A DNA stretch of 64,000 bases from an alpha proteobacterium AAP81b (lineage in GTDB: Bacteria; Pseudomonadota; Alphaproteobacteria; Sphingomonadales; Sphingomonadaceae), in NCBI GenBank assembly GCA_001295935.1, contig LJHX01000036.1, forward strand, positions 1-64,000, read 5' to 3'. The notes beneath the pieces were generated by a model. That model was not told the DNA's origin. It saw only the letters and a list, made by a program, of their open reading frames with translations, and made no database searches. Below are positions 1-64,000 of the stretch, one piece after another. Position 1 is the stretch's first letter. Each line of letters opens with the position of its first letter. A program made the position numbers and the translations under genes.

Positions 1-450
1 CTCGTCGATGAATGTGAACTTATGAAGGTCGAGAGCCGCGGGCGGCTCCAAGCGTGAACGCTGGAGGAGAGGTTGCCACTGTTCGCGACGGTACGGAATT
101 AGCTTATCGAGAATAGGTGAGGGACGGAACTTGTCATCCATTAGTTCTACATCAAGCTTGAACCGAGGGTCGCGCTTGACAGCTCGGCGGTAGGCCTTGA
201 GCAATCCGCGGGCCTTCTCGTTTATGTGTCGAGACCGCCCAGTCCGGTCGGTTGATGTCCCCCCAAAGCCGCGCACCTCGCGCCGCAACCTCTGCCGGAG
301 CTGCTGCATCGCCTCCCGGACAGCCAGCTCACCGTTTTGGAGCTGCTCACGGGCACTGATCTCCCGTTGATCGCTGCCGCCACCATTCCGCAAAAGACTG
401 CTCAGGAGATTTGTAATGAAGCTCCTTGGGCTGGGACGTCGCTCGGCCAT
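1..450 (-). CDS. hypothetical protein, partial (runs off the left edge)
   Basis: An uninterrupted minus-strand frame starts at an ATG at 450 and stays open for 150 codons to the window edge. The visible N-terminal part begins MAERRPSPRSFITNLLSS and is rich in Arg, Gln and Leu; residues 35-70 (REQLQNGELAVREAMQQL) look like a charged helix or coiled coil. I recognise no family. It lies 159 bp upstream of the 3' end of the restriction-like operon on the same strand. It could be the next gene of the same island, but the gap argues against coupling. The call rests on frame length and codon pattern only. Confidence 0.5.
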   Translation of the reverse strand, partial: MAERRPSPRSFITNLLSSLLRNGGGSDQREISAREQLQNGELAVREAMQQLRQRLRREVRGFGGTSTDRTGRSRHINEKARGLLKAYRRAVKRDPRFKLDVELMDDKFRPSPILDKLIPYRREQWQPLLQRSRLEPPAALDLHKFTFIDE

Positions 451-608
451 GACTTTGGCCTAAAACTTTTCAACCATACAAGCGAGTGCCGTTTGACGAC
501 CGGAACGGATGTCGCCTCGACTGAAACTGGCTGTCCGCGTCGAGCAATTGCGAATGATGGAAGGCACGGTTGGGCCGATGATGGCTGAGAAACACCCGCA
601 GAGTTCGG

Positions 609-1817
609 TTAGTCTGGGTCGGGCCTACCGATCGTCCTTAGCTGAGCTGACGTCGGATCGTACGTGTAGCCGACGATCGTCCCGTCCCGTACCCGCTCCA
701 CAGCCTCATCGATCGCTGACAGCGGCACTAGGAACCACTCCCGAGCCTGTACCGGCTTACCAAACCGGTCTTCCATCGCGATGTCCAACCTCGCCGAGCT
801 GAAGACCCGGTGCAGCACGGCCTCCAGCTTGGCTCGGTTGATGTTGAACAGCTTATAGGTGGCGACGATGTCCACGCCCGCTAGAAGGTAGGTGGGGTCG
901 TTGGCAGCGCCGCTTATGCGTGCCTCCACAGAGCCACCCGTCACTCCGATCTTGTGAATAAGCTCCCTGTGCTCCGCCACCAGCGGGTGGTCGGAGTGGC
1001 TGCGAAGCACATAGATGGTGCCGCTCTCCAGGTCGCCGTCGTCGGCCGTGCCGGCGAACAACGGTCCCGCCTCGGGCTCGGTGATCCGGCGGCCGGCGTC
1101 GTCCTTGTAAAGCGCACGCTGCAGCGATCGGCGTAGGAGATTGCTCTGCGTCCCGTTGGAGTAGATCACCCTGAGCCGAGCATCGGTCTCGCCGTTCGGC
1201 GCCCGCTCCAGCTCTCCAACCTCGGCGACATACGCCATCTGCCCACCGACGATGAAAAACTGCCCTTGGGTGATGTCGGCCTTCAGAAAGCCGGCGTCGC
1301 GGACGATGGGTCGGCTCGTTCGCACGCCGGTGGCCAGGTCGCGTTCGACGGCCGCAAACAGGGGCTTGAACCGCTCAAAATCCTCGCACCGGTCGCGCTG
1401 GGCAATCTCCTCCGCAGCCCGCTTGTCGGTGCTAGAGCGCACGTGCCGGAGCTCGGTGATGCTCGCTTCCCCGGCCGCCCCTTTCAGTTCTTCCGCCAGC
1501 GTGTCGAGCTCGATCTCCTCATCGCTAGCCGGGACGACGGGGCTGGCAGATAGAAGCCCTTGATTGTCGAGAGGCTCCAAGATGACTCGGCATTCTGGCA
1601 GCGCCTTCAGCCGGTCGAGGCGAACGGCGTAGAGCCGCTCAAAGATATCACGATCCTCGCCATGCTGCGGCACCCGCCCGTGCTGCTCGACGAAGCGCTG
1701 GATCTCCTCGAAGCCGGCAATGACGCGCTCCTCGCGAGGTGACCGGCCTGCGGCCTTTGTGGGCTGGGCAAACTCGGATAGCTCATCGCGCAGCTCGTCA
1801 AGGTCGATGTCAGTCAT
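609..1817 (-). CDS. GIY-YIG nuclease family protein (T5orf172/MUG113-like)
   Basis: A protein of 402 aa. The C-terminal third carries a GIY-YIG-type core: GTIYVLRS, then HKIGVTGGSVEARI, then a helix with LFNINRAKLEAVLHRVF, which fits the T5orf172 branch of GIY-YIG nucleases. The N-terminal 200 residues are charged and unassigned. The start chosen is the ATG at 1817, which overlaps the end of the helicase gene as ATGACTGA; the longer open frame upstream lies inside the helicase gene. It is the last gene of a four-gene coupled operon (methyltransferase, GIY-YIG-like, helicase, this gene), so a role as the cleaving or sensing subunit of a restriction-type system is inferred. Family assignment is fairly sure; the role is not. 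Confidence 0.8.
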   Translation of the reverse strand: MTDIDLDELRDELSEFAQPTKAAGRSPREERVIAGFEEIQRFVEQHGRVPQHGEDRDIFERLYAVRLDRLKALPECRVILEPLDNQGLLSASPVVPASDEEIELDTLAEELKGAAGEASITELRHVRSSTDKRAAEEIAQRDRCEDFERFKPLFAAVERDLATGVRTSRPIVRDAGFLKADITQGQFFIVGGQMAYVAEVGELERAPNGETDARLRVIYSNGTQSNLLRRSLQRALYKDDAGRRITEPEAGPLFAGTADDGDLESGTIYVLRSHSDHPLVAEHRELIHKIGVTGGSVEARISGAANDPTYLLAGVDIVATYKLFNINRAKLEAVLHRVFSSARLDIAMEDRFGKPVQAREWFLVPLSAIDEAVERVRDGTIVGYTYDPTSAQLRTIGRPDPD

Positions 1818-3861
1818 AGCGACCCTCGTCCTTGAACCGAACGAACGCAGCGGCACCCTCGGCCATCCGCTTCTCCCAGGCGTCGGCCGAGGTGATGGAC
1901 GGCAGGCGACCACGCTCCTTCTTGAACCGAAAAGCGCGAACCGCCAGGTCTTTCGCCTCCTCGGGCGTGATCGCGGTCCGCTTGGCAGCGATGGCGGCGG
2001 CGACCTGCTTCAGGCTGGCCTCGCTCATCGTCTTGGCGAGAATGGCATAGGCTTCACCGAACGGGTTGATGCGGTCGATGAGATCGATGTCGAGCTCACG
2101 GACGTCCATCGCGAACCTGCGTACCCCGTCGACCAGCGCTGTGTTCAGGGCCGGCTCGCCCTCTCCTCCACCAGTTGCAGCCTTCTTGGCTTGCTGGGTC
2201 AGCGTCAGCGCGGCGATAGCATGCTGCCGCACCGCTTCCTGATCTTCAGCGTCAAGCTCGGGGTATCTGTCGCGGATAATCTTGCCGAGCCGGACTTGGG
2301 TTAGCTCCTCAGGGACAAGCTCCTCGTCGAAGAGGCCGCGCTCGATCGATCGCTTGTCCTGGACGAATGTGGCGATCACCTCATTCAGATCCTCTCGGCA
2401 GATGCGGGCCGCCTCTGGGGTCTTCGGTTCGACCAGACCTTTGATCTCAATCTCGAAGACTCCGCGGTCTTCGTTGAAGCCGACGTTGCACCTGTCGGGC
2501 TGATAGCCGCCTTCGCCATAGTCGAACCCTGGGGTCGGCGCATTCGCGGCAGGGTTCTTCGGCTTGAACTCGAAGCGGGGGGCCAGCACCTGCTCCATCA
2601 GGAGGCTGGCGGCGATCGCCTTCAGCGTGTCGTTGACCGCTTCGCGGACTAGCTCGTCGGCGGCATCGACCGCAGCAATCAGGTTGGTGAAGCGGGCGCG
2701 GGTCTTGCCGGGCGCGTCGCGGGTCGCGCGGCCGATGATCTGGACGATCTCCGTAAGGCTGGCGCGATAGCCGACGGTCAGGGCATGCTCGCACCAGATC
2801 CAGTCGAAGCCCTCCTTCGCCATGCCGAGCGCGATGATGATGTCGACGTGATCGCGGTTGTTCTTCTGTGCAGGGTCCTTCAGCGCCATCGACACGCGGT
2901 CGCGCTTGTTGGGGTCGTCGTCGACCAGGTCGGCAATGCGCAGCGTCCGTCCGTCAGGTGTCCGCACCATCTGGAAGCCGGTGACGGGGTCGTGACCCTG
3001 CCATACGCCCAGCGCCTCGATGATGTGCTCGACCTCCTTGATTTTATCTTTGGTGCTCTCACGCGAGTTGACGCTGGGAATGTGGACGATGGTCTTCTCG
3101 GCCGGATCCAGCACCCTCAGGATGTCGTCGGCATAGGCGCCTGAGTAGAAATAGTAACCGATGTCGAGCCGCTTCAGGTGCTCATAGCCATTGAGCTGCT
3201 CATAGTAGGTGTAGGTCACGCTTTCGAACTTGGCCTCATCCCCAGGCGCCAGGACGGCCTCTGCGTCGCCGCGGAAATAGCTGCCGGTCATGGCGACGAT
3301 GTGCACGCGGTCGCGGGCTATGAACGCCCCAAGGTGCGTGCCGAGCTTGTTGTCAGGGTTGGCGGAGACGTGGTGGAACTCGTCGACCGCGATGAGCCGG
3401 TCGTCGAACGCTTCCACGCCAAACTGGTCTACGGCGAAGCGGAAGGTTGCATGGGTGCACACCAGCACCTTATCCTCGCTCGCCAAAAAGGCTCCGAGGC
3501 TGGCGACCTTGCCGCCGTTATCGGTGCCCGGCGCGTTGCAGAGGTTCCATCTGGGCTCGACGCGCCAGTCTGCCCAGAAGCCATGGTCGCTGAGCGGTTC
3601 ATCGTTGAAGCTCGAACCAATGCTCCGCTCGGGCACCACGATGATGGCCTGGCGCAGGCCCTGGTTCTCCAGCTTGTCGAGCGCGATGTACATCAGCGCT
3701 CGGCTCTTGCCTGACGCCGGCGGCGACTTGATCAGCAGGTATTGCTCGCCGCGCTTCTCATAGGCGCGCTCCTGCATCGGCCGCATGCCGAGGGCGTTTG
3801 CCTTGGTCGAGGCACCGCTGCGGGCATAGGACACCGAGACGGAAGGAACGAGCATCGTCAT
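1810..3861 (-). CDS. SF2 DEAD/DEAH-box helicase of a restriction-like operon
   Basis: A protein of 683 aa. Helicase motifs appear in order: Walker A (SPPASGKSRALM, about residue 45), motif II as VDEFHH, motif III as AMTGS, and in RecA domain 2 the sequence MAKEGFDW followed by QIIGRATR (motif VI). This matches type III/type I restriction-helicase architecture without a fused nuclease. The ATG at 3861 is chosen because it overlaps the upstream gene's stop (ATGA); the open frame continues 10 codons further upstream but only inside the neighbouring gene. Inferred role: ATP-driven DNA translocation for the methyltransferase and GIY-YIG proteins encoded on either side. Confidence 0.88.
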   Translation of the reverse strand: MTMLVPSVSVSYARSGASTKANALGMRPMQERAYEKRGEQYLLIKSPPASGKSRALMYIALDKLENQGLRQAIIVVPERSIGSSFNDEPLSDHGFWADWRVEPRWNLCNAPGTDNGGKVASLGAFLASEDKVLVCTHATFRFAVDQFGVEAFDDRLIAVDEFHHVSANPDNKLGTHLGAFIARDRVHIVAMTGSYFRGDAEAVLAPGDEAKFESVTYTYYEQLNGYEHLKRLDIGYYFYSGAYADDILRVLDPAEKTIVHIPSVNSRESTKDKIKEVEHIIEALGVWQGHDPVTGFQMVRTPDGRTLRIADLVDDDPNKRDRVSMALKDPAQKNNRDHVDIIIALGMAKEGFDWIWCEHALTVGYRASLTEIVQIIGRATRDAPGKTRARFTNLIAAVDAADELVREAVNDTLKAIAASLLMEQVLAPRFEFKPKNPAANAPTPGFDYGEGGYQPDRCNVGFNEDRGVFEIEIKGLVEPKTPEAARICREDLNEVIATFVQDKRSIERGLFDEELVPEELTQVRLGKIIRDRYPELDAEDQEAVRQHAIAALTLTQQAKKAATGGGEGEPALNTALVDGVRRFAMDVRELDIDLIDRINPFGEAYAILAKTMSEASLKQVAAAIAAKRTAITPEEAKDLAVRAFRFKKERGRLPSITSADAWEKRMAEGAAAFVRFKDEGRYD

Positions 3862-5018
3862 GCTTTGAGGCTCTCCATGGCCGACTTCCATGCCGCTGCC
3901 ACGGCGGTCTCGCTGGCAAGGAAGAATTCTCCACCAAGCGACGTTTCATGCTGATGGAGGTATGCCTTGAGCTGAGTCTCGGCTCGAATGGCCTCCATCG
4001 ACCTGGGAAACAGTGGCCAGCCGGCCGACGCGTTCGTATGCACAAGTTCCCATCGATAAACGCCGGCAGGGAAGGATGAATTGAGCGCGTCGCATCGTGA
4101 CGATGGGCTGCCGGACATGCCAACCTTGACGATCCAACGCCCCTCTGCCGGCCGCCCGAGGTAGGCGGACTCGTCCCCACGCAAGCGGAGCACATACAGG
4201 CTTTTAGGGCCCTCGGCCTCCTTGCAGAAGAAGCCGGTCTGGGACACCGGCCCGGGGCGAGAGGGAGTGAAGACCTCGCCGCCAGCTGCCGGGACTGCCG
4301 CGGTGACTGGGATCTCACCGAAAACGGACGTCTCGATAAAGGTGAGCCTCAGGAGGTTCCGCGCCTCTCTCTTTGTCAGGCGCATGCCCTGCGAGCCGAT
4401 CGCTTGCGAGCGGGCAGTGGAATAGGTCTCAGGGGCAAACTCTTCGATCGACACATAGCTCTCTTCGGCGACGCGCCAGGCTCGCGTGGCCTTCACGGCC
4501 AAGTTCCACTTCTCGGCACGCTCAGGATCGCCCAATTTGCGTGCCCATTCGGAAGGGCTCATGAACGCCTGGGCGGTGTTGACCCGGTGCGACACCTGCT
4601 GGATGCCGATCACCATGCCACGTTGAGCAAAAGGAGCGCGTGTCTTGTGCCCGTAGATCACGACCAGGGCGCCTGGCTGGGTCTCGCGCACGAAGTGCTT
4701 GCGCTGCCCGTCGTTGGAGAACCCGAGGAAGCCCCACGTTTCGGGTGAGAAGCCGTAGAAGCTGGTTAGCCATACATTGGGCGGGTCGGCCGTGATCTGG
4801 GCTAAGAGCGATTCCGGCTCTGTCGCTGCGTGGGCGGCTAGGAACGCCGCAACAGTCCCATATGTCTCGACTACGCGCAGCCCTACAGCCGGCATCATGG
4901 CCTGGCCTCGCTCTGGCCATCCCTCCGCTTCAAAGAGTCCCTGCAAACCTCCAAAGCGTTCTTGGGCTAAGATGTTGACAGCCTTGGCGTCCCAGCCCGG
5001 GGTCCGGTCTTCAATCAC
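3858..5018 (-). CDS. GIY-YIG-like protein of the restriction-like operon
   Basis: A protein of 386 aa starting at a GTG whose GTGA overlaps the methyltransferase stop. The C-terminal region has a GIY-YIG-like pattern: SLYVLRL, then WIVKVGMSGSPSSRCDALN about 25 residues later, then WELVHTN and a conserved GGEFFLA near the end. Residues 1-230 are a separate domain with WLTSFYGF and GALVVIYGHK. A diverged full-length paralogue lies on the opposite strand at 14820-15974, with the same opening (GWDxKAVNxxA) and the same C-terminal GGEFFLAS. Two GIY-YIG-type proteins in one restriction-like operon is unusual; this one may act as target recogniser or second nuclease subunit. Catalytic activity cannot be judged from the sequence alone. 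Confidence 0.7.
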   Translation of the reverse strand: MIEDRTPGWDAKAVNILAQERFGGLQGLFEAEGWPERGQAMMPAVGLRVVETYGTVAAFLAAHAATEPESLLAQITADPPNVWLTSFYGFSPETWGFLGFSNDGQRKHFVRETQPGALVVIYGHKTRAPFAQRGMVIGIQQVSHRVNTAQAFMSPSEWARKLGDPERAEKWNLAVKATRAWRVAEESYVSIEEFAPETYSTARSQAIGSQGMRLTKREARNLLRLTFIETSVFGEIPVTAAVPAAGGEVFTPSRPGPVSQTGFFCKEAEGPKSLYVLRLRGDESAYLGRPAEGRWIVKVGMSGSPSSRCDALNSSFPAGVYRWELVHTNASAGWPLFPRSMEAIRAETQLKAYLHQHETSLGGEFFLASETAVAAAWKSAMESLKA

Positions 5019-7789
5019 GACGCACGGGCCTTCCGGACTGGAGCCTTCCCGGCGCCCGCGGAGGTCATCTTGGTGTATAGGTCGAACAGCTTCTCGAGGC
5101 GCTCAGTGTCGTTCCTGAAACGGCGGCCGATGTAGATGCGCTCCAGCACCTCGTCGTTGCGGTCATGGGCGGCCCGGAGGTCGGGGAAGTCACGGTCCAA
5201 CCGCTCCGGATCATACAGCTCGGCGATGGTGGCGGGGAAATGCGCCTCGCGCGCGAGCAGGATGTCTTCGGCGCAGCGGGTCAGGTCGGCCTTGTTCTTC
5301 TCGGTCAGCGGCGGGACGGGGAAGGTGTTCCAGCCCAGAGTGTTGGAGTAGCGATAGCGCGTCTCCAGCTTCCCGCAGACGGTCGCGATCCACACGAGAT
5401 GCAGGCGCGAGGCAATCACCGCCATGTTCCACAGCGGGGCGTCGTAGAGGGCGAAGGCTGCATCCGATACGATGCTGCCAACATCCAACAGGTCGATCGG
5501 CAAAAATTCCCTGCTTTCCGAAGATACACGAGCCACAATAAGCGTGGATCGCTCTCCCTTTCCTGGCACCTGCACGAAACGATGTGGTCGCGTGGCCCAC
5601 GCCCTCGTGGCCTGAGCGGGACTCTTGCCTCGCGCCGCTCGCACACCTTCGAACCTCGCAGCGAGCTGCGGGACGGCCATCGCCTGAGTCGTTTCGTCGT
5701 CCTCGATCCAAAGACAGTATCGCGGCTGCCCGTTAATGAATTCATCAGACCCCAAGTATCTGAAGATAAATGACGCGGCTTGGGGGGCCGACGACTGCAG
5801 GGCGGTGCGTTCATCGCCGGATAGAATGAGATGCCCGCCGTCCCTAGGCATATTGCCGAACAGCATCGGATGCCGGTCACAAGGATCGCGCACCGGCTCG
5901 ACGTAAACCGTCGGTGCTGGGATGAGATACGGGTTGATCAGCCCAACCGTGCGCCGCTCGTCGCCATCCGTTATGTGCTTCGCACGGTGTGGGTCTGCTC
6001 TAGCTAAGCCGACGACTACGACTGTGACGCCCGCATTGTGCGCTGCGAGATTCGACCATTTGAATGAACGATGCGCGAAAAAAATTTCCATGCCATCGCG
6101 CAGCACGTGCGGCCAAAGCGTTGAGACGGACAAGCCTTGGCAAACGGAGTTTGTTGTGACGAAAGCGGCGGCCCCGGCGGTCCTCCTCAGGTAGTCAGCG
6201 CCCTTGATTATCCAGCCCGCAACGTAGTCCAGCGACTTCCAATTGGCGATCCGGCCGTCGAGGACGGGCGCGAGGTCGGCCCTGTGCTCGTCAGTCTGGT
6301 TACGGCTTCCCAGATACGGCGGGTTCCCGCATATATACGTCTCCCCGCCCTCGTTCTCGAAGTCGATCTGCGCCTGGTCGAGCGGGGTCTGGAACAGATC
6401 GTCACCAACCAGTTTCACTCCCGTTCGCTCCGGCGGCCACAGGCTGAGCCAGTCGAGGCGGAGCGCGTTGCCGCAGGTGATCCAATTCTCCTGGTCGAGC
6501 GGCAGGAACTCGGCCAGCGCCAGCTTCTGCCCGCGATAGAGCACGTCGGCCTGGTACTCGGCGATGATCAGCGCCAGCCGCGCAATCTCGGCCGGGAAGT
6601 CGCGCAGCTCGATCCCGCGGAAGTTGGTAAGCGGGATGTCCGATGCGCGGCCCTGCTCGCCCCGGCGGCGGTTGATCTCCGCCTCGATCTCCCTCATCTG
6701 CTTATACGCGATCACGAGGAAGTTGCCGCTGCCGCAGGCCGGGTCGAACACCCGAATGCGGCTCATGCGGTTGCGCAGGTTCAGCAGCTTGCGAGCGTTG
6801 TCGCCGGCCTCCTCGAGCTTCTCCCTGAGGTCGTCGAGAAACAGCGGGTTCAACACCTTCAGGATGTTGGGCACGCTGGTGTAGTGCATGCCCAGCGCGC
6901 CGCGCTCCTCGTCGTCGGCGACCGCCTGGATCATCGATCCGAAAATGTCCGGGTTGATCTTCGTCCAGTCGAGCCCGCCAATGTGCAGCAGGTAGGAGCG
7001 CGCGATCCGGCTGAACACAGGCACTTCCAGACTGCCGGAGAATAGGCCGCCGTTGACATAGGGAAACGGCCGCGCCCAGCTGCGGATAGCCTCGGCCTCG
7101 TGCCGTTCCTTGCGCGTGTTCATCGCTCGGAACAGCTCGTGGATGACCTCATGGGTGTTTGACGAGTCCCGCTCGCTCATCTTCTCGATCGTGCCGGTGA
7201 ACGGGTAGCTCGCGTGGAAAATGCCTGTATCTTCAGCGAAGAAGCAAAAGATCAGCCGCGCCATGAAGTGGTTCATGTCCGGCCGGCGCTCGGCGGTCGC
7301 CCAGTCGGGATTGTCCTTCAGCAGCTCGACATAGAGCCGGTTCAGGCGGCTCGTGGCGCGGATATCGAAGCTCGATTCGCGGACCTGGCGGACGGTGGTG
7401 ATCCCGGCGAGCGGGAGGAAGAAGCCGAAATGGTCTGGGAAGGCCCGGTAGTCACAGGCGACCGTCTCGCCGGTCTCCAGGTCCTCCGCCTCGAACGTGT
7501 CGCCGTCGGTGGCAAGCACGTACTTGGCCTTGGCCTTGGCGGTGGTAGGGCTGGCTTTCAGCTGCGCAAGTGTCTCGCTGACGTGCCCAGGCGCGGCCAC
7601 GGCAAGGTGAATGTTGTTGGTTTGGAGCACGCCCCCAACGTCGGACCGGTTCGACGCACCCGTCCGCAGCCGCTTAAGCGTCGTCGCCTTGTTCCCGAAT
7701 GCCTCCAGGAACGCAAAAGGGAACTCAGCTGCGTCGAAGGGGCGCTCGGCGAGCGCGGAGACAGCTTCCTCGATCTCAACGGCATTCAC
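5015..7789 (-). CDS. MmeI-like class I SAM-dependent DNA methyltransferase
   Basis: A protein of about 924 aa. The SAM-binding motif I FDPACGSGNFL lies near residue 350 and the catalytic motif NPPY (YICGNPPYLGS) near residue 490, as expected for an N6-adenine methyltransferase. An N-terminal helical region with LIFCFFAEDTGIF and the spacing of motifs fit the MmeI/YeeA-like group. The C-terminal 350 residues, with RYSNTLGWNTFPVPPL, are the presumed target-recognition part. I see no clear fused nuclease motif, so cleavage is probably supplied by the neighbouring GIY-YIG proteins. It is the first gene of the operon; the GTG at 7789 has AAAGG 12 nt upstream, and a TTG at 7801 is an alternative start. 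Confidence 0.87.
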   Translation of the reverse strand: MNAVEIEEAVSALAERPFDAAEFPFAFLEAFGNKATTLKRLRTGASNRSDVGGVLQTNNIHLAVAAPGHVSETLAQLKASPTTAKAKAKYVLATDGDTFEAEDLETGETVACDYRAFPDHFGFFLPLAGITTVRQVRESSFDIRATSRLNRLYVELLKDNPDWATAERRPDMNHFMARLIFCFFAEDTGIFHASYPFTGTIEKMSERDSSNTHEVIHELFRAMNTRKERHEAEAIRSWARPFPYVNGGLFSGSLEVPVFSRIARSYLLHIGGLDWTKINPDIFGSMIQAVADDEERGALGMHYTSVPNILKVLNPLFLDDLREKLEEAGDNARKLLNLRNRMSRIRVFDPACGSGNFLVIAYKQMREIEAEINRRRGEQGRASDIPLTNFRGIELRDFPAEIARLALIIAEYQADVLYRGQKLALAEFLPLDQENWITCGNALRLDWLSLWPPERTGVKLVGDDLFQTPLDQAQIDFENEGGETYICGNPPYLGSRNQTDEHRADLAPVLDGRIANWKSLDYVAGWIIKGADYLRRTAGAAAFVTTNSVCQGLSVSTLWPHVLRDGMEIFFAHRSFKWSNLAAHNAGVTVVVVGLARADPHRAKHITDGDERRTVGLINPYLIPAPTVYVEPVRDPCDRHPMLFGNMPRDGGHLILSGDERTALQSSAPQAASFIFRYLGSDEFINGQPRYCLWIEDDETTQAMAVPQLAARFEGVRAARGKSPAQATRAWATRPHRFVQVPGKGERSTLIVARVSSESREFLPIDLLDVGSIVSDAAFALYDAPLWNMAVIASRLHLVWIATVCGKLETRYRYSNTLGWNTFPVPPLTEKNKADLTRCAEDILLAREAHFPATIAELYDPERLDRDFPDLRAAHDRNDEVLERIYIGRRFRNDTERLEKLFDLYTKMTSAGAGKAPVRKARAS

Positions 7790-7868
7790 GGCTACGGGCA
7801 ACCTTTGGGCGCGAAAGGCGAGTTAGCCGGTGACACAGGGCATGTCACGGGCTCGCAACGGTCATTGT

Positions 7869-7883
7869 CTTGCACCGTGCAAG
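7869..7883. repeat. CTTGCAC palindrome, short variant
   Basis: CTTGCACCGTGCAAG, a perfect inverted repeat, in the short space between the restriction-like operon start and the lipoprotein gene end. It lacks the outer GT/AC pair typical of the copies beyond 33.9 kb. Confidence 0.85.
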
Positions 7884-7934
7884 CCTCGGCGCGCCGGTGG
7901 CCACTGGTCAGCGGGACGTATGTTGGAGCGCCGA

Positions 7935-8219
7935 TCACTGCGGCCGATACCGACCTGGCTCGCACCAATAGTGCACTGGCGCGATCGGGTCGCGCGCCGC
8001 GTCCATGGTTTCGGTGAGAAGCGCCGCGATCATGGCGCAGTTCTCCTCGTTGTAGGTCCCTGACCCGTTTCCCGGATCGTTGGTGTCGAAGGTGGCCATG
8101 TGGACACGAGCGTTCTGGTTGAGCCGGGAGTTCCGGTAAAGCGTGTAGGTCGGAGGCGCTGGCTTGCAGCCAGAAACGACCAGCACTGCCAACAGGAGCA
8201 TGACAATCGACCGTCTCAT
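7935..8219 (-). CDS. small lipoprotein
   Basis: A protein of 94 aa. The N-terminus MRRSIVMLLLAVLVVSGCKP is a signal peptide with lipobox VSGC, so processing by signal peptidase II and membrane anchoring are expected. The mature part has two further cysteines (EENCAMIAA and HYWCEPGRY) that could pair. No known family is recognised. It is on the same strand as the restriction-like operon but separated from it by a palindrome and about 130 bp, so it is probably a separate unit. Confidence 0.75.
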   Translation of the reverse strand: MRRSIVMLLLAVLVVSGCKPAPPTYTLYRNSRLNQNARVHMATFDTNDPGNGSGTYNEENCAMIAALLTETMDAARDPIAPVHYWCEPGRYRPQ

Positions 8220-8564
8220 CGTCCTCGCCCCGGTAGCGTATCATGCTGTCCTAAAGGCAGGCTGCCCGCTTAGCAGCCGGTTTGTGAAAATGGATATCCC
8301 GCCTTCCGTCTGCCAACGATAGCTGAAGCCCACTCGATAAATTATCTCCCTATGCGCCGCTTGCAATGTAGGATTTCGCCTGCAAAGTATCACCATGCCA
8401 AGACAGTCCCCCAACTTGGCGACAGACCTGCCGCTGCTGGACGACCGGTCCGCTAACCGTGTCCAGCAGCGCGCCGGCGGCGGCGCGGGGTGCCTCGATG
8501 CCCGCGCCGCCGACTGCCGCCCGGTCGATGGTCGCGCATCGCGGCGCCCACAGCGGGGCAGATG
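8220..8564. other. intergenic stretch without a recognised gene
   Basis: About 345 bp between divergent units. Overlapping frames here have no family resemblance or convincing start. It presumably holds the promoters of the flanking genes, but I cannot point to clear hexamers. Confidence 0.4.
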
Positions 8565-8768
8565 ATGGCGATGCTGTCGGAATGGGAATTATGGGCCTGC
8601 GCCCGTCACCAGCTGCTGAAGCATGGCGAGTTGGCCCCTGAGGCTGCGGCCCAGCGGGTGGATGCGCTTCTGGCCGCCGGCGATATCGATGGGCAGAAGG
8701 TTTGGCTGGCGATCCTGGACCGCATCCGCCAGCTCCAGGGTCCGGCGCCGGGCGAGACAGCTCATTGA
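8565..8768 (+). CDS. DUF6961-like small protein
   Basis: A protein of about 67 aa (three in-frame ATGs at 8562, 8565 and 8571 make the exact start uncertain). The sequence SEWELWACARHQLLKHGE followed by AAQRVDALLAAGD matches the small DUF6961 family common in sphingomonads: an ExELWACA helix, a conserved HG, then a DALLAAGD helix. The function of the family is not known to me. Its stop overlaps the start of the next gene (TGATG), so the two are co-translated. Confidence 0.7.
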   Translation: MAMLSEWELWACARHQLLKHGELAPEAAAQRVDALLAAGDIDGQKVWLAILDRIRQLQGPAPGETAH

Positions 8769-9475
8769 TGCCCAAGCTCGACAGACTCGTGGCAGTCCTT
8801 GCGGTTGCGCTCATGGCCCTTGGCCTCCTTGCGCCTGCGTCGGCCGAGACGCTCGCCGGCCGGGTGGTTGGCGTCACCGATGGTGACACCATTCGACTGC
8901 TCGTCGGGGGCAATCGGGAATACAAGGTTCGCCTGGGTGAGATCGATGCGCCGGAAAGCGGCCAGCCCTTTGGCCGTGCTTCCAAGCGCATGCTGTCGGA
9001 CTTGGTGTTCGGCCGGACCGTCACTGTCCGCGTCACCGATGTCGATCGCTACGGCCGATCGGTCGGTGTTATCCGCGCGGGCGATCGCAATATCAACGCC
9101 GAGATGGTCAAGCTGGGCGGTGCCTGGGCCTATCGGCGCTACCTGTCCGACCAGCGCTACCTCGCCTGGGAGCAGGCGGCCCGAGCAGCGCGCCGCGGTC
9201 TTTGGGCCCTGCAGCCTAATCAGATAATGCCGCCCTGGGAGTGGCGCACTGCACGCCGCAGTCGCCTGACGCCTACGCCTTCCCGCTTCTCCGGCCCGGT
9301 CAGTGCACCGCCGATCGATCGCGCCACGGCCGGTGGCGGCTATGCCTGCGGCACCAAGCGGACGTGTGGGCAGATGAGCAGCTGCGACGAGGCGCTCTAT
9401 CACCTAAGGAGCTGCGGCCTTGGCCGTCTCGACGGCGATGGCGACGGGGTGCCCTGCGAGAAGATCTGTCGCTGA
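8768..9475 (+). CDS. exported thermonuclease-like protein with excalibur domain
   Basis: A protein of 235 aa. A signal peptide (ending LLAPASAE) is followed by a staphylococcal-nuclease fold: VVGVTDGDTIRLL, KVRLGEIDAPE, then DRYGRSVG and NAEMVKLGGAWAY. These hold the expected Arg and Glu/Asp active-site positions of the SNase family. After a Pro/Ser-rich linker, the last 45 residues (CGTKRTCGQM through DGDGDGVPCEKIC) form a Cys-paired, Asp-rich excalibur calcium-binding motif. It should act as a Ca-dependent secreted or periplasmic nuclease. The TGATG junction couples it to the DUF6961-like gene. Confidence 0.88.
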   Translation: MPKLDRLVAVLAVALMALGLLAPASAETLAGRVVGVTDGDTIRLLVGGNREYKVRLGEIDAPESGQPFGRASKRMLSDLVFGRTVTVRVTDVDRYGRSVGVIRAGDRNINAEMVKLGGAWAYRRYLSDQRYLAWEQAARAARRGLWALQPNQIMPPWEWRTARRSRLTPTPSRFSGPVSAPPIDRATAGGGYACGTKRTCGQMSSCDEALYHLRSCGLGRLDGDGDGVPCEKICR

Positions 9476-9560
9476 GCCGTGCGGGCAATCACTTCGCCGG
9501 GCTGGCCCTCACCGGGCGGCAGATGCAGGATGCCCGGTGGGTGATGGAGGAGTCGATCTC

Positions 9561-9758
9561 ATGCGCATGACAGCCTTCCTGGTGACGGGCGCCCTACTGG
9601 CGCTCAGTGCCGGACCGACGGTCGCTGCCGAACAGTGCCGTGACGCCAAGGGCAAGTTCATCAAGTGTCCGCCGAAGGGCGCCGCTTCCGGCCAGCGCTG
9701 CAAGGATGCCAAGGGCAAGTTTGCCAAATGCGGGACGCCAGGCGCAAAGCCGGTCTGA
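9561..9758 (+). CDS. small exported protein with two CxDAKGKFxKC repeats
   Basis: A protein of 65 aa. The start is the ATG at 9561, with a GGAGGAG site about 10 nt upstream. A signal peptide (MRMTAFLVTGALLALSAGP) is cleaved after VAA. The mature peptide is basic and contains two near-identical blocks, CRDAKGKFIKCP and CKDAKGKFAKCG, each closed by two cysteines. I know of similar tandem DAKGKFxKC blocks in small periplasmic proteins of unknown role. It follows the thermonuclease gene by 85 bp and may share its transcript. Confidence 0.75.
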   Translation: MRMTAFLVTGALLALSAGPTVAAEQCRDAKGKFIKCPPKGAASGQRCKDAKGKFAKCGTPGAKPV

Positions 9759-9781
9759 GCGATTGACGGCCGGACTATCGA

Positions 9782-9958
9782 TCAGGAAAAGAGGCGCTGC
9801 CACCAAGGCCTCTTATCCTCGGGCGGCGGCGGTGACTGTCGAACCTCGGATGCGGATGATTGCTCGCCGGAGTTGGCCGATGCTAGCGGGTCTGCTCCGC
9901 GTCGCAGCCTAACGGCCGCCCGAAGTTCGGCCAGGGCAAGATCGAGCTCATCGCTCAC
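9782..9958 (-). CDS. 58-aa tail gene of the membrane-motor operon
   Basis: Found by reading the minus strand. A GTG at 9958 overlaps the stop of the OmpA/MotB gene (GTGA) and opens 58 codons to a TGA. The peptide begins VSDELDLALAELRAAVRLRR, has a Ser/Pro-rich middle and ends EDKRPWWQRLFS. The helix followed by an amphipathic, Trp-rich C-terminus is the kind of tail that binds membranes or partners. Coupled overlap with the upstream gene and plausible composition support it as a real fifth gene of the operon. No family is recognised. Confidence 0.6.
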   Translation of the reverse strand: MSDELDLALAELRAAVRLRRGADPLASANSGEQSSASEVRQSPPPPEDKRPWWQRLFS

Positions 9959-10878
9959 GGCGCTGCCTTTGCGGCGATCTGGGCGGTTGAACGGCGAAGC
10001 CGGATTTCAATCCTTCGCCGCCGTTGGTCACTTCCTTGGGCCGTGCCGTCCGACAGACGATCGACGGGCACGATCATCTGTGCTCCGGACAGAGGGAGGA
10101 TCCGGGCGCCCGCAAGGCGCTTATCGGCGCGAAGGACGTGGACCACCGAGACGGCACGCGCCATCGCTAAACCGGCATTATCCGTAGAACGCAGGTCCGG
10201 GATGGGGAAGCGACCGGCCGAGGCAGCCACGAGCTGCGCATCCAAGTTGCTCGTGCCTACCATGGGCACTTCATCGGTATGTCCAATGACTTCAATGACG
10301 TCGACGTCATACTCGGCCAAATTGCGTGCAAGCATCGGGATCACCTGAGAAACCAGGTTCCGCTCGAACTCAGGACGCAGGGTCGCCTTTCCGGGGTCGA
10401 AATAGTAGCCGCCGGCTTCACTCAGGCTAACGAACGGCGGCCACTCTCCCTTGCGAGAACGGTTTGCATTGGCGGCCAAGGCTTTCGCATAAGCGCGCGG
10501 GTCAGCAACTCCATCCTTCTCGGCTGCCTGACGGACATCGCGACCGATGGCGGCATCCTCCAAAAGCTGCTTTCGGGCGAGCCCCGTGCCTCCGCGTTCG
10601 ACCTGCCGGCGTGCCTCGATCGCACGAACGAGCTCCTTGAAGAACTCGTCTTGGTTGCGTGCTTGCGGGTACTCCTGCTGCAGCTTCTCGACGAGTCGAC
10701 TTGCGCCACCCCGATCAAGTAGTGCAAGCTGCTGCTGCGTCTTCTCGATGTCTCGATCGCGCTTTTGGAGAGCCGCTGCGAGTGCCATCAGCAGCACAAA
10801 GATCAAAAGAATCATGATCTCGGCGACCGTCAGGCCGAGGACCAAACCGCGCCTGTACTGACGTTCGTTCTGATTCAC
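9955..10878 (-). CDS. MotB/OmpA-family protein (ZorB-like)
   Basis: A protein of 307 aa. One N-terminal membrane helix (about residues 11-37) includes Glu20 in LGLTVAEIMILLIF, at a place where MotB-type stators carry an ion-binding acid. A charged coiled-coil-like linker with DRDIEKTQQQLALL follows. The C-terminal OmpA/MotB peptidoglycan-binding domain has VIEVIGHTDEVPM and ends RRRRIEIRLRR. This is the architecture of MotB, TolR and the Zorya subunit ZorB. It follows the MotA/ExbB-like gene by 8 bp and is GTGA-coupled to the 58-aa tail gene. Inferred: stator half of a cell-wall-anchored, ion-driven membrane complex. Confidence 0.85.
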   Translation of the reverse strand: MNQNERQYRRGLVLGLTVAEIMILLIFVLLMALAAALQKRDRDIEKTQQQLALLDRGGASRLVEKLQQEYPQARNQDEFFKELVRAIEARRQVERGGTGLARKQLLEDAAIGRDVRQAAEKDGVADPRAYAKALAANANRSRKGEWPPFVSLSEAGGYYFDPGKATLRPEFERNLVSQVIPMLARNLAEYDVDVIEVIGHTDEVPMVGTSNLDAQLVAASAGRFPIPDLRSTDNAGLAMARAVSVVHVLRADKRLAGARILPLSGAQMIVPVDRLSDGTAQGSDQRRRRIEIRLRRSTAQIAAKAAP

Positions 10879-10886
10879 CGTCCTGC

Positions 10887-12071
10887 TCAGCGCTGCGAGC
10901 TGCCGACTTGCGCGGTGAGGTCGGTCGTCAATTCTACTAACGCCTTGTGAACCTTAGCGACGTTGTCGCGGGAGCGGCTGACCTCGGCATCTAGGGCAGC
11001 GTTGTGCCGTTGCAAGGCTGCAAGCTCATCGGCACGTGCCTGGGCGAGCGTGTTGAGCACCTCGACGTGGCTGGTAGCATGTTGGTCGATGGTTTGCTCC
11101 CACCGGGTAATCGTTTCCGTCAGCGCCGTGGCCAGGCGCTCACTAACCTTTAAGGGCGCTTTGTTGAGAACGGCGAGGCGGGCCTCAACGACAGCGTCAA
11201 AATCTTGCGCAGCCTTGAGCATCGCGGCGGCAGCGGCACTGATGCTATCGCTTGCACTGGCGAACTTTTCGCCACTGGCTTGGACCGTTTCCTGGTAGCG
11301 GCTCATCGTCTCTGCGGAAGCGGTGATGCGTAATAGTGCGGCGCCTGCAGCGCCGGCTGCTGTCTCGACGCTTCCGAGTGCCTCAGCGTGTGCTGATGTC
11401 CTCCCAGCGATCCCGCCGACCGCCTCAGCATGGCTTTCGAGCGCCTTGACCAGAGACCGAACCGATGAGGAGACCTTTCGCACGTCCTCGACGGTGCTCG
11501 CCGACTGATCGATGACCGCGGTCTTCGCCTGATCCCGCAACTCAGTTAGGTGTTGTTGCGTTTGCAAAGCGAATGTCTGAAACGCAAGTACGACACCGTC
11601 GAGCTCCGCGCGCATGCGAGCAGCCGTATCGGTTAGCGCCAACCTAGCATTTTCCTCGGCCATTGCGAGGTCAGGCTGGCCTTGGCTGAAGAAGACGCGC
11701 AACACCAGCCCGACGACGGTCGATGCTAGCGCCACCCCGAAACCCTGGATGATCGTGGTTGCCGTTTTTGCAGGATCGAAAGTGAAGATAGCGTATGAAA
11801 GGCTGGCAAGCGTGAACACCAGGCCCATATAATAGCAGTTATCGCCGAGCTGATCTGGCCTCAGTTTGAGCCTAGGGCCAAAGTAGACCAGGGCGGCGTA
11901 CCCAGCCATAATGGCGATTGCCATTATAGAAACCAGGATGGCATCTGCCCCTTGCGACTTTGCGGTCACAATTAACAACGATCCGCCTAGAGCGAATAGC
12001 AGAAATGCCCAACGGTCGGTCCATTCGCGCTTAACGAGGCGGTCGATGAAGTCTCGGCGCTGCTCAGCCAT
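10887..12071 (-). CDS. MotA/ExbB-like membrane protein with long coiled-coil tail (ZorA-like)
   Basis: A protein of 394 aa. Four membrane helices lie in residues 20-130; the last, IIQGFGVALASTVVGLVLRV, has the small and Thr-rich pattern of the MotA/ExbB/TolQ channel helix. Residues 140-394 are almost entirely helical heptads (AELDGVVLAFQTFAL and similar), forming a long cytoplasmic tail as in ZorA. The partner OmpA/MotB gene is immediately downstream. Inferred: ion-conducting subunit coupling ion flow to movement of the tail. Because no ZorC, ZorD or ZorE gene is adjacent, I do not call it Zorya. Confidence 0.72.
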   Translation of the reverse strand: MAEQRRDFIDRLVKREWTDRWAFLLFALGGSLLIVTAKSQGADAILVSIMAIAIMAGYAALVYFGPRLKLRPDQLGDNCYYMGLVFTLASLSYAIFTFDPAKTATTIIQGFGVALASTVVGLVLRVFFSQGQPDLAMAEENARLALTDTAARMRAELDGVVLAFQTFALQTQQHLTELRDQAKTAVIDQSASTVEDVRKVSSSVRSLVKALESHAEAVGGIAGRTSAHAEALGSVETAAGAAGAALLRITASAETMSRYQETVQASGEKFASASDSISAAAAAMLKAAQDFDAVVEARLAVLNKAPLKVSERLATALTETITRWEQTIDQHATSHVEVLNTLAQARADELAALQRHNAALDAEVSRSRDNVAKVHKALVELTTDLTAQVGSSQR

Positions 12072-12075
12072 CCCG

Positions 12076-12900
12076 TCACCCGCTCACATTGTAAATTCGC
12101 GTGACAGTCCCGCCTTGCTCGCCGATGGCACGCTCCCAAAGCATGGACAGCGCCCGGGGCTGCGTCTTGGCGGCATCGCCGCGCTGCAGCTGCCAGAGCT
12201 CGACCTCAACCCCGCGGAGGTCAGTACGTCTGCGGCGAAAAGCATCCGACCGGAGGAACACGTCCTCTGAGGGTAGGTCCCGATAGAAACTCAATTCCTG
12301 GGTGTTCTGCAGCAGGTCGGAGGCGATGATCAGCCGCTTAGGGATGCCTTCGCGGCCAGGCTTCTGGAGTTCGGTGAGTGCCGCGGATTGGACCGACTCA
12401 AAGATCGGTGATTGGTCGGCGCCATTAGCCCTGGCCAAGCTGCTGAACGCGCGTTCGAGTGGCGCCGAAAAGCCGTCCGTCCACTGCTTTTGCACCTTGT
12501 CAGGGTTGCCCTTTATCGGGTCGATATCGCGGGCTGTGCCGGGGCTGCAGCGGGTGAGCACCGGGACCAGCAGCCGGTCGCCAATCTGCTCGACCCGTAC
12601 AACCGTCAACTGTCCGTACCGCTTTATGGAGTTCTTGAGCTCTTCCAGCTGGTTGAGAAAATCTTGGCGCTGCGGAAGCGTCATCGGGTCAGTGACGTCG
12701 ACGATCAGGACGTTTACCGATGACGGCACTTCTGGACATAATGTCACAGGGTCAAGAGATCTTAGATCTCGGGAAGCACTAGTATAGAAGTACGCAGCTG
12801 CAGCTACCACTGCGACTGCAAACGCAAACGCTCCTAGACCTTTCCAGAGCTCTCCTTGACGACGCTTGGCTGCTGGGCGCCGACGACGACTTTGTGCCAT
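12076..12900 (-). CDS. membrane-anchored vWA-like protein of the motor operon
   Basis: A protein of 274 aa. An Arg/Lys-rich N-terminus is followed by one membrane helix (about residues 21-41) and a mostly extracytoplasmic domain. That domain begins SVNVLIVDVTDPMTLPQRQD, which resembles the first strand and metal-site loop of von Willebrand A folds, and contains RLIIASDLLQNTQELSF, like the second metal-site segment. The acidic loop is not a canonical DxSxS, so metal binding is uncertain. Its start overlaps the preceding gene's stop (TAATG) and it ends 4 bp before the MotA-like gene. A sensing or scaffold role in the complex is inferred. Confidence 0.65.
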   Translation of the reverse strand: MAQSRRRRPAAKRRQGELWKGLGAFAFAVAVVAAAAYFYTSASRDLRSLDPVTLCPEVPSSVNVLIVDVTDPMTLPQRQDFLNQLEELKNSIKRYGQLTVVRVEQIGDRLLVPVLTRCSPGTARDIDPIKGNPDKVQKQWTDGFSAPLERAFSSLARANGADQSPIFESVQSAALTELQKPGREGIPKRLIIASDLLQNTQELSFYRDLPSEDVFLRSDAFRRRRTDLRGVEVELWQLQRGDAAKTQPRALSMLWERAIGEQGGTVTRIYNVSG

Positions 12901-14294
12901 TATGCAAGCCTTGTTTTGAGAGCCTCAAGGGTTTCAAAACCCCGTACGCCCTCCAGGTATGCATCGGATACGGCGCGCTGTGCACTCGCCAGCTTAATGT
13001 CCAGCCTTTCTACGTCATTGGCGGAAAGCGCGGCCTGGGGCGCCAACGGGATGTGTGGCGAGGGTAGGTTGAAATCTTCTTCAAAACGGGCCGGCGCAGA
13101 TGGGTCGCGCGCGGCGCGGTTGGCATCCCTGTAGATCGCAAGCAGCTGGCGACCCGCCTGTTCAAGCTGGGCATGGTACTGTTCTAGCTTATGGGCGAAC
13201 GCCACTCGGCTATTTATGGCCCGACTCTGGTCGGCGAGTTGCTGTGCCAATCCCTTCCGCAGGCCATCGAACGTCCCGCTCGCCTGTTCATGGAACTCCT
13301 TCAGCTCGGAGCCCACCTCTTCCAAGGCCCCAGCATAGTCTTCGCAGCGTTGCTCATGCTCCCGCCAGACTTGGCCGTAACCAGGACAGGGATCGTCCAT
13401 GTTGTAGGCGGTCCGGCCTGCGACCACGGCGCAGAGGGCGCCTAGAATCAGCAAGCCCCACGAGTAGATGCTAGCCGGCAAAGCCCCCATCATGGTCAGG
13501 GCGACCGCCTCGGGGTTCTGCAGGCCAGCTACCTTCGCATCGCGATAATGCGCCGCGAGCAGGTTCCAGCACACAACGAAAAGAAGCCAGACTACTAGAC
13601 CTAGCAGGGCTGCGTAGCGCCCGGCCTGGGAACGAGACTGTAGCTTCGGTAGCACCAACCTGCCGACTGAAACCGCAGCCAACACATTCACAAAGCCGAT
13701 TGCCGCGGCGGCAAAAATGCCGCCAATCAGGCCCAGGTCGTCATTCTTCTGCAGGAGCACGGAGTTAGCGGCCGTTTCGGCGATCCATGCCAAGGCGATG
13801 AGAGCGTAGGAAAGCACCGGCAGTGGCGTGAGCTTGGCTGGTCGCTGCAAGCCATTTTCCTTCTGGAAGGCGCGCAACCGGGCATAGCTCTGGGTCACAG
13901 CATCACGATCCGTTGTAAGCCGCACACTCGCCTGAGCGACGGTCGACTTGATCTCGGTCTCCGCTTGGATTGCTGCCATCTCCAGCGCCGGCAGCTCGGT
14001 TAGAACCGCGTTGTTGGCGATGCGCTGGTCGCATGCCTGGAACCAGCGAGCAGCCTCGCTCGTCGCCTCCTGCCAAGCGCGGCTGACCCGGCTGACTATC
14101 TCTTCCTCTACCGCGTCCCTCGCTCGGGTATCTGGAGCGGGTATCCCCTGTGCCCCGTTCTCGGCACCCCGTTCCTCGAGCCGCAATTCCTGGGCGACGC
14201 CAGCAACATCGAAATGCAAGAAGGGCTTGTCGAGGGAGGCCTCAAAGGACGACGCCCCCTCGAATAGCTTTTTCCACGATTGGCCAATCCCCAT
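12900..14294 (-). CDS. four-helix membrane protein with coiled coil, first gene of the motor operon
   Basis: A protein of 464 aa. An in-frame TAA six codons upstream fixes the start at ATG 14294. The soluble N-terminal 155 residues are helical. Four membrane helices follow between about residues 160 and 300 (SYALIALAWIAETAANSVL; GGIFAAAAIGFVNVLAAVS; LLGLVVWLLFVVCWNLLAA; YSWGLLILGALCAVVAG). The C-terminal 130 residues are a heptad-rich coil with ALEEVGSELKEFHEQ. I know no named family. Its position at the head of a five-gene, near-gapless operon makes it a likely core membrane subunit. Confidence 0.7.
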   Translation of the reverse strand: MGIGQSWKKLFEGASSFEASLDKPFLHFDVAGVAQELRLEERGAENGAQGIPAPDTRARDAVEEEIVSRVSRAWQEATSEAARWFQACDQRIANNAVLTELPALEMAAIQAETEIKSTVAQASVRLTTDRDAVTQSYARLRAFQKENGLQRPAKLTPLPVLSYALIALAWIAETAANSVLLQKNDDLGLIGGIFAAAAIGFVNVLAAVSVGRLVLPKLQSRSQAGRYAALLGLVVWLLFVVCWNLLAAHYRDAKVAGLQNPEAVALTMMGALPASIYSWGLLILGALCAVVAGRTAYNMDDPCPGYGQVWREHEQRCEDYAGALEEVGSELKEFHEQASGTFDGLRKGLAQQLADQSRAINSRVAFAHKLEQYHAQLEQAGRQLLAIYRDANRAARDPSAPARFEEDFNLPSPHIPLAPQAALSANDVERLDIKLASAQRAVSDAYLEGVRGFETLEALKTRLA

Positions 14295-14819
14295 GGCATG
14301 CGAATGCCGTTAGGTGTCCAATCATTCAAGACCTGTTCACCGAAATCTTCACCCCTGCCAGTCCGGGGTGCGACTCCCAGCTCCGGGGTGGTCATCTTCG
14401 CTGAAGTCGAAGGATCATTTGTGCATCGCCTCTCACAGGCAATCAGGCCTCTCTGCAAGCAGCCCGAACGCGCAGGCCTTGCATGGTGCAAGACTTCTGG
14501 CCTGCGACGACTATGCCTTCGCGAAGCCATCTCGGTTCACCTAGTGAAGCCTTCGGAAACCCGGCGCGGTTGGTCTTCGCCGACGAATATGGCGCCCCTC
14601 TGCCAGTGACCCGCTGCGCAAGATGGCTCATGTCATCTGCGGCAACGCCCGCAACTTCATGCGCCGTGACGCCGCCGCCGGCCACTCCGACACGTTGGCA
14701 CGCTGGAAACACGACCTCGACTTCCTCAAGACCGAACTCTACGGCGGTAAGGGCCTCGCCCTCCGGCCCAGTTGGCAACCCGGTCGGGCTAGAGAGTCGA
14801 AGCCAAGGGGACAGCGCCA
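14295..14819. other. intergenic region between divergent genes, with a palindrome copy and possible gene debris
   Basis: About 525 bp separate the motor operon from the GIY-YIG-like gene. It holds a CTTGCAT-GGTGCAAG copy at 14478-14492 nested in a CGCAGGC/GCCTGCG outer inverted repeat. A frame from 14623 reads MAHVICGNARNFMRRDAA and looks protein-like for about 50 codons, but it does not end before the next gene and is treated as debris. Confidence 0.4.
14478..14492. repeat. CTTGCAC palindrome, degenerate
   Basis: CTTGCATGGTGCAAG followed by ACTT: one side resembles the long family, the other the short family, and the centre has one mismatch. Confidence 0.7.
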
Positions 14820-15974
14820 TTGGTCATCAGGCGACACAAGGGTTGGGACAAGCAGGCGGTCAACACGATTGCCGCTCGCGACTATGGCGGGCTGGAAGGG
14901 CTGTTTGCCGCACATGGTTGGACGCTGCCCAAAGGCCGGACCTATGGGCAGGTGGCGCCTACGCTGGTCACCGATGCCTATGGCAGCATCGCCGCGTTCG
15001 AGGCCGAGCATCCGGCGGCGTTTCCCGATCCGGTGACGGTGATCGAGGCGGACGACCCCGATGTGTGGCTGGGTAGCTTCTTCGGCTTTGTCGTGTCCGA
15101 CAAATGGGGCATGATCGGATTCACCCGGCCGGCGGACCGCGACAAGATACGGTCGCAGAGCAGGCCGGGGGCGCTGTATGTCGCCTATGGCGTCGGCCGG
15201 AGCGAAAACCCCGCCGAGCGGATGCGGGTGCTGGGCATGGTGCAGCTAAGCCATGTCATCGGCACCAAACACCAGTTCCTGCATCCAAGCCTGCTGACGC
15301 CCGCGACCATCGACCGTTGGTATCACGGGTTGAAAGTGGTGCGCGCTTGGTCGGTGCCTGCCGACCTGCGGCCCGACATTCGGGACTTCGCGCCAGAGAT
15401 CGACCTGCCGCGCCGGGCGCGCGAGATCGGCGTTCGCGGCATCCGTCTGCCCCGGGACGCGGCGCGGCGACTGCTGGCGCTCGATATGATCGAAGTCCCG
15501 GTCTATGGTGGTCCGCCCGTTGCCGCTCCGATGCTCGCGCCGGGTGCGGTGGCTCTGCGGCCAAGCAAGGCCGGGCCGATCGCCCAGACTGGCTTCTGGA
15601 CCGAACCCGCGACCGGGCCGAAACACCTCTACATGCTGCGATTGAACGGCAACCTCGGGCATTTCGTGCCAGGCCACGACTGGCGACGCAAGGTGCTGGT
15701 GAAGGTCGGGATTTCGATCAGTCCGGCGATGCGCTGCGCCAGCTTCAACTCCGCCTTGCCCGCGACCGCCTTCAACTGGGAATTGTGGAAGACGACGCAC
15801 GGCGCCGCCGGCCCGTTCGATCCGCCGCATCGCGCTAAGTTGGGCGAGGATGCAATGAAGACCGAGCTGGCGGTGGACGGGGAGCCGCTGGGTGGCGAGT
15901 TTTTCCTGGCCAGCGACGTCGCCTGCGAACGGGCCTGGCGCCACGGTTGCGATATCGCCACGGCCGCGGAATGA
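14820..15974 (+). CDS. solitary GIY-YIG-like protein, paralogue of the one at 3858-5018
   Basis: A protein of 384 aa starting at a TTG with AAGGGGA about 8 nt upstream. It aligns by eye along its whole length with the operon protein at 3858-5018: GWDKQAVNTIA versus GWDAKAVNILA, DPDVWLGSFFGF versus PPNVWLTSFYGF, the GIY-YIG-like pair HLYMLRL and VLVKVGIS, and the end LGGEFFLASD. Spacing of the motifs is nearly the same, so this is a diverged whole-gene copy, not a fragment. No methyltransferase or helicase accompanies it. It may be a stand-alone nuclease or the remnant of a second restriction-like operon. Confidence 0.68.
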   Translation: MVIRRHKGWDKQAVNTIAARDYGGLEGLFAAHGWTLPKGRTYGQVAPTLVTDAYGSIAAFEAEHPAAFPDPVTVIEADDPDVWLGSFFGFVVSDKWGMIGFTRPADRDKIRSQSRPGALYVAYGVGRSENPAERMRVLGMVQLSHVIGTKHQFLHPSLLTPATIDRWYHGLKVVRAWSVPADLRPDIRDFAPEIDLPRRAREIGVRGIRLPRDAARRLLALDMIEVPVYGGPPVAAPMLAPGAVALRPSKAGPIAQTGFWTEPATGPKHLYMLRLNGNLGHFVPGHDWRRKVLVKVGISISPAMRCASFNSALPATAFNWELWKTTHGAAGPFDPPHRAKLGEDAMKTELAVDGEPLGGEFFLASDVACERAWRHGCDIATAAE

Positions 15975-16578
15975 AAGGGGACCATGCAGGAACTGTCAAA
16001 GTTGCACTGTGCAAGCCCGCCGCGACCGCAGGCCTGTGGTCAAACGGACACTCGCTGACAGCGTCTTTGGGGCCGGTTACAAAATGGCTAATAAGACTCG
16101 GTCCGCAGAATGGAGGCATCTTCTGGCAGTGGTCGGCTGTCCGGGGTGCGCCCATATGCGTCCGCAGCCGCTTAGCCGCTTGCTGGCCATACCTGGGAGG
16201 AGGGCGGCCTGGCCGCTTTAAGGCGCCGAGGCTGCGTAAGCGGCCGTCCGTTTAGACGGCGCCGGCGGTCATCTACGCGCCCCAATCTCGGTAATTCGAC
16301 GGAGCCGTTGCCAATCTTGAAAGCAGACGTTCGCTCTCACCGGACTGTTAGGAATGATTGGGGGACTTCGGCCCGGCTGCTGTCGGGCAGGAGGTTGCCC
16401 TCACCTGCCTTTCGTTCATGTAGCCGGTGGATGCATAGTTGCGTCGCGCCAGGACAGGCGTGCTTTGCGTGATATCTGGAATACCGCATTGTTGCTCCTT
16501 ATGATCTAAGGGCACCCCGGCCGTCGGTGGTGAGCAGCATGCTATCGCAATCAACCGACGGAGAACGTAAAGAAGGCG
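15975..16578. other. intergenic stretch, no gene seen
   Basis: About 600 bp. Apart from a palindrome copy at its left end I see no frame with a believable start, protein-like composition or family match, and no clear RNA structure. Confidence 0.4.
16001..16015. repeat. CTTGCAC palindrome, short variant
   Basis: GTTGCACTGTGCAAG, 27 bp after the stop of the GIY-YIG-like paralogue; the first base breaks the outermost pair. Confidence 0.7.
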
Positions 16579-19500
16579 TTGCGGGAATCAGTAGGTTGCA
16601 ACGTGCTCCAGGGAGAAAAGCTCGACAATAGTCTACTTCCATCCTCGCGTCTGGTCCGAGGCGGGAAGGCGAGCATCCCGATAACGACGCGGCTAGCGAT
16701 CGAGATCCCGAAACCCAAAGACTGGCAAGCGTTTCAGCGAAACTGCGTGCTGCTATTTCGCGCGGAGCTGAACGATCCCCATGCGCAGGAGTATGGCCGC
16801 GCCGGGCAGAAGCAGGGCGGCATCGACGTCCTTGCCCGGCGCGATGGACGGGACGACCACTTCGTCGGGGTGCAGTGTCGGCTGATCACCAAGCCGATCA
16901 AGGAGGCCAAGATCCTGTCCGACGCCCGCGAAGCGCTGAAGCTCAAGGCGGGATTGAAGGAGCTCATCTTCGCAACCACGGCGCCAGACGACACCTCCGC
17001 GTCCGACGCCGCCATTGCCGTCACCCGGAAACTGAAGGCGGAGGGGCACGACCTGACGGTCGTTGTCTACGGATGGGGGCAGCTTCAGACGCTCATCGCG
17101 CCCCATGAGGTGGCGTACAACGCCTTCCATCCGTCTGCCGTGGCCAGCTCCGTGATTCAGAGCATGGGACCAGCCGCAGGCCCCTCGGACTTCGCGACGC
17201 TCGTCGCGGCCCAGGTCGTAAAGCAGATGCGCGGCACTGGCCTGACGGCCGAGCCGCGTGACGGCGCCGCCAGCGCCGATGAGGATCCGGCGCTCCACGC
17301 CCGCATCGATACGTTCCGCGACCTTTTCAAAGAGCAAGGCGAGCCGCTGCTCGCCGAGAAGGGCTTGCTGACGATCTTAGGCAAGGAAGACCTGTCGGCA
17401 AAGCCATGGGCACTCTACCGCGTCGAGACGAACCTCGCCTCGATCGCGATGGACCTCGGGCGCGAGGCGGAGGCGGCCATTCGCTTCGAGGCCGCGTACC
17501 TAGTGCGTCCTGAAGACCCCAATGCGCTGGCGAATCTAGCTTTGGCCCGCACGATTCAGGGCCGGTTCGAGGAGGCGATGACTGCGGCGCAAAGCGCCCT
17601 CAACGGTACTCCGCGTGCCGACCACGCAGTGGGCTACCTCCTCCAGGCGGCCGCCCGATCCGACTGGCAGGGAGACCCCGAGTCTCTCATCCCGCCTGAC
17701 CTCGCGGGGTCGGCGCAGGCGGACATCGGCATGGCGGAGTTCCTGCGCCGCCGAGACGTGCCGGGCTGGGCCGAGCGCAGCCTTGAGTTGGCGCGCCGCC
17801 ATGCCGAATTGCCGGAGTTCAAGCGCGTTCGCGCCATCGCCGTTCTGTCGTTGGCGGTCGAGTCTGGAGCGATCATCCCGGGCGGTCATGGTCCGGTGAC
17901 CAGCGCCGAGCTGAACTCAGCGGCGGACGACATGAAGGCCTTGGTCGAGCATTACCTAGAAGTAGGTTTCGCTGATGCCCACGACCTAGTGGTCCATCTC
18001 AACAACGCCGCCGTTTTGCTTCGGCTATGCGAGCGGCACGGCGAGAGTGAAGCGCTCCTCATTCGCGGGATGCCGAGGGTTGGCGACCAACCGCAGCTTC
18101 GGCGCCTTTTGGCCTTGGCGCGCTCAGTTCAGGATCGGGATGAAGAGGCCATTGCCGCGCTCGACGGCGACACCGATCCAGAAAACCAGATCTTGCGGGC
18201 CGAGCTGAGAGCCTCCGCCGGCGACGCGGCCGACGCCATGGCGGATGCGCTTGCAATCAAACCCGATGCTCTGCCGGAGCGGCTACAACGGTTGCGTTGG
18301 CGGATCATCGGTGAGTGCGCTTTGCGCCAAGAGGATCGGGCCGGCCTCGATGCTGCAGTGGCAGGCATGCGCGCCATCGACCCTCAAGACATCAGCGCGA
18401 ACCTGCTGGAGATTCGGGGCGAGCGAAAAACGGTGGCGGACGAAGAGACCGCCCGAAAACGGTTGCGAGCGCTCGCCGCATCTGTTCCGGCCAATCTCGA
18501 TATGATCTCGCGCTACTTTTTGGCTGTGGAGCTGCGGAATCAGGATTTGCCGGAGGAGGCGTCGAGGCTTCTCGAAGGGCACGTTGATCTGACCCGGCCG
18601 AGTCCATCGACGTCCTTGTTCCTACAGAGCCTCGCCGGGGCACGTCGTGACGCGGCGTTCCGGGAGGCCTTGGCTGCAGCGGCGCCAGAAGTGCGCAACG
18701 ATCCTGCGACGCTCTGGACGGTTGCGGCTCATGCGTGGAACCTGGGCGACCTTGTCGCCGCGATGGCCGCCGTGGACACCTTGCTGGCCCAGGAGCCCGA
18801 CCAGCCGCGGGCCCGACTGCTGAAGATTGAGATCCTCGTTCGGCAGGACCGGTCCGTCGAGCTCTTCTCGGAGTTGGAGAAGCCGCTCGAGCGTTTGCCG
18901 TGGGAGCGACCGAGTGACCAGTTCCGCTTGGCGTCGCTGCTCGGGCACTTCGGTTTCGCTGAGCGCGCCGCCGATTTCGCCTACCGGCTGTTCCTGCAGC
19001 ATCGCGATACGTCTCGGGCTTGGATGACGCTGTCGATGCTCGTTCTGGACGAGGGCCGAGGTCAGGAGGACAAACCGCGGCGGTGGAACACCTCTGCTGT
19101 CGGTCCAAACGCAGCGGTGGATCTGGCATACGACGACGGCGCGGAGCTCTTCTTCGTTATCGAGCCCGACGCCGCCTTGCGTAAGTTCGATCCCGAGTCT
19201 TGGGAACCGGATCACGCGCTGGTGCGGTCCGTGACGGGGCTCCAAGCGGGCGAGCGCTTCGTCGGCCCCGATGGGCGTGAAGGTGCCGTTCGCCAAGTCA
19301 GGCACAAGTACGTCGCCCGGCTCCACTACGTCATGGAGCACCACGAGACGCGCTTCCCTGAGATGACAGGCTTTAGGCGCGTCTCGGTCGATGTTGAAAA
19401 GCCGGGCGGGCTTGACGGTCTGATCGCACAGATAAAGGCGCGACGCGACTGGATCGAGGAAGAGGAAAGTCAGTACCTGAACGGCCCGATGCCGCTCGGC

Positions 19501-20565
19501 GTCCTTGCACACCGGGTCGGCATGGACACGATCGAGGTGGCGGGCGGACTTGCCGGGCATGGTGTAAAGCTCAAGGTCGCGGTTGGCAGCCTTGATGAGC
19601 GAGAGGTCGCGAGTCGAGCGGTCCGGGAGAACGCGCGGCGCGGTTGTGTGCTCGACCTCCTGGCGTTCTGGACCGCGTGGCGGCTTGAAGCGCTCGACGC
19701 CGTGCGCGCGACGTGCGGTCCGATCCAACTGCCACAAAGCGTACTGGACCGGCTCCGCGCACGGCGTGAGCAGTTCGAGTTCTCGGCGAGCGACGGCCAC
19801 AAGAGCGCTGGCTACGAGAACGGCCGGATCGTGTTGCACGAGGTCTCGGCGGAGGTGGTCGCGGGACTGCGCGACGAGATCGACGGCGCCATCGCCTGGG
19901 CGGAGGACAACGCGACCGTGTTGCCGGTTGTGGCAAGCGACGATCTACCCGAGGGCCTGCGCGAGCACCTGCGCCTCGGTCGATCCGACATCTTCGACGG
20001 GCTCATCCTAGCCCGCCAATCTAGAACGCTGCTCGTCACGGACGACCTGCCGACGCGGGAGGTCGACCGCGTTATGGGCGGCAGCGGCGGCGCCTGGCTG
20101 CACGTTGTTTTCGGCGTCGCCGTGGACTGGAAGGCCATCAATTTCGACAAGTACGTGCGCTGGTCGGCGCACTTGGTCGACGCGGGACATAACTACCTGG
20201 GCGTATCGGGCGCGGTATTGGCCCAAGCGGCGCGTCTCGACGCGGCCGCCGGCGAGGCTCCTGGCTATCTGTTCCGGACCTTAAGCAATATGATCGGTGG
20301 GCGCTCTGCCGAGCCGATCTCGCACTTGCAGGCAGCCGTCGGCTGCCTGCGCGAGCTGTGGGACGATCACCGAACCGTTCGCTTCCGCCAGCCTGTGACC
20401 GGGCATTTGCTGCGCCAGCTCGTTCGTGAACGAACTCAAGATTACCCGATTATCTTGCGAACCATTCTGGCGTGGTCGCAAAGCACATTCGGACTGCCGG
20501 ACTATGTGCGCGGTTGGCTGCAGGGCCACTTCTTGCTGCACGCCGTGTTCAAACAGCGGCGGTGA
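16579..20565 (+). CDS. giant nuclease-TPR-PIN-like protein
   Basis: A protein of 1328 aa. The N-terminal 170 residues look like a restriction-endonuclease (Mrr-like) fold: GQKQGGIDVLARRDG followed by FVGVQCR gives the D-x(n)-QxK/R arrangement. From about residue 250 to 850 there are helical TPR-like repeats, for example NALANLALARTIQGRFEEAM. The C-terminal part (about 1015-1180) resembles the PIN-like domains found at the end of TPR proteins, with VLDLLAFWTAWRLE, DIFDGLILARQSR and LLVTDDLPTRE. So two nuclease-type domains flank a long scaffold. The start is a TTG with AGAAGG upstream and could be further in. No partner gene is adjacent; a defence role is inferred from the neighbourhood. Confidence 0.72.
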   Translation: MRESVGCNVLQGEKLDNSLLPSSRLVRGGKASIPITTRLAIEIPKPKDWQAFQRNCVLLFRAELNDPHAQEYGRAGQKQGGIDVLARRDGRDDHFVGVQCRLITKPIKEAKILSDAREALKLKAGLKELIFATTAPDDTSASDAAIAVTRKLKAEGHDLTVVVYGWGQLQTLIAPHEVAYNAFHPSAVASSVIQSMGPAAGPSDFATLVAAQVVKQMRGTGLTAEPRDGAASADEDPALHARIDTFRDLFKEQGEPLLAEKGLLTILGKEDLSAKPWALYRVETNLASIAMDLGREAEAAIRFEAAYLVRPEDPNALANLALARTIQGRFEEAMTAAQSALNGTPRADHAVGYLLQAAARSDWQGDPESLIPPDLAGSAQADIGMAEFLRRRDVPGWAERSLELARRHAELPEFKRVRAIAVLSLAVESGAIIPGGHGPVTSAELNSAADDMKALVEHYLEVGFADAHDLVVHLNNAAVLLRLCERHGESEALLIRGMPRVGDQPQLRRLLALARSVQDRDEEAIAALDGDTDPENQILRAELRASAGDAADAMADALAIKPDALPERLQRLRWRIIGECALRQEDRAGLDAAVAGMRAIDPQDISANLLEIRGERKTVADEETARKRLRALAASVPANLDMISRYFLAVELRNQDLPEEASRLLEGHVDLTRPSPSTSLFLQSLAGARRDAAFREALAAAAPEVRNDPATLWTVAAHAWNLGDLVAAMAAVDTLLAQEPDQPRARLLKIEILVRQDRSVELFSELEKPLERLPWERPSDQFRLASLLGHFGFAERAADFAYRLFLQHRDTSRAWMTLSMLVLDEGRGQEDKPRRWNTSAVGPNAAVDLAYDDGAELFFVIEPDAALRKFDPESWEPDHALVRSVTGLQAGERFVGPDGREGAVRQVRHKYVARLHYVMEHHETRFPEMTGFRRVSVDVEKPGGLDGLIAQIKARRDWIEEEESQYLNGPMPLGVLAHRVGMDTIEVAGGLAGHGVKLKVAVGSLDEREVASRAVRENARRGCVLDLLAFWTAWRLEALDAVRATCGPIQLPQSVLDRLRARREQFEFSASDGHKSAGYENGRIVLHEVSAEVVAGLRDEIDGAIAWAEDNATVLPVVASDDLPEGLREHLRLGRSDIFDGLILARQSRTLLVTDDLPTREVDRVMGGSGGAWLHVVFGVAVDWKAINFDKYVRWSAHLVDAGHNYLGVSGAVLAQAARLDAAAGEAPGYLFRTLSNMIGGRSAEPISHLQAAVGCLRELWDDHRTVRFRQPVTGHLLRQLVRERTQDYPIILRTILAWSQSTFGLPDYVRGWLQGHFLLHAVFKQRR

Positions 20566-20700
20566 CTGTCGGTGACCGCTTTCCTAGTTCAAATAGAGGG
20601 CAGCGCGACCATTGTTAGATGGACAACGCTTAGCGGAAAAGACCGCAAAGGTCGCGCGCCAGGCTAGGATTCATGGTGAACGATAGTCGATCGGTAATAG

Positions 20701-20751
20701 CTTGCACCGTGCAAGCCCTCCCCCGGTCGCTGAGGTTTTGCACCGTGCAAG
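20701..20751. repeat. two CTTGCAC palindromes 36 bp apart
   Basis: CTTGCACCGTGCAAG at 20701-20715 and TTTGCACCGTGCAAG at 20737-20751, between the nuclease-TPR-PIN gene and the PadR gene. The surrounding 20566-20897 holds no gene that I can recognise. Confidence 0.8.
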
Positions 20752-20897
20752 AGGCAGGGCTGCCCTACCGCTAACGGATCATTTCGAAATAGCGGCCACG
20801 CGATCGCAGACCCCTCAAGCCGACGTTCATCCGCAGGCTTATGCGACCGCGCAGCCGCTGCCCTTGACTCTTAATTCTACATATGTTGCGATGGGCC

Positions 20898-21206
20898 ATG
20901 CCTCGCAACAGACGTCCTTCCAGCCAGATGCTCGCCCTGCTCGGCGCTCTGGCGGCCAGGCCCGCCGAGTGGCGCCACGGCTATGACCTCATGAAGGAGG
21001 CCGGGCTTCTATCGGGTACCCTCTACCCCCTGCTGATGCGGATGAGCGAACAGGGTCTGGTCGAAGCCCGATGGTGTGATCCGGTGCAACCCGGGCGGCC
21101 TGCGCGCCATGCCTATCGGCTGACCAGCGCCGGGCTGGCGCTCGCCTTGGCGCAGCCGATCGGGAGCGAGGCGCCGATCCTGGTTCCGCGGCCGCTGCCA
21201 TCATGA
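20898..21206 (+). CDS. PadR-family transcriptional regulator
   Basis: A protein of 102 aa from the ATG at 20898 (an in-frame ATG at 20883 is possible). It is a winged-helix PadR protein: MLALLGALAARPAEWRHGYDLMKEAGLLSGTLYP is the helix-turn-helix with the typical GTLYPLL motif, followed by the wing AYRLTSAG. PadR repressors usually sense small molecules and control a neighbouring membrane or efflux gene. The next gene, a membrane protein, overlaps its 3' end by 4 bp, so the pair probably forms one regulatory unit. Confidence 0.88.
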   Translation: MPRNRRPSSQMLALLGALAARPAEWRHGYDLMKEAGLLSGTLYPLLMRMSEQGLVEARWCDPVQPGRPARHAYRLTSAGLALALAQPIGSEAPILVPRPLPS

Positions 21207-21859
21207 TCACGGCGCTTGGACGCGGCATCATGGCGCTGGCCGTTCGCTGGCTTGGCGAGGAGCGCCGCGACTGGGGTCTGGCCATGGAGGCGGAGTTCGA
21301 GGCCGCGGCCGTCGCCGGCGAACCGCTCGGCTTTGCGCTGGGCTGCCTGGCCGCCGCCATTCGCCAGGCGCCGACCCATGAGGAAGGGCGCTTCCGGATG
21401 GCCAGCCACCTGCTCGCAATGGGCATCCTTCTGCCGATCGGCGCGCTGCTGCTGTCCAGTGTTCTGCGCGGCTTTCCCTTCCTCGTGCTCGAACATGGCG
21501 GCACCGCATGGCTGCCGGGGCTTGGCACGCCCGAGCTTGCCGTCAACGACGGCAATGCTGTCGGCCTCCCGCTGATGGCGTTGCTCACGGTCGCCTCGGG
21601 CGCCGGCCACGCCGGCATGGCTTGGCTTGTGCTGGAGCGCGATTGGGTGCGGGTCGCTCTCTTGGGCAGGATGGCCGCGGCTCAGGTGGTGACGATGCTG
21701 ATCTTCAGCGGCATCTTCTTCCCCGGCGACCTGTGCGCCTTTCCCCAGTCGGTGCTGATCGCGGTCGAACTGTGCGCTGTCTGCACGCTGGTGCGCTGGC
21801 ACGACAGCCTGCCCGGCCTGGCAGGGGCTCGCCGTCATCCTGGTCTCTCGAGCGGCTAA
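21203..21859 (+). CDS. membrane protein coupled to PadR
   Basis: A protein of 218 aa overlapping the PadR stop (ATGA). The N-terminal 75 residues are amphipathic and soluble (VRWLGEERRDWGLAMEAEFE). At least four membrane helices follow: LLAMGILLPIGALLLSSVL, MALLTVASGAGHAGMAWLV, MAAAQVVTMLIFSGIFFPG and SVLIAVELCAVCTLV. No transporter family is recognised. In sphingomonads a membrane protein of this shape often follows a PadR regulator; the function is unknown. Confidence 0.7.
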   Translation: MITALGRGIMALAVRWLGEERRDWGLAMEAEFEAAAVAGEPLGFALGCLAAAIRQAPTHEEGRFRMASHLLAMGILLPIGALLLSSVLRGFPFLVLEHGGTAWLPGLGTPELAVNDGNAVGLPLMALLTVASGAGHAGMAWLVLERDWVRVALLGRMAAAQVVTMLIFSGIFFPGDLCAFPQSVLIAVELCAVCTLVRWHDSLPGLAGARRHPGLSSG

Positions 21860-21933
21860 GCGACGGACGGGACGGCGCCGCCGCGTCGGCTGTCCTTCCG
21901 GTTCGACATTCTCTACGCCTTGTGGAGGCTGGC

Positions 21934-22530
21934 ATGATCAACAACCTGCAGGCGCTGCGCGCCGCGGCGGCGATGGCCGCTGCCCTGAAGACACCCTGTC
22001 GATGGCACACGCTGGCCGACATCCTTGCTTGCTGCTCCTCGCTTGCAATGGCCGGTTGCAGTCCCGAACCCCCGCCGCCACCGCCCAGCCTGACCTTTCA
22101 GGGCTTGCCGGTGAGTGGAAGCCTGAAGGACGCGGTGCGGGCAGGCTTCGGCGGATGCGTCGAGATCGCGCTGGAGCTGCGTTGCCGCCGGGACAATGTG
22201 AAGTTCTTCGGCCAAGGCCCCTTCAGCGCCGCCGTCGACCTTGCCGGCAGCGATGGCGCCAGCGGGTTCAGGCAGCTGACCTTGTGGCACGACGGCGACC
22301 AGAACGCGGTATTCGCCATCACGCGCGTCTTGCAACAGCAGGGCTGGCGCTACTGCTACACCGGCGAGGAGAACTGGGGAGACCAGGCGATCTACACCCG
22401 CGACGACGTACCATTCTTTATGTCGATGGACATCAGCTACTGGGGCAAGCGCAGGCTTCGCGTGCTGCCTCGAGCGGGCGACCGGGCGGACGTCTGCGCT
22501 TCGGAGAGCAAGGTTGAGCAGCGTCCCTGA
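21934..22530 (+). CDS. putative lipoprotein
   Basis: A protein of 198 aa. The start ATG at 21934 has GGAGG upstream (TGTGGAGGCTGGC). A hydrophobic segment ending SLAMAGCSPEPPPPPP is a likely lipobox (MAGC) after an unusually long N-region of about 40 residues, so a shorter start is possible. The mature domain has four cysteines (FGGCVEIALELRC, YCYTGEEN, VCASE) and conserved aromatic residues. No family is recognised. It follows the membrane gene by 74 bp. Confidence 0.6.
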   Translation: MINNLQALRAAAAMAAALKTPCRWHTLADILACCSSLAMAGCSPEPPPPPPSLTFQGLPVSGSLKDAVRAGFGGCVEIALELRCRRDNVKFFGQGPFSAAVDLAGSDGASGFRQLTLWHDGDQNAVFAITRVLQQQGWRYCYTGEENWGDQAIYTRDDVPFFMSMDISYWGKRRLRVLPRAGDRADVCASESKVEQRP

Positions 22531-23026
22531 CGCGGCGCCGCCGCCTCAGCCGCAATCACGCAGTGCCCGCCTGCAAGCAGTCGGCGCGACGTCAAGACGT
22601 GTACGGTGCAACGGAAGCGCGGCCGATAGCCGTTCCGAAGGCTTGCACGGTGCAAGCCCTGCCTAACCGCAAGCCGGTGCTTCAACGGACTATAGAACAT
22701 AGGAGCAGTTGGGCCGCTAGCCGGCTGATCGCTTCGGGGTCAAAAGTGCATGATGCTGACATCGGACGTATTCGCCACGCGCAGGCTGGACAACCTCGTT
22801 CCGCTTCGCGATCATTTTACAATTATTGCCGACCAAGGGTGCGTCCGGCATACGGGGCCATCTCGCCGAGGAACGAGCGCGCTATAAGATCCGTCTCAAC
22901 AGCTGGCAGCACGTTAAGTTTCAGACTTTGTTCGCCAATTCTTGGTTCATCGCCGGCGATTATGTCAATATTCCTCAGTGATCGAAACCTTGATATGACC
23001 GAAATCTTCACGACGGCGACACCCAG
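22531..23026. other. intergenic region with a palindrome copy
   Basis: About 500 bp. The palindrome CTTGCACGGTGCAAG lies at 22642-22656. A minus-strand frame at 22823-23011 is protein-like (MKISVISRFRSLRNIDIIAGDE) but lacks a family, a clear ribosome site and supporting context. Confidence 0.4.
22642..22656. repeat. CTTGCAC palindrome, short variant
   Basis: CTTGCACGGTGCAAG flanked by G and C, giving a 17-bp perfect inverted repeat downstream of the lipoprotein gene. Confidence 0.85.
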
Positions 23027-24730
23027 ATGAGCTCCGAAACCTCGAAGCGTTCGATTTTCGATCCCCTCCTCGGCTTCGTGGAGGACTTTGTGAACGGTAA
23101 CGCGGCCGAAGTGATGGAACGGTCGTCAGCACTTCGCCGGCGGATCGCCGCCCCGATCCATTCCGGCCTCAGTGCCGCCACGACTCGCGAGCAGCAGTTC
23201 AAGTTACTGCAGAAAGCGATCAGCCAGGCTGAAACCCTATTCGCAAGCACTATCGAGGGCATGTCGAAAGAAATCCTGATGGCTGTCGCGCGCCGGGCCC
23301 CCTCTTCCTTTCTCGATGGCGCGGACGTGTTGCTGGCGTCGCTGATCGTCAAGTATGCCACATCGTATCCGACACGGACGGCAACGGTGCTTAGCGACCA
23401 TGCTTACAACATGGTCGTCTCCCTTACAGAGGACGACCTGTGGAGGGCTTTAGACGCGATCGCAATCGCGACCAGCATGAACAATCTGCGTGGCACCGCG
23501 CGCTGGCTCGGCAAGGGTGGCAAGCTGCTTGCGCCCTCGCCTTATGAAATCAAGGTCAACCTGCCGACCGAAGTCACCCAAGCAGTCGAAGCCTACGAGG
23601 CGAGGCGGCCGGGCCGGCGGCTATTCGACGCCGGGGGCTTCTTCTCCCCTCAGCCAGTACCGAAGCTTTGGTCGAACTACCGTATCCCGATCTTTCAAGC
23701 TCTTGGCCAGCAGATGGTTGAGTCACCAGTCGGCAGCAAGCGGTGGCTAGCCTTCGAACGCTACGCGACTCAGATTGACGGTGGGGGTCTAGCGCGGCTG
23801 CTACGCGGCTATGACGATGCGCTCCTGGAGAAGTGGGGCGTTGGCGCGGATCCCATTCTCCACGTCTTGACCGCGCTCTCCGTGCTAATCTTCCACAGCT
23901 CGCCTAAACTGACTGAGGTAGACGGGCATCTCGGGTTCATTGCCTCCGAAACAGCCGAGGCCACCGAACACCGCATCGGCTTCGCCTTTGGCTTGGCGCG
24001 CAAAGGTTTCCTGAGGTTTCCCAAGTCTGCCCTGCCCTACGAGCTAGGCAGGGTCCGCAGCCCGCTAGCCCCCGACCAAGAGGAAGGCGAACGACTGGCC
24101 AACACCTTTCTAGACGCCTTTCTCATTGGCCGAGACCGCGCGCGGGACATGGATGTGATAGCCGCCAAGGGCACGCCGTTCTTCCACTTGTCGACGGACG
24201 ACCAAGTCTACATCGACCTGTTACTCGTCGGCGACTTCCTGGCCGGACTAATCGAAGGCGGCAAGGACTGGTACGCCAGCCAGCATGGCGATCGGTTCGT
24301 GCTGGATCTGAAGCGGTGGTTGGACGAAGCCGCACCAAACTCGGTGGTTGGGGCCCGGATCCCGGTGCAACTGCCGGACTCCGCGGGCCGTTCCGACGTG
24401 GACCTTCTGGTCCGGCGGGGCGATACCCTGATCACCGTAGAATGCAAGGCTTACGCGAAGTCACGGGATTTCATAATTGGGGCACCGCGTGCCATTACCG
24501 ATCGCCGCGGCAAAATCCGTGAGGCGGCCAGACAGGCCCAGCGAACCTTCGAGGCATTCCGCCAACAGGTGGTTGCCGGCCAAACCAGATTTCCAGCGAC
24601 CAGCCCTATGGGATGGCTAGTCTGCAGCCCGACTGTTGAGTTCCTGAAACCCCTTTCGGAGAATGGGATGTTCAGTGAAAATATGCCGCGAATCGTCACA
24701 CCCGAAGAGCTGCTCGAAATTCTTCATTGA
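23027..24730 (+). CDS. PD-(D/E)XK nuclease-domain protein
   Basis: A protein of 567 aa. The C-terminal 130 residues contain GRSDVDLLVRRGDTLITVECKAYAKS, the D-x(n)-ExK core of restriction-type nucleases (NERD or VRR-like branch), preceded by an acidic helix. The first 430 residues are helical and unassigned, with no membrane segment. It is a single plus-strand gene bounded by intergenic space on both sides, so I cannot link it to a named system. Its setting among other nucleases makes a defence role plausible. Confidence 0.68.
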   Translation: MSSETSKRSIFDPLLGFVEDFVNGNAAEVMERSSALRRRIAAPIHSGLSAATTREQQFKLLQKAISQAETLFASTIEGMSKEILMAVARRAPSSFLDGADVLLASLIVKYATSYPTRTATVLSDHAYNMVVSLTEDDLWRALDAIAIATSMNNLRGTARWLGKGGKLLAPSPYEIKVNLPTEVTQAVEAYEARRPGRRLFDAGGFFSPQPVPKLWSNYRIPIFQALGQQMVESPVGSKRWLAFERYATQIDGGGLARLLRGYDDALLEKWGVGADPILHVLTALSVLIFHSSPKLTEVDGHLGFIASETAEATEHRIGFAFGLARKGFLRFPKSALPYELGRVRSPLAPDQEEGERLANTFLDAFLIGRDRARDMDVIAAKGTPFFHLSTDDQVYIDLLLVGDFLAGLIEGGKDWYASQHGDRFVLDLKRWLDEAAPNSVVGARIPVQLPDSAGRSDVDLLVRRGDTLITVECKAYAKSRDFIIGAPRAITDRRGKIREAARQAQRTFEAFRQQVVAGQTRFPATSPMGWLVCSPTVEFLKPLSENGMFSENMPRIVTPEELLEILH

Positions 24731-25009
24731 AGCGCAGTTTCCGTGCAGGTCTGACCGCCATAAGCCGCTTAGAGAAATATGGCACGAACGAAGGGCAGCT
24801 TGAAACTTTGTCCAAGCGGTGTCGAACGGCCGATATTGAGGCACGAAGCTGCCTGCCCGTTTTGTACGTAAGTCGATCGGCATTCGGACACCCTGCCCCA
24901 CCGCCCGCCGAAACGATGGTCACCATCGCACCCGGCCAATCATTCGAGTCTTACATAGATAGTACTTTGATATTTGCATTGAAGGGCGGCTAAACGTACA
25001 GTCTGGGCC

Positions 25010-25461
25010 ATGACCGGGATCGCGATCGGCTATGCACGCTGCTCTATCGACAAGTAAGACCTGACTGTCCAGCGCGGGGCGCTGCTGAACCTCGGGGTGG
25101 CGCCCGAGAGGATCTATATTGACCACGGTCTGACCGGTACCAATCGCCAGCGGCCGGGTCTTGACCAGGCCCTGGCCGCGGTTCGCGCAGGCGACACGCT
25201 GGTGGTGCTCAGGTTCGGTCGCCTGGCGCGGTCGGTGCCGGTGCCAGGGCCGTCGCCGACGAGCTGCTGAAGCGTGGGGTGAAGCTGCTGCTGGGCTCGA
25301 CCGTCCATGACCCCAGCGATCCTATGGACAAGATGTTCTTCAACATCCTGGCCACCTTCGCCGAGTTTAAGAGCGACCGACATCGGATTGCATCCGGGCT
25401 GCGACGCGGGCACTGGACGGCAGCGATCCGACAGAACTTTGTCAGGGGCTTGTTCAGGTAA
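25010..25461 (+). pseudogene. serine recombinase (resolvase/invertase) pseudogene
   Basis: The frame begins MTGIAIGYARCSIDK, the catalytic Ser region of a resolvase. It is then cut by a TAA where a Gln codon is expected (DK-stop-DLTVQR), continues as LNLGVAPERIYIDHGLTGTNRQRPGLDQAL, and shifts frame after LARSVP near 25240 into DELLKRGVKL and FFNILATFAEFKSDR. The helix-turn-helix end is missing. Stop, frameshift and truncation together show a dead gene. It is unrelated to the intact recombinase at 29352-29906 beyond family. Confidence 0.8.
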
Positions 25462-25684
25462 GTGACGGCTTTATTTCCCCGCCAATCTCAAACTTGGCGC
25501 ATTTGGCTGCTCCGAGTGCAGGGCTAGCCAACGCACAATATAGAGCCACTGCTAAGAGTTTGCGCTTCATGCCTTTCGACCTGCTTGCTGCTAGACGATT
25601 GGGTCATGAGAATGCTATGAAGGTTAAATGGGTTGGCAGTGCCGCCGTAATTAGAAAGCGTATCCCCCCAGCGGTCTACGCCAA

Positions 25685-26425
25685 TTAGAGATTGGCAGCG
25701 AGGATCGCGGCTTCGAAGTCCTTCACGTTAAGCATGTAGTTTTCGGCGCTGTCCCCACGGCCATTATACGCCTTAACAGCCTTGTAGAGCTCGCCCGTAA
25801 CCGCAAATTTGTTGTCGAGCTCCTTGATGCATGCGCTCGCGCAGGCCGCTATGTCACCCCAAAGGCCGATCTCCCCTGCTTGTCGGCCAGGAGCGGGCGT
25901 CCGCCAGAATGCTTCGTTCGTCAGGATATTCTGAAGGTCGTTCTGGAATAGACCGTAGCCGTATCGCAGCTTGCCGGCAGGGGGACGCCCTTCAGCAGCA
26001 CGCGCGGCGTCAGCAGCCGCCACAAGCGCGGGCATCAAGCCGCCGTACCTCGGATGCGTGCGGAAGATCTCCGGCGTTTGCGGAAACGCTTTCCGCACAG
26101 CAACGGTGTCAAGGACCAAGAGGCGCAGCACCTCCCTAGCCGTGCGGTCCTTGCGGAAACTGCTGTTCCACCAGCGGTACCCTGTCTCCTGATAAGCCAT
26201 CGCATACAGCAGTTGAGGCGAGTAACGCGTCCCCCGTGTCGCTGCATCGATCGCGTCGCCGAGCTGAGCTTTCAGCCAGCGCGTCCCCCCAACGGCGGCT
26301 CGAATGTCAAAGGGGCCTGCACGTGGTGTTACAAAACCAGCCGCCAGAGCTGGTCCGACACCGAGCACAGCTGCCGTCGTGATTGAGCCGCCCACGAAAG
26401 CGCGCCGATCAATCTGCAGAGTCAT
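25685..26425 (-). CDS. Tat-exported lysozyme-like protein
   Basis: A protein of 246 aa. The N-terminus has a twin-arginine signal (DRRAFVGG followed by a hydrophobic stretch and ALAA). The mature part resembles a muramidase or transglycosylase: YSPQLLYAMAYQETGYRWW places a candidate catalytic Glu at the expected helix end, and YGYGLFQNDLQN together with AVKAYNGRGDSAENY matches later family segments. It should act on peptidoglycan in the periplasm. The gene is divergent from the secreted-protein gene at 26950. Family assignment is moderate because the catalytic context is inferred from pattern only. Confidence 0.6.
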   Translation of the reverse strand: MTLQIDRRAFVGGSITTAAVLGVGPALAAGFVTPRAGPFDIRAAVGGTRWLKAQLGDAIDAATRGTRYSPQLLYAMAYQETGYRWWNSSFRKDRTAREVLRLLVLDTVAVRKAFPQTPEIFRTHPRYGGLMPALVAAADAARAAEGRPPAGKLRYGYGLFQNDLQNILTNEAFWRTPAPGRQAGEIGLWGDIAACASACIKELDNKFAVTGELYKAVKAYNGRGDSAENYMLNVKDFEAAILAANL

Positions 26426-26949
26426 TTGCTCCTCCCGCGAGCCGCCGCCAGCGGCAGGTTCATAACAGAGGTGTACGCATTCTCATGTCGACGCCAGCTT
26501 TTCAACCTTTGACCCATGCACTGGCGGATGATGGCGGCGAGGTTGGCTTTTAGCGGCGGTCGCGAAGACGGAGTCGTAGAAATGGACACGGGCCTAGCGC
26601 TGATGGCACGCCAGACAACGGCCGAGAAAAGCGCTTTTGGAACGGTGAAAGCTTGCACTGTGCAGGCGCTCGGCGGCCGCAGCCGAGGGATGAACGGACA
26701 CCGACTCACTCCCAGAAGACAACCTCCCCCACGAAACCGTTCATCCGGTGATAGCGCATGGCGTCGCTCCCCATCATGTGGCCAAGAGCGAACCGGCAGA
26801 CACCACTGAACCGCGCCGGGTTTTACGGAAGTGACCTAATGGCATCTGGCTTGGCCTGCCGCGCCACGCGCGCACTTGCCTTGACGAAGAACTGACTTCA
26901 ATAGTAGCTACCTGGCTCTGGGAGTTAGCAGAAATCTAAGGGGGCGATT
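26426..26949. other. divergent intergenic region with a palindrome copy
   Basis: About 520 bp between two divergent genes. A palindrome variant CTTGCACTGTGCAGG lies at 26652-26666. No frame here looks like a gene. It should contain promoters in both directions. Confidence 0.45.
26652..26666. repeat. CTTGCAC palindrome, degenerate
   Basis: CTTGCACTGTGCAGG; one base breaks the right arm. Confidence 0.65.
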
Positions 26950-28608
26950 GTGACCAGAGTACGCTGGGCGGTTTTTGCGGTCGCTTTAGGTCTAGCCACG
27001 CCGGGATTTTCGCAGTCTGCGGCACCGCAGGCGCAATCCAACACTGATTGCCGAGAATTCACAGGAGTGGCTTGTCTCTTGGGCCCTAGCCTTCCTGCGG
27101 CCACAGATTATGACTACGGCGTAATTTATATAAAAATAGTACCGCCAAATTCCATAAATGAACAGATTGTTAAGGCGAACAAGCCTGGCTGGCGTAACTG
27201 GGTTAGACGCTTATTTGTGCCAAATGCCAAGGGTGGCGCACTTGTGGCAGAGGTTTACCGTGGCGATCAAAGAGTTGCTGTGATTCCTGTTGCGATGTTC
27301 TCAATCAGCGAAAAGAAGGGTCTAAACATCGAGGCCCAAGCCAAGTTCGAGTCATTGCGGCAGGCCACTCCATACTTCTCACTCGATCCTTTGTCTAACC
27401 CCGTCAGAGTAACCCTATCTTATCAGTCATCGAGTCAACTTTCCTCGAATATCGTAGGCACATTCCGGCAGGCCGCAACGGTAGCCGAAGGGCTTGGTGT
27501 GGGTGGATCATTTGTCGGAGCAGGGGCAGATAATGTTCTGGACCCACTGAAGGCAATCGAGAGCGCGATCACGGGCAACTTCACTAGAAAGGAAGGTAGC
27601 AGTCTCGACCTCGGATTTAGCTACGAATTCAACTCAGGTGCTAATTACGCCTTTGGGTTCAACCCGAACCGCTCTGACAGATCTGGGCTGTTTACGGTAC
27701 AGCTAATCCGCCGAGGAAGTGTATTCGGCGACTATTCAATCGTCGATAAACGGCCAGTGTATCCCTTTCGGGAGCGAACAGACCCTGCGGCTGCTGACTT
27801 GGTGCTATCACGTACCTTAACATCTCAGCCGCTGCGTATCCAACTTAAGCAATCTACTAATGGTCAGTTTGACCGTTTGCAGGACGCCACTACACCGCCT
27901 GCTGAGTTTAACGTAGCGTGCAACGTAGTGACAAGCGCAGTCCAGAATCTAGGCCTGAACCCACACGATGTCGCCGCCGTAATGTGGGCGTCGCTTGTCG
28001 GCTCTGCCGCCATCAGAGATCGAGCCGTGCGAGAGCAAAGCTGCGTGACAGGGTGGGCTCAAACTTTCGCGGTTTATGGTCTTCGATTGCCCGACGTGAA
28101 CGTCGGTACGCAGACTGCTGAACTTAGCGAGGTACAGCTGAACACGTTCTTTCGGTCATTGTTCGCTGTCATGGCGAGCAGGACGAACGATGAAACCCGC
28201 ATTAGGTCGCTACAGTCATTTTTATCCGACATGCCTTCGCCTCAAGTGAGCGCATCACCGGACCTCGGGCTTGGCGTTTTGGACGCCACAGCGAATTCGC
28301 GTTTCGTAGCAGAGAAGTTAGCGACATTATCTTTTGGATCGGGATGCTGGGTAAGAGAGCCTGATAAAGCGGTTGCATATCTAGCGCGAGTAGAGTCCCC
28401 AAGTAATGGGACTATACGTCCGCTATGGGTAATGCGGTTGCGCCTGACTAAGATGGCCGAAAGTACGGTGGCAACGGCCTATACCAGCAGAATTTCATTT
28501 TGGGAAATTCGCAATGCGACAATTCAGGACATGAGTGTTTTCGGTGCTGCTTGGCCGAGCGCGAAGAGGTGCAGCAGTTTCGATGAGGCTCCGGAACCCT
28601 TTCAGTAA
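26950..28608 (+). CDS. secreted protein of unknown function
   Basis: A protein of 552 aa. It begins at a GTG about 8 nt after AGGGGG and has a signal peptide (VRWAVFAVALGLATPGFSQ). The rest is soluble, with five or more cysteines and an Asn/Ser-rich composition. The stretch LVAEVYRGDQRVAVIPVAMFS looks like a beta-rich domain. I recognise no family. Base composition is visibly more AT-rich than its neighbours (for example 27121-27180), a sign of separate acquisition. It lies upstream of the amidase and CHAT protease genes on the same strand, split from them by an IS remnant and a resolvase. Confidence 0.72.
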   Translation: MTRVRWAVFAVALGLATPGFSQSAAPQAQSNTDCREFTGVACLLGPSLPAATDYDYGVIYIKIVPPNSINEQIVKANKPGWRNWVRRLFVPNAKGGALVAEVYRGDQRVAVIPVAMFSISEKKGLNIEAQAKFESLRQATPYFSLDPLSNPVRVTLSYQSSSQLSSNIVGTFRQAATVAEGLGVGGSFVGAGADNVLDPLKAIESAITGNFTRKEGSSLDLGFSYEFNSGANYAFGFNPNRSDRSGLFTVQLIRRGSVFGDYSIVDKRPVYPFRERTDPAAADLVLSRTLTSQPLRIQLKQSTNGQFDRLQDATTPPAEFNVACNVVTSAVQNLGLNPHDVAAVMWASLVGSAAIRDRAVREQSCVTGWAQTFAVYGLRLPDVNVGTQTAELSEVQLNTFFRSLFAVMASRTNDETRIRSLQSFLSDMPSPQVSASPDLGLGVLDATANSRFVAEKLATLSFGSGCWVREPDKAVAYLARVESPSNGTIRPLWVMRLRLTKMAESTVATAYTSRISFWEIRNATIQDMSVFGAAWPSAKRCSSFDEAPEPFQ

Positions 28609-28650
28609 GGCGTAGGCCTCGCGTTAAGAGTAGGCCAGTTAGCGCGCTAG

Positions 28651-29289
28651 GCTCAGGACCCACTAATTCACTTGCGGTGTGGCGAAGGGATTGATTCAAC
28701 GGTGGCATTGATGAGGCGCTGCCGATGTTGGAGTTGTGGTTGTTGAGCGAGGCGGATGCGCCAGATCGCACCCTATTTTTCGCGGTCTCACGGTAAGCCG
28801 AGGGTTGATGACCGGCGGATCATATCGGGCATCATCTTTGTGATCCGGAACGGCTTGCGCTGGCGGGATGCACCGCCTGCCTATGGTCTGCACAAGACGA
28901 TCTACAACCGCTTCATCCGCTGGAGCCGTCTGGGAGTGTTCAACCGCATCTTTGCCGAGCTGGCGGCCAAGGGCGCAGCGCCAATGCCCGATGCCCTGCC
29001 GCCGGCCCGCGAACTGATCGGCGACAAGGGCTATGACGGCAACGAACTCAGAGCCAGCCTGGCCGCCCGCAGCACCGCCGCCTGCATCCCCTCAAAGCGC
29101 AACCGCAAGATCGCCATCCCGCACGACCCTGTGCTTTATCGCCAGCGGCACAAGATCGAAAACATATTCGGTCGCCTGAAAGACTGGCGGCGCATCCACA
29201 CCCGATACGACCGATGTGCCGACACCTTCTTCTCAGCCATCTGCATCGCAGCAACCGTCACCTTCTGGTTGCCTCAATGAGTCCTGAGC
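28651..29289 (+). mobile_element. IS5-family (IS427-like) element remnant
   Basis: A 639-bp element. The left end reads GCTCAGGACCCACTAA and the right end is its imperfect inverse (TTCTGGTTGCCTCAATGAGTCCTGAGC region, matching over about 16 bp). It is flanked on both sides by CTAG (28647-28650 and 29290-29293), a probable target duplication. At 639 bp it is shorter than a usual IS427-type element of about 800 bp, in line with the internal deletion in its transposase. Confidence 0.8.
28756..29280 (+). pseudogene. IS5-family transposase, frameshifted and internally deleted
   Basis: A 174-codon frame. The N-terminal IS5 block is present (SHGKPRVDDRRIISGIIFV, RNGLRWRDAPPAYG) and so is the C-terminal block (ALPPARELIGDKGYDG, RQRHKIENIFGRLKDWRR). 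The section between FAELAAKGAA and PDALPPAREL is missing compared with complete relatives; that section normally includes the first catalytic Asp. The normal N-terminus (LLSEADM) is also out of frame just upstream of 28756. It should not be able to transpose by itself. Confidence 0.85.
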
Positions 29290-29294
29290 CTAGC

Positions 29295-29309
29295 CTTGCA
29301 CGGTGCAGG
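29295..29309. repeat. CTTGCAC palindrome, degenerate, at the IS end
   Basis: CTTGCACGGTGCAGG, immediately outside the right CTAG of the IS remnant. Confidence 0.65.
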
Positions 29310-29351
29310 ACCTGTCGCCTATCCGGGTGGTCATTGACCCACAGAAGGTCG

Positions 29352-29906
29352 TCAGCCTCTATCGTCCATTGCTCTGTAGAGAGTGGCATGGTGGCACTTT
29401 AGAAGCTTGGCCACTTCGCGGACCGATGTACCTTCTTCGATCAGGCGCCGGCCCAGTGCGATCTGCTCAGCCGACAGTTTTAACGGCCGGCCAAAGCGTA
29501 CACCGCGCGCCTTGGCCGCTGTGCGGCCGGCGCTGGTGCGCTGGTTGATGAGAGCGCGTTCGAACTCGGCGATGCCAGCAAAGACGGTCAGCACCATGCG
29601 TCCCGCGGGCGATGTTGTGTCCGCCCAGGGCTCTCCGAGCGATCGCAGACCCGTGCCGACATCGTTGAGCTGCTCCGCAATGTCGAGAAGATCGCGTGTC
29701 GAGCGGGCAAGCCGATCGAGCCGTGTGACGACGAGCACGTCGTCGGACCGCGCATTGTCCAGCAGGCGGGCCAGCTCGGGTCGATCGCGCCGCGCCCCCG
29801 ATACCTTCTCCTCGTAAATTCGCCCGCACCCGGCCTCGGTCAGGGCGGCTCGCTGCAGCCTAAGATCCTGATCGTCAGTCGAGACGCGGGCGTAGCCAAC
29901 AAGCAT
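29352..29906 (-). CDS. serine resolvase/invertase (Tn3 resolvase type)
   Basis: A protein of 184 aa. The catalytic domain begins MLVGYARVSTDDQDLRLQ with the nucleophilic Ser in YARVST. The Arg residues of LVVTRLDRLARSTRDL and the E helix AGIAEFERALINQRT follow. The C-terminal helix-turn-helix is LKLSAEQIALGRRL through VREVAKLLKCHHATLYRAM. Full length and motif content suggest an active enzyme. The start at 29906 directly abuts a res-like set of inverted repeats. No Tn3 transposase is nearby, so it is an orphan resolvase or part of a decayed transposon. Confidence 0.9.
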   Translation of the reverse strand: MLVGYARVSTDDQDLRLQRAALTEAGCGRIYEEKVSGARRDRPELARLLDNARSDDVLVVTRLDRLARSTRDLLDIAEQLNDVGTGLRSLGEPWADTTSPAGRMVLTVFAGIAEFERALINQRTSAGRTAAKARGVRFGRPLKLSAEQIALGRRLIEEGTSVREVAKLLKCHHATLYRAMDDRG

Positions 29907-30043
29907 GTCGCAGATATGGTGCGAAACCTTATGGTTTTGCAAGCGACTTTTGCGACACGCGTACACCTCGGTGCGTAAGCACTCCTTGCCGTTGTCGCAC
30001 AACTTGGAAGTTCTGCGACAAGTGGACGCGGTTGTCGGGACAA
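29906..30043. promoter_or_regulatory. candidate res site of the resolvase
   Basis: Three dyads lie just upstream of the resolvase start. TGTCGCA (29906) and TGCGACA (29951) enclose GCGAAACC-TTAT-GGTTTTGC (29921-29940), a plausible crossover subsite. TTGTCGCA (29992) is paired with TGCGACAA (30014). TTGTC-GG-GACAA lies at 30032-30043. The layout of one centre-symmetric site plus two accessory sites is what Tn3-type resolvases bind. Assignment is by pattern only. Confidence 0.5.
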
Positions 30044-30059
30044 AAGGGAAGCTGACAGT

Positions 30060-30072
30060 CTTGCCGTGCAAG
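30060..30072. repeat. CTTGCAC palindrome, 13-bp deletion variant
   Basis: CTTGCCGTGCAAG, the palindrome minus two central bases. The remaining 30073-30374 contains no recognised gene. Confidence 0.4.
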
Positions 30073-30374
30073 CACGTTGCCCAAGGGCACGTCCGAAAGG
30101 GGGACGGCCGACGGTATATCGGACGCTGGCTAGAATATAAGCGACTCCGCACTGTCGAAGTCGGGCACTTGGTCTTGCCCCAGACCCACTGAGGGATCCG
30201 CTTGCGCATCCCCTTCAGCCTCGCCGTCATCGCCTTGTCCAGGTGCCGCTTCACAACCCCACGACCTCGGGTTACACTGTTGCAGTGCGTAATCGTAGCT
30301 GACGGGAAATTCGCCGGAGAGTTAGCTCTCGAGCATCTCTCTCGGCCATGCGGGACTCGATGGAGCAGCTCAAT

Positions 30375-31226
30375 ATGGCGATTACACGGCGCAATTTGTT
30401 TGGAGTTGGCGGAGCAGCCGCAGTGGGGCTGGCCTTACCCGCCCCGTCAAGAGCACAGGTCGTCGAGGATTCGTTTCCTCCGCTGCCGACCTTTTATGGG
30501 GGCGATAATCAAGCCGACTTTGTTCCCAAGCCGCTTTTGGGCAACGTTCCGCCTCCAGCCATTGACCGTCAAGTCGCGGCGAAGCTCATTGAGCTTGCAC
30601 CCTATAATTGCACTCCTCTTGAGGTTGCCACCTACTTCCGCGACATCGGTCAGGGCATAATTCCCGACCTAAAATCGCCGGCGCTGCAAGCGCGTGTAGG
30701 TCGGCATTTTGTTCGTGGGTGGCCAAGGTTCTATAACCCGCTCATCATCGAGTTCTTCAAGTCAACCACCCTCGACCCAACAAATGTGGACGGTGACGGT
30801 ACCCACTGGTGTGCTGCTTTCGTCAATTGGTGCATTGCGCGTAGCCGCTCGACCACTAGCAGCCCCGTCCTTACACCCGAGGCCCGACGGTCGGGAACGC
30901 GGAGCGCTTCATCGGGGTCGTTCCGCTGTTGGCCGACGGCCCAGTCTGTGACGAACACGCCCAAGCGTGGTGATGTAGTGGTTTGGGCCAGAGACGGGAC
31001 GGTGAGCGGCTGCAGCATAGGCACCGGTCACGTCGCCTTCTTTCTTGAAGAGTTGTCGGACGGCCGCATTCTCGTCATTGGCGGAAATCAACGTGACCCG
31101 GAAACCGTTGCTGGCGCAACACAAAGCGCGGTATGCCAAAAGGCAATACCAAAAGTTTATTCAATTCCTAGGACTGACAAGAAGAAGCGATTCCATTCTT
31201 ATCGCAGCGCCAACTTTCTGACCTGA
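30375..31226 (+). CDS. Tat-exported NlpC/P60-like cysteine amidase/peptidase
   Basis: A protein of 283 aa. A twin-arginine signal (ITRRNLFGVGGAAAVGLAL) precedes a mature domain with THWCAAFVNWCI (candidate catalytic Cys near residue 146), then PKRGDVVVWARDG and GTGHVAFFLEE (candidate His near residue 219) and LVIGGNQ. This is the order seen in TIGR02594-like cell-wall amidases, which cut peptide crosslinks of peptidoglycan. The start at 30375 has GGAGC 8 nt upstream. It sits 84 bp before the CHAT protease gene on the same strand, so co-transcription is likely. Substrate is not deducible. Confidence 0.72.
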   Translation: MAITRRNLFGVGGAAAVGLALPAPSRAQVVEDSFPPLPTFYGGDNQADFVPKPLLGNVPPPAIDRQVAAKLIELAPYNCTPLEVATYFRDIGQGIIPDLKSPALQARVGRHFVRGWPRFYNPLIIEFFKSTTLDPTNVDGDGTHWCAAFVNWCIARSRSTTSSPVLTPEARRSGTRSASSGSFRCWPTAQSVTNTPKRGDVVVWARDGTVSGCSIGTGHVAFFLEELSDGRILVIGGNQRDPETVAGATQSAVCQKAIPKVYSIPRTDKKKRFHSYRSANFLT

Positions 31227-31310
31227 CGGTACGGTTGATCGTGACCCCCAAGCAATCCCTGGACGGGCCTTTACAAACCCAGCCAATTAGTGGGCCAGGT
31301 CGAGGTTTGC

Positions 31311-33347
31311 GTGACTAAGCGGTGGATCTTGATCGGCACAGCGCTGGTCATATTTATTGTTGTGCTGGTAGTTTGGCTGTCAGTATCTCGAAATGCGAGC
31401 CATGATGCCACGGATGCTGAACTGACTACATCCCAGGCGAACGACATCATCGTGACCGCCTCGCGAAAGCCAATTCTCGGCGTTCACACCGCCAAGTTGA
31501 CGTCGGATCCGGCGCTCGGCGGCGGAGCCGTTCGGGCTGGTCGGGTGGCCACGCTCACCTATCAACTTAAACCCCCGGTAGAAGTTGATGCCGGCGACAT
31601 CAGCAGTCCGGCGGCGAACGGCCTCTTGCAGTCCATCCTCGAAGGTAACATCATTGAAGTTGCATTCAGTTGCTATCCATGTGCGGCTTCGGACCTCCAG
31701 CAGCCTACGCAGGTCTTAAAGATTGATCGGGCGAGTTCCCTTTCCGGTATCCGTTCGCTACCCATCCAGTTCCGCCTCACACCGCGTGCAATCGAGTCGC
31801 CCTATTTGAAGGCGCTCAAGGTAGCGCCACACGTGGCTCTAACCTTTCGACAGGACGGCTACGATCTAGACCGATGGGTGATACCCATCAAGATCATGGT
31901 TCAAGGGCAGAACAGCGGTGGCTCGACCGATGGCCAACTGCAGCGAACCTTTGTGGAGAGGCAGCCAGGAGCTCTTTTCGACAACCCACTGGTGCGATTG
32001 CGCTACCAGATAGCCGGCGATGGCCGGGGGCTTTCAGTGCGGGTTATGGCACCAGCGGCGCTCCTGCCCTTCTTCCAACCTTTGGCCAATGTGGCGACGG
32101 TCGTCGACAACGGAAAGAATGGCGTTCTGGTTGATCTTCCGGTCGCCCGCTCGCTTGATCTGATCGAGGCTGCCGGACGCGTTGTCTACAACGACATCGA
32201 CGAGGCCGTGCAAGGCACCGGGGAGGACGAGCAGCGGTGCCACTTGCCGACGGAGAACATAAAGGACCAGACCAAGTCAAGTCAGGCGCTTGCCGAGTGC
32301 GTCGGACCGTCTGCGCGGGTCCTCCGCAACATGCTGTTCCCGCGTGGGCTCCAGCAGGTCATCTACAATCTCGCTCGATGCCGGCCGAAAGGGTCGGGGG
32401 ACAAAGCTGCGGACCGTACCCTACCCACGCTGGCTATCGAAAATCTGCCCTATGTCCCTCTTCAAGTCGTCCCAGTCGATGATATTGTCGGCACCGGCGC
32501 CGCTTGCACGCCCGGGCTTGAACCGCTTCCAACCGATCCCATCGCCCGGCGCGGCATTTCCGACAACTTTCTCGGCCTGCTTCTACCTACGGTGCTGATC
32601 ACGCGGGACACCTTAGCCCTCGCTGATCGTGAGCCCCGCATGTCGGAGGCGGAAGGGACGGCCGATTTCCTTGCTGGTATCTACAAGGAGGTGCCAGCGA
32701 CCGGCGAGACGCAAGCGCCGGCGCCGAGCCGAGTTGACGACTTGTTTGACAGCATGGACAAACAAGTGCGCTCCACGTTGCACGGAGCGGTGGCCCGTAA
32801 CGCGACAGAGTTTCTGAAACAGCTTGTAGCCAACCGGACATCGTTGTCCCTTGTTCTCGTCAACTCGCACGGGCAACGTCGTGGTCGTAACGAAGATAAC
32901 ATCATTCTCGGAACCGACCAGATCGTCTTTTCACATTGGGCCATATTGCAGAACAACCCCGACGCAGGAGTCCCCGCCACGGCGCGTGTGCGGAGCTTGG
33001 AACTAATCGACGCTTTTGCGCACCTAGACGAGGAAAACAGCGGACTTCCGCTTACAGAGCGCCCGACAGTGCTTCTCCTGGCCTGCGACACAGCTCCATA
33101 CCGAAAAGAATACTCGGTTCCGTTTGCCTTGTTCCGAACGGGCGCCGGCTATGTTGTGTCAACCGATGTGGCGGTGGACACAGAACTCGCCAATCAATTC
33201 GGTCAGGCTTTCTTACGGGCCTTCAGAACCAATACCGAGCCGACACCAGTTGCGGTTTTCAAAGCCCGTCGTGAACTCCTGCTTCAGAACGGTACAGTCT
33301 GGTCGCTGCTTTGGAATGTCCTGGCCGCTCCTGACGTAGTCCGCTGA
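31311..33347 (+). CDS. membrane-anchored caspase-like (CHAT) protease
   Basis: A protein of 678 aa from the GTG at 31311, which has GAGG 6 nt upstream; a GTG at 31290 is an alternative. One N-terminal membrane helix (ILIGTALVIFIVVLVVWLSV) anchors a large soluble part. The C-terminal 200 residues look like a CHAT/caspase fold: LSLVLVNSHGQ carries the candidate catalytic His (about residue 520) and TVLLLACDTAP the candidate Cys (about 592), followed by FRTGAGYVVSTDVAVD and FKARRELLLQ. Residues 60-450 are unassigned, with an Ig-like beta pattern. With a Tat amidase upstream this may be a protease-controlled effector cassette; that is inference. Confidence 0.7.
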   Translation: MTKRWILIGTALVIFIVVLVVWLSVSRNASHDATDAELTTSQANDIIVTASRKPILGVHTAKLTSDPALGGGAVRAGRVATLTYQLKPPVEVDAGDISSPAANGLLQSILEGNIIEVAFSCYPCAASDLQQPTQVLKIDRASSLSGIRSLPIQFRLTPRAIESPYLKALKVAPHVALTFRQDGYDLDRWVIPIKIMVQGQNSGGSTDGQLQRTFVERQPGALFDNPLVRLRYQIAGDGRGLSVRVMAPAALLPFFQPLANVATVVDNGKNGVLVDLPVARSLDLIEAAGRVVYNDIDEAVQGTGEDEQRCHLPTENIKDQTKSSQALAECVGPSARVLRNMLFPRGLQQVIYNLARCRPKGSGDKAADRTLPTLAIENLPYVPLQVVPVDDIVGTGAACTPGLEPLPTDPIARRGISDNFLGLLLPTVLITRDTLALADREPRMSEAEGTADFLAGIYKEVPATGETQAPAPSRVDDLFDSMDKQVRSTLHGAVARNATEFLKQLVANRTSLSLVLVNSHGQRRGRNEDNIILGTDQIVFSHWAILQNNPDAGVPATARVRSLELIDAFAHLDEENSGLPLTERPTVLLLACDTAPYRKEYSVPFALFRTGAGYVVSTDVAVDTELANQFGQAFLRAFRTNTEPTPVAVFKARRELLLQNGTVWSLLWNVLAAPDVVR

Positions 33348-33580
33348 CGGTTCGCTCGGTGGACGACGCGTACGCCTGGGCGAGCTGGCCGCGGCTATGG
33401 GCTAGCCCGCGACCTTTGCAGAGGACCGCGACTTGCCCCCATCCTGATTCCTCAATCTGCGCGAGGCAGGTCCTGCTCGAACGCGAGAGCAGGCGCACAT
33501 ACAAGGAGCGGCTCTACCGGGTCTATCGCGACGGCACACGGGCATCTTTGGCCGTGCGGGAAAGCCGAAGCGGCGCATGC

Positions 33581-33926
33581 CTCGACCGCAGCCGTCAGCG
33601 GCGTCAGCATGGCGACCCGCCCTCGCGTGTGGCGACAAAACTCGCCCTAGCGCTCGGCGGCCGTGGTCTGGAACAGGCAGTCTCGGTCGTTCATGCCCGC
33701 TCGAACTTGTCGCTTGTCGATAAGCCGGCCCAGCCTCGGCGGCCCGTCGAGCTCCAAATTGCCGCCGCCATCAAGGCTGAGGGTCAGGAAGTAGAAGCGC
33801 CCTGGGAACAGAAGCCCTTCGAGCTGATATGGCTGGCCGCGAGGCATGACCCAGTTAGAGCCTTCCGCGGGCGTTACAGCAACCTCCATGCTTTCGTGAC
33901 GGGCGGGAAGTCTTGCACCGTGCAAG
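33581..33926 (-). repeat. degenerate copy 1 of a DUF5818-locus duplication
   Basis: This segment matches 38151-38547 in direct orientation along almost its whole length, including the terminal palindrome. It has many substitutions and a gap of about 50 bp where the 3' end of DUF5818 should be. The two copies bracket the block carrying DUF736, SRAP, the tRNA and the ADP-ribosylglycohydrolase. Confidence 0.8.
33647..33847 (-). pseudogene. truncated DUF5818 gene remnant
   Basis: A frame of 66 codons reads MPRGQPYQLEGLLFPGRFYF and LTLSLDGGGNLELDGPPRLG, almost the same as the intact DUF5818 gene at 38265-38468. Instead of the normal end (FNLIDVHKFEPA) it runs into VRAGMNDRDCLFQ, the start of the following gene read in fusion, because of the deletion. 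I take it as a dead copy left by the duplication. Confidence 0.65.
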
Positions 33927-33992
33927 ACGTTTCCGGTTTTGTTCTGGTGGCTGGGCTGCCGTATCAGCGGCGCTGGTCTTGCACCGTGCAAG
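33912..33992. repeat. two GTCTTGCAC palindromes 66 bp apart
   Basis: Perfect cores at 33912-33926 and 33978-33992, each flanked by GT and AC. Between them lies GTTTCCGGTTTTGTTC, which recurs inverted next to the copies at 59653 and 62051, so the repeat unit is longer than the palindrome itself. Confidence 0.9.
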
Positions 33993-34032
33993 ACAATGGC
34001 GCCCCGCCGGGGTGGCGGGGCGCCATCGCCGG

Positions 34033-34356
34033 TCACTCCCCGCCGCTGCGCCGGCTGCGCGACCAGATGAGCGAGGCGTTCTCGCCGTCCTCGTCGTCGA
34101 ACAGGTTGGCGTAGATGGGGGCGGTGAAGCTGGGGTCGTCGAGCTTCAGGCTGAGGTAAGGCCGGCCGTCGTTGGAGGTGCGCGACCAGGCGGCGCCGAT
34201 CTCGACCTTCCCCACAAACACCCGGTGGCTGGGGGCGGCGTCGTTGCCGTTGCTTGGTTCCGCGGCGATCCTGACGTTCTTGGCCTGGAGGGAGAGGGTG
34301 ACAATTGCACCGGTGTAGTCGCTGCCGGTCTTCTTGAAGCTGCCGATGGTGGCCAT
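34033..34356 (-). CDS. DUF736 family protein
   Basis: A protein of 107 aa. It opens MATIGSFKKTGSDYTGAIVT and continues with VRIAAEP, KVEIGAAWSRTSNDGRPYLS and LDDPSFTAPIYANLFD, which is the DUF736 pattern. These small beta-rich proteins are common on alphaproteobacterial plasmids; the function is unknown. It runs on the minus strand at the end of the DUF5818-duplication block, with two palindromes just downstream of its 3' end. Confidence 0.9.
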   Translation of the reverse strand: MATIGSFKKTGSDYTGAIVTLSLQAKNVRIAAEPSNGNDAAPSHRVFVGKVEIGAAWSRTSNDGRPYLSLKLDDPSFTAPIYANLFDDEDGENASLIWSRSRRSGGE

Positions 34357-34822
34357 GTCCTTGTCCTTCGCGTGGCCGATCCCGCCCGATTGCGGTCTCG
34401 ATGGCGATGGGGACGCCGGGCGCCGGGCGCGTTCAGCCGCAGGCCCGCAGCAGAGCGGAGGACGGCGGGGGCGGAGTTTGTTGTCTCGCGAGGAATGCCG
34501 CATGGCCTGGCGTAGCCGGGCGGCAGGGGAAGAAAGTCCGCACCCGCCGTTGAACGCTTAGCCCGGCGAGGCGCAGCCGGCCCGGCGATACGCGCGACAT
34601 GAAGAGACCGCGGTCGGGTGGATCGGGCGGAGGCTCGGGACATGGGCAGGAGGAACAGGTGAAGACCGGTCTTGCACCGTGCAAGACTTTGGCACCTCTC
34701 ACCCGGCCTGCCGGACGCTCGCTGGAGCCTCGCAACGGCAACGACGCTCCCCTTCCTCCTGCCCGGGTCCAGTAGGAAAAGTCTTGCACCGTGCAAGACT
34801 TGGCCGCGCCGGCGCGCCGGTC
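34357..34822. other. intergenic region with two palindromes
   Basis: About 465 bp upstream of DUF736. Frames here are GC-rich shadows without start or family. Two palindrome copies are listed separately. Confidence 0.4.
34671..34797. repeat. two GTCTTGCAC palindromes 112 bp apart
   Basis: Perfect cores at 34671-34685 and 34783-34797, the second with AAAA upstream and ACTT downstream. The intervening sequence is CT-rich (CCCCTTCCTCCTGCCC). Confidence 0.88.
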
Positions 34823-35275
34823 CTAGCCTCTCGCCAGCCTCACAAGCCGGCGCCGCTCGCGCTCATCGGCCCTCTCCCAGGCCTCGGCATCGACGCCAGG
34901 CGGTGGTGCCGGTCGTGAGGGTCGCGGCGGGCGTGGTGGTGGCGGGTCGTCGTCGGGCTCGGGCGGCCTGTCGGCGACGGAGAACATCCGCGCCCGGGCG
35001 CCGCGTTCCGAGACCAGCGGCCGGAACGGCACGCCTTTGCCCGGGCTCCACATGAAGTACGCTTTGCCGGTGCACTGCCACACCCGGCACCGCCCGCGCT
35101 GGTCGATCAGGCTGTAGCTGCGGCCGCGAAGCTGGATGATGGCTTCGAGATCCACCTTCATCCAGGTGCGGCAGGTCTCGCAGACCGCGGCGATGGCCGT
35201 CTTGTGCTCCTGCATCTGCCCGACGGTCTGCACATGGACAGGCCAGAGCTCGACCACCCGCTTGAAGTTGCCCAT
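34823..35275 (-). CDS. conserved plasmid hypothetical with cysteine motif
   Basis: A protein of 150 aa. The N-terminal 85 residues are compact, with AAVCETCRTWMKVDLEAIIQ (a CxxC pair) and GRCRVWQCTGKAYFMW (a second Cys pair), together suggesting a small zinc ribbon. The remainder is disordered and proline-rich, then ends in an Arg-rich helix (RERRRLVRLARG). I recall proteins of this shape beside DUF736 and SRAP genes on sphingomonad plasmids, without known function. A nucleic-acid-binding role is a guess. Confidence 0.6.
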   Translation of the reverse strand: MGNFKRVVELWPVHVQTVGQMQEHKTAIAAVCETCRTWMKVDLEAIIQLRGRSYSLIDQRGRCRVWQCTGKAYFMWSPGKGVPFRPLVSERGARARMFSVADRPPEPDDDPPPPRPPRPSRPAPPPGVDAEAWERADERERRRLVRLARG

Positions 35276-35331
35276 GGCCGCTGCCCCCGCTTGGCTCTCC
35301 TGTCTGTGCCGGCGTGCCTGCCGGCGGTGGT

Positions 35332-35556
35332 TCAGTGCAGGCCGGGAAGAAAGCGCGGTGGATGTGCGGTGTCGGGCATCGGCAGTCTGGCGCTCTCGGC
35401 GTTCAGCCTCGCCGCCAGCACCTGGGCCAGGGTGGCGATCGCCGATCGCCGGTGCGCCCGGCTGCCTTCAAGCAGGCGCGCGGTCGTCGCCGGCGTCAGC
35501 GTGGCAAGGGCGGCATCGAGGTGCTCGGCGAGGTCGCTGGGGTGGATTCGGGCCAT
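35332..35556 (-). CDS. small helical protein
   Basis: A protein of 74 aa from the ATG at 35556 (MARIHPSDLAEHLDAALATL); the frame is open further upstream without a better start. It is a short, two-helix protein with AHRRSAIATLAQVLAARL. It is located between the CxxC protein and SRAP genes on the same strand. It may belong to the small DUF-type helical proteins common on these plasmids; I do not recognise it firmly. Confidence 0.5.
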   Translation of the reverse strand: MARIHPSDLAEHLDAALATLTPATTARLLEGSRAHRRSAIATLAQVLAARLNAESARLPMPDTAHPPRFLPGLH

Positions 35557-35617
35557 GGCCAGACGAGAACAGACAGCGAACATGGAGTCAATGCTCCGGC
35601 GTCGCCACTAGCCGCAG

Positions 35618-36280
35618 TCAGGGCCGCGGGCCGTCGAGTTTCTCGCCCCGCGCCACGATGTTTAGCGTGCCGTCGGGCAGTGGGCGCTGCAGCTTGCAGG
35701 CTTCCGGCCATGGCGCGGTCAGCCAGGTCTCCCATTGGTCTCGTTCGGTCAGGATCACCGGCATCGCCTTGGGATGGATGGCGCCAACCTCGGCATTGGC
35801 GTCGGTGGTCAGGAAGGCGAACAGGTCGCAGCTAATCTCGCCCTCGGCCAGCTTCCGCGTAGACGTCCAGTGGGTCCAGATGCCGGCAAAGAACAGCAAA
35901 GGCCGGCTCTCGTCCTCCGCAAACCACACGGGCTCGGACGCCCCTGCGGCATTGCGGCCGGGCTCGCTGAACGAGGTGAACGGCACCAGGCACCGCGACT
36001 GCGCGCCCAGCCATCGTCGCCAGTGCGGGCTCGCGGTGTTGCGGACGTTGGTGACGCCCTTGTCGACCTTCTTGCCTTGGAGCGCGAACACCGGGCTCGG
36101 CATGCCCCATCTCGCCATGGCGAGTTCCCGCACGCCGTCGGCGCCAGTCCTCACGATCGGTGCCGCATAGTCCGGAAAGATCCCCGGCAGCAGTGGCAGG
36201 TTACCGGTCGTATCCCGCATCGCCGCCGCCAGCTCGCGGATCGCCTGCTGGCCCTTGGTCATCGAGTAGAGATTGCACAT
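35618..36280 (-). CDS. SRAP domain protein (HMCES/YedK family)
   Basis: A protein of 220 aa. It starts MCNLYSMTKGQQAIREL: Cys2, exposed after Met removal, is the residue that forms a covalent link to abasic sites in single-stranded DNA. Other family features are ARWGMPSPVF, NVRNTASPHWRRWL, RCLVPFTSFSEPG and IHPKAMPVIL. The ATG at 36280 is required to place the Cys second. Such proteins shield abasic sites and are often carried by mobile elements, where they may protect transferred single strands. A palindrome is 60 bp upstream. Confidence 0.93.
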   Translation of the reverse strand: MCNLYSMTKGQQAIRELAAAMRDTTGNLPLLPGIFPDYAAPIVRTGADGVRELAMARWGMPSPVFALQGKKVDKGVTNVRNTASPHWRRWLGAQSRCLVPFTSFSEPGRNAAGASEPVWFAEDESRPLLFFAGIWTHWTSTRKLAEGEISCDLFAFLTTDANAEVGAIHPKAMPVILTERDQWETWLTAPWPEACKLQRPLPDGTLNIVARGEKLDGPRP

Positions 36281-36339
36281 CCGGGTGGTCGCAATCTTGG
36301 GGTTAAGGGGCGGGCGCGCATGCAGATTGCGGCGGAAGT

Positions 36340-36354
36340 CTTGCACCGTGCAAG
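36340..36354. repeat. GTCTTGCAC palindrome
   Basis: Perfect 23-bp dyad: GAAGTCTTGCAC then CGTGCAAGACTTC, just upstream of the SRAP gene start. Confidence 0.9.
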
Positions 36355-36644
36355 ACTTCCGGGGGCGAAAGACGCGCATCGGGCGTCGAGCTTCACCGCC
36401 CAGTTGACCTTGCAACCAATGCGAGGCAGGCCGACCGTCCGGCTGGCGTTTCGGACGTTTCAAGGACTGGCCAAAAGGCAGGGTTCCCGGCGGGACCGCC
36501 TCTCTTCGTCGTTGCTACAGGCTCGTTGGCCGGCCAGATAGCTATGGCGCGCGTGACACGGTGAACCTTGCGGCCGTAGCACCGGGGCGACCCGGGAGCG
36601 CATTGCGGGGGAATGCAAGTCCCCGCCGCGCGCCACCTGAAAGT

Positions 36645-36659
36645 CTTGCACGGTGCAAG
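36645..36659. repeat. GTCTTGCAC palindrome
   Basis: Perfect dyad with AAAGTC and GACTTT arms, 33 bp beyond the 3' end of the tRNA. Confidence 0.9.
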
Positions 36660-36691
36660 ACTTTTATGGCTCTGCCGGGGCCTGAGGTAAG

Positions 36692-36785
36692 TGGTAGCCC
36701 TGCCCGGATTCGAACCGGGATCGCGCGGTAATCTGCCGCTCACAGCGTTTATAAAACGCTCGCTCTACCGTTGAGCTACAGGGCC
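36692..36785 (-). tRNA. class II-like tRNA with anticodon UAU and encoded CCA
   Basis: The minus strand folds as a tRNA of 94 nt including CCA. Acceptor: GGCCCTG pairs with CAGGGCT (one G-U). D arm: GCTC/GAGC. Anticodon arm: AGCGT-TTTATAA-ACGCT, giving anticodon TAT at 36751-36753. T arm: CCCGG-TTCGAAT-CCGGG, then A73 and an encoded CCA. Between the anticodon and T arms is a long variable arm with its own stem (GCGG/CCGC), as in Leu, Ser or Tyr tRNAs. A UAU anticodon would read AUA (Ile) and is rare in bacteria, especially with a long variable arm. The charged amino acid is uncertain. Confidence 0.8.
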
Positions 36786-36862
36786 ACAGAACCGTGGCCG
36801 GTCGCGTCAAGCTATTCGGAAGAGCTTCATGTCGTCTGGTGTGCTGCCTCACTCGGTTCCTG

Positions 36863-37987
36863 TCAATCCAACGTGCCGCCCCCAGGCGTCTGGCTCCGCA
36901 ACAGGGGCAACTGCGGGTCAGCGTCTGCAGGGCGCGACAGCAGCGGCAACTGCCCACCAGCTTCGACGGCGAGGCTCCGCATGGTTTCCAGCAGCTCAAG
37001 CTCATCGAGCCAAGGGGCGGGGATCCAGTCGGTGCTGTAGCGAGTGCCGAGAACCTGCCCGACCAGCGTGCCGGTGGTATCGGAATCCCCGGTGATGTTG
37101 ACCGACAACCGCAGCGCGGCAAGCGGGTCGGCCTCACTGCGCAGGACCCATATGGCGATCGCCAGCGCTTCCTCGGCGATCCAACCCTCGCCCAAGGCTG
37201 CCAGGGTGTCAGGATCGCCATCGGCGGGTAGATCGAAGGCCTTGTCCATCGCTGCCAGCGTCTCGCTGTAGCCGAGCCGCAAGCTGCGCTTGTTGCCGTT
37301 GGCCGCGGCGCGTTCCCTGAGCTTTGCCCGCACCGCCTCGGCCGCCTCGATGATATCGGCGCCGCCGGCGATGCCTGCAATCCATTCGGCGAAGGCGCCG
37401 GCCGCAATCTGCCCGGTCGGGTGACCGTGGGTCAGCGCCGCCGTTTCGCAGCCAAGCCTGAACACGTCGAGCACCTGGACCAGGCCGACCGGCGCCACCC
37501 GCATGATGCCGCCGGCGCCTTTGGAGTCATTGCTGGCCGGCGTTCCGAGTGGGAGATCGGCCGAAAGCGCGCTTAGGCAGGTGTTGCCAGGCGCCCGGCG
37601 CGACCAGAGTTCGGGGTGCTGCAGCAGGCCTGACGGTCGGTCTCGGGCGTCCGGGGCGTCAAATGGTTCAACCTGGGTCAGATACCAGTGTTTGTAGGCG
37701 TCATGGATGACAGATGGGATGTGACAGATGCCCTTGTACCGGTAGCGATAGCCGGCCTCGATCAACCCTTCGAGGGTGAACAGCGTCATCTGGGTATCGT
37801 CGGTGATAGCGCCGCGGCGACCATAGGCCGGCGCAAAGCTGCCGATGCCGGCGGGTCCGAACCTCCGCACAATCTCTGCCCGCGACATGAACTCCACCGG
37901 CGCCCCCAGCGCATCGCCGACGGCGCCGCCGATCAGCATGGCCGCCATGGTCCGGTGGTCGGAGGTCTCGCGCTGATCGAAGGTCAT
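36863..37987 (-). CDS. ADP-ribosylglycohydrolase family protein
   Basis: A protein of 374 aa. Motifs in order: MLIGGAVGDALGAPVEF, AITDDTQMTLFT (metal-binding Asp pair), SNDSKGAGGIMRVAPVG, ALTHGHP, and NITGDSDTTGTLVGQVLG (second metal site). This is the full Mg-dependent ARH/DraG fold that removes ADP-ribose from proteins or nucleic acids. The ATG at 37987 begins MTFDQRETSDHRTMAAM; the longer open frame upstream lacks family features. It is next to the tRNA and converges with no partner transferase here, so it may reverse host or phage ADP-ribosylation. Confidence 0.92.
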   Translation of the reverse strand: MTFDQRETSDHRTMAAMLIGGAVGDALGAPVEFMSRAEIVRRFGPAGIGSFAPAYGRRGAITDDTQMTLFTLEGLIEAGYRYRYKGICHIPSVIHDAYKHWYLTQVEPFDAPDARDRPSGLLQHPELWSRRAPGNTCLSALSADLPLGTPASNDSKGAGGIMRVAPVGLVQVLDVFRLGCETAALTHGHPTGQIAAGAFAEWIAGIAGGADIIEAAEAVRAKLRERAAANGNKRSLRLGYSETLAAMDKAFDLPADGDPDTLAALGEGWIAEEALAIAIWVLRSEADPLAALRLSVNITGDSDTTGTLVGQVLGTRYSTDWIPAPWLDELELLETMRSLAVEAGGQLPLLSRPADADPQLPLLRSQTPGGGTLD

Positions 37988-38010
37988 GTGCGTGAGTACC
38001 GTGCACCGGG

Positions 38011-38268
38011 CTAGTTTGGCAGGGCATTGCGCTCGAACAGAAAGCCGGCGGCGATGATGGCCTCTGCAAGGTGGCCAAAGTACCGCATCTCGATCACAAG
38101 TGTGTCGCCGATCCAGGTCGACTCCTCGGCGGTGTTGGCACGCAACCATGCTTCGGCCGCAGCCGTCAGCGGTGTCAGCATGGCGAACCCGCCCTCGCGG
38201 GTGGCGACAAAACTTGCCCCCTGGCCCTCGGCGGCCGTGGCCTGGAACAGGCGGTCCCGGTCGTTCAT
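38011..38268 (-). CDS. small hypothetical protein coupled to DUF5818
   Basis: A protein of 85 aa starting at the ATG at 38268, which overlaps the DUF5818 stop (ATGA). It reads MNDRDRLFQATAAEGQGASF and ends FERNALPN; AMLTPLTAAAEAWLRANTAE looks like the main helix. A degenerate copy of its first 40 codons is present at 33.6 kb. I recognise no family. It lies 23 bp before the ARH gene on the same strand, so the three genes may be one unit. Confidence 0.6.
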   Translation of the reverse strand: MNDRDRLFQATAAEGQGASFVATREGGFAMLTPLTAAAEAWLRANTAEESTWIGDTLVIEMRYFGHLAEAIIAAGFLFERNALPN

Positions 38269-38468
38269 GCCGGCTCGAACTTGTGGACGTCGATCAGGTT
38301 GAACCCGCCTCGGACGCCACTGATCCTCACCCGCCTGCCGATGAGGCGGCGGAGCTTGGGCGGTCCATCGAGCTCCCAATAGCCGCCGCCATCCAGGCTG
38401 AGGGTAAGGAAATAGAAGCGACCCGGGAGCAGAAGCCCTTCGAGCTGATATGGCTTGCCGCGTGGCAT
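38265..38468 (-). CDS. DUF5818 domain protein
   Basis: A protein of 67 aa from the ATG at 38468. PYQLEGLLLPGRFYFLTLSL, then WELDGPPKLRRLIGRRV and FNLIDVHKFEP match the small OB-like DUF5818 family of sphingomonads: a strand set with WELD and a RRLxGRRVRI segment. An upstream extension of the frame reads through a palindrome (VLHRARL) and is not used. Function is unknown. It is the intact partner of the truncated copy at 33647-33847. Confidence 0.78.
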   Translation of the reverse strand: MPRGKPYQLEGLLLPGRFYFLTLSLDGGGYWELDGPPKLRRLIGRRVRISGVRGGFNLIDVHKFEPA

Positions 38469-38532
38469 GGCGCTGTTAGAGCCTTCCGCGAGCGTTACGG
38501 CAATCTCCGCGCTCGCGCGGCTGTCTGGAAGT

Positions 38533-38547
38533 CTTGCACGGTGCAAG
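38533..38547. repeat. GTCTTGCAC palindrome
   Basis: Perfect core between the DUF5818 and mobC-like genes, flanked by GGAAGT and ACTCTT. Confidence 0.9.
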
Positions 38548-38551
38548 ACTC

Positions 38552-39118
38552 TTAGGGTTGCGGGCTCGCTCTCGACGGTTCCGAGTTGGCGGGAAGGCGC
38601 CAATAGTCCGCATCGGCAGCAATCAGGCGGCCGAGCTTTTCGAGCTCCTCGGCAATCCGCCTAGTCGCTTCGTTGGCATGGACAGTAGCCGCTGTGGAGT
38701 ACCGCCCTATTAGCGCACCTTCGTTTGCTCGCTGTGCAAGCTGGTTGATGTTCACTCCGATCTTCCGGACCTCTCGGAAAAGATCGCGCAAGGCTTCGAG
38801 TTCGCCGGTCGACCAGTGCGGGCGCCCGCCAAGATGGACAAGCGCCAGCGAACGCAACCAGGTCGAAGGAGTCATGCCGCGCTGGCGTGCGGCTTGAGCC
38901 AAGGCCAACCGCTCGGCGCAGCGGAACCGGACGCCGACCTGCTGGCCGCTTCCGGCGCCTCGCGGAGCCTGAGACGGCGCACCCGTCACTTCCAGGACCA
39001 TTCGGCGGAGCGCCTGGGAGGCGCCGCCATCCGACACTCGCGCCTGCGCCTTGAAGGCTTCGGCAACTTCGGCCGGTACCCATGTCTGCAGGAGAACCTG
39101 CCCGTCACGCTGCGCCAC
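38552..39118 (-). CDS. mobC: MobC-like relaxosome accessory protein
   Basis: A protein of 188 aa, GTG start at 39118. The N-terminal half has a ribbon-helix-helix-like opening (LLQTWVPAEVAEAFKAQA). The central block LRDLFREVRKIGVNINQLAQ is the MobC signature (G-x-N-x-NQ-x-A-x-x-x-N). MobC proteins bind oriT and help the relaxase open and nick the DNA. A candidate nic site lies in the 150 bp upstream of this gene, on the expected side. The relaxase gene itself is 22 kb away, after the VirB cluster, a split layout. Confidence 0.8.
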   Translation of the reverse strand: MAQRDGQVLLQTWVPAEVAEAFKAQARVSDGGASQALRRMVLEVTGAPSQAPRGAGSGQQVGVRFRCAERLALAQAARQRGMTPSTWLRSLALVHLGGRPHWSTGELEALRDLFREVRKIGVNINQLAQRANEGALIGRYSTAATVHANEATRRIAEELEKLGRLIAADADYWRLPANSEPSRASPQP

Positions 39119-39153
39119 TACTCACCACCGTCTTACAACGCTACCACCAAACA

Positions 39154-39213
39154 TATCCTGCCCTAGTCCCCCAAACCTTCCCCTTGGGTCCTTCCGCACA
39201 GGGGACCTAAGGG
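39154..39213. other. candidate oriT: MOBP nic motif with inverted repeat
   Basis: Plus strand ATATCCTG at 39153-39160 followed by CCC resembles the IncP/Ti nic core (TATCCTG|C), putting a nick between 39160 and 39161. Next to it, CCCTTGGGTCC (39181-39191) and GGACCTAAGGG (39203-39213) form an 11-bp inverted repeat with one G-T pair and an 11-nt loop. It lies directly upstream of mobC. The hairpin is 3' of nic, not 5' as in RP4, so the exact arrangement is unproven. Confidence 0.5.
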
Positions 39214-39253
39214 CAGGAGGAAGGGAGATAGCGGGATTGCCGGGCCCCGATGT

Positions 39254-39268
39254 CTTGCACCGTGCAAG
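39254..39268. repeat. GTCTTGCAC palindrome
   Basis: Perfect core overlapping the 3' flank of the Toprim gene by a few bases (TGTCTTGCAC then CGTGCAAGACTTT). Confidence 0.9.
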
Positions 39269-39272
39269 ACTT

Positions 39273-40190
39273 TCAGGCGCCGGCCTGCTCCCTACTCTGC
39301 TGACGAAGTTGGTCGTTCCAGTCCTTGGCCTCGGGCCGCACCCGGCCGAATCCGCAGCCTGCCTCCGTTGCCAGCCTCTCCAACCTTTCGGCCAAAAGGT
39401 CGCCACCAATGCCATTGTCCGTCGCCGCGACCAGACGTGTCCCCTGCCCTGTCATTGCCTTCAATGCCGCAGCCGTGGCTGGTCCGAAACCGCCTCCGGT
39501 AGAACAATAGACCGTGCTCGTTGCCCAGCCTTCCAGCGTGGCAAGGCTGAGAGCGTCGATCGCACTTTCGGCTATTGCGACTCTTTGGGAGGGGGTGGCC
39601 GCCGCCTGCACCCGGAACAGCGCTTTGCTGCCGCCCTTCAAATACCCCTTATAGTCCGGACCTCGCATCTCCCACCCTGTAACCTCCCTGCCTGCCGCGC
39701 GGTGGGCAAACATTACCGTACCTCGCCTGCCCTCCCGAAGCTGATCGGCAACGATGGCATGGCGGACTGTGCGAGTCGGAAGGCCGCGTTCCTCGACAAG
39801 GTAGCGCCAGGCCGGCGATCCCGGCGAGGGTCGCCTCGCCTTCGCCCAACCCGCCTTGGCATCGATCGGGGCAACAGGCTGGCGGTCGCGTTCCACCGGC
39901 AGGCGAGCCGGCTCCAGATTGGCCAGAGGACGCAGTGCCCGCCTGACCTGGCCGAGATTGCCGCCCCACACACGCTGCGCCAGCGCCACGACGTCGCCGC
40001 GCCCCTCTCCAAGAGGGTCGAACCAGCCCCTTCCCTCATGGACGACAATGACAATCTGGCCGGGGCCGTGCCTGTACTTGGCGGCGTTGCGGGTACTCTC
40101 CCGGCCGTCCAGCTCCCACCCTGCCCTCTCGAGAACCAGGGCGCAGTCGACCATCTCTTTCAGCCGTTCGAGTTCGGCATCGAGGCCCAT
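39273..40190 (-). CDS. DUF3991/Toprim domain primase-like protein
   Basis: A protein of 305 aa from the ATG at 40190. An N-terminal domain (LERAGWELDGRESTRNAAKYR, WFDPLGEGRGDVVALAQRVW) resembles the CHC2-like DUF3991 region that binds primase-type substrates. The C-terminal Toprim domain has VAIAESAIDALSLATL (conserved Glu), then LVAATDNGIGGD (acidic pair). Such proteins assist plasmid DNA replication or transfer. It is one base downstream of the membrane-protein gene in a parA-parB-membrane-Toprim operon. Confidence 0.82.
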   Translation of the reverse strand: MGLDAELERLKEMVDCALVLERAGWELDGRESTRNAAKYRHGPGQIVIVVHEGRGWFDPLGEGRGDVVALAQRVWGGNLGQVRRALRPLANLEPARLPVERDRQPVAPIDAKAGWAKARRPSPGSPAWRYLVEERGLPTRTVRHAIVADQLREGRRGTVMFAHRAAGREVTGWEMRGPDYKGYLKGGSKALFRVQAAATPSQRVAIAESAIDALSLATLEGWATSTVYCSTGGGFGPATAAALKAMTGQGTRLVAATDNGIGGDLLAERLERLATEAGCGFGRVRPEAKDWNDQLRQQSREQAGA

Positions 40191-40191
40191 G

Positions 40192-40566
40192 CTACTGCAT
40201 CCACCACCATGGGAAGCGATCACGCTCGAAGAAGCGTGGATTGAGCTTCAACGCAATGAAACCGTAAGCGGCCAACAGCACCGATGCCGCCAGAGCGACC
40301 AGCAGCGCTGAACCCGCGTCACGCCATTGGCTGCCCCAGGCGAATACGCCGGCCACGGCCATGCCGCCGATGGCCACAAAGGCCAGCGGGTAAAAGAGAA
40401 AGCCACGTGTCAGGGCCAGCAAGACCACCGCGAAGCCAAGGAACATGGACCATGCCAGAGCGGCGGCAGCAGCAACGGAGGCAGCAGCGACGACCGCCGC
40501 TGCCTCCGCCGAAGGTGCAGTCGGGCCGCCCTGTCCGTCGCCGGTCATAGGCGGCCCTCCCGTCAT
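40192..40566 (-). CDS. small membrane protein in the par operon
   Basis: A protein of 124 aa with an Ala-rich N-terminus and three or four hydrophobic segments: AAALAWSMFLGFAVVLLAL, FYPLAFVAIGGMAVAGVFAW and ALLVALAASVLLAAYGFIAL. It ends in RDRFPWWWMQ. Its start overlaps the parB stop (ATGA). No family is recognised. Its conserved-looking position in the partition operon hints at a role in plasmid transfer or localisation. Confidence 0.65.
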   Translation of the reverse strand: MTGGPPMTGDGQGGPTAPSAEAAAVVAAASVAAAAALAWSMFLGFAVVLLALTRGFLFYPLAFVAIGGMAVAGVFAWGSQWRDAGSALLVALAASVLLAAYGFIALKLNPRFFERDRFPWWWMQ

Positions 40567-41738
40567 TTCACCTGGACGATCCGCAGCGCCGTGGCGTCGA
40601 CTTCCTCCACACCCTCGGCATAGGCGACAAGCGCATAGCCGGTGCGCACCGCGCGACGGTCAGTCACCAGCTGACCCTCTTGGCCGTCCCGACCGGCGAC
40701 GATGAACACCGGCTCCGCCGGTATCGGTTCGGCTTCCGGGGTGCTTTCGGCAGCAGGCGGAGCGGCTTCCGGTACAGACGCGACGGGCTGCACCGGCGCC
40801 GGCACGGCGACGGTAACCATCTGCTTTTCGAGAACAGTCGGTCGCGACAGGCCTTCCGGAAAGCTTAGGGGGGCGCCGGCAGCCGGAACCGGCGGCTCTA
40901 CACGCTGTACCGGCTCCAGGTAGGCCTGCCTCGGCGGCTCGTCCTGCTCCGGATTGTCGGCCGCAGCCTCCGGCGCTCTGGCAACAAATGCTTCGGGCTC
41001 CTGAACCGCCCCCGCCAGCGGCCTGTCGAGCACGATGCTGCCGGTAGCCTTGCCGGTGATCGCGCCGACGATGCGCCGCGCTTCAGTGACAGTGATGAAG
41101 GTTTCGGCATCCGGGAGCGCCGCAATCACCTCGTCCGGAGTCTTCTGCCATTGCCGGAAAAGGTCATACAGGGCCCGCATGTCGGCCTTGTCGAGACGCT
41201 CCCGCAATTCGGGCGGGAACTTTTCGGCCTGGCGGAAGGCGGCAACCTGATAGTCTTTCAAGTTGCAGATGGCGCCAATCTGCTTGTTGGTCTTGGTTTC
41301 CCAAAGTCGGGCGATCGCCGCGGCGAGGTCGCTGTTGGACAGGTTGGACCGCTGCTGATTCTCGATGATCTGGGCGGCATAGTCGTCCGGCGACGGGTTG
41401 CGGATGACGGCCGGGATATCGGCCTGCCCCGCCAGCCTTGCCGCCCGAACGCGACGGGCACCGAACACCAGCATGTAGCGACCATCGACCGGCGGCTTCA
41501 CGGTGATTGGCTGGACAACACCGAACTCGCGGATCGATGCGGCCATGGCTTCAAGGTCGGCATCATCGAACTGGGTGCGTGGCTGGTCGGGGTCCTCGTC
41601 AATGTCGGCCAGCAGGATGCGAAGCGCGTCTCCCTGCGCCTCGCCAGCGACGGAACGAAGGTTGGCGAAGGAGGCGGCGGCGAAGGTCGCCTTGGGCCGC
41701 GCGGTCGCCTTGGGGGTGGCGGTCGTGGTCTTGCTCAT
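40563..41738 (-). CDS. parB: ParB-family partition protein
   Basis: A protein of 391 aa. The ParB/Srx nuclease-like domain has PDQPRTQFDDADLEAMAASI and the box II variant GARRVRAARLAG (usually GERRxRA). The helix-turn-helix region follows (LSNSDLAAAIARLWETKTNK, then IGAICNL). Residues 230-350 are disordered and proline-rich. It binds centromere sites, loads with CTP and stimulates ParA. Its start overlaps the parA stop (ATGA) and its stop overlaps the next start, so all are co-translated. I could not identify parS sites. Confidence 0.9.
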   Translation of the reverse strand: MSKTTTATPKATARPKATFAAASFANLRSVAGEAQGDALRILLADIDEDPDQPRTQFDDADLEAMAASIREFGVVQPITVKPPVDGRYMLVFGARRVRAARLAGQADIPAVIRNPSPDDYAAQIIENQQRSNLSNSDLAAAIARLWETKTNKQIGAICNLKDYQVAAFRQAEKFPPELRERLDKADMRALYDLFRQWQKTPDEVIAALPDAETFITVTEARRIVGAITGKATGSIVLDRPLAGAVQEPEAFVARAPEAAADNPEQDEPPRQAYLEPVQRVEPPVPAAGAPLSFPEGLSRPTVLEKQMVTVAVPAPVQPVASVPEAAPPAAESTPEAEPIPAEPVFIVAGRDGQEGQLVTDRRAVRTGYALVAYAEGVEEVDATALRIVQVK

Positions 41739-42484
41739 TTGCCGAGCTCCATGCGCATCGCGACGGTCTGAAACACGTCACGGATTTCATTGGCCGCATC
41801 GCGCGCGGCGGCACCCTTCATCGCCCAAACCGGCTCGCGATCGGTGGCGGCGCGGGCATATGCATCCCGCTTGGCTACCAGGCCGGGGAACAGCAGTTTG
41901 CCTGCCTGGGCCGCGAGATCCTCGAACAGCTCGCGCTCGCGCTTGCTCTTTCGGTCGAAGATCGACGGCAGCAGCCCGAGGAACAAGGGTTCCGCCCGCT
42001 GATAGAATTGCGACACGCCCTTGATGGCGCGCAGCAACTCCGTGATGCCGGCGACGGAATAGTCGTTCAGGCCGATGGGGGCGAGAACAGCGTCGGCCGC
42101 CAGCAGCGCGCCGAAGGTGCGGTTGGTCAGCGCCGGCGGCGTATCGATGACACAGACATCGTAATCCTCCGCCTCGGCCATCTCCCGGATGCTGTCGCGG
42201 AACGTCTCGATGCACGCCCGGTCCACGCCCTCCACACCCAGAAGGTCGCGGGTCGAGCGGGTGACGGTCAGGTCACCGACGGGCGGGACGCGGGTCGGCT
42301 CGGCGAAAAGCTCGACGCTTTCCGTCTGCGCCAGATGCGCGCCCAACGTCTGGGTCAGGTTCGCTTGCTGGTCGAGGTCGATGACAAGGGTCCGGTGCTT
42401 CTCGGCGAAGTACCAACCCGCATGGGCGACGATGTTCGTCTTACCGACGCCGCCCTTCTCGTTCATCACAACAAGGGTCTTCAA
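41735..42484 (-). CDS. parA: ParA-family partition ATPase
   Basis: A protein of 249 aa. The deviant Walker A motif MNEKGGVGKTNIVAHAG is near the N-terminus, with TLVIDLDQQANLT (Walker A') and YDVCVIDTPPAL (Walker B). It has no N-terminal helix-turn-helix, as in ParA Ib-like or short Ia proteins. A TTG at 42484 is the best start: AGGAGG is 9 nt upstream and the protein then begins with LKTLVVMNEKGG; the ATG at 42565 would add an unrelated leader. A clear sigma-70-type promoter sits 150 bp upstream and overlaps a probable operator. Confidence 0.93.
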   Translation of the reverse strand: MKTLVVMNEKGGVGKTNIVAHAGWYFAEKHRTLVIDLDQQANLTQTLGAHLAQTESVELFAEPTRVPPVGDLTVTRSTRDLLGVEGVDRACIETFRDSIREMAEAEDYDVCVIDTPPALTNRTFGALLAADAVLAPIGLNDYSVAGITELLRAIKGVSQFYQRAEPLFLGLLPSIFDRKSKRERELFEDLAAQAGKLLFPGLVAKRDAYARAATDREPVWAMKGAAARDAANEIRDVFQTVAMRMELGK

Positions 42485-42636
42485 CCTACTGCCCTCCTGT
42501 CGCCAGGGGGAGGCGGTCAAGACCTCCAATCTGGAATGATAGTTCATGTGGCTTTGTCCCTGCATGGACTGTGGCCGAAGCCTCAGCGGTTGCCGCCGCC
42601 TTCCGCTTCGAGCCGGCTCGTCGAACCGGCATGAAA

Positions 42637-42675
42637 ACCATAGGCCCCCCGCCTTGCGTTGTCAACATTTGTAAA
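42637..42675 (-). promoter_or_regulatory. parA promoter with tandem TTTACA/TTGACA operator
   Basis: Read on the minus strand: -35 TTGACA (42665-42660), 17-bp spacer, -10 TATGGT (42642-42637). Directly upstream of the -35, TTTACA (42675-42670) is separated from it by 4 nt, making a tandem repeat also found at 43085 and 44091. A repressor bound there would block RNA polymerase; the KorA-like protein encoded next door is the obvious candidate. Confidence 0.7.
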
Positions 42676-42704
42676 TAGATGGCCGCAGGTTTTCTCTGCG
42701 CTGT

Positions 42705-42719
42705 CTTGCACCGTGCAAC
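42705..42719. repeat. GTCTTGCAC palindrome, one mismatch
   Basis: CTTGCACCGTGCAAC with ACTTTT downstream: the last base of the core and outer G are changed. It lies just upstream of the parA operator and 12 bp from the 3' end of the korA-like gene. Confidence 0.8.
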
Positions 42720-42730
42720 ACTTTTGCCGG

Positions 42731-43054
42731 TCATCGCGCTTCGTCCTGAACGCTGCCAGCGAGTTCCGAGCGGGCGCGCTGAGCCATTTCCTCGACCTCC
42801 GCCGCCAGCTGCGGCGGCAGCCAGACTTCGACCCGTCTCCAACTGTTCGGCACGGCCGACGCTGCCGCCTGCACGCGGCGCACGATCCCAAGTACGCGTT
42901 GTCTGGTGAGACCATTCCGCTGCCCGGCCTCGGTCAAGGAAAGTCCGTCGACCAGGACCTCACGCGCGATCGCGGCCGTGGCCGCGGACACGCGCCCCAG
43001 CCTCGGCCGCAGTCTTTCGAACTCTTCCGGCGTCATCCGACTGCTGGTCCCCAT
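42731..43054 (-). CDS. KorA/TrfB-like transcriptional repressor
   Basis: A protein of 107 aa from the ATG at 43054 (an ATG at 43036 is also possible). TPEEFERLRPRLGRVSAATA, then AIAREVLVDGLSLTEAGQRN and GLTRQRVLGIVRRV form the TrfB/KorA DNA-binding helix-turn-helix; WRRVEVWLPPQLAAEVEEM corresponds to the KorA tail. In IncP plasmids KorA represses replication, partition and control operons. Here the same tandem operator appears before this gene, parA and the DUF932 gene, which fits a global repressor acting on itself and its neighbours. That link is inferred. Confidence 0.78.
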   Translation of the reverse strand: MGTSSRMTPEEFERLRPRLGRVSAATAAIAREVLVDGLSLTEAGQRNGLTRQRVLGIVRRVQAAASAVPNSWRRVEVWLPPQLAAEVEEMAQRARSELAGSVQDEAR

Positions 43055-43084
43055 GACCTGCTTGTTCGGGCGGCGCCGGGAGTC

Positions 43085-43100
43085 TGTCAATAGATGTAAA
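43085..43100 (-). promoter_or_regulatory. tandem operator upstream of the korA-like gene
   Basis: Minus-strand TTTACA-TCTA-TTGACA, 31 bp upstream of the ATG. The TTGACA could be the -35 hexamer, but the -10 region (GAACAA after 17 bp) is weak, so the promoter may be poor or placed elsewhere. Confidence 0.55.
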
Positions 43101-43137
43101 GCAAAAGGGGAGAGCATCCCCTCCCCTTCTGCCCCCT

Positions 43138-43983
43138 TCAAGCGGCCTCCTTCAGCCGCCGCATACCCTCCGCCAGCGTCCACAGCGCCCGATTGATGCC
43201 GACGTTCTGGTCAATCCCGTTGATGGCTCGCGTCCGGGACCGACGGATACGCCCGTTGGCGTCGGCCTTCCGGCCATCGATACCGCCGCGGATGATGTTC
43301 TCGTGGGCGACGTTCAACGCTTGCCAAAGGCTGGCGCCGCTGTCGTCGCTGCGGCGCGGGCGCATGATCTGTTCGGGCGTCACCGGGCTCTCGTCCTCAC
43401 CATAGCGGGCGACAAGCGCGGCCTCGGCGAACACGCGGCGCTCGCCGGTGGTCAAGGAAGTGCCCTTCATCTGCGCGCTTGCGTCGATCAGGCGGGGGAA
43501 GTCCTTGGCGACCGTGTAGGCGCCTTCGATGATTTGGTGCTGGATGTCGCCCTTGTGGTGAACCCGTACCTCCTCGAAGCGGTCACCGGCGATCATGCTG
43601 TTGGTGCACACGAAGCGGATCATGCCGGCGAACATCTGATAGGCGCTGGTGCCATCGTGGCTGTTGACGATCACGACCTCGGCCGCCTCGCCCTGGCCGA
43701 TGTCATCGCGGCGGCGCAGGCGCAGCATGTGCTTGGCGTGGCCGATGCGTCCGTCATCGCGGGGTTTGGCCTGGGCGGCAAAGAAGGGCTGCCAGCCTTC
43801 GCGGCGAAGCCCTTCGATCAGCTGGATGGTGGGAACATGGACATATCGCGACGACCTGCTGTCGTGCGCCTCGCCGGCAAAGATCGACGGGACAATGGCA
43901 CGAAGTGCGTCGTTGTCGAGCGGCTCGCGGCTGCCAATCTGGAAGCTGTTGCGGCCGAAACGGGTAGCAAGCTGATGGGTCAT
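43138..43983 (-). CDS. DUF932 (DUF945-like) plasmid protein
   Basis: A protein of 281 aa. It has the typical segments FVPTIQLIEGLRREGWQPF (as VPTIQLIEGLRREGWQPFF), HMLRLRR, VVIVNSHDGTSAYQMFAG and RFVCTNSMIAGD. DUF932 proteins are widespread on plasmids and phages; their biochemical role is not settled. It has its own promoter with the shared operator upstream and is followed by the korA-like gene's operator, so it is a monocistronic maintenance gene. Confidence 0.9.
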   Translation of the reverse strand: MTHQLATRFGRNSFQIGSREPLDNDALRAIVPSIFAGEAHDSRSSRYVHVPTIQLIEGLRREGWQPFFAAQAKPRDDGRIGHAKHMLRLRRRDDIGQGEAAEVVIVNSHDGTSAYQMFAGMIRFVCTNSMIAGDRFEEVRVHHKGDIQHQIIEGAYTVAKDFPRLIDASAQMKGTSLTTGERRVFAEAALVARYGEDESPVTPEQIMRPRRSDDSGASLWQALNVAHENIIRGGIDGRKADANGRIRRSRTRAINGIDQNVGINRALWTLAEGMRRLKEAA

Positions 43984-44067
43984 GGTCTGTCCCTGCATGG
44001 ACGTTGCCGGTGCGGGCCGGTTGCCGCCGGTGCCGCGCCGCTCCGGCTCGACTGAACCGGTAATCCA

Positions 44068-44106
44068 TTGATACTATTGTGGCTTTAACCCGTCAATACT
44101 TGTCAG
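44068..44106 (-). promoter_or_regulatory. promoter and tandem operator of the DUF932 gene
   Basis: Minus strand: -35 TTGACG (44096-44091), 17-bp spacer, -10 TATCAA (44073-44068). The repeat CTGACA lies 4 nt upstream of the -35 (44106-44101), matching the layout at the parA promoter. Confidence 0.68.
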
Positions 44107-44142
44107 TAGATAATGCGCCAAGCCGTTGGCCGCTCTGAAAGT

Positions 44143-44157
44143 CTTGCACCGTGCAAG
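44143..44157. repeat. GTCTTGCAC palindrome
   Basis: Perfect core with AAAGTC and GACTT arms, 37 bp upstream of the DUF932 promoter elements. Confidence 0.9.
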
Positions 44158-44190
44158 ACTTGCCGCGCCCCGGCCTAAGATAGCCCTTTG

Positions 44191-44345
44191 TTCGATCCCC
44201 CAGAGGGATCGAACTTGAATGGCGGGACGCCCTTCGTCCCGACACCTCCAGTCCCGCCGGGCGGGACGTCGGGGGTCAACGTGCTTTCGCAGGGACCCGC
44301 CTGCACGGAGCGCAGCGAAGGAAGGCGGGTGGAAAGCGTGTTGAC
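44191..44345. repeat. cluster of nested inverted repeats
   Basis: Three dyads in a row: TTCGATCCC/GGGATCGAA with 5-nt loop (44191-44213); GTCCCGCC-G-GGCGGGAC (44251-44267); and a long imperfect pair, GGTCAACGTGCTTTC (44274) against GGAAAGCGTGTTGACC (44330-44345), which encloses a second pair ACCCGCC/GGCGGGT. No gene covers this stretch. Such structure can serve as a single-strand origin, a recombination site or terminators. Confidence 0.6.
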
Positions 44346-44526
44346 CCCTGACGCGCCGTCTGGCCCGACCACGCGTTCAAGCAAGCCTAGGATGTTTTAA
44401 CGCAGTCCGCGAGACATAGGGCGAACCCTGAAGCCTATGCCGCGAAACGCTAAACCACTGGAAAATGTGCGGCTGCCCTGCTATGCTGACACTCTAGCCG
44501 GAGCACCTGCATGTGCGTCGGCCGCC

Positions 44527-44558
44527 GAGGCTCGGAAGGTTGCCGCCTTCCGAGCCTC
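44527..44558. terminator. strong hairpin after repA
   Basis: GAGGCTCGGAAGG (44527-44539), loop TTGCCG, CCTTCCGAGCCTC (44546-44558): a 13-bp perfect stem 8 bp beyond the repA stop on the minus strand. No long T-run follows on that strand, so termination may need Rho or the stem may protect the transcript end. Confidence 0.6.
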
Positions 44559-44565
44559 AACTGTT

Positions 44566-45678
44566 TCAGGCGACCGACTTCCAGGTCTTGGCCTTGCCTT
44601 CGACAAAGCCGCGCCATGACGAGCGCAGACGTTCGCCGGTCAGTTCGAACCGCTTGTCGCCCATGTGCTTCACATAGGCCGATGCGAGACGTTCAATGGA
44701 ATGGCCGCCACCGCCGGAGGCGCCGATGCGATAGAGTTCGATGCGGTCGTCTTGGTAGTCGTTGATATCGTCGTCCGTCGGCCAGCGCAGATCGGCATTG
44801 GCCACAGTCAGCCTCGCCGCAAGGTTGCGGGTGATCTCGCCGGCATCGACGATGCGCTCGACTTCGTCGTTGCGACGCGCGACGCGGCCGATGGAGTGGC
44901 GGTTGTTCTCCTCGGCCGCAGCCAGTGCCATACGGCCCGGCTTGGGCGTGAACGTCATGCGGATACGCTTGACCTGTCGGCCGGCGGTGAACTCTTCCCA
45001 GGTGAAGTCGAACTCGGCCAGCTGCGCGATCTCGGCCTTGGCGGGTTCGAGCACCCGCTTCCGAAAATCGGAGAAGTTGGGATAGGCCTCCTTGGGCACC
45101 TGCAGCAGCTTGCGCAGCTCCGTCACCTCCCCTGTCCAAGTCGGGTCGCGTTTGCCGTAGATGGCCGCGCCGATCTCGTACATGCGCAGGCTGTAGCGCG
45201 ACTGGAACTTGATGATCGCCTCCTTGGAGAGGCGGGCATAGACTTCCGAACGCTCCAGCATCTGCCGGGCGCGCTCGGTGAACTGGAACTCGACGAAGGC
45301 GGACGCTCCGTCATCGTCTTGGTCGTTGATGGTTTCGAGCAGGTGGAACATGCGGGTCGACTTCTTGCCCCCCAGCATGTCGGCGTGGCTGAACCACACG
45401 CTCATCAACTCCTCAAACGCCGGACGTACCCGGTCCATTGCCCGGTGGTTGCCGCGCAGATCCTTCTTCGCGATCCTGTGCGCCTCGGGCTTCCACGCAT
45501 CGCCGGCGGCGGCCTCCAGCATCAGCAGCAGGCAACGGCGGGCGATGAGGCTCAATTCCTGGTTCTTGGGGGTATGGACGTCGATCAGCTCGACGGCCAT
45601 CGCCAGCTCGCCCTTGCCGACCAGGCGCAGCTGATGCGCGGCCTTCATCGTGCGACCGATGGATTTCGGCTTGCTCAT
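44566..45678 (-). CDS. repA: Rep_3-type plasmid replication initiator
   Basis: A protein of 370 aa from the ATG at 45678 (MSKPKSIGRTMKAAHQLRLV). Winged-helix repeats typical of Rep_3 initiators are visible: IARRCLLLMLEAAAGDAWKP, then SVWFSHADMLGGKKSTRMFH, and the key segment AIIKFQSRYSLRMYEIGAAI of WH2. The frame is open 159 codons further upstream, but there it translates the iterons into repeated TDWEG blocks, so that part is origin DNA, not protein. It binds the adjacent iterons and recruits host DnaA/DnaB. An inverted repeat over its ribosome site may mediate self-repression. Confidence 0.9.
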   Translation of the reverse strand: MSKPKSIGRTMKAAHQLRLVGKGELAMAVELIDVHTPKNQELSLIARRCLLLMLEAAAGDAWKPEAHRIAKKDLRGNHRAMDRVRPAFEELMSVWFSHADMLGGKKSTRMFHLLETINDQDDDGASAFVEFQFTERARQMLERSEVYARLSKEAIIKFQSRYSLRMYEIGAAIYGKRDPTWTGEVTELRKLLQVPKEAYPNFSDFRKRVLEPAKAEIAQLAEFDFTWEEFTAGRQVKRIRMTFTPKPGRMALAAAEENNRHSIGRVARRNDEVERIVDAGEITRNLAARLTVANADLRWPTDDDINDYQDDRIELYRIGASGGGGHSIERLASAYVKHMGDKRFELTGERLRSSWRGFVEGKAKTWKSVA

Positions 45679-45681
45679 TGC

Positions 45682-45710
45682 GACACGACAGCCCCCTTTT
45701 GTGTCGTGTC
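45682..45710 (-). promoter_or_regulatory. inverted repeat over the repA ribosome-binding site
   Basis: GACACGACA (45682-45690) and TGTCGTGTC (45702-45710) form a perfect 9-bp dyad with an 11-nt spacer that contains the purine-rich (AAAAGGGGGC) repA ribosome site on the minus strand. Dimeric initiators commonly bind such a dyad to repress their own gene; a translational hairpin is an alternative. Confidence 0.6.
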
Positions 45711-45740
45711 TTGCCAAGATCGGCAGACGAATCCTAGCCC

Positions 45741-46010
45741 CCTCCCAATCCGTCGCAGTCGCCGCTTCCCGTATCCCTCCCGATCCGTCGTAATGGGCGA
45801 CGACCTGACCATGGATAAACCCCTCCCGATCCGTCGTATCGGTGTCGTTGAAGGACGCGGAAACGCCGGCCTCCCAATCCGTCGCATGGAGCTTATCCAC
45901 AACCCCTCCCAATCTGTCGCAAATGCGGCCTCCCAAGGAGTCGTCGAAGCTCTCCCCATCGGTCGCTTGGACCCCTCCCAATCCGTCGTGGAAGGCCTCC
46001 CAATCTGTCC
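45741..46010 (+). repeat. iteron array, candidate oriV
   Basis: Nine copies of a 15-bp unit, consensus CCTCCCAATCCGTCG, begin at 45741, 45776, 45822, 45870, 45905, 45929 (degenerate), 45951 (degenerate), 45974 and 45996. All have the same orientation. Intervals are 35, 46, 48, 35, 24, 22, 23 and 22 bp, close to multiples of 11.5, so the sites lie on one helix face. The array directly precedes repA, as in iteron plasmids. Confidence 0.85.
45893..45901 (+). promoter_or_regulatory. perfect DnaA box in the iteron array
   Basis: TTATCCACA, the consensus DnaA box, sits between iterons 4 and 5. A weaker box (TTATCCATG) lies on the opposite strand near 45810-45820. Confidence 0.75.
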
Positions 46011-46706
46011 GGCGAACCTTGCGTAAGCGCATGTCTTTGTTGGCAAGAGCGGCCAGAATCCGAATCCCAGAAGAATCCAGAATCCCTCCCGCGCTGCGCT
46101 TGGGGGATGTTTTCAAGAGATTGATGGATGAGCTGACGGTCTCGGACGGGACCAATGGCTAGTGGGCAGCAGGGAAGCAGCGCGCTAATCGGACCTGGGC
46201 TAGCTAGCGAGTGCGAATGGGATTTCCGGCATCGCTCCAGGCCCAGCTGCAAGACGCCATGACGCTGGTGAACGCCATGGCGAGAACCCTGACCATTTTT
46301 GATAAAACGGCAACTGTCAGGAAAGGAACGGAGAACGAACACAGCCGATCACGCCAACACCCGAGTTCGTGCAAGATTGTCCGACGAAGCGTTTCCGCTC
46401 AATCGCTTGCCTAGGCTAGGCGCGTGAATCGCTCGCGAGCAAGCCCCAAAATTATTTTTCAGCGAGGGGCTGGCGTTTTTTCAAAAACAGCCATAGCCTT
46501 CCACCTGTTCCTTCGGCGTTGCGAAGGGAGGTTTGCGTGGCTCTGCGTACCATCACAGCGCATGACGACACCGCTACCAGCCTGAGCAATCGGGCAGGGA
46601 CGGGCTCCGCGTCCGCTGCTAGGCTCCTCCCGCCCGCCGATCCGAGTCGTCCGACCGGCACGAGCATGGGCTCACCGGCGCTGCCGAACCGGAAGGCTCT
46701 TCCGGT
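46011..46706. other. intergenic region between repA origin and the conjugation operon
   Basis: About 700 bp between divergent units. AT-rich patches occur near 46290-46320 and 46445-46490; the second contains a stem-loop-like GGCTG-GTTTTT / AAAAAC-AGCC around 46469-46492, a possible terminator or part of the origin's unwinding region. No convincing gene is seen; the long minus frame here is a shadow. Promoters for the VirB operon are expected in it. Confidence 0.45.
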
Positions 46707-47090
46707 GTGGCGGCGTCGCAGGTCATTTGCGTGCAGCGAGGGGCGGCGTTGCGAGGGCTGGTCGAAGGAGACATCAAGGCGGGCCTCCAAAATGGCGGCC
46801 ACCTCCGCAGCGTGTTCGTCGTCTGCCGGGTTGTCGACGATCAGCTTGAGCACGCGGCCTATATCCGCACGAGCTGGTTCGACGAATACCTGCCGCTGCG
46901 CACCTACGGCCACCGCTCCGACCGCACCTATCGCGACCTCGACCGCCTCCTGGAGCTGCTCCGGCTCGAGTTCGACTATCTCGGCCCGATCACGCTCTAT
47001 GCATCGGGCGATCCGCTGCTGGGCAGCTTCGGCTCTCTCGCAGCGGACGACTGTCAGCCGTTCGTGCCGCCAAGGAAGAAGGCGCCTTAG
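46707..47090 (+). CDS. hypothetical protein heading the conjugation operon
   Basis: A protein of 127 aa, GTG start. The sequence LVEGDIKAGLQNGGHLRSVF, then RVVDDQLEHAAYIRTSW and LRTYGHRSDRTYRDLDRLL is well structured and protein-like, with no signal peptide. I recall similar proteins near VirB clusters of sphingomonad plasmids but know no function. It is followed 24 bp later by the transglycosylase gene, so it probably begins the transfer operon. Confidence 0.65.
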   Translation: MAASQVICVQRGAALRGLVEGDIKAGLQNGGHLRSVFVVCRVVDDQLEHAAYIRTSWFDEYLPLRTYGHRSDRTYRDLDRLLELLRLEFDYLGPITLYASGDPLLGSFGSLAADDCQPFVPPRKKAP

Positions 47091-47114
47091 CCCCTGCCCT
47101 GCCGGGCGCGTGGC

Positions 47115-47768
47115 ATGATCGTGTCGCTCGCCACCTTCGTTGTGCTGGCGCCAAGCTGCGCACCCTCGGTCCATGTCGAGACCCTGGCCGCGGTTGCTCA
47201 TGCCGAAAGCCGATTCGATAGTCTGGCGATCAACGATAATAGCACCGGGCGCCGTTATCGGCCGCATAGCATCGATCAGGCTGTCAGGATGGCGAGCGCA
47301 TTAGTCCAGCGCCGGCATTCGCTCGACCTGGGACTGATGCAGGTCAACAGCGCCAACCTGCAGCGCTTCGGCCTGAGTGTAGCCGACGCATTCGATGTCT
47401 GTCGCAGCATGGCCGCCGGAGCACGGGCGCTGACGGACTTCTATAGCCGCCAGTCCACCTCCGGCAACGAGGAGCGCGCGCTTCACAGGGCGGTGTCGAG
47501 CTACAACACCGGCTCGCCCGTTCGCGGTTTCACCAACGGCTATGTCGGCCGCGTGCAGGCTTCCGCCGAGATTGTGGTGCCGGCGATCCGGACGCGGGCA
47601 GGTCGGGAAGGGGGCTCTGTGGCCTCAGTTTCACCGACGCCAGCGGCGGAGCCTTGGGATGTGTACGGCAGCGCCCGGGCACGCCGAGAAGGCGGTTCCG
47701 GATCGCTTGAAGGGCAGGGGGGTCCTGTCCTCCTGAAGGCAGTCGAGGGAGCCAAGGATGTACCCTGA
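47115..47768 (+). CDS. virB1: VirB1-like lytic transglycosylase
   Basis: A protein of 217 aa. ETLAAVAHAESRFDSLAI carries the catalytic Glu of the SLT fold, then LGLMQVNSANLQRFGLSVAD and AVSSYNTGS complete the family pattern. It opens peptidoglycan for assembly of the type IV secretion channel. A short hydrophobic N-terminus suggests export. The C-terminal 60 residues are low-complexity. It is the first of the canonical VirB genes here; a palindrome separates it from virB2. Confidence 0.88.
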   Translation: MIVSLATFVVLAPSCAPSVHVETLAAVAHAESRFDSLAINDNSTGRRYRPHSIDQAVRMASALVQRRHSLDLGLMQVNSANLQRFGLSVADAFDVCRSMAAGARALTDFYSRQSTSGNEERALHRAVSSYNTGSPVRGFTNGYVGRVQASAEIVVPAIRTRAGREGGSVASVSPTPAAEPWDVYGSARARREGGSGSLEGQGGPVLLKAVEGAKDVP

Positions 47769-47836
47769 AGGCTTCCAACAGGCTTTCGGTCGCGGGCACA
47801 GCGGTGCCGCTCGCGACCGCTTTGGAGGGCCAAAGT

Positions 47837-47851
47837 CTTGCACGGTGCAAG
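47837..47851. repeat. GTCTTGCAC palindrome
   Basis: Perfect core with AAAGTC and GACTTT arms between virB1 and virB2. Confidence 0.9.
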
Positions 47852-47933
47852 ACTTTCGTCACTCCGTCGCTCCTGGTGCCGACCGCCAATGGATCGCGGC
47901 GATAGTCGCCATCCGCCCAAAAGGGGTTATACC

Positions 47934-48299
47934 ATGCCTTTGAAGTCGCTTTCTTTTTCCGCCCTGCTGCCTGCCGCGCAGGCACGCTCCCGCGCTTTGG
48001 CGGGCGGTCTCCAAGTTCGCCAACGCGCCGCCGTCGGCACACTGATGCTTGCAATGCTTGCGGCGACGCCGGCCCACGCGCAGGCCGCGGGCGGGCAGGG
48101 GACCCTGACCGCCTTCCTGCAAAACCTCGTCAATCTCATCACCGGTACGGCAGGTCAGCTCATCGCCGTCATCGCGGTGGCCATCGCTGGCCTGGCGGCC
48201 CTGTTCGGCGCCATCAGCGTTCGCCAGCTTGGCGGCACCGTGCTTGGCATCATGCTGATCTTCTCGTCGTCGTGGATCGTCAGCCAGATCGCCGCCTGA
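47934..48299 (+). CDS. virB2: VirB2-like pilin
   Basis: A protein of 121 aa. A long signal region ends LAATPAHAQ, giving a mature pilin of about 70 residues with two membrane segments (LITGTAGQLIAVIAVAIAGLAAL and LGGTVLGIMLIFSSSWIV). This is the VirB2/TrbC layout; the mature pilin forms the conjugative pilus. The ATG at 47934 is preceded by AAAAGGGG. Its stop overlaps virB3 (TGATG). Confidence 0.88.
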   Translation: MPLKSLSFSALLPAAQARSRALAGGLQVRQRAAVGTLMLAMLAATPAHAQAAGGQGTLTAFLQNLVNLITGTAGQLIAVIAVAIAGLAALFGAISVRQLGGTVLGIMLIFSSSWIVSQIAA

Positions 48300-48637
48300 T
48301 GTTTGGAGACGGCCTCACCGAGGATCCGCTGTTCCTGGCGTGCACCCGCCCGGCCATGTGGCAGGGCGTGCCACTGGAGTCGCTGGTCATCAATCTGATG
48401 GTGACCACTATCGTGTTCGTCATCATGAAGAACCCGCTCTACATGAGCATCGGTGTGGCCGTTCACTATGCGACGCGACTGCTCGTCGCCCGCGATTACA
48501 ACATGTTCGGCGTCCTCAGAGTCTGGAGTGAGACCAAGGCCCGCGCCCGGAACCGGGCACGCTGGGGCGGGTCTTCCGTAAGCCCGCTGCCTCTACGGGC
48601 CGCCCGCCGCTCGCGGGAGGTTCGCGTCCATGCCTAG
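48299..48637 (+). CDS. virB3: VirB3-like inner membrane protein
   Basis: A protein of 112 aa. LTEDPLFLACTRPAMWQGVP is the VirB3/TrbD start; one or two membrane helices follow (SLVINLMVTTIVFVIM, LYMSIGVAVHYATRLL), then DYNMFGVLRVWSETK. It works with VirB4 in the inner membrane. The C-terminal 35 residues are Arg-rich and extend past the usual family end. It overlaps virB2 and virB4 at its ends. Confidence 0.9.
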   Translation: MFGDGLTEDPLFLACTRPAMWQGVPLESLVINLMVTTIVFVIMKNPLYMSIGVAVHYATRLLVARDYNMFGVLRVWSETKARARNRARWGGSSVSPLPLRAARRSREVRVHA

Positions 48638-51020
48638 GATCGCTGGCGCTTCGCGGGAGCGGGAGCCCGATACCTACGTCCCCTACATCGGGCACGCCTC
48701 CCCTGGCGTCGTAATGCTAGACGATGGCTCCCTGCTCGCCATGATCTCGCTGAACGGTGCCGCCTGGGAAACCGCCGATCCTGTCGAAGTCAATGCGCGC
48801 CATGCCCAACGCAACATCCTGCTTCGGAACTTGGCTTCTGACCGCCTGGCGCTCTCGACGCATGTCGTCCGCACGCTCTCCGACGGATCGGAGTATCCGG
48901 CCTCGACCTGCCGCAGCGCCTTCGCCCGTGAGTTGGACCAACACTACCGGGCGCGGCTGACCGGAAACCGGCTTTATCGCAATAGGCTGCTGCTCTCGGT
49001 GGTGCTTCGGCCCGCCCACATGGCAAGCGGTAACCTGTACGGCCTTGTCGGCCGCTTCCGAGGTCGAAAATCCGCTTCGACGCGCGTGGCATCCCTCGCG
49101 TCGATGGACGCGGTCGAAGGCGTGGTTGCCACCATTCTTCATGAGCTGGGCAGCTATGGCGCCAGGAGGCTTGGCATCCGGGAGAAAGGTGGCCTCGTGT
49201 TTTCGGAGATTGCGGAGGCCTTGCGCCTGATCCTGACCGGCGAAACCATGCCCGTCCCACTGGTGAGCGGGCACCTCGGCGGGGCCATCTACACGGATCG
49301 GGTGATCGTCGGCGGCGAAGCCATCGAGATTCGTGGTCCGGGCGGTTCGACCTACGCCGCCGCCTTCGGGTTACGTGAGTATCCGGCCTCCACTTGGCCG
49401 GGGATGTTCGACGCGGTCCTGTCGGCGCCATACCGCTGCGCGCTGACGCAGAGCTTCGGCTTCCTTGACAAGCAGGCCGCCCAAACGGTCCTCACTCGAA
49501 AGCAGAACAAGATGGTGAGCGCGGCCGACAAGGCTGCGAGCCAGACGGAGGCTCTCGATGCCGCCGCCGATCAGCTTGCATCCAATCACTTTGCGATGGG
49601 CACCCACCATCTCAGCCTGGTGACCTTCGCCGATACGCTCGATGCTCTCGGCACTGTAGCGAGCCGCGCGCGCCGCGATCTTGCTGAAAGCGGTGCGGTC
49701 GTGGTCCGTGAGGACCTTGGGCTGGAGGCGGCCTATTGGGCTCAGCTGCCGGGTAACGAGCGATACAGGACACGCCCGGGCGCCATCTCCTCCCGGAACT
49801 TCGCGGCGATGGCGACGCTGCACAACTACCCGAAGGGCGCGGCCCGCGGGCATTGGGGCGAAGCGCTCACCCTGTTCCGAACGACCGGCGGGTCCGCCTA
49901 CAGCTTCCATCTTCACGCCCCTACGGAGACCGTGAAGGACCTGGGCAATGTCTTTCTGGCGGGGCCTGCCGGCTCGGGCAAGACGACGCTCATGCTGTTC
50001 CTGCTGGCGATGGCGGAGCGGCAGGATGCGCAGGTGGTGTTCTTCGACAAGGATCGCGGTGGCGAGATTCTCGCGCGTGCCGTCGGTGGGACCTATCTGG
50101 TCCTGCCCTCGGGAGCGCCGACCGGACTGGCTCCCCTGAGGGCACTTTCGGGTTCGCCGCACGATGTGGCGTTCCTCAAGGGGCTGGTGAAGGCCCTCGT
50201 CGACCGTCCTAGTGCGCCTATGACGCCGGAAGACGATCGGCGCCTGGAACTCGGCCTCAAGGCGGTGCTGTCACTGCCGCCGGAGCATCGCTCGCTTGCG
50301 GAGCTGCGCGCCTTTCTCGGGCATGCCGATGCCAGCGGCCCCGGTGCGCAGCTGGAGAGATGGTGCGCCGGCGGGTCGCTGGGCTGGGTCCTCGACAATG
50401 AGGCGGACAGCGTGTCGCTCGATGCCCCCTTCCTGGGCTTCGACATGACCGCGGTCCTCGACGATCCGGTCACCCGCGGCCCGATCATGGCCTATCTTTT
50501 CCATCGCGTCGAAGCCCTGGTCGATGGTCGTCGTCTGGTGCTTGCCATCGACGAATTCTGGAAGGCGCTGGCCGATCCCGGCTTTCGTGATCTGGTCAAC
50601 GACAAGCTGAAGACGATCCGGAAGCTGAACGGCGCGGTGATCCTGGCGACGCAATCTCCGGCCGACGCCCTTCGCAGCCCGATCGCACACTCGATTGTCG
50701 AGCAATGTCCGACGCAGATCCTGCTTCCCAACACGCGCGCCAGCGCCGCCGATTACCGTGATGGCCTGAAGCTGACCGAACCCGAGTTCCTGGCGGTGCG
50801 GGAGGGCCTCACCGTTGGTGGTCGTCGCTTCCTGCTCAAGCATGGCACCGCGTCGGTCGCCTGCGAGCTCGATCTCGATGGTTTGGAGGATCTTGTCGCG
50901 GTGCTGTCGGGCCGCGCGTCCACCGTCAGGCTGATGGAGCGCCTTATCGAGGCGGAAGGTCCCGACCCATCGCGCTGGCTGCCCCGCTTCCGGCGAGAAT
51001 GGCGAGAAGCGGCGGGATGA
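48630..51020 (+). CDS. virB4: VirB4-like conjugation ATPase
   Basis: A protein of 796 aa. Walker A is AGPAGSGKTTLMLFL near residue 445, Walker B is LVLAIDEFWKAL near 633, followed by VILATQSPADAL. The N-terminal half is the CagE/VirB4 domain (YVPYIGHASPGVVMLDDGSL). It powers pilus assembly and substrate transfer at the inner membrane. Length is normal for the family, and it overlaps virB3 by 8 bp. Confidence 0.95.
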   Translation: MPRIAGASREREPDTYVPYIGHASPGVVMLDDGSLLAMISLNGAAWETADPVEVNARHAQRNILLRNLASDRLALSTHVVRTLSDGSEYPASTCRSAFARELDQHYRARLTGNRLYRNRLLLSVVLRPAHMASGNLYGLVGRFRGRKSASTRVASLASMDAVEGVVATILHELGSYGARRLGIREKGGLVFSEIAEALRLILTGETMPVPLVSGHLGGAIYTDRVIVGGEAIEIRGPGGSTYAAAFGLREYPASTWPGMFDAVLSAPYRCALTQSFGFLDKQAAQTVLTRKQNKMVSAADKAASQTEALDAAADQLASNHFAMGTHHLSLVTFADTLDALGTVASRARRDLAESGAVVVREDLGLEAAYWAQLPGNERYRTRPGAISSRNFAAMATLHNYPKGAARGHWGEALTLFRTTGGSAYSFHLHAPTETVKDLGNVFLAGPAGSGKTTLMLFLLAMAERQDAQVVFFDKDRGGEILARAVGGTYLVLPSGAPTGLAPLRALSGSPHDVAFLKGLVKALVDRPSAPMTPEDDRRLELGLKAVLSLPPEHRSLAELRAFLGHADASGPGAQLERWCAGGSLGWVLDNEADSVSLDAPFLGFDMTAVLDDPVTRGPIMAYLFHRVEALVDGRRLVLAIDEFWKALADPGFRDLVNDKLKTIRKLNGAVILATQSPADALRSPIAHSIVEQCPTQILLPNTRASAADYRDGLKLTEPEFLAVREGLTVGGRRFLLKHGTASVACELDLDGLEDLVAVLSGRASTVRLMERLIEAEGPDPSRWLPRFRREWREAAG

Positions 51021-51040
51021 AGGGTTGGAGGGAGAAGGTA

Positions 51041-51718
51041 ATGACCAGACACTCGAGACTGGCGGGCGTTGCGTTCATGCTGATGCTGGGCGCACCTGCG
51101 GAAGCCCAGATGGCGGTCATCGATGCTCGCGCGATCTTTCAACTCAAGTCGCAGATCGACCAGATGCGGGCTCAGTATCAGCAGCTTCGCCAGACCTACA
51201 GCGCCATCGCCCATGCGCCCGATGCTGCCGTGCAGGGCCTTGGACAGCAGCTCAACACCCGCCAACTCCGCAACGCACTGCCGGGCCGCAGTGCCGTGCA
51301 GGACATGCTTTCCGGCACCGGGCAATTGAATGGCGCCGGTCAGCAGATGCTCGGCCAGAACCGCGTCTATACCCCGGCCGGGCAAGACTTTCAGGCGCGG
51401 GAAATGAACCGCTCCGCTACCAGCATCGCCGGCGCTCAGGCGATGGCCAGCGACCTCTATGCCTCGGCGACGGCCCGCATCGACGCCCTGCAGGCCATAG
51501 AGGGGCAACTCGCGACGGCCCCCGACCAGAAGACGGTACTCGATCTGCAAGCGCGGGTGCAGGCGGAGCAGGCCTATATCCAGGCGCAGCAGGTTCAGGC
51601 CCAGTCGCTCGCCATGTGGCAGGCCTCGCAGCAGCGGAGCGAACAGCAGCGTCGCTCTGAGCAGCGACGTCAGTCGATCGACAGCCTCATCGAGCAGGCC
51701 AAGGCAAAAGGGGGCTGA
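51041..51718 (+). CDS. virB5: VirB5-like minor pilin
   Basis: A protein of 225 aa. The ATG at 51041 follows GGAGGGAGAAGG. A signal peptide (LAGVAFMLMLGAPAEAQ) is followed by the helical VirB5/TrbJ pattern ARAIFQLKSQIDQMRAQYQQ and a long Gln/Ala-rich coiled coil. VirB5 sits at the pilus tip and may help contact recipients. It ends 2 bp before the EexN-like gene. Confidence 0.85.
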   Translation: MTRHSRLAGVAFMLMLGAPAEAQMAVIDARAIFQLKSQIDQMRAQYQQLRQTYSAIAHAPDAAVQGLGQQLNTRQLRNALPGRSAVQDMLSGTGQLNGAGQQMLGQNRVYTPAGQDFQAREMNRSATSIAGAQAMASDLYASATARIDALQAIEGQLATAPDQKTVLDLQARVQAEQAYIQAQQVQAQSLAMWQASQQRSEQQRRSEQRRQSIDSLIEQAKAKGG

Positions 51719-51720
51719 CC

Positions 51721-52302
51721 GTGAAAAAGTCTTGCACGGTGCAAGCCTTTTCCGGGTCCTGGGCCGGGCGTGTGGCGACCGACCGACTGGCGGGACAGGC
51801 GGAACAGCAGCGGAAAAGTCTTGCACGGTGCAAGACTTTTGGGCTGCGAGCATTCCGCGCTGGTGCCGGCTGTCGTGTGGAGGTCGGTGGAACAAACCGC
51901 GAAAGGTCTTGCACCGTGCAAGACTTTGCTGCGGCGCTGGTGCTTATCCTTGCCGCAGCGACGCCGGCCGGTGCCATGCCTGAACAAGGCAGCCGCACAG
52001 TCACTTGGTTTGCCGATCACCCGCGAGAGCGGGCGCGGGCGCAACTGGCCTGTCTCGACGATCCAGGGCATCTTGGCCGGACCCCCGACTGCATCAACGC
52101 CCATCAGGCCAGCGTCACGGTCGCTCTGCGGCAGGCCCGCACGCGGGCCGCTGTGCTGTCGCCATCTGTGCCTGCCTATTGGTCCGCAGACCCCGAGGCC
52201 CGGCGGGCCAAGCTGATGATGTGTCGTCGGAACCCCGAACTTGCGAACTGCGAAGCCGCCGCGCGGTCGCTGCGGATCGAAGCCGGCCTGGTCGGGAGAT
52301 AG
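51721..52302 (+). CDS. EexN-like exclusion lipoprotein fused to three palindrome repeats
   Basis: A protein of 193 aa from a GTG with GGGGG 6 nt upstream. The first 65 residues are translated palindromes (SCTVQAF, KSLARCKTF, RSCTVQDF) with spacer sequence. A hydrophobic stretch (AAALVLILAAATPAGA) then leads to the real domain: RTVTWFADHPRERARAQLAC, DDPGHLGRTPDCINAHQAS and a second half, YWSADPEARRAKLMMCRRNP. The WFxxHPxER and C-x-DPG-x-C-x-NA pattern is that of EexN entry-exclusion proteins, which bar redundant plasmid entry. The insertion has pushed the export signal 65 residues inward, so function may be altered or a start downstream may be used. Confidence 0.7.
   Translation: MKKSCTVQAFSGSWAGRVATDRLAGQAEQQRKSLARCKTFGLRAFRAGAGCRVEVGGTNRERSCTVQDFAAALVLILAAATPAGAMPEQGSRTVTWFADHPRERARAQLACLDDPGHLGRTPDCINAHQASVTVALRQARTRAAVLSPSVPAYWSADPEARRAKLMMCRRNPELANCEAAARSLRIEAGLVGR
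51731..51922. repeat. three GTCTTGCAC palindromes at 88-89 bp intervals
   Basis: Cores at 51731-51745 (right arm altered to GCC), 51820-51834 and 51908-51922. All lie within the EexN-like reading frame and translate in successive frames without a stop. Confidence 0.92.
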
Positions 52303-52305
52303 CGC

Positions 52306-53313
52306 ATGGCCGACGTCCAGTGGGAGGTGTTCACCTATATCGTGGATCAGGTCGAGACGCCCCTGGTCTCGGCGGTCAGCGAGGTCGTCAACGCCTTCCT
52401 CGCCTTCGCGTCGGCTCCGCTCCAGGTGGCGTTGGTGATCTATGTTGCGTTGACCGGTCTGCTCATCCTTCGAGGCCACCACAGCGAACTGGCCTCGACC
52501 GTCATCTCTCGGATGATCGCCATGGGGCTGGTAGTGTTCGTTCTGACCGGTGCAGGCATCTACCAGCAGTTCGTCTACGACTTTTTCTTCACGACGCTTC
52601 CCACGGAGCTGACCAATGTCATCTCCGGCGCCGGTGCCGGGCAGGTGGTCACCGCCAACAGCTTCGACATGGTGTGGCTAAAAGCCTGGCGTGCCGGCCT
52701 CGAAGTTTGGCGAACGCTGGCTTGGGACGATCTGATGTTGAAGGGCATCGTCACCCTGTTCTGGGCGGCAGGGATCATCTCAACGGTCTTCGCCTTCGCG
52801 ATTTGGCTTATCTCACGGGTCCTCCTGGCGCTCTACATTGCCGTAGGGCCGCTTCTGGTCGCCTTGGTGCTCTTCCCGGCCACTCGCTCCATCTTCGAGC
52901 GCTGGATCGGCTCGATGATTTCCTGCGTCGTCCTCCAGGTGGTGACGGTCGTGCTGCTGAACATCGTCCTGACCGTCGAGGGCGAGGTCGTCGGCACCAT
53001 CGGCGCCATGGGCAACGCCGACGCCATGGCGATGATCCAGGTGCTGCTCGCGGGCATGATCTTCTTCGGGGTGGCCGGCTACGTGGCGCTCCAGTTGCCC
53101 AGCATCGCGTCGTCTCTTGCTGGCGGACTGCACTTCCACACGGGCGCGCTGGCGCGGGGCGGCTTCAACGCCACGCGCGCTGGTGGGCAGCAAATCGCGC
53201 GCGCTGGAGTGCTGGCAGCTGCTGCCGCAAACCAGACGGTGCGCCTCGTGACAGCCCGCTTCCGGCCCTCGCCGGGTGGGTCTCTCTCCGACACGACAAG
53301 GAGGGCTGCATGA
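52306..53313 (+). CDS. virB6: VirB6-like channel protein
   Basis: A protein of 335 aa with at least five membrane helices: LQVALVIYVALTGLLILRG, MIAMGLVVFVLTGAGIYQQF, GIVTLFWAAGIISTVFAFAIW, VLLALYIAVGPLLVALVLFP and ISCVVLQVVTVVLLNIVL. This is the VirB6/TrbL family pattern; it forms part of the inner-membrane translocation path. The C-terminal 60 residues are cytoplasmic or periplasmic and Arg/Gly-rich. It ends overlapping the virB7-like gene (ATGA). Confidence 0.9.
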   Translation: MADVQWEVFTYIVDQVETPLVSAVSEVVNAFLAFASAPLQVALVIYVALTGLLILRGHHSELASTVISRMIAMGLVVFVLTGAGIYQQFVYDFFFTTLPTELTNVISGAGAGQVVTANSFDMVWLKAWRAGLEVWRTLAWDDLMLKGIVTLFWAAGIISTVFAFAIWLISRVLLALYIAVGPLLVALVLFPATRSIFERWIGSMISCVVLQVVTVVLLNIVLTVEGEVVGTIGAMGNADAMAMIQVLLAGMIFFGVAGYVALQLPSIASSLAGGLHFHTGALARGGFNATRAGGQQIARAGVLAAAAANQTVRLVTARFRPSPGGSLSDTTRRAA

Positions 53314-53513
53314 TCCGCCCAACCTTCATGGTTGTGACCCTTCTGCTGGCCGCCTGCGCCAGCAACAAGGCCCGACCACCGGAGGCAGCCGGTGCCTGGC
53401 GGCCCCTGAACGCCGGGCGTTGGCAACCGACCCGCGATGACCTTCGCGGACCCCGCCAGCCACTCGCGCCGGCGCAGTCATGGAGCCTCTCTCGGTCGGA
53501 GTCTCCCCGATGA
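53310..53513 (+). CDS. virB7: VirB7-like lipoprotein
   Basis: A protein of 67 aa. MIRPTFMVVTLLLAACASNK is a signal peptide with lipobox LAAC. The mature part is short and Pro/Trp/Arg-rich. Position between virB6 and virB8, size and lipobox identify it as the VirB7 outer-membrane lipoprotein that pairs with VirB9. Its start overlaps virB6 and its stop overlaps virB8. Confidence 0.82.
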   Translation: MIRPTFMVVTLLLAACASNKARPPEAAGAWRPLNAGRWQPTRDDLRGPRQPLAPAQSWSLSRSESPR

Positions 53514-54235
53514 ACGACATGAGCAGCATTGCCGGGCGTCCGTTCGCGGCGCGACCCGTTGCAGCCGATCCCGCGACACTGGATGCCTATTTCGCGCAGG
53601 TGCGTAGCTTCGAGGCCGACCGACTGCGGTCCGCGGAGCGCAGTCGCCGGGTGGCGTGGGCCGTAGCGAGTTCTGCCGGCCTGGTCGCTGCCGCTGCCTG
53701 CTTTGCCGTAGCGGCGCTGGCGCCGCTCAAGACGGTGGTGCCGCTTGCCTTTCGTGTCGACAACACGACCGGGGCCGTCGAGCGCGTCTACGATGTCCGT
53801 GGCGGCGACATGGAAGCGACGGAAGCCATGCGTCGCCACTTTCTTTGGGAGTATGTCCGCCACCGGCAGAGCTACTCGGCGGGCGAGGCGGAAGCCAACT
53901 TCAACGCGGTCAGCCTGACCAGTTCGCCGACCGTCCAGCAGCTCTATGCCGCCGAGTTCCGGGGCTCCAACCCGATGTCGCCACAGGTGCTCCTCGGCAA
54001 GGACGGTGAGGCGACCGTGCGATGGCTCGGAACGTCCTTCCTGTCGGACAGGCTCGCGCAGGTTCGCTTCGAGCAGGTTGAGCGCAAGGGCCTCATCGCC
54101 CTGCCGCCCCGGCGCCTAATCGCCACCATCGCCTATGACTTTGCCCCAGGGGCGGTTGCTGACGCGGCGATCAACATCAATCCGCTCGGCTTTGTCGTCA
54201 CCAGCTACCGGGCCGATCAGGAGGTGGTGAAGTGA
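53510..54235 (+). CDS. virB8: VirB8-like assembly protein
   Basis: A protein of 241 aa from the ATG at 53510, overlapping the virB7 stop; the frame could start 10 codons earlier. A membrane helix (AWAVASSAGLVAAAACFAVAAL) precedes a periplasmic NTF2-like domain with PLAFRVDNTTGAVERVYDV and RHFLWEYVRHRQSYS, and ends NINPLGFVVTSYRADQEV. VirB8 nucleates the secretion complex at the inner membrane. Confidence 0.93.
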   Translation: MNDMSSIAGRPFAARPVAADPATLDAYFAQVRSFEADRLRSAERSRRVAWAVASSAGLVAAAACFAVAALAPLKTVVPLAFRVDNTTGAVERVYDVRGGDMEATEAMRRHFLWEYVRHRQSYSAGEAEANFNAVSLTSSPTVQQLYAAEFRGSNPMSPQVLLGKDGEATVRWLGTSFLSDRLAQVRFEQVERKGLIALPPRRLIATIAYDFAPGAVADAAININPLGFVVTSYRADQEVVK

Positions 54236-55131
54236 TGCTCACGGGCCTCCCAGCTTCTGGAATCCGAAGGGTGCAATCGCCGGAAAGTCTTGCACCGTGC
54301 AAGACGTTTCTGTCTTTGTTCCTCCTGCCCACCACCATCCTGCTGCCGCTGCCGGTGGTCGCGGAGGTCGTGCCGCGCTCTGCCGGCGTCGACCCACATG
54401 TGATGGCGGTCGTCTACGATCCCCAAAATGTCGTCCGCATCGTGGCGTCGAGGACCAGCTCGACGCAGTTGGTGTTTGCCAAAGACGAGGAAATTACCAA
54501 CGTCGCCATCGGCGATGCCGACAACTGGCTCGCACAGCCTGTCGGCAACCTGCTGTTCCTCAAGCCCACGGCGGTCAGGTCGGCGACCAACGCCCAGGTG
54601 GTGACACGCCGACCTGACGGCAGTTCGCGCTCCTACCAGCTGCGCCTGGTGTCGAGCGGACGCCGGGACGGCGAGCGCCCGATGTACGCGGTGACCTTCA
54701 CCTATCCGCGCGAAGCAACGGTGGTCGATGATGCGGCACGCCAGCGGGAAGCGGAAGCCCAGGCCCAGGCGCGCCTTGCTAAGGCATGGGAGGAGGGGCC
54801 GCGCAACTGGCGGTATGTCGCCCGCGGTTCCAGGCTGATCGAGCCGACCGAAGTCAGCGACAACGGCCGCATGACGGCCTTCCGCTTTCCCGGCAATATG
54901 CGGGTGCCGACGATCTATACGCGGGCGCCGGACGGCCAGGAGACCATCGTCTCTTATACGATGCGGGCCGACCTGGCCGTCGTGCCGGTCGCCGCCCGCG
55001 AGTTCGTGCTGCGCGACGGTGCCGAGGTGCTCGGCATCGCCAACCAGGGCTTCGATCCCGTCGGGCACAACCCGATGACCGGCACTGGCACGTCCGATCT
55101 GACCCGCGTCGTAAAGGACAGCGCGCAATGA
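54235..55131 (+). CDS. virB9: VirB9-like core protein with a palindrome in its leader
   Basis: A protein of 298 aa from ATG 54235 (GTG 54232 also possible), with AGGAGG 10 nt upstream. A leader of 20 residues includes SLAPCKT, the translated palindrome, then the hydrophobic signal FLSLFLLPTTILLPLPVVAE. The family pattern follows: VMAVVYDPQNVVRIVASR, NWLAQPVGNLLFLKP and FPGNMRVPTIY. VirB9 forms the outer core ring with VirB7 and VirB10. The palindrome supplies the basic N-region of the signal peptide. Confidence 0.9.
   Translation: MLTGLPASGIRRVQSPESLAPCKTFLSLFLLPTTILLPLPVVAEVVPRSAGVDPHVMAVVYDPQNVVRIVASRTSSTQLVFAKDEEITNVAIGDADNWLAQPVGNLLFLKPTAVRSATNAQVVTRRPDGSSRSYQLRLVSSGRRDGERPMYAVTFTYPREATVVDDAARQREAEAQAQARLAKAWEEGPRNWRYVARGSRLIEPTEVSDNGRMTAFRFPGNMRVPTIYTRAPDGQETIVSYTMRADLAVVPVAAREFVLRDGAEVLGIANQGFDPVGHNPMTGTGTSDLTRVVKDSAQ
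54289..54303. repeat. GTCTTGCAC palindrome inside virB9
   Basis: Perfect core, in frame SLAPCKT, followed by GTTTCTGTCTTTGTTCC, which resembles the flanking arm of other copies. Confidence 0.9.
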
Positions 55132-56306
55132 GCGACGTCGTCGATTCTGCTGGGCCGCCCGTCGCCACGGCTCCGGCCAACGATACTGGCCATGCTGGTG
55201 CGGTGCCGGGCGAACGCCATGTGTCGGAGGTTGCCGGTCGGGGGCCATTGGTCTCCAAGAAGGGCGGCATCGGCATGATCGTCGCCGCTGCCGGCCTTGC
55301 CTGCGGGTTTGTTGTGATGCGGGGCGCATCGGCCGAACCCGGTCTCAAGGTCGGCAACCGCCCGCCCGTGCAGGTCAAGTCGGTGACCCAATATGAGGCG
55401 CCGCCCGAGCTGCCGCCGGCGCCGACGGACAGCATGGCGGCGCTGCCTCCCGATGCCGCCCCGCCGCTGCCGGACGCGCCTGTCGATCCCAGGCTTGCCT
55501 CAGCCCCGATGCAGCAGGCGCCGTCACAGCAGGTTGGGGCGGCTGCCCCGACGCGCGGCCAGCAGACACTGCTCGTTTACAGTAGCAACGGCGGCAGCAG
55601 CCTCGGCGCCGCGTCGGGTGCTACGCCTGTCGCCATGCAGCAGAGCGTCGGAAGCGAGCTTGGCGCACGGTTGCAGCCCACCCAGCTGGATGGCGTCACC
55701 GCCGCGGTGCTGCGCAACCAGCCCTATCTGCTCACCGCCGGCACCCTGATCCCCTGTGTGCTCCAGACGGCGATGGACTCGACGTTGCCGGGTCTGGTCA
55801 CCTGCATCGTGCCTCAGGACGTGATGGGCAAGACGGGTGTCACCCTGCTCGATCGCGGCACGCGGATCATCGGCGAGTTCCAGGGCGGTGTTCGCCAGGG
55901 CCAGGCGCGGTTGTTCGTGCTCTGGACGCGGGCCGAGACACCGCAAGGCGTCGTCATCAGCCTGGCGTCGCCGGCGTCGGACGCGCTTGGCCGGGCCGGC
56001 ATGGGCGGCGCCGTCGACAATCACTTCTGGCAGCGCTTCGGCGGCGCATTGCTGCTCAGCACCATCAACGGCGCCATTCAGGCCGGGGTGGCGGCAGCGT
56101 CCAACCAGGGCACCACCACGATCAACACGGGTACGCCGGAAGCCGTGATCGGTGAGAGCCTGCGTGACAGCATCCGCATTCCGCCGACGGTCCGGAAGGC
56201 GCAGGGCGAGCTGGTCTCGGTGTTCGTGGCGCGCGATCTCGACTTCTCGGGGGTCTATCAGGTCCAGGCAACCGCGGTCGCCGCCGGCGCTCCCGGTGCG
56301 CCGTGA
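55128..56306 (+). CDS. virB10: VirB10-like core protein
   Basis: A protein of 392 aa starting in an ATGA overlap with virB9. A single membrane helix (IGMIVAAAGLACGFVVM) precedes a proline-rich periplasmic linker (PPELPPAPTDSMAALPP) and the beta-barrel domain: LLTAGTLIPCVLQTAMDS, LLDRGTRIIGEFQGGV, then the antenna region FGGALLLSTINGA. VirB10 spans both membranes and gates the channel. A 330-bp block of palindromes separates it from virB11. Confidence 0.95.
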   Translation: MSDVVDSAGPPVATAPANDTGHAGAVPGERHVSEVAGRGPLVSKKGGIGMIVAAAGLACGFVVMRGASAEPGLKVGNRPPVQVKSVTQYEAPPELPPAPTDSMAALPPDAAPPLPDAPVDPRLASAPMQQAPSQQVGAAAPTRGQQTLLVYSSNGGSSLGAASGATPVAMQQSVGSELGARLQPTQLDGVTAAVLRNQPYLLTAGTLIPCVLQTAMDSTLPGLVTCIVPQDVMGKTGVTLLDRGTRIIGEFQGGVRQGQARLFVLWTRAETPQGVVISLASPASDALGRAGMGGAVDNHFWQRFGGALLLSTINGAIQAGVAAASNQGTTTINTGTPEAVIGESLRDSIRIPPTVRKAQGELVSVFVARDLDFSGVYQVQATAVAAGAPGAP

Positions 56307-56328
56307 AGGGCTGTTGGGAGGTCAAAGT

Positions 56329-56589
56329 CTTGCGCGGTGCAAGACTTTCTCCGCCTTGTTTGGGGCTCAGGAGCAACGTTCTGGGCAGAGGAGTGCGCTT
56401 CAAAAGTCTTGCACGGTGCAAGACTTTTGCGGGTTGGAGCTGGCCGCACCAGGCCGGCGGGAAGCAGGAGCCTTGGTGGCAAAGTCTTGCACGGTGCAAG
56501 ACATGTCACCTTTTGTTCCCGGTTGCCCATCCTATCGCTTCGATCGTGGCTGACGGGGAATCGACCTCGAAAGTCTTGCACCGTGCAAG
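56329..56589. repeat. four GTCTTGCAC palindromes at 78-89 bp intervals
   Basis: Cores at 56329 (CTTGCGCGG, one mismatch), 56408, 56486 and 56575, filling the whole space between virB10 and virB11 (56307-56634). The spacer after the second copy includes GGCGGGAAGCAGGAGCC, found inverted in the VirD4 cluster. No gene is present here. Confidence 0.92.
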
Positions 56590-56634
56590 ACTTTTGGGCG
56601 CTCCGTCTCGCCCTACGCTAGCAGGCCAGCCCCA

Positions 56635-57678
56635 GTGAGCCAGGCCGGCGAGTCCACTCTCCGCCTGATGCTGGCGCCGCTGCAAGAATGGCTCGACGAC
56701 GCCGGCGTCACCGAGATCGTGGTCAACCGGCCCGGTGAGGTCGGCGTTGAGAAGGGCGGTGCCTGGGCCTGGCAGGATGTGCCGGCGCTGGGGTTCGATC
56801 GCCTGGACAGCATCGCGACATTGGCGGCGGCTCTGTCGTCGCAGGATGTCGGTCCGGAACGCCCGCTCTGTGCCTGCTCGCTGCCCGATGGACAGCGGCT
56901 GCAGGTGTGCCGCCCGCCGGCGGTCGCGGCCGGGACGCTGAGCCTCACGATCCGCCGGCCCTCTGGGCTGCGGCCCACCATCGCCGCTCTTGCAGCAGGG
57001 GGGTTGTTCGCTTCGACCGAAGCCGCGGGTAATGGAGCCGGTGAGCGTGATGCCGAGCTGCTGGCGCTCTACCGCGCCGGCGACTGGGCCCGCTTCCTGC
57101 CCCTGGCGGTCGCCTCGCGGAAGACGCTGCTGATCTCCGGCGACACTGGCTCGGGCAAGACGACGCTGGCCAAGGCGCTGATCGAGGCCATCCCGCTCGA
57201 CGAGCGTCTGGTCACCATCGAGGACACCGCCGAGTTCGTCGGGCTGCCACATCGCAACCGGGTGGCGCTGTTATACTCCAAGGGCGACCAGGGCCTGGCG
57301 CGGGTCATGCCCGAGGATCTGATCGAGGCGGCGCTGCGGATGCGGCCCGACCGGGTGCTTATGCAGGAGCTGCGCGACGGCGCGGCGTTCACCTTCGTGC
57401 GCTCGGTCGCTGCCGGGCACCCGGGCAGCATCACCACCTGCCATGCGTCGTCGGCGCTGGGTGCGTTCGATGCGCTGCGCCTGATGGTCAAACAGCATCC
57501 GGCAGGGCGCCATTTGCTCGATGCCGATGTGGCGGCGCTGCTGCGCAGCCTCGTCGATGTCGTGGTCCATTGCCGCAAGGCCAATGGCCGCTTCGGCGTC
57601 GAGGAGGTGCTGTATCCGGCGGCCACGGCCCCTGCTCGGGAAGCCTCCCTTCCTCCTGCGCTCCACGCCGCCGAATAG
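56635..57678 (+). CDS. virB11: VirB11-like secretion ATPase
   Basis: A protein of 347 aa, GTG start. The N-terminal domain has LDDAGVTEIVVNRPGEVGVE; the RecA-like domain has Walker A GDTGSGKTTLAKAL near residue 170, the Asp box LVTIEDTAEF, Walker B RMRPDRVLMQELRDG and the His box SVAAGHPGSITTCHAS. It forms a hexamer that powers pilus biogenesis and transfer. No ribosome site is obvious. Confidence 0.95.
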   Translation: MSQAGESTLRLMLAPLQEWLDDAGVTEIVVNRPGEVGVEKGGAWAWQDVPALGFDRLDSIATLAAALSSQDVGPERPLCACSLPDGQRLQVCRPPAVAAGTLSLTIRRPSGLRPTIAALAAGGLFASTEAAGNGAGERDAELLALYRAGDWARFLPLAVASRKTLLISGDTGSGKTTLAKALIEAIPLDERLVTIEDTAEFVGLPHRNRVALLYSKGDQGLARVMPEDLIEAALRMRPDRVLMQELRDGAAFTFVRSVAAGHPGSITTCHASSALGAFDALRLMVKQHPAGRHLLDADVAALLRSLVDVVVHCRKANGRFGVEEVLYPAATAPAREASLPPALHAAE

Positions 57679-57689
57679 GAGCCCGCCGA

Positions 57690-59882
57690 ATGATCGACGC
57701 CCGCTCCGACTTGCCACCTGCCGTCAAGGCGCTGGTACCGGTGTTGGGGCTCGTCCTGGTCGCCGGCCTCTGGCTGCTGATCGCGTCGTCGGTGTTCCTG
57801 GCCGGTACCCGGATGCTCGGCCGCGTCGATGGCCTGCCGTTCCTGCAATGGTGGACCTACTGGCGCTGGTACGGCTTCGGTCATCCCCTTGTCGGGACCT
57901 GGCTGAAGATCGGCGCCGGTGTCGCGACTGCTGTGCCCGTCCTGATCCTGGCTGCACGGCTGCTGCGGGGCGGCACCCTCGGCGCCTCCCAGGCGCTGCA
58001 CGGCAAGACCCGTTGGGCCACCCGCCGGGAGATGAGCCGCGCCGGCCTCTATGCCCGGTTCGGGGGCCTGTATGTCGGCAAGGACAGCGGCGGCCGCCAC
58101 CTGCGGTTCGGTGGCCCGGAGCATGTCGCCTGCTATGCGCCGACCCGCTCGGGCAAGGGCGTCGGCTTGGTCATCCCCAACTGCCTGCTCTACGAGGCCT
58201 CGCTGGTCTGTCTCGACGTCAAGAAGGAGAACTGGGCAGCGACCGCCGGCATTCGCGCCGCCGCCGGGCAGCAGGTCTTCCTGTTCGACCCGCTGGCCGG
58301 CGATGGCCGCACGGCGCGCTACAACCCGCTGTCCTATGTGCGGCGCGGCACCATCGACGCGTTCGAGGACATCCAGCGCATTGCCCAGATGGTGTTTCCA
58401 AACGTCGGCGGCGATCAGGCCTTCTGGCAGGATGCTGCGCGGTCGGCGTTCATCGGCACCGCGGCGCTGATTGCGGAGACGCCGGAGCTGCCGCTGACCT
58501 TCGGCGAGGTGCTGCGCCATCTGTCGTCCGACGCCGGCGCCAGCGCCATGCTGCAGCGGATCGAGGCGCGCCGGCTCGGCAGGCAGCCGTACACCGAGGC
58601 GACGGTGAAGGCGCTGGAGGATTATCTCCGCGGCTCGGCCGACCTGGTGAACTCGATCCGCAAGACGGTCACCTCGAAGCTGTCGTTGTGGTTCAACCCG
58701 CGCATCGATGCCGCCACCGCGGCGAGCGACTTCGACCTGCGTGAGCTGCGGCGGTCGCTGCATGCGATCTATGTCGGGGTGACGCCCGACAACATCGCCC
58801 GGCTGCGCCCGCTGCTGGCGCTGTTCTTCCAGCAGCTGGTCGACGTGCAGGTGCAGTCGCTCCCCGCCAATGACCCGGAAGCGCGGCACCAGGTGCTGCT
58901 GCTGCTCGATGAGTTTCCGTTGTTGGGGCCGATGCCGGTGCTGGCCGACGCCTTCGCCTATGTGGCGGGGTACGACGTCCGCATCATGCTCATCATGCAG
59001 TCGAAGGCGCAGCTGCGCGATCGCGACCTCTACGGCCCCGACAAGGCGGAAGCCATCCTCGACAACTGCGGGCTCGAAGTGGTGTTCGGCACCAAGGACC
59101 TGAAACTGACCGAGGAACTGTCGGCGCGGCTCGGCTATGACACGGTGGAAGCGGCAAGCCGGTCGGGGCCGCGGTTCTGGCAGGTGTTCCGGCGCGACAA
59201 GCTCAGCCTGACGGAAAGCGACCAGCGCCGGGCGCTGCTGCTGCCCCAGGAGATCGCGCGGCTGCATCCGAGCGAAGCCATCCTCATCAAGCCTGGGATG
59301 TATCCGATGCGGGCGAAGCGCATCCGCCACTATGCCGATCCGCTGTTCAGTCGCCTGGTGCGGCGGCCGCCGGTGGTGGCGCCGATCGATATCGACGTCC
59401 GGCTCGATCGCGGGCCGATGGGGCGTGCGGCGCCCGGCAATGCGGCCGTCGATGGCGGCGTAGCGGCTGACGAGGGTACGGGGTCTGGGCAGGAGGGAGG
59501 GGCAATGTCTTGCACGGTGCAAGACTCTGCCGATAGCGCCCCTGCTTCCCGCCGACCCGATAACTGCCGGCCGAAACCGCAAAAGTCTTGCACCGTGCAA
59601 GACTTTGCCGCAGCCGGCGCCGCCACCGACACCGGAACAAAACCGGAAACGTCTTGCACGGTGCAAGACTCCGGCGGCGCCAGGCCGGCCTTGCCGGCTG
59701 CCGATGACCGGCCTCTGCCCGACCTCAAGCCCCATCAGTCCGACAGCCTGCTGAGCTCTGTGATGGGCGCCGATATCGACCTCAGCGACTATGGCCTGTC
59801 CGACGCTCGGCAGGTGGTCGCCCAGATCATCGACCGCGTGCCCACGGCGCCCGCCAGAGGCCGCAGGATGGCCGCGGAGTAG
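57690..59882 (+). CDS. virD4: VirD4-like coupling protein with palindrome-encoded repeats
   Basis: A protein of 730 aa. Two N-terminal membrane helices lie in residues 10-100; Walker A is YAPTRSGKGVGLVIPN near residue 150, Walker B is LLLLDEFPLLGPMP near 402, then MLIMQSKAQLRDRDLYG. It brings the relaxosome to the secretion channel. Residues 605-665 are an insertion made of three palindromes in the same frame (SCTVQD three times) with spacers of 78 and 66 bp, which preserve the frame. The final 50 residues (LLSSVMGADIDLSDYG) resume a normal tail. Confidence 0.95.
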   Translation: MIDARSDLPPAVKALVPVLGLVLVAGLWLLIASSVFLAGTRMLGRVDGLPFLQWWTYWRWYGFGHPLVGTWLKIGAGVATAVPVLILAARLLRGGTLGASQALHGKTRWATRREMSRAGLYARFGGLYVGKDSGGRHLRFGGPEHVACYAPTRSGKGVGLVIPNCLLYEASLVCLDVKKENWAATAGIRAAAGQQVFLFDPLAGDGRTARYNPLSYVRRGTIDAFEDIQRIAQMVFPNVGGDQAFWQDAARSAFIGTAALIAETPELPLTFGEVLRHLSSDAGASAMLQRIEARRLGRQPYTEATVKALEDYLRGSADLVNSIRKTVTSKLSLWFNPRIDAATAASDFDLRELRRSLHAIYVGVTPDNIARLRPLLALFFQQLVDVQVQSLPANDPEARHQVLLLLDEFPLLGPMPVLADAFAYVAGYDVRIMLIMQSKAQLRDRDLYGPDKAEAILDNCGLEVVFGTKDLKLTEELSARLGYDTVEAASRSGPRFWQVFRRDKLSLTESDQRRALLLPQEIARLHPSEAILIKPGMYPMRAKRIRHYADPLFSRLVRRPPVVAPIDIDVRLDRGPMGRAAPGNAAVDGGVAADEGTGSGQEGGAMSCTVQDSADSAPASRRPDNCRPKPQKSCTVQDFAAAGAATDTGTKPETSCTVQDSGGARPALPAADDRPLPDLKPHQSDSLLSSVMGADIDLSDYGLSDARQVVAQIIDRVPTAPARGRRMAAE
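59509..59667. repeat. three GTCTTGCAC palindromes inside virD4
   Basis: Cores at 59509-59523, 59587-59601 and 59653-59667. Each reads SCTVQD in the coding frame. Flanks contain CCCCTGCTTCCCGCC and GGAACAAAACCGGAAAC, shared with other clusters. Confidence 0.93.
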
Positions 59883-59936
59883 TCCGGTGGCCCGTCACTC
59901 CCTCTTGCCCCTCATAAGCCTTTACAGGAGGCCCTG

Positions 59937-60959
59937 ATGGCTCTTGGCGACTTCCTCCGCCGGCCTGCCGGCAACAGCATCGAGGCCCTACCCCCGCCGG
60001 AGCCTGCCAAGGCGACGGCCGGCAGCGGAAACACCGCTTCCGCCGCCGGCGATGCGCCACCACCTGCGCCCCCGGAAGCGCCGGCCAGGAAACCCCTGCC
60101 GGTCAGCAGCGAACCCGCGTCGATCGCCGCCAGCTACTATGTCGAGGCGGCGGCCGATCGCCGGACCTATTACCAGGACTATCAGCGCAAGAGCGTGGCG
60201 TTCACCGCCACCGATACCCGCGTCACTTCGGCCCGCGAGGATCTCCGTACCGTCCGCGATATGGTGGAGGTGGCCGGAGCGCAAGGCTGGCGCTCGGTGC
60301 AACTGCGGGGAACGGAGACGTTCCGCCGCGAAGCTTGGATCGAGGCGGCAGCGGCGGGCCTCAATGCCGCCGGCTACAAGGCAAGCGATCCAGATCGACA
60401 GGAAGTGGAACGGCGCCGGACGGAACGCGACCAGGGCCGGCCCTCCAACGCGCTGCCGCGGATTGGGGCGGTCGCTGGCGTTGCGAAGGAAGCCGCTGCC
60501 GCCACACGGCCAGGATCGAGGGCAGTGCCTGGCGGGGCAGCAGCAGCGGACGATCCCTCCCCGTCCGTGGTGCAGCCTAGGGCGGCGACGCCGGCGGAGC
60601 AACGCCGGGCGTTCGGCGAGGCCAGCGCGGGGCTGTCGGATGACGGAAAACTCATCCTGGCGGCGCTGTCGGAGAAGATCGACCGGCAGATGAACCGCTA
60701 CAACAGCGATGCGAAGGCCGAGCTGAAGCTGTTCGTGGCGACCGAACTCGGCGCGAGGGAGCAGAGCCAGGGCCCGGTGCAGCTGTCGGCCGAGCAGCGG
60801 CGCCTGGCGAGCACGCCGGAGGTTGGGCGGGCAACAGGAAGGGAGACGGGCGCGACGCTGCTGAGTCCAGAGCGCACTGCCACCCCCACCTCCCTTCCTC
60901 CTGCCCCCTCGATCCCGGCCCGAGAGCAAGAACAGCCCCGCCTGACGCGCTCCCGCTGA
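59937..60959 (+). CDS. LPD7-domain protein next to the relaxase
   Basis: A protein of 340 aa. After a proline-rich N-terminus, residues 60-160 contain the LPD7-like domain: YYVEAAADRRTYYQDYQRKS, FTATDTRVTSAREDLRTVRD, then WRSVQLRGTETFRREAWIEA. Such domains accompany relaxases and large polyvalent proteins of mobile elements. Most of the rest is disordered apart from a helical block (DDGKLILAALSEKIDRQMN). It sits between virD4 and the relaxase and may act with the relaxase in transfer. Confidence 0.8.
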   Translation: MALGDFLRRPAGNSIEALPPPEPAKATAGSGNTASAAGDAPPPAPPEAPARKPLPVSSEPASIAASYYVEAAADRRTYYQDYQRKSVAFTATDTRVTSAREDLRTVRDMVEVAGAQGWRSVQLRGTETFRREAWIEAAAAGLNAAGYKASDPDRQEVERRRTERDQGRPSNALPRIGAVAGVAKEAAAATRPGSRAVPGGAAAADDPSPSVVQPRAATPAEQRRAFGEASAGLSDDGKLILAALSEKIDRQMNRYNSDAKAELKLFVATELGAREQSQGPVQLSAEQRRLASTPEVGRATGRETGATLLSPERTATPTSLPPAPSIPAREQEQPRLTRSR

Positions 60960-60974
60960 TCCGGGCACTCCGAC

Positions 60975-62126
60975 ATGGCCTCGCGCGAGAACGACGTCTG
61001 GAGGCTGGCAGAGAGCGTCTCTGGTGAGGATATGCGCCTTGGGGGTGGTGCAACCCCCGCAAAGCGCCGCGCGCCGCTCTCTGAGGCCGCCAAGGCCCGC
61101 CTGCGCCGCATCGTCTCCCGAGCGCCCGAAGCCATGGTCAAGATCACCGGCCGCACCAGAGGCGGCGCCACTGGCCTCAAGGCGCACCTGGACTATATCA
61201 CTCGCAACGGCCGCCTCTCCGCTGAAACCCCCACCGGCACCCGCATCGACAACCGCAAGGCGCTGAGGGCGCTGACCGACGACTGGCTGCTGGCCAATGC
61301 CGTCGAGGCCAGGGGCCGGCCGCTTGCCGATTCGGCGCAGGCGGTGTCGGTGATCCTGTCGATGCCGCCCGGCACCGCGCCCGACCGGGTGGAAGCCGCG
61401 GCCCGGACCTGGGCTAAGGGCGAGCTGAAGGAGCGGGATTGGTTGATGGTGCGCCATGACGACACCCACCACCCGCATGTCCATGTCTCGATCCGGGCGG
61501 TCGGCCCCGACGGCCTGCGCCTGGCCCCCGGCCCTGCCGACCTGCAGCGCTGGCGGGAGGGGTTTGCGAAGGAGCTGCGGCGGCTAGGGCTGGAGGCCGA
61601 GGCGACCCCGCGCCAGGCCAGGGGCGCGGTCAGGAAGGCGACGAAGGCGGTCGTCGAGCAGATCGAACGCACCGGCCGCGAGCCCAGGGTCAGGAAGGCC
61701 GAACGCCAGGCCATGCAACGCGAGGCCAGTGCACCGACACCCGCCAAGCCCGCCACCTGGACCCGGACCATCCAGGCCCGTCAGGACAGCATCCGGAAGG
61801 CCTATCTCGCCCATGCGGCCGAACTGGCCCAGGGCACTCCTGAGGACCGCGAGCTGGCGCGCGACGTGGAGCGGTTTGTGGCGGAGATGCCGGTCCCGCT
61901 CACCCGGCGGCAGGCGATGGCAGTGGAGCTGCGGCAGGTGCTGGACCGCCACCCTGGGCGCAAGGCATCGGACAGCGGCGAAGTCTTGCACGGTGCAAGA
62001 CCGGGCACCCCGGAGCCTGAGCCGCAGGATCGGAACAAAAGCGGAAACGTCTTGCACGGTGCAAGACTTTCTGAGGCGGAAGACGCCAGGCCAACGGAGC
62101 CGGGCGGGCCCAAGCGCCGGCGCTGA
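60975..62126 (+). CDS. VirD2-like (MOBP) relaxase
   Basis: A protein of 383 aa. The catalytic Tyr is in LKAHLDYITRNGRLS (near residue 74), and the metal-binding histidines are in VRHDDTHHPHVHVSIRAV (near 160-170). This HxDxxxHxH arrangement is that of MOBP relaxases, matching an ATCCTG-type nic site at 39.16 kb. The C-terminal half is a long basic helix, then two in-frame palindromes (VLHGARP, VLHGARL) and a basic tail (GGPKRRR) that could be the secretion signal. Confidence 0.9.
   Translation: MASRENDVWRLAESVSGEDMRLGGGATPAKRRAPLSEAAKARLRRIVSRAPEAMVKITGRTRGGATGLKAHLDYITRNGRLSAETPTGTRIDNRKALRALTDDWLLANAVEARGRPLADSAQAVSVILSMPPGTAPDRVEAAARTWAKGELKERDWLMVRHDDTHHPHVHVSIRAVGPDGLRLAPGPADLQRWREGFAKELRRLGLEAEATPRQARGAVRKATKAVVEQIERTGREPRVRKAERQAMQREASAPTPAKPATWTRTIQARQDSIRKAYLAHAAELAQGTPEDRELARDVERFVAEMPVPLTRRQAMAVELRQVLDRHPGRKASDSGEVLHGARPGTPEPEPQDRNKSGNVLHGARLSEAEDARPTEPGGPKRRR
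61985..62065. repeat. two GTCTTGCAC palindromes inside the relaxase gene
   Basis: Cores at 61985-61999 and 62051-62065, 66 bp apart and in the same frame (VLHGAR). GGAACAAAAGCGGAAAC precedes the second. Confidence 0.93.
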
Positions 62127-62134
62127 CCGCGCGT

Positions 62135-62590
62135 CTACCCGCGGGCGAACAGGTCGCCGACCGCCCGCCGGCTGCGCAGTGTCGCCAGGCGCCGCCGGCG
62201 ATGTTCGGGTCGGTCGTGCGCTAGGTGGCAGCGGCCGCACAGGGCAGCGAGATTGCGGGCGGTGTTGTTGGTGGGATCATGGTCGAGGTGGGCGGTCGCC
62301 AATACCACCCGGCGCCAGGCATAGGGCGGTGACGCCGCGAAGCCCAACAGCGGCGGCGCCATAGCGGCAACCACCTCGATCGGCGGCAGCCGCACCTTCC
62401 TGCCGCGCTCATCGCGCCAGCATCCTGCTGCTGCATCCCACCACTGTCCCTGGGGCAGCTGTGCCACTTGGGCGGCATGGGGACGGCCGCAGCGCTCACA
62501 CTTCCCGCCTGCCCTGCGGAAGCGGATCGAATGCGAGAGCTGGCGCCAATCGAAGGGATAGAGCGCACGGGTCTCAGGCCGGATGGGCAT
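62135..62590 (-). CDS. HNH endonuclease family protein
   Basis: A protein of 151 aa. It has a zinc-type CERCGRPHAAQ, then VVLATAHLDHDPTNNTARNL and ALCGRCHLAHD, the HNH core with two Cys pairs. Such small plasmid HNH proteins are probable nucleases of uncertain role. The gene converges with the relaxase, 8 bp between stops. The N-terminus MPIRPETRALYPFDW is well conserved in pattern with relatives I recall. Confidence 0.9.
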   Translation of the reverse strand: MPIRPETRALYPFDWRQLSHSIRFRRAGGKCERCGRPHAAQVAQLPQGQWWDAAAGCWRDERGRKVRLPPIEVVAAMAPPLLGFAASPPYAWRRVVLATAHLDHDPTNNTARNLAALCGRCHLAHDRPEHRRRRLATLRSRRAVGDLFARG

Positions 62591-62740
62591 GACGAGAACA
62601 ATAGCGGAACGGCAGGGTGATGTGAATCCGTAGCTGTCTCCGCGGGAGATGGGCCCGACTTGCGGTAGCCCTCAATCACTGGCTACAAGCTTATTCGGTG
62701 ATGTCCCACGTAGAAAAGGACGTCAGATCGACCTGAAAAG

Positions 62741-63292
62741 CTACTCCGCTTTGCCAATAAGTCTGTTACGTTTGATATCCAGCTGGGCTTGTACTGAACG
62801 CGCAATTTCGCTGGAGAGAACTTGGATAAGAGTGAGCTTTTGGCGCATTTCGTTGGCATCTTCCAGCTGACTGACGTCAGATAGGATGGTGTTTATCCTA
62901 TCCCAGGAACTTTCACCCTCATCTATAAATCCATAAACCGCGCCAATGGGGATTTCGGATATTCCTGACCTTTCCACTTCTCGTGCAAGCTTACCATGCG
63001 CTAGAGATAGCGCTTTGGTACGATCCCCGAGCTCCTTTAGGAGACTGGTGCGGTCATGTTGCGCGCGGTGTAGAGAAACTAGGAGGTCAGTTTCGTCTTC
63101 GAAGCCTCGAACAGCCCGCTTGATCTCGGCCCGTTCATATTTCCACTCGTCTGCCTCGAGCGTCTCCGATCGAATTCTCTTCGTGTATCGAAAATTCCAG
63201 TAGTTCCAGACGAGTGATAGAACCGTCAGCCCGAATGTAACGTAATCCTTCAAGCCCAAGGTAGCAGAGCTTGGCGTTACCGGTTCTGGCAT
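62741..63292 (-). CDS. membrane-anchored coiled-coil protein of the right-edge operon
   Basis: A protein of 183 aa. One membrane helix near the N-terminus (YVTFGLTVLSLVWNYWNFRY) is followed by a charged helical region with ERAEIKRAVRGFEDETDLLV and HRAQHDRTSLLKELGDRTKA. No enzyme motif is seen. Its start overlaps the STAS-like gene stop (TAATG). As the last gene of a coupled operon with an ATPase and a STAS-like protein it might be an effector or membrane target; no family is recognised. Confidence 0.65.
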   Translation of the reverse strand: MPEPVTPSSATLGLKDYVTFGLTVLSLVWNYWNFRYTKRIRSETLEADEWKYERAEIKRAVRGFEDETDLLVSLHRAQHDRTSLLKELGDRTKALSLAHGKLAREVERSGISEIPIGAVYGFIDEGESSWDRINTILSDVSQLEDANEMRQKLTLIQVLSSEIARSVQAQLDIKRNRLIGKAE

Positions 63293-63621
63293 TAACGAAT
63301 TTCCGCAATGTCCCGGCTAGTCGTAATTGCAGATATCCCACGTTCCAGCTGCTCTAATACGACGGCAGGAGCAACGAATCTGTAGGAGTCCCGGAAAGCC
63401 TTCACATCAAAGTGCAACGACTTTAGTGTCGGACCCAGGAGGCCTTGGATGAACGATGGGGTTACGGCATAGATGTAGTCCGGGATCCGGATCTCAACCG
63501 GGTCGCCGGATCCATCCAGTCCGTCTAAGCCGAAGCGCTCGCGCGCGGCGATGCCACGAAGCCGCCCGCTCAGGTTATGCACCTTGCCCTGGGTGAGCTC
63601 TTCAAGGTCGATCGCTGCCAT
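63292..63621 (-). CDS. STAS-like (DUF4325) protein
   Basis: A protein of 109 aa from the ATG at 63621. LSGRLRGIAARERFGLDGLD, then EIRIPDYIYAVTPSFIQGLL and FVAPAVVLEQLERGI follow the DUF4325 pattern: a short beta-alpha STAS-like fold with the PSF turn. STAS-like proteins are often paired with a histidine-kinase-like ATPase that binds or phosphorylates them. It overlaps the ATPase end by 20 bp and the membrane gene start by 1 bp. Confidence 0.68.
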   Translation of the reverse strand: MAAIDLEELTQGKVHNLSGRLRGIAARERFGLDGLDGSGDPVEIRIPDYIYAVTPSFIQGLLGPTLKSLHFDVKAFRDSYRFVAPAVVLEQLERGISAITTSRDIAEIR

Positions 63622-64000
63622 CTTCCTTCTCCACCTGCTTGCGCAGAAATGCCGGGTCCAACGTGAACGCAATGCTAACCAGGGTGCCGCTTAGCGGTTG
63701 CTCAAGGTCGAATGCGAATTCGCTGTCCGGTGGCTCGCGCGCGGTATTCTCCTTGTTGAACCAAAGCAAGCGCGGCTTGGTCGCCTCGCCGCCCTCGCGC
63801 ACCCCCATTATGTAGGGTGCCCGCATCCGGATACACGACCTACCTGATACAATCGTTACCCTTGAGCCATTTCCCTCTTGACCGGCGCCCAGGGTGTTAA
63901 CGAAGTCGAGCATGTCCTGCAGGCCGGTTCCGCCAGAGCGCCCCTCACGAGCCTTCGGGTCACAGGTGATGGTGTCCTGGAGGGCGAACACGGTGGCCAG
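63602..64000 (-). CDS. histidine-kinase-like ATPase, partial (runs off the right edge)
   Basis: The visible 133 codons are the C-terminal part of a protein that starts beyond the window. GRSGGTGLQDMLDFVNTLG resembles the glycine-rich G2 box of GHKL ATPases, and SRVTIVSGRSCIRM and PLSGTLVSIAFTLDP resemble the last strands of that fold. A GTG at 63991 is in frame but the sequence before it (LATV) continues open. With the STAS-like and membrane genes it makes a three-gene coupled operon. The fold call is tentative because the N-box is outside the window. Confidence 0.55.
   Translation of the reverse strand: MATVFALQDTITCDPKAREGRSGGTGLQDMLDFVNTLGAGQEGNGSRVTIVSGRSCIRMRAPYIMGVREGGEATKPRLLWFNKENTAREPPDSEFAFDLEQPLSGTLVSIAFTLDPAFLRKQVEKEDGSDRP

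What the first reader, a model, noticed from the sequence alone, without database searches (positions are those of the whole stretch)
9782..14294. Five-gene motor-like membrane operon without known Zorya effectors
Seen: five minus-strand genes with gaps or overlaps of no more than 8 bp encode a four-helix membrane protein, a membrane-anchored vWA-like protein, a four-helix MotA/ExbB-like protein with a long coiled-coil tail, a MotB/OmpA protein with Glu20 in its membrane helix, and a 58-aa tail peptide. Known: Zorya uses a MotA/MotB-like ZorAB motor plus ZorC/D or ZorE nuclease-type effectors. Inference: this is a motor-type complex in a nuclease-rich island that replaces the effectors with a vWA protein and another membrane protein, so it may be a distinct defence or envelope-sensing system.
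Basis: partly seen in the sequence, partly recalled or inferred. Interest (0 to 1): 0.8.

Follow-up and report, generated by a model that had tools for sequence, protein, structure and literature searches.

The report
Zorya-like motor with periplasmic nuclease
This is a conserved bacterial gene set for a flagellar-motor-like membrane machine that repeatedly travels with, and in some species is fused to, a DNA-cutting enzyme predicted to sit outside the inner membrane, so it may be a new kind of virus-defence machine that attacks invading DNA as it enters.

Summary
The five genes are real. A (membrane protein), B (anchored vWA domain), C (MotA/ExbB/ZorA-like, long tail) and D (MotB/ZorB-like, membrane Glu20, OmpA domain) form a conserved operon: 103 C-D loci in 50 sequence clusters, A and B beside them in 98 of 103. 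Structure predictions support B's vWA fold and C's MotA/TolQ/ZorA-like core. An SNase gene, usually with a signal peptide or membrane anchor, is fused to D or within 2 kb in 39 of 103 loci, and in 12 of 16 C-D loci met in genome draws (window included; one a fragment), against about 0.2% expected. In four loci D ends in SNase; in a fifth it ends in an HNH (GmrSD_C) nuclease. The window has a convergent secreted SNase-Excalibur gene at 8768-9475. The operon is patchy (B in 15 of 385 class genomes); flanks of 14 loci match 115 defence families, control regions 7. Best reading: a Zorya-like, ion-driven, wall-anchored stator with an exchangeable periplasmic nuclease, probably against phage or other incoming DNA. 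No function was tested; 64 of 103 loci show no nearby SNase. My paper searches showed no description of this combination.

The parts
12900..14294 (-). Gene A: 464-aa membrane protein, helical regions around about four membrane helices; no known family
   Evidence: Kyte-Doolittle; no Pfam, PADLOC, NCBIfam or PHROGs match of note; next to B in 24 of 24 plasmid records
12076..12900 (-). Gene B: 274-aa protein, one N-terminal membrane helix and a vWA fold; MIDAS-like site altered (D68-x-T-D71; S164-P165; S194-D195), invariant Cys55 and Cys118
   Evidence: AF2 mean pLDDT 90.9; top Foldseek/VIA matches are vWA domains, best Z 13.2; invariant residues
10887..12071 (-). Gene C: MotA/TolQ/ExbB/ZorA-like membrane core (about residues 36-137) plus long helical, presumably cytoplasmic tail of variable length
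   Evidence: AF2 mean pLDDT 77.1; Foldseek rank 1 = chain 8vvi_C of a type II ZorAB complex; VIA rows with ZorA, TolQ, ExbB, PomA, MotA; PADLOC ZorA2 E 1.5e-4
9955..10878 (-). Gene D: MotB/ZorB-like; one membrane helix with Glu20, periplasmic OmpA (peptidoglycan-binding) domain about 159-293
   Evidence: Pfam OmpA E 5.5e-5 (below its cut-off), PADLOC ZorB1 E 2.1e-5, NCBIfam MotB-type matches below cut-off; Glu kept; SNase or HNH fusions in relatives
9782..9958 (-). Gene E: 58-aa peptide (DELDLALAELRAAV ... WWQRLFS)
   Evidence: similar peptides directly after D in 12 loci by eye: W, L019-L027, L099 and, more weakly, L121
8768..9475 (+). SNase (thermonuclease) + Excalibur domain with signal peptide; convergent with the operon; candidate effector
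   Evidence: Pfam SNase E 9e-24, Excalibur E 5.8e-7 (ORF 8702-9475); Arg, Asp, Glu, Arg of the active site align with S. aureus thermonuclease (their catalytic role recalled); same convergent SNase-Excalibur layout in L091, L092, L147
9561..9758 (+). Small secreted-looking Cys/Lys-rich peptide ORF (65 aa) between SNase and E; role unknown
   Evidence: ORF 9420-9758; translation from 9561; no Pfam match

Best explanation
A, B, C and D build a Zorya-like, ion-driven stator in the inner membrane. C is a ZorA/MotA-like subunit with a cytoplasmic tail, and D is a ZorB/MotB-like peptidoglycan-anchored subunit with its carboxylate at Glu20. B adds a periplasmic vWA adaptor or sensor domain, and A adds a membrane scaffold with helical arms. 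The effector is a nuclease on the periplasmic side: usually a separate secreted or membrane-anchored SNase, sometimes SNase or HNH fused to the end of D. Proposed action: a disturbance of wall or membrane, such as a phage tail passing through, is felt by the D-peptidoglycan link and B. This switches the motor, which brings or unlocks the nuclease onto DNA crossing the periplasm, so the cell cuts incoming DNA without exposing its chromosome. Shown: operon, predicted folds of B and C, D domain make-up, nuclease linkage and fusions, patchy spread, defence-rich flanks. Inferred: stoichiometry, ion flow, sensing, coupling, periplasmic cutting and the anti-phage role.
For: Conserved A-B-C-D (A and B in 98 of 103 C-D loci). 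C fold nearest ZorA/TolQ/ExbB. The OmpA part of D in L149 matches chain 8vvi_A (MotB-like subunit of a type II ZorAB complex) at E 9e-13, against 5e-3 for MotB. SNase fused or within 2 kb in 39 of 103 loci, 32 of 86 with at least 2 kb of flank on both sides, and 26 of 50 clusters by an any-member rule. In C-D loci met in genome draws, 12 of 16, window included; one is only a fragment (L121). Background 0.31 and 0.47 SNase per Mb, so about 0.0015-0.0022 expected per locus; nominal P below 1e-26 even for 11 of 15 (loci are not fully independent). Fusions: OmpA+SNase in L119, L122, L129, L150; OmpA+GmrSD_C in L149. Positions vary (upstream, downstream same or opposite strand, fused), pointing to repeated association. 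32 of 36 adjacent SNase ORFs have an N-terminal hydrophobic segment. Flanks: 115 PADLOC families in 137 proteins against 7 in 135 control proteins; still 64 in 80 without the window, L122, L123, L129 and L148-L150.
Against: No phage or DNA-entry assay exists. 64 of 103 loci have no SNase within 2 kb, among them all 32 counted or syntenic loci that share the common Rhizobium-type flank genes (L059 of these is outside the 103); such loci may use a distant nuclease or none. The window's own SNase type also occurs, at 64-66% identity, in 2 of 23 other genus genomes, and both lack D, so its pairing here could be incidental. PADLOC family counts overstate protein counts, since many models hit one protein. 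The C match is a small helical bundle whose Z values are not above those of unrelated helical proteins. Topology of D, B and SNase is predicted only. Genes next to several loci are ordinary metabolism.
Confidence: 0.55

Rival explanations
1. A Zorya-like defence machine whose main act is ion leak and depolarisation or wall damage (abortive infection), with the SNase only a helper that degrades phage or cell DNA afterwards.
For: 64 of 103 loci lack SNase near the operon, so the core may act alone; D has a conserved membrane carboxylate.
Against: Nucleases are fused directly to D in five loci. In Zorya II the tested effector is a nuclease (ZorE nickase; abstract and passages of PMC11890865).
Confidence: 0.15
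2. An envelope-maintenance motor of the Tol/Ton type, helping wall or outer membrane upkeep; the SNase clears or recycles periplasmic DNA.
For: A syntenic Rhizobium-type group without SNase; SH3b-like membrane proteins (L015, L071, by eye; L015 also annotated so) and a PBP1A gene (L010) beside some loci; C also resembles TolQ and ExbB.
Against: Patchy distribution: B in 15 of 385 class genomes, D in 1 of 24 genus genomes apart from two weak partial matches. Defence-rich flanks. No TolA, TolB or Pal annotated in the eight annotated plasmid regions, whose gene tables are incomplete.
Confidence: 0.17
3. A DNA-traffic device: surface exclusion against conjugation, DNA uptake or use of environmental DNA, rather than anti-phage defence.
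For: Distant A+B pairs without detected C-D sit beside VirD4/TraG-like ATPases and recombinases (L120, L133, L134; by eye); 24 plasmid records carry A+B, 11 of them typed conjugative.
Against: In the eight annotated regions the only conjugation gene I saw is traA at the edge of L010, about 9 kb away (incomplete tables, not searched systematically), and the flanks carry anti-phage families.
Confidence: 0.12

Closest known systems
Zorya types I, II and III (ZorAB + ZorCD / ZorE / ZorFG)
   Same: MotA-like subunit with long tail, MotB-like subunit with membrane carboxylate and peptidoglycan-binding OmpA domain; a nuclease partner; defence-rich surroundings
   Different: Adds vWA protein B and membrane protein A as regular partners; no ZorC-G match among the five proteins; nuclease is SNase or GmrSD-type HNH, predicted periplasmic, sometimes fused to D; membrane carboxylate is Glu; sequence match to ZorA/ZorB models is weak
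TolQR / ExbBD / MotAB stators
   Same: Same general ion-driven stator architecture; C structure aligns to all of them
   Different: No TolA/TonB/flagellar partner seen in the annotated regions opened; has vWA, A and nuclease partners
SNIPE (DUF4041 + GIY-YIG membrane nuclease)
   Same: A membrane-placed nuclease that cuts DNA during entry (PMC13190303, abstract and passages)
   Different: SNIPE is one protein with its nuclease in the cytoplasm; here the nuclease is predicted periplasmic and tied to a motor
Secreted SNase (thermonuclease) family
   Same: The partner enzyme belongs to it
   Different: Here recurrently linked or fused to a stator-type subunit

Membership tests
Zorya | ZorA: MotA/ExbB-type membrane core with long cytoplasmic tail | tested here: met
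   AF2 model; Foldseek rank 1 is 8vvi_C of a type II ZorAB complex, probability 1.00 but E 0.12; PADLOC ZorA2 E 1.5e-4; side of the tail predicted only
Zorya | ZorA rather than TolQ/ExbB/MotA | tested here: inconclusive
   VIA Z 9.8 to ZorA (8qyy_A), 8.7 to TolQ, 8.5 to PomA, 8.2 to ExbB; an unrelated designed bundle also scores 9.8
Zorya | ZorB: one membrane helix with carboxylate and OmpA peptidoglycan-binding domain | tested here: met
   OmpA E 5.5e-5 (below Pfam's cut-off), ZorB1 E 2.1e-5; relative L149 matches 8vvi_A at E 9e-13; carboxylate is Glu; peptidoglycan binding itself not tested
Zorya | ZorC+ZorD, ZorE, or ZorF+ZorG | tested here: not met
   No PADLOC match to these in the five proteins at E up to 1; none among the 25 families shown of 115 for the flanks, the other 90 not seen
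Zorya | Anti-phage activity needing ion flow and peptidoglycan binding | not testable with these tools
   needs an experiment
vWA domain proteins | vWA (Rossmann-like) fold | tested here: met
   (best Z 13.2, rmsd 2.7 over 160 residues, 4fx5)
vWA domain proteins | canonical DxSxS MIDAS motif | tested here: not met
   motif is D68-x-T-D71-P; definition recalled
Tol-Pal | tolA, tolB, pal in the same locus | tested here: inconclusive
   none annotated in the eight annotated plasmid regions, but those tables are incomplete; the Tistrella record has no annotation
SNase family | SNase domain with active-site Arg, Asp, Glu, Arg | tested here: met
   domain; residues in the window SNase:

The most novel reading that the evidence does not exclude
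A motor-gated periplasmic nuclease: a flagellar-stator-like engine anchored to the cell wall that carries or unlocks a DNase on the outer face of the inner membrane, so that phage or plasmid DNA is cut while it crosses the periplasm, with self and non-self told apart by place rather than sequence. The nuclease slot is exchangeable (SNase or HNH), as Zorya's is on the cytoplasmic side.
Probability: 0.4. Interest if true: 0.88.

Novelty: new variant of a known kind. Interest (0 to 1): 0.76.

Why it matters
Zorya is the motor-type defence system described in the papers I read here; the ZorE nuclease works inside the cell and damages host DNA too. A relative with its nuclease outside the inner membrane would make two open questions testable: what mechanical signal a stator-type defence machine reads, and whether bacteria guard the periplasm with a triggered DNase. 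The D-SNase and D-HNH fusions give a simple construct to test. If the defence role fails, a four-gene motor scattered through Alphaproteobacteria with a nuclease partner would still need a function.

Tried and rejected
Library scans of the five proteins gave only weak hits; DUF1216, fibrinogen and tape-measure hits to C look like coiled-coil noise, as do the apolipoprotein and coronavirus spike hits of the C profile in the PDB (a MotA/TolQ/ExbB-labelled chain, 8vvn_C, is in that list at E 0.025). Profile search of B against the PDB gave nothing meaningful. A and C profiles do not match (hhalign probability about 1%). phmmer of the L122 fusion against the PDB gave nothing at E 1e-3. The viral-contig scan gave two loci. 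I considered flagellar or Tol/Ton housekeeping and rank it lower. I considered the window SNase as a plain neighbour: its type exists without D in two genus genomes, which I report as a weakness.

Papers. Searches for this combination showed no description of it; I saw listings only (20 of 108 papers, 12 of 64), of open-licence PMC papers, no preprints. Searches looked up Zorya type III and SNIPE. Read: PMC11890865 (abstract, passages), PMC8565338 (passages), PMC12505986 (passages; ZorAB is shown there as a remote homologue outside its trees), PMC13190303 (abstract, outline, passages).

Counting notes. The SNase model was seeded with seven SNases found beside the operon, the window's included, and iterated on the fetched loci; the background rates use Pfam PF00565. 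The same model found 1 SNase ORF in 18 random 19.9-kb regions (L153, on the same contig as the L148 locus); that rate, 1.3% per locus, still gives P near 1e-18 for 11 of 15. Of 153 confirmed D relatives the tool kept the best 80. Of L010-L100, L042 (duplicate), L059 (overlong D ORF fails the spacing rule) and L082 (no D) are not in the 103; L016/L126 and L049/L100 are identical pairs and are both counted. L169 was fetched later and is not in the 103. Five of 103 lack A or B; L022 and L034 lie at contig ends. From the genome draws I left out L128 (contig ends after C), G945 (same place, near-identical score to G809, not fetched), G897 (not fetched), the A+B loci without detected C and D (L117, L118, L120, L125, L131-L135) and L127 (B only), and did not fetch G117, G854, G1029 around their weak hits. 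The flank set used 14 loci, window included; the 18 control regions come from 11 genomes, ten of which are in the flank set, and 135 of 285 control ORFs were used, by a seeded shuffle. ORFs were chosen by a simple codon-composition rule, not a gene finder. One search computed 12 of 17; the correct count, 12 of 16, is.
Full report
What was checked. The five ORFs exist exactly as reported, with junctions of -1, +4, +8 and -4 bp. The first clue outside the finding came from relatives: A and B lie side by side in the same 24 plasmid records, C and D follow them in all nine regions opened, and a 'thermonuclease family protein' is annotated near the operon in six of the eight annotated regions (L010, L011, L014, L015, L017, L018), not in Paracoccus L012 and L013. 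The window has one too: 8768-9475 (+), signal peptide, SNase (E 9e-24) and Excalibur (E 5.8e-7), convergent with E.

The four-gene core. Profiles of A, B, C and D found 80 genome loci through D (best 80 of 153 kept) and two viral-labelled contigs through B. With plasmid and whole-genome loci this gave 103 C-D loci in 50 clusters at 80% identity of the C head; A and B are both present in 98 of 103. The exceptions are L022 and L034 (contig ends), L024, L028 and L079. The spread is patchy: B in 8 of 296 genomes of the order, 15 of 385 of the class, 13 of 398 of the phylum (two of them weak and outside the class), 3 of 248 in another family; D, apart from two weak partial matches, in 1 of 24 genomes of the genus.

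Structure. B: AF2 mean pLDDT 90.9, N-terminal helix then an alpha/beta domain; Foldseek and VIA return vWA-type domains at the top (Z up to 13.2). Its metal site is not the canonical one (D68-x-T-D71), and two cysteines (55, 118) are invariant. C: four membrane-length helices and a long helical tail, mean pLDDT 77.1. Foldseek's best chain is from a type II ZorAB complex (probability 1.00 but E 0.12); the VIA second look lists ZorA, TolQ, ExbB, PomA and MotA entries among designed and other helical bundles of equal Z. I take the MotA/TolQ/ZorA class as well supported and ZorA in particular as likely, not proved. D: OmpA, MotB and ZorB matches, all weak; the OmpA part of its relative in L149 matches 8vvi_A, the MotB-like chain of that ZorAB entry, at E 9e-13. 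The membrane Glu is kept in 102 of 103 D proteins, 100 by motif and 2 by eye.

The nuclease. With a model seeded on adjacent SNases, an SNase is fused to D or within 2 kb in 39 of 103 loci, 32 of 86 with at least 2 kb of flank on both sides. By clusters it is 26 of 50, 22 of 40 with full flanks; this any-member rule is generous, for example 2 of 34 members in the large Rhizobium-type cluster of L010. Thirty-two loci that share the common flank genes, mostly Rhizobium, have none. The fairest sample is the C-D loci met in genome draws (read): fused SNase in L119, L122, L129, L150; SNase within 2 kb in the window, L116, L130, L146, L147, L148, L169 and, as a fragment only, L121; a fused HNH in L149; none in L123, L124, L126. 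That is 12 of 16 with SNase, 11 of 15 without the window. Background is 59 SNase in 190.6 Mb of the own family and 106 in 224.8 Mb of another, or about 0.15-0.22% per locus; even at the rate of the random-region control (1.3%) 11 of 15 has P near 1e-18. These P values treat loci as independent, which related genomes are not.

The fusions are the strongest evidence. Pfam finds OmpA then SNase in L150 (SNase 474-576), L122 (372-473), L119 (548-650) and L129 (419-522), and OmpA then GmrSD_C, an HNH-type nuclease domain (type recalled), in L149 (481-581); OmpA is below Pfam's cut-off in L122 and just below in L129. The nucleases come after the membrane helix and OmpA domain of D, hence on the periplasmic side if D has the MotB/ZorB topology. 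Separate SNases agree: 32 of 36 ORFs have an N-terminal hydrophobic segment. In Sphingomonadales and Caulobacterales relatives the order A-B-C-D-E-SNase on one strand is common. Among the window SNase's nearer matches beside other operons are those of L147, L091 and L092, with an Excalibur-like motif and the same convergent layout.

A caution on the window itself. Relatives of its SNase at 64-66% identity occur in two genomes of the genus without D. The pairing in this one genome may be incidental, even though the association across genomes is not.

Surroundings. In 137 flank proteins of 14 loci, 115 PADLOC families match at E 1e-10; in 135 proteins from 18 control regions of 11 genomes (ten of them shared), 7. 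Without the window, L122, L123, L129 and L148-L150 it is 64 in 80 proteins. Families shown include type II and IIG restriction-modification proteins (the window's MmeI-like gene), Cas10/Csm3, TerY with STK_OB and PP2C, AbiEii, AriA, GajA, Old and HerA; several models often hit one protein, so these are not protein counts, and the per-locus split was not obtained. The window also has a TPR/PIN-GreABC protein.

How it may work. In Zorya, ZorAB forms a 5:2 complex like ion-driven motors, peptidoglycan binding, the ZorA tail and ion flow are needed, and ZorAB recruits a nuclease from the cytoplasm (PMC11890865, abstract and passages). Zorya III has ZorF and ZorG (PMC8565338, passages). Here the same kind of engine appears to carry its nuclease on the other side. 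SNIPE shows that a membrane nuclease can cut phage DNA during injection (PMC13190303, abstract and passages), though in the cytoplasm. I therefore propose a motor-gated nuclease guarding the periplasm, with B as adaptor or sensor and A as scaffold. The parts and their linkage are shown; sensing, coupling, cutting and anti-phage effect are inferred.

Standing. Not a member of Zorya as defined (no ZorC-G match among the five proteins), but built and probably working like it. I found no description of a vWA + MotAB-like + SNase system in the searches listed under Tried and rejected, which saw listings of open-licence papers only.

Noticed in passing
L028:8166-10516: A hybrid: the OmpA domain of D (65% identical to the window's over residues 140-304) sits on a different membrane segment with Asp (EWISIADLMTG...), next to a more canonical MotA/ZorA-like protein and an AAA ATPase gene (by eye); domain exchange with another stator system.
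   Followed up: partly
L120:4940-7773, L133:7680-10293, L134:7431-10321: Distant A+B pairs without detected C-D stand beside VirD4/TraG-like ATPases (by eye), with site-specific recombinases further along.
   Followed up: partly
L116:11507-12400, L121:11563-12573, L123:11658-12815 (gene D): These D proteins keep the membrane helix but have no OmpA match; another C-terminal region (CW...CRF) takes its place.
   Followed up: no
window 3858-5018 (-) and 14820-15974 (+): Two look-alike genes (386 and 384 aa, similar by eye) flank the operon region in opposite orientation; possibly boundaries of an insertion.
   Followed up: no
window 16579-20565 (+): 1328-aa TPR protein with a PIN domain of the TPR-GreABC-PIN type (Pfam PF20698).
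   Followed up: no
L123:12815-19028: The operon sits beside what look like type III CRISPR genes (by eye; Cas10 and Csm3 families appear in the flank scan, but disappear when L123 and six other loci are left out).
   Followed up: partly
L024:7645-9074: C-D-E-SNase without A and B lies directly after genes that look like phage prohead protease and portal (by eye); perhaps interrupted by, or part of, a prophage.
   Followed up: no
L015:15052-15810, L071:5467-6171: Membrane-anchored SH3b-like proteins sit next to the operon, another possible wall-binding partner.
   Followed up: no
L014:16428-17903: A DUF4041 protein (annotated), the domain of the SNIPE defence nuclease, lies next to the SNase of this locus.
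   Followed up: no
window 36692-36785 (-): The only tRNA found in the window, tRNA-Ile (tat).
   Followed up: no
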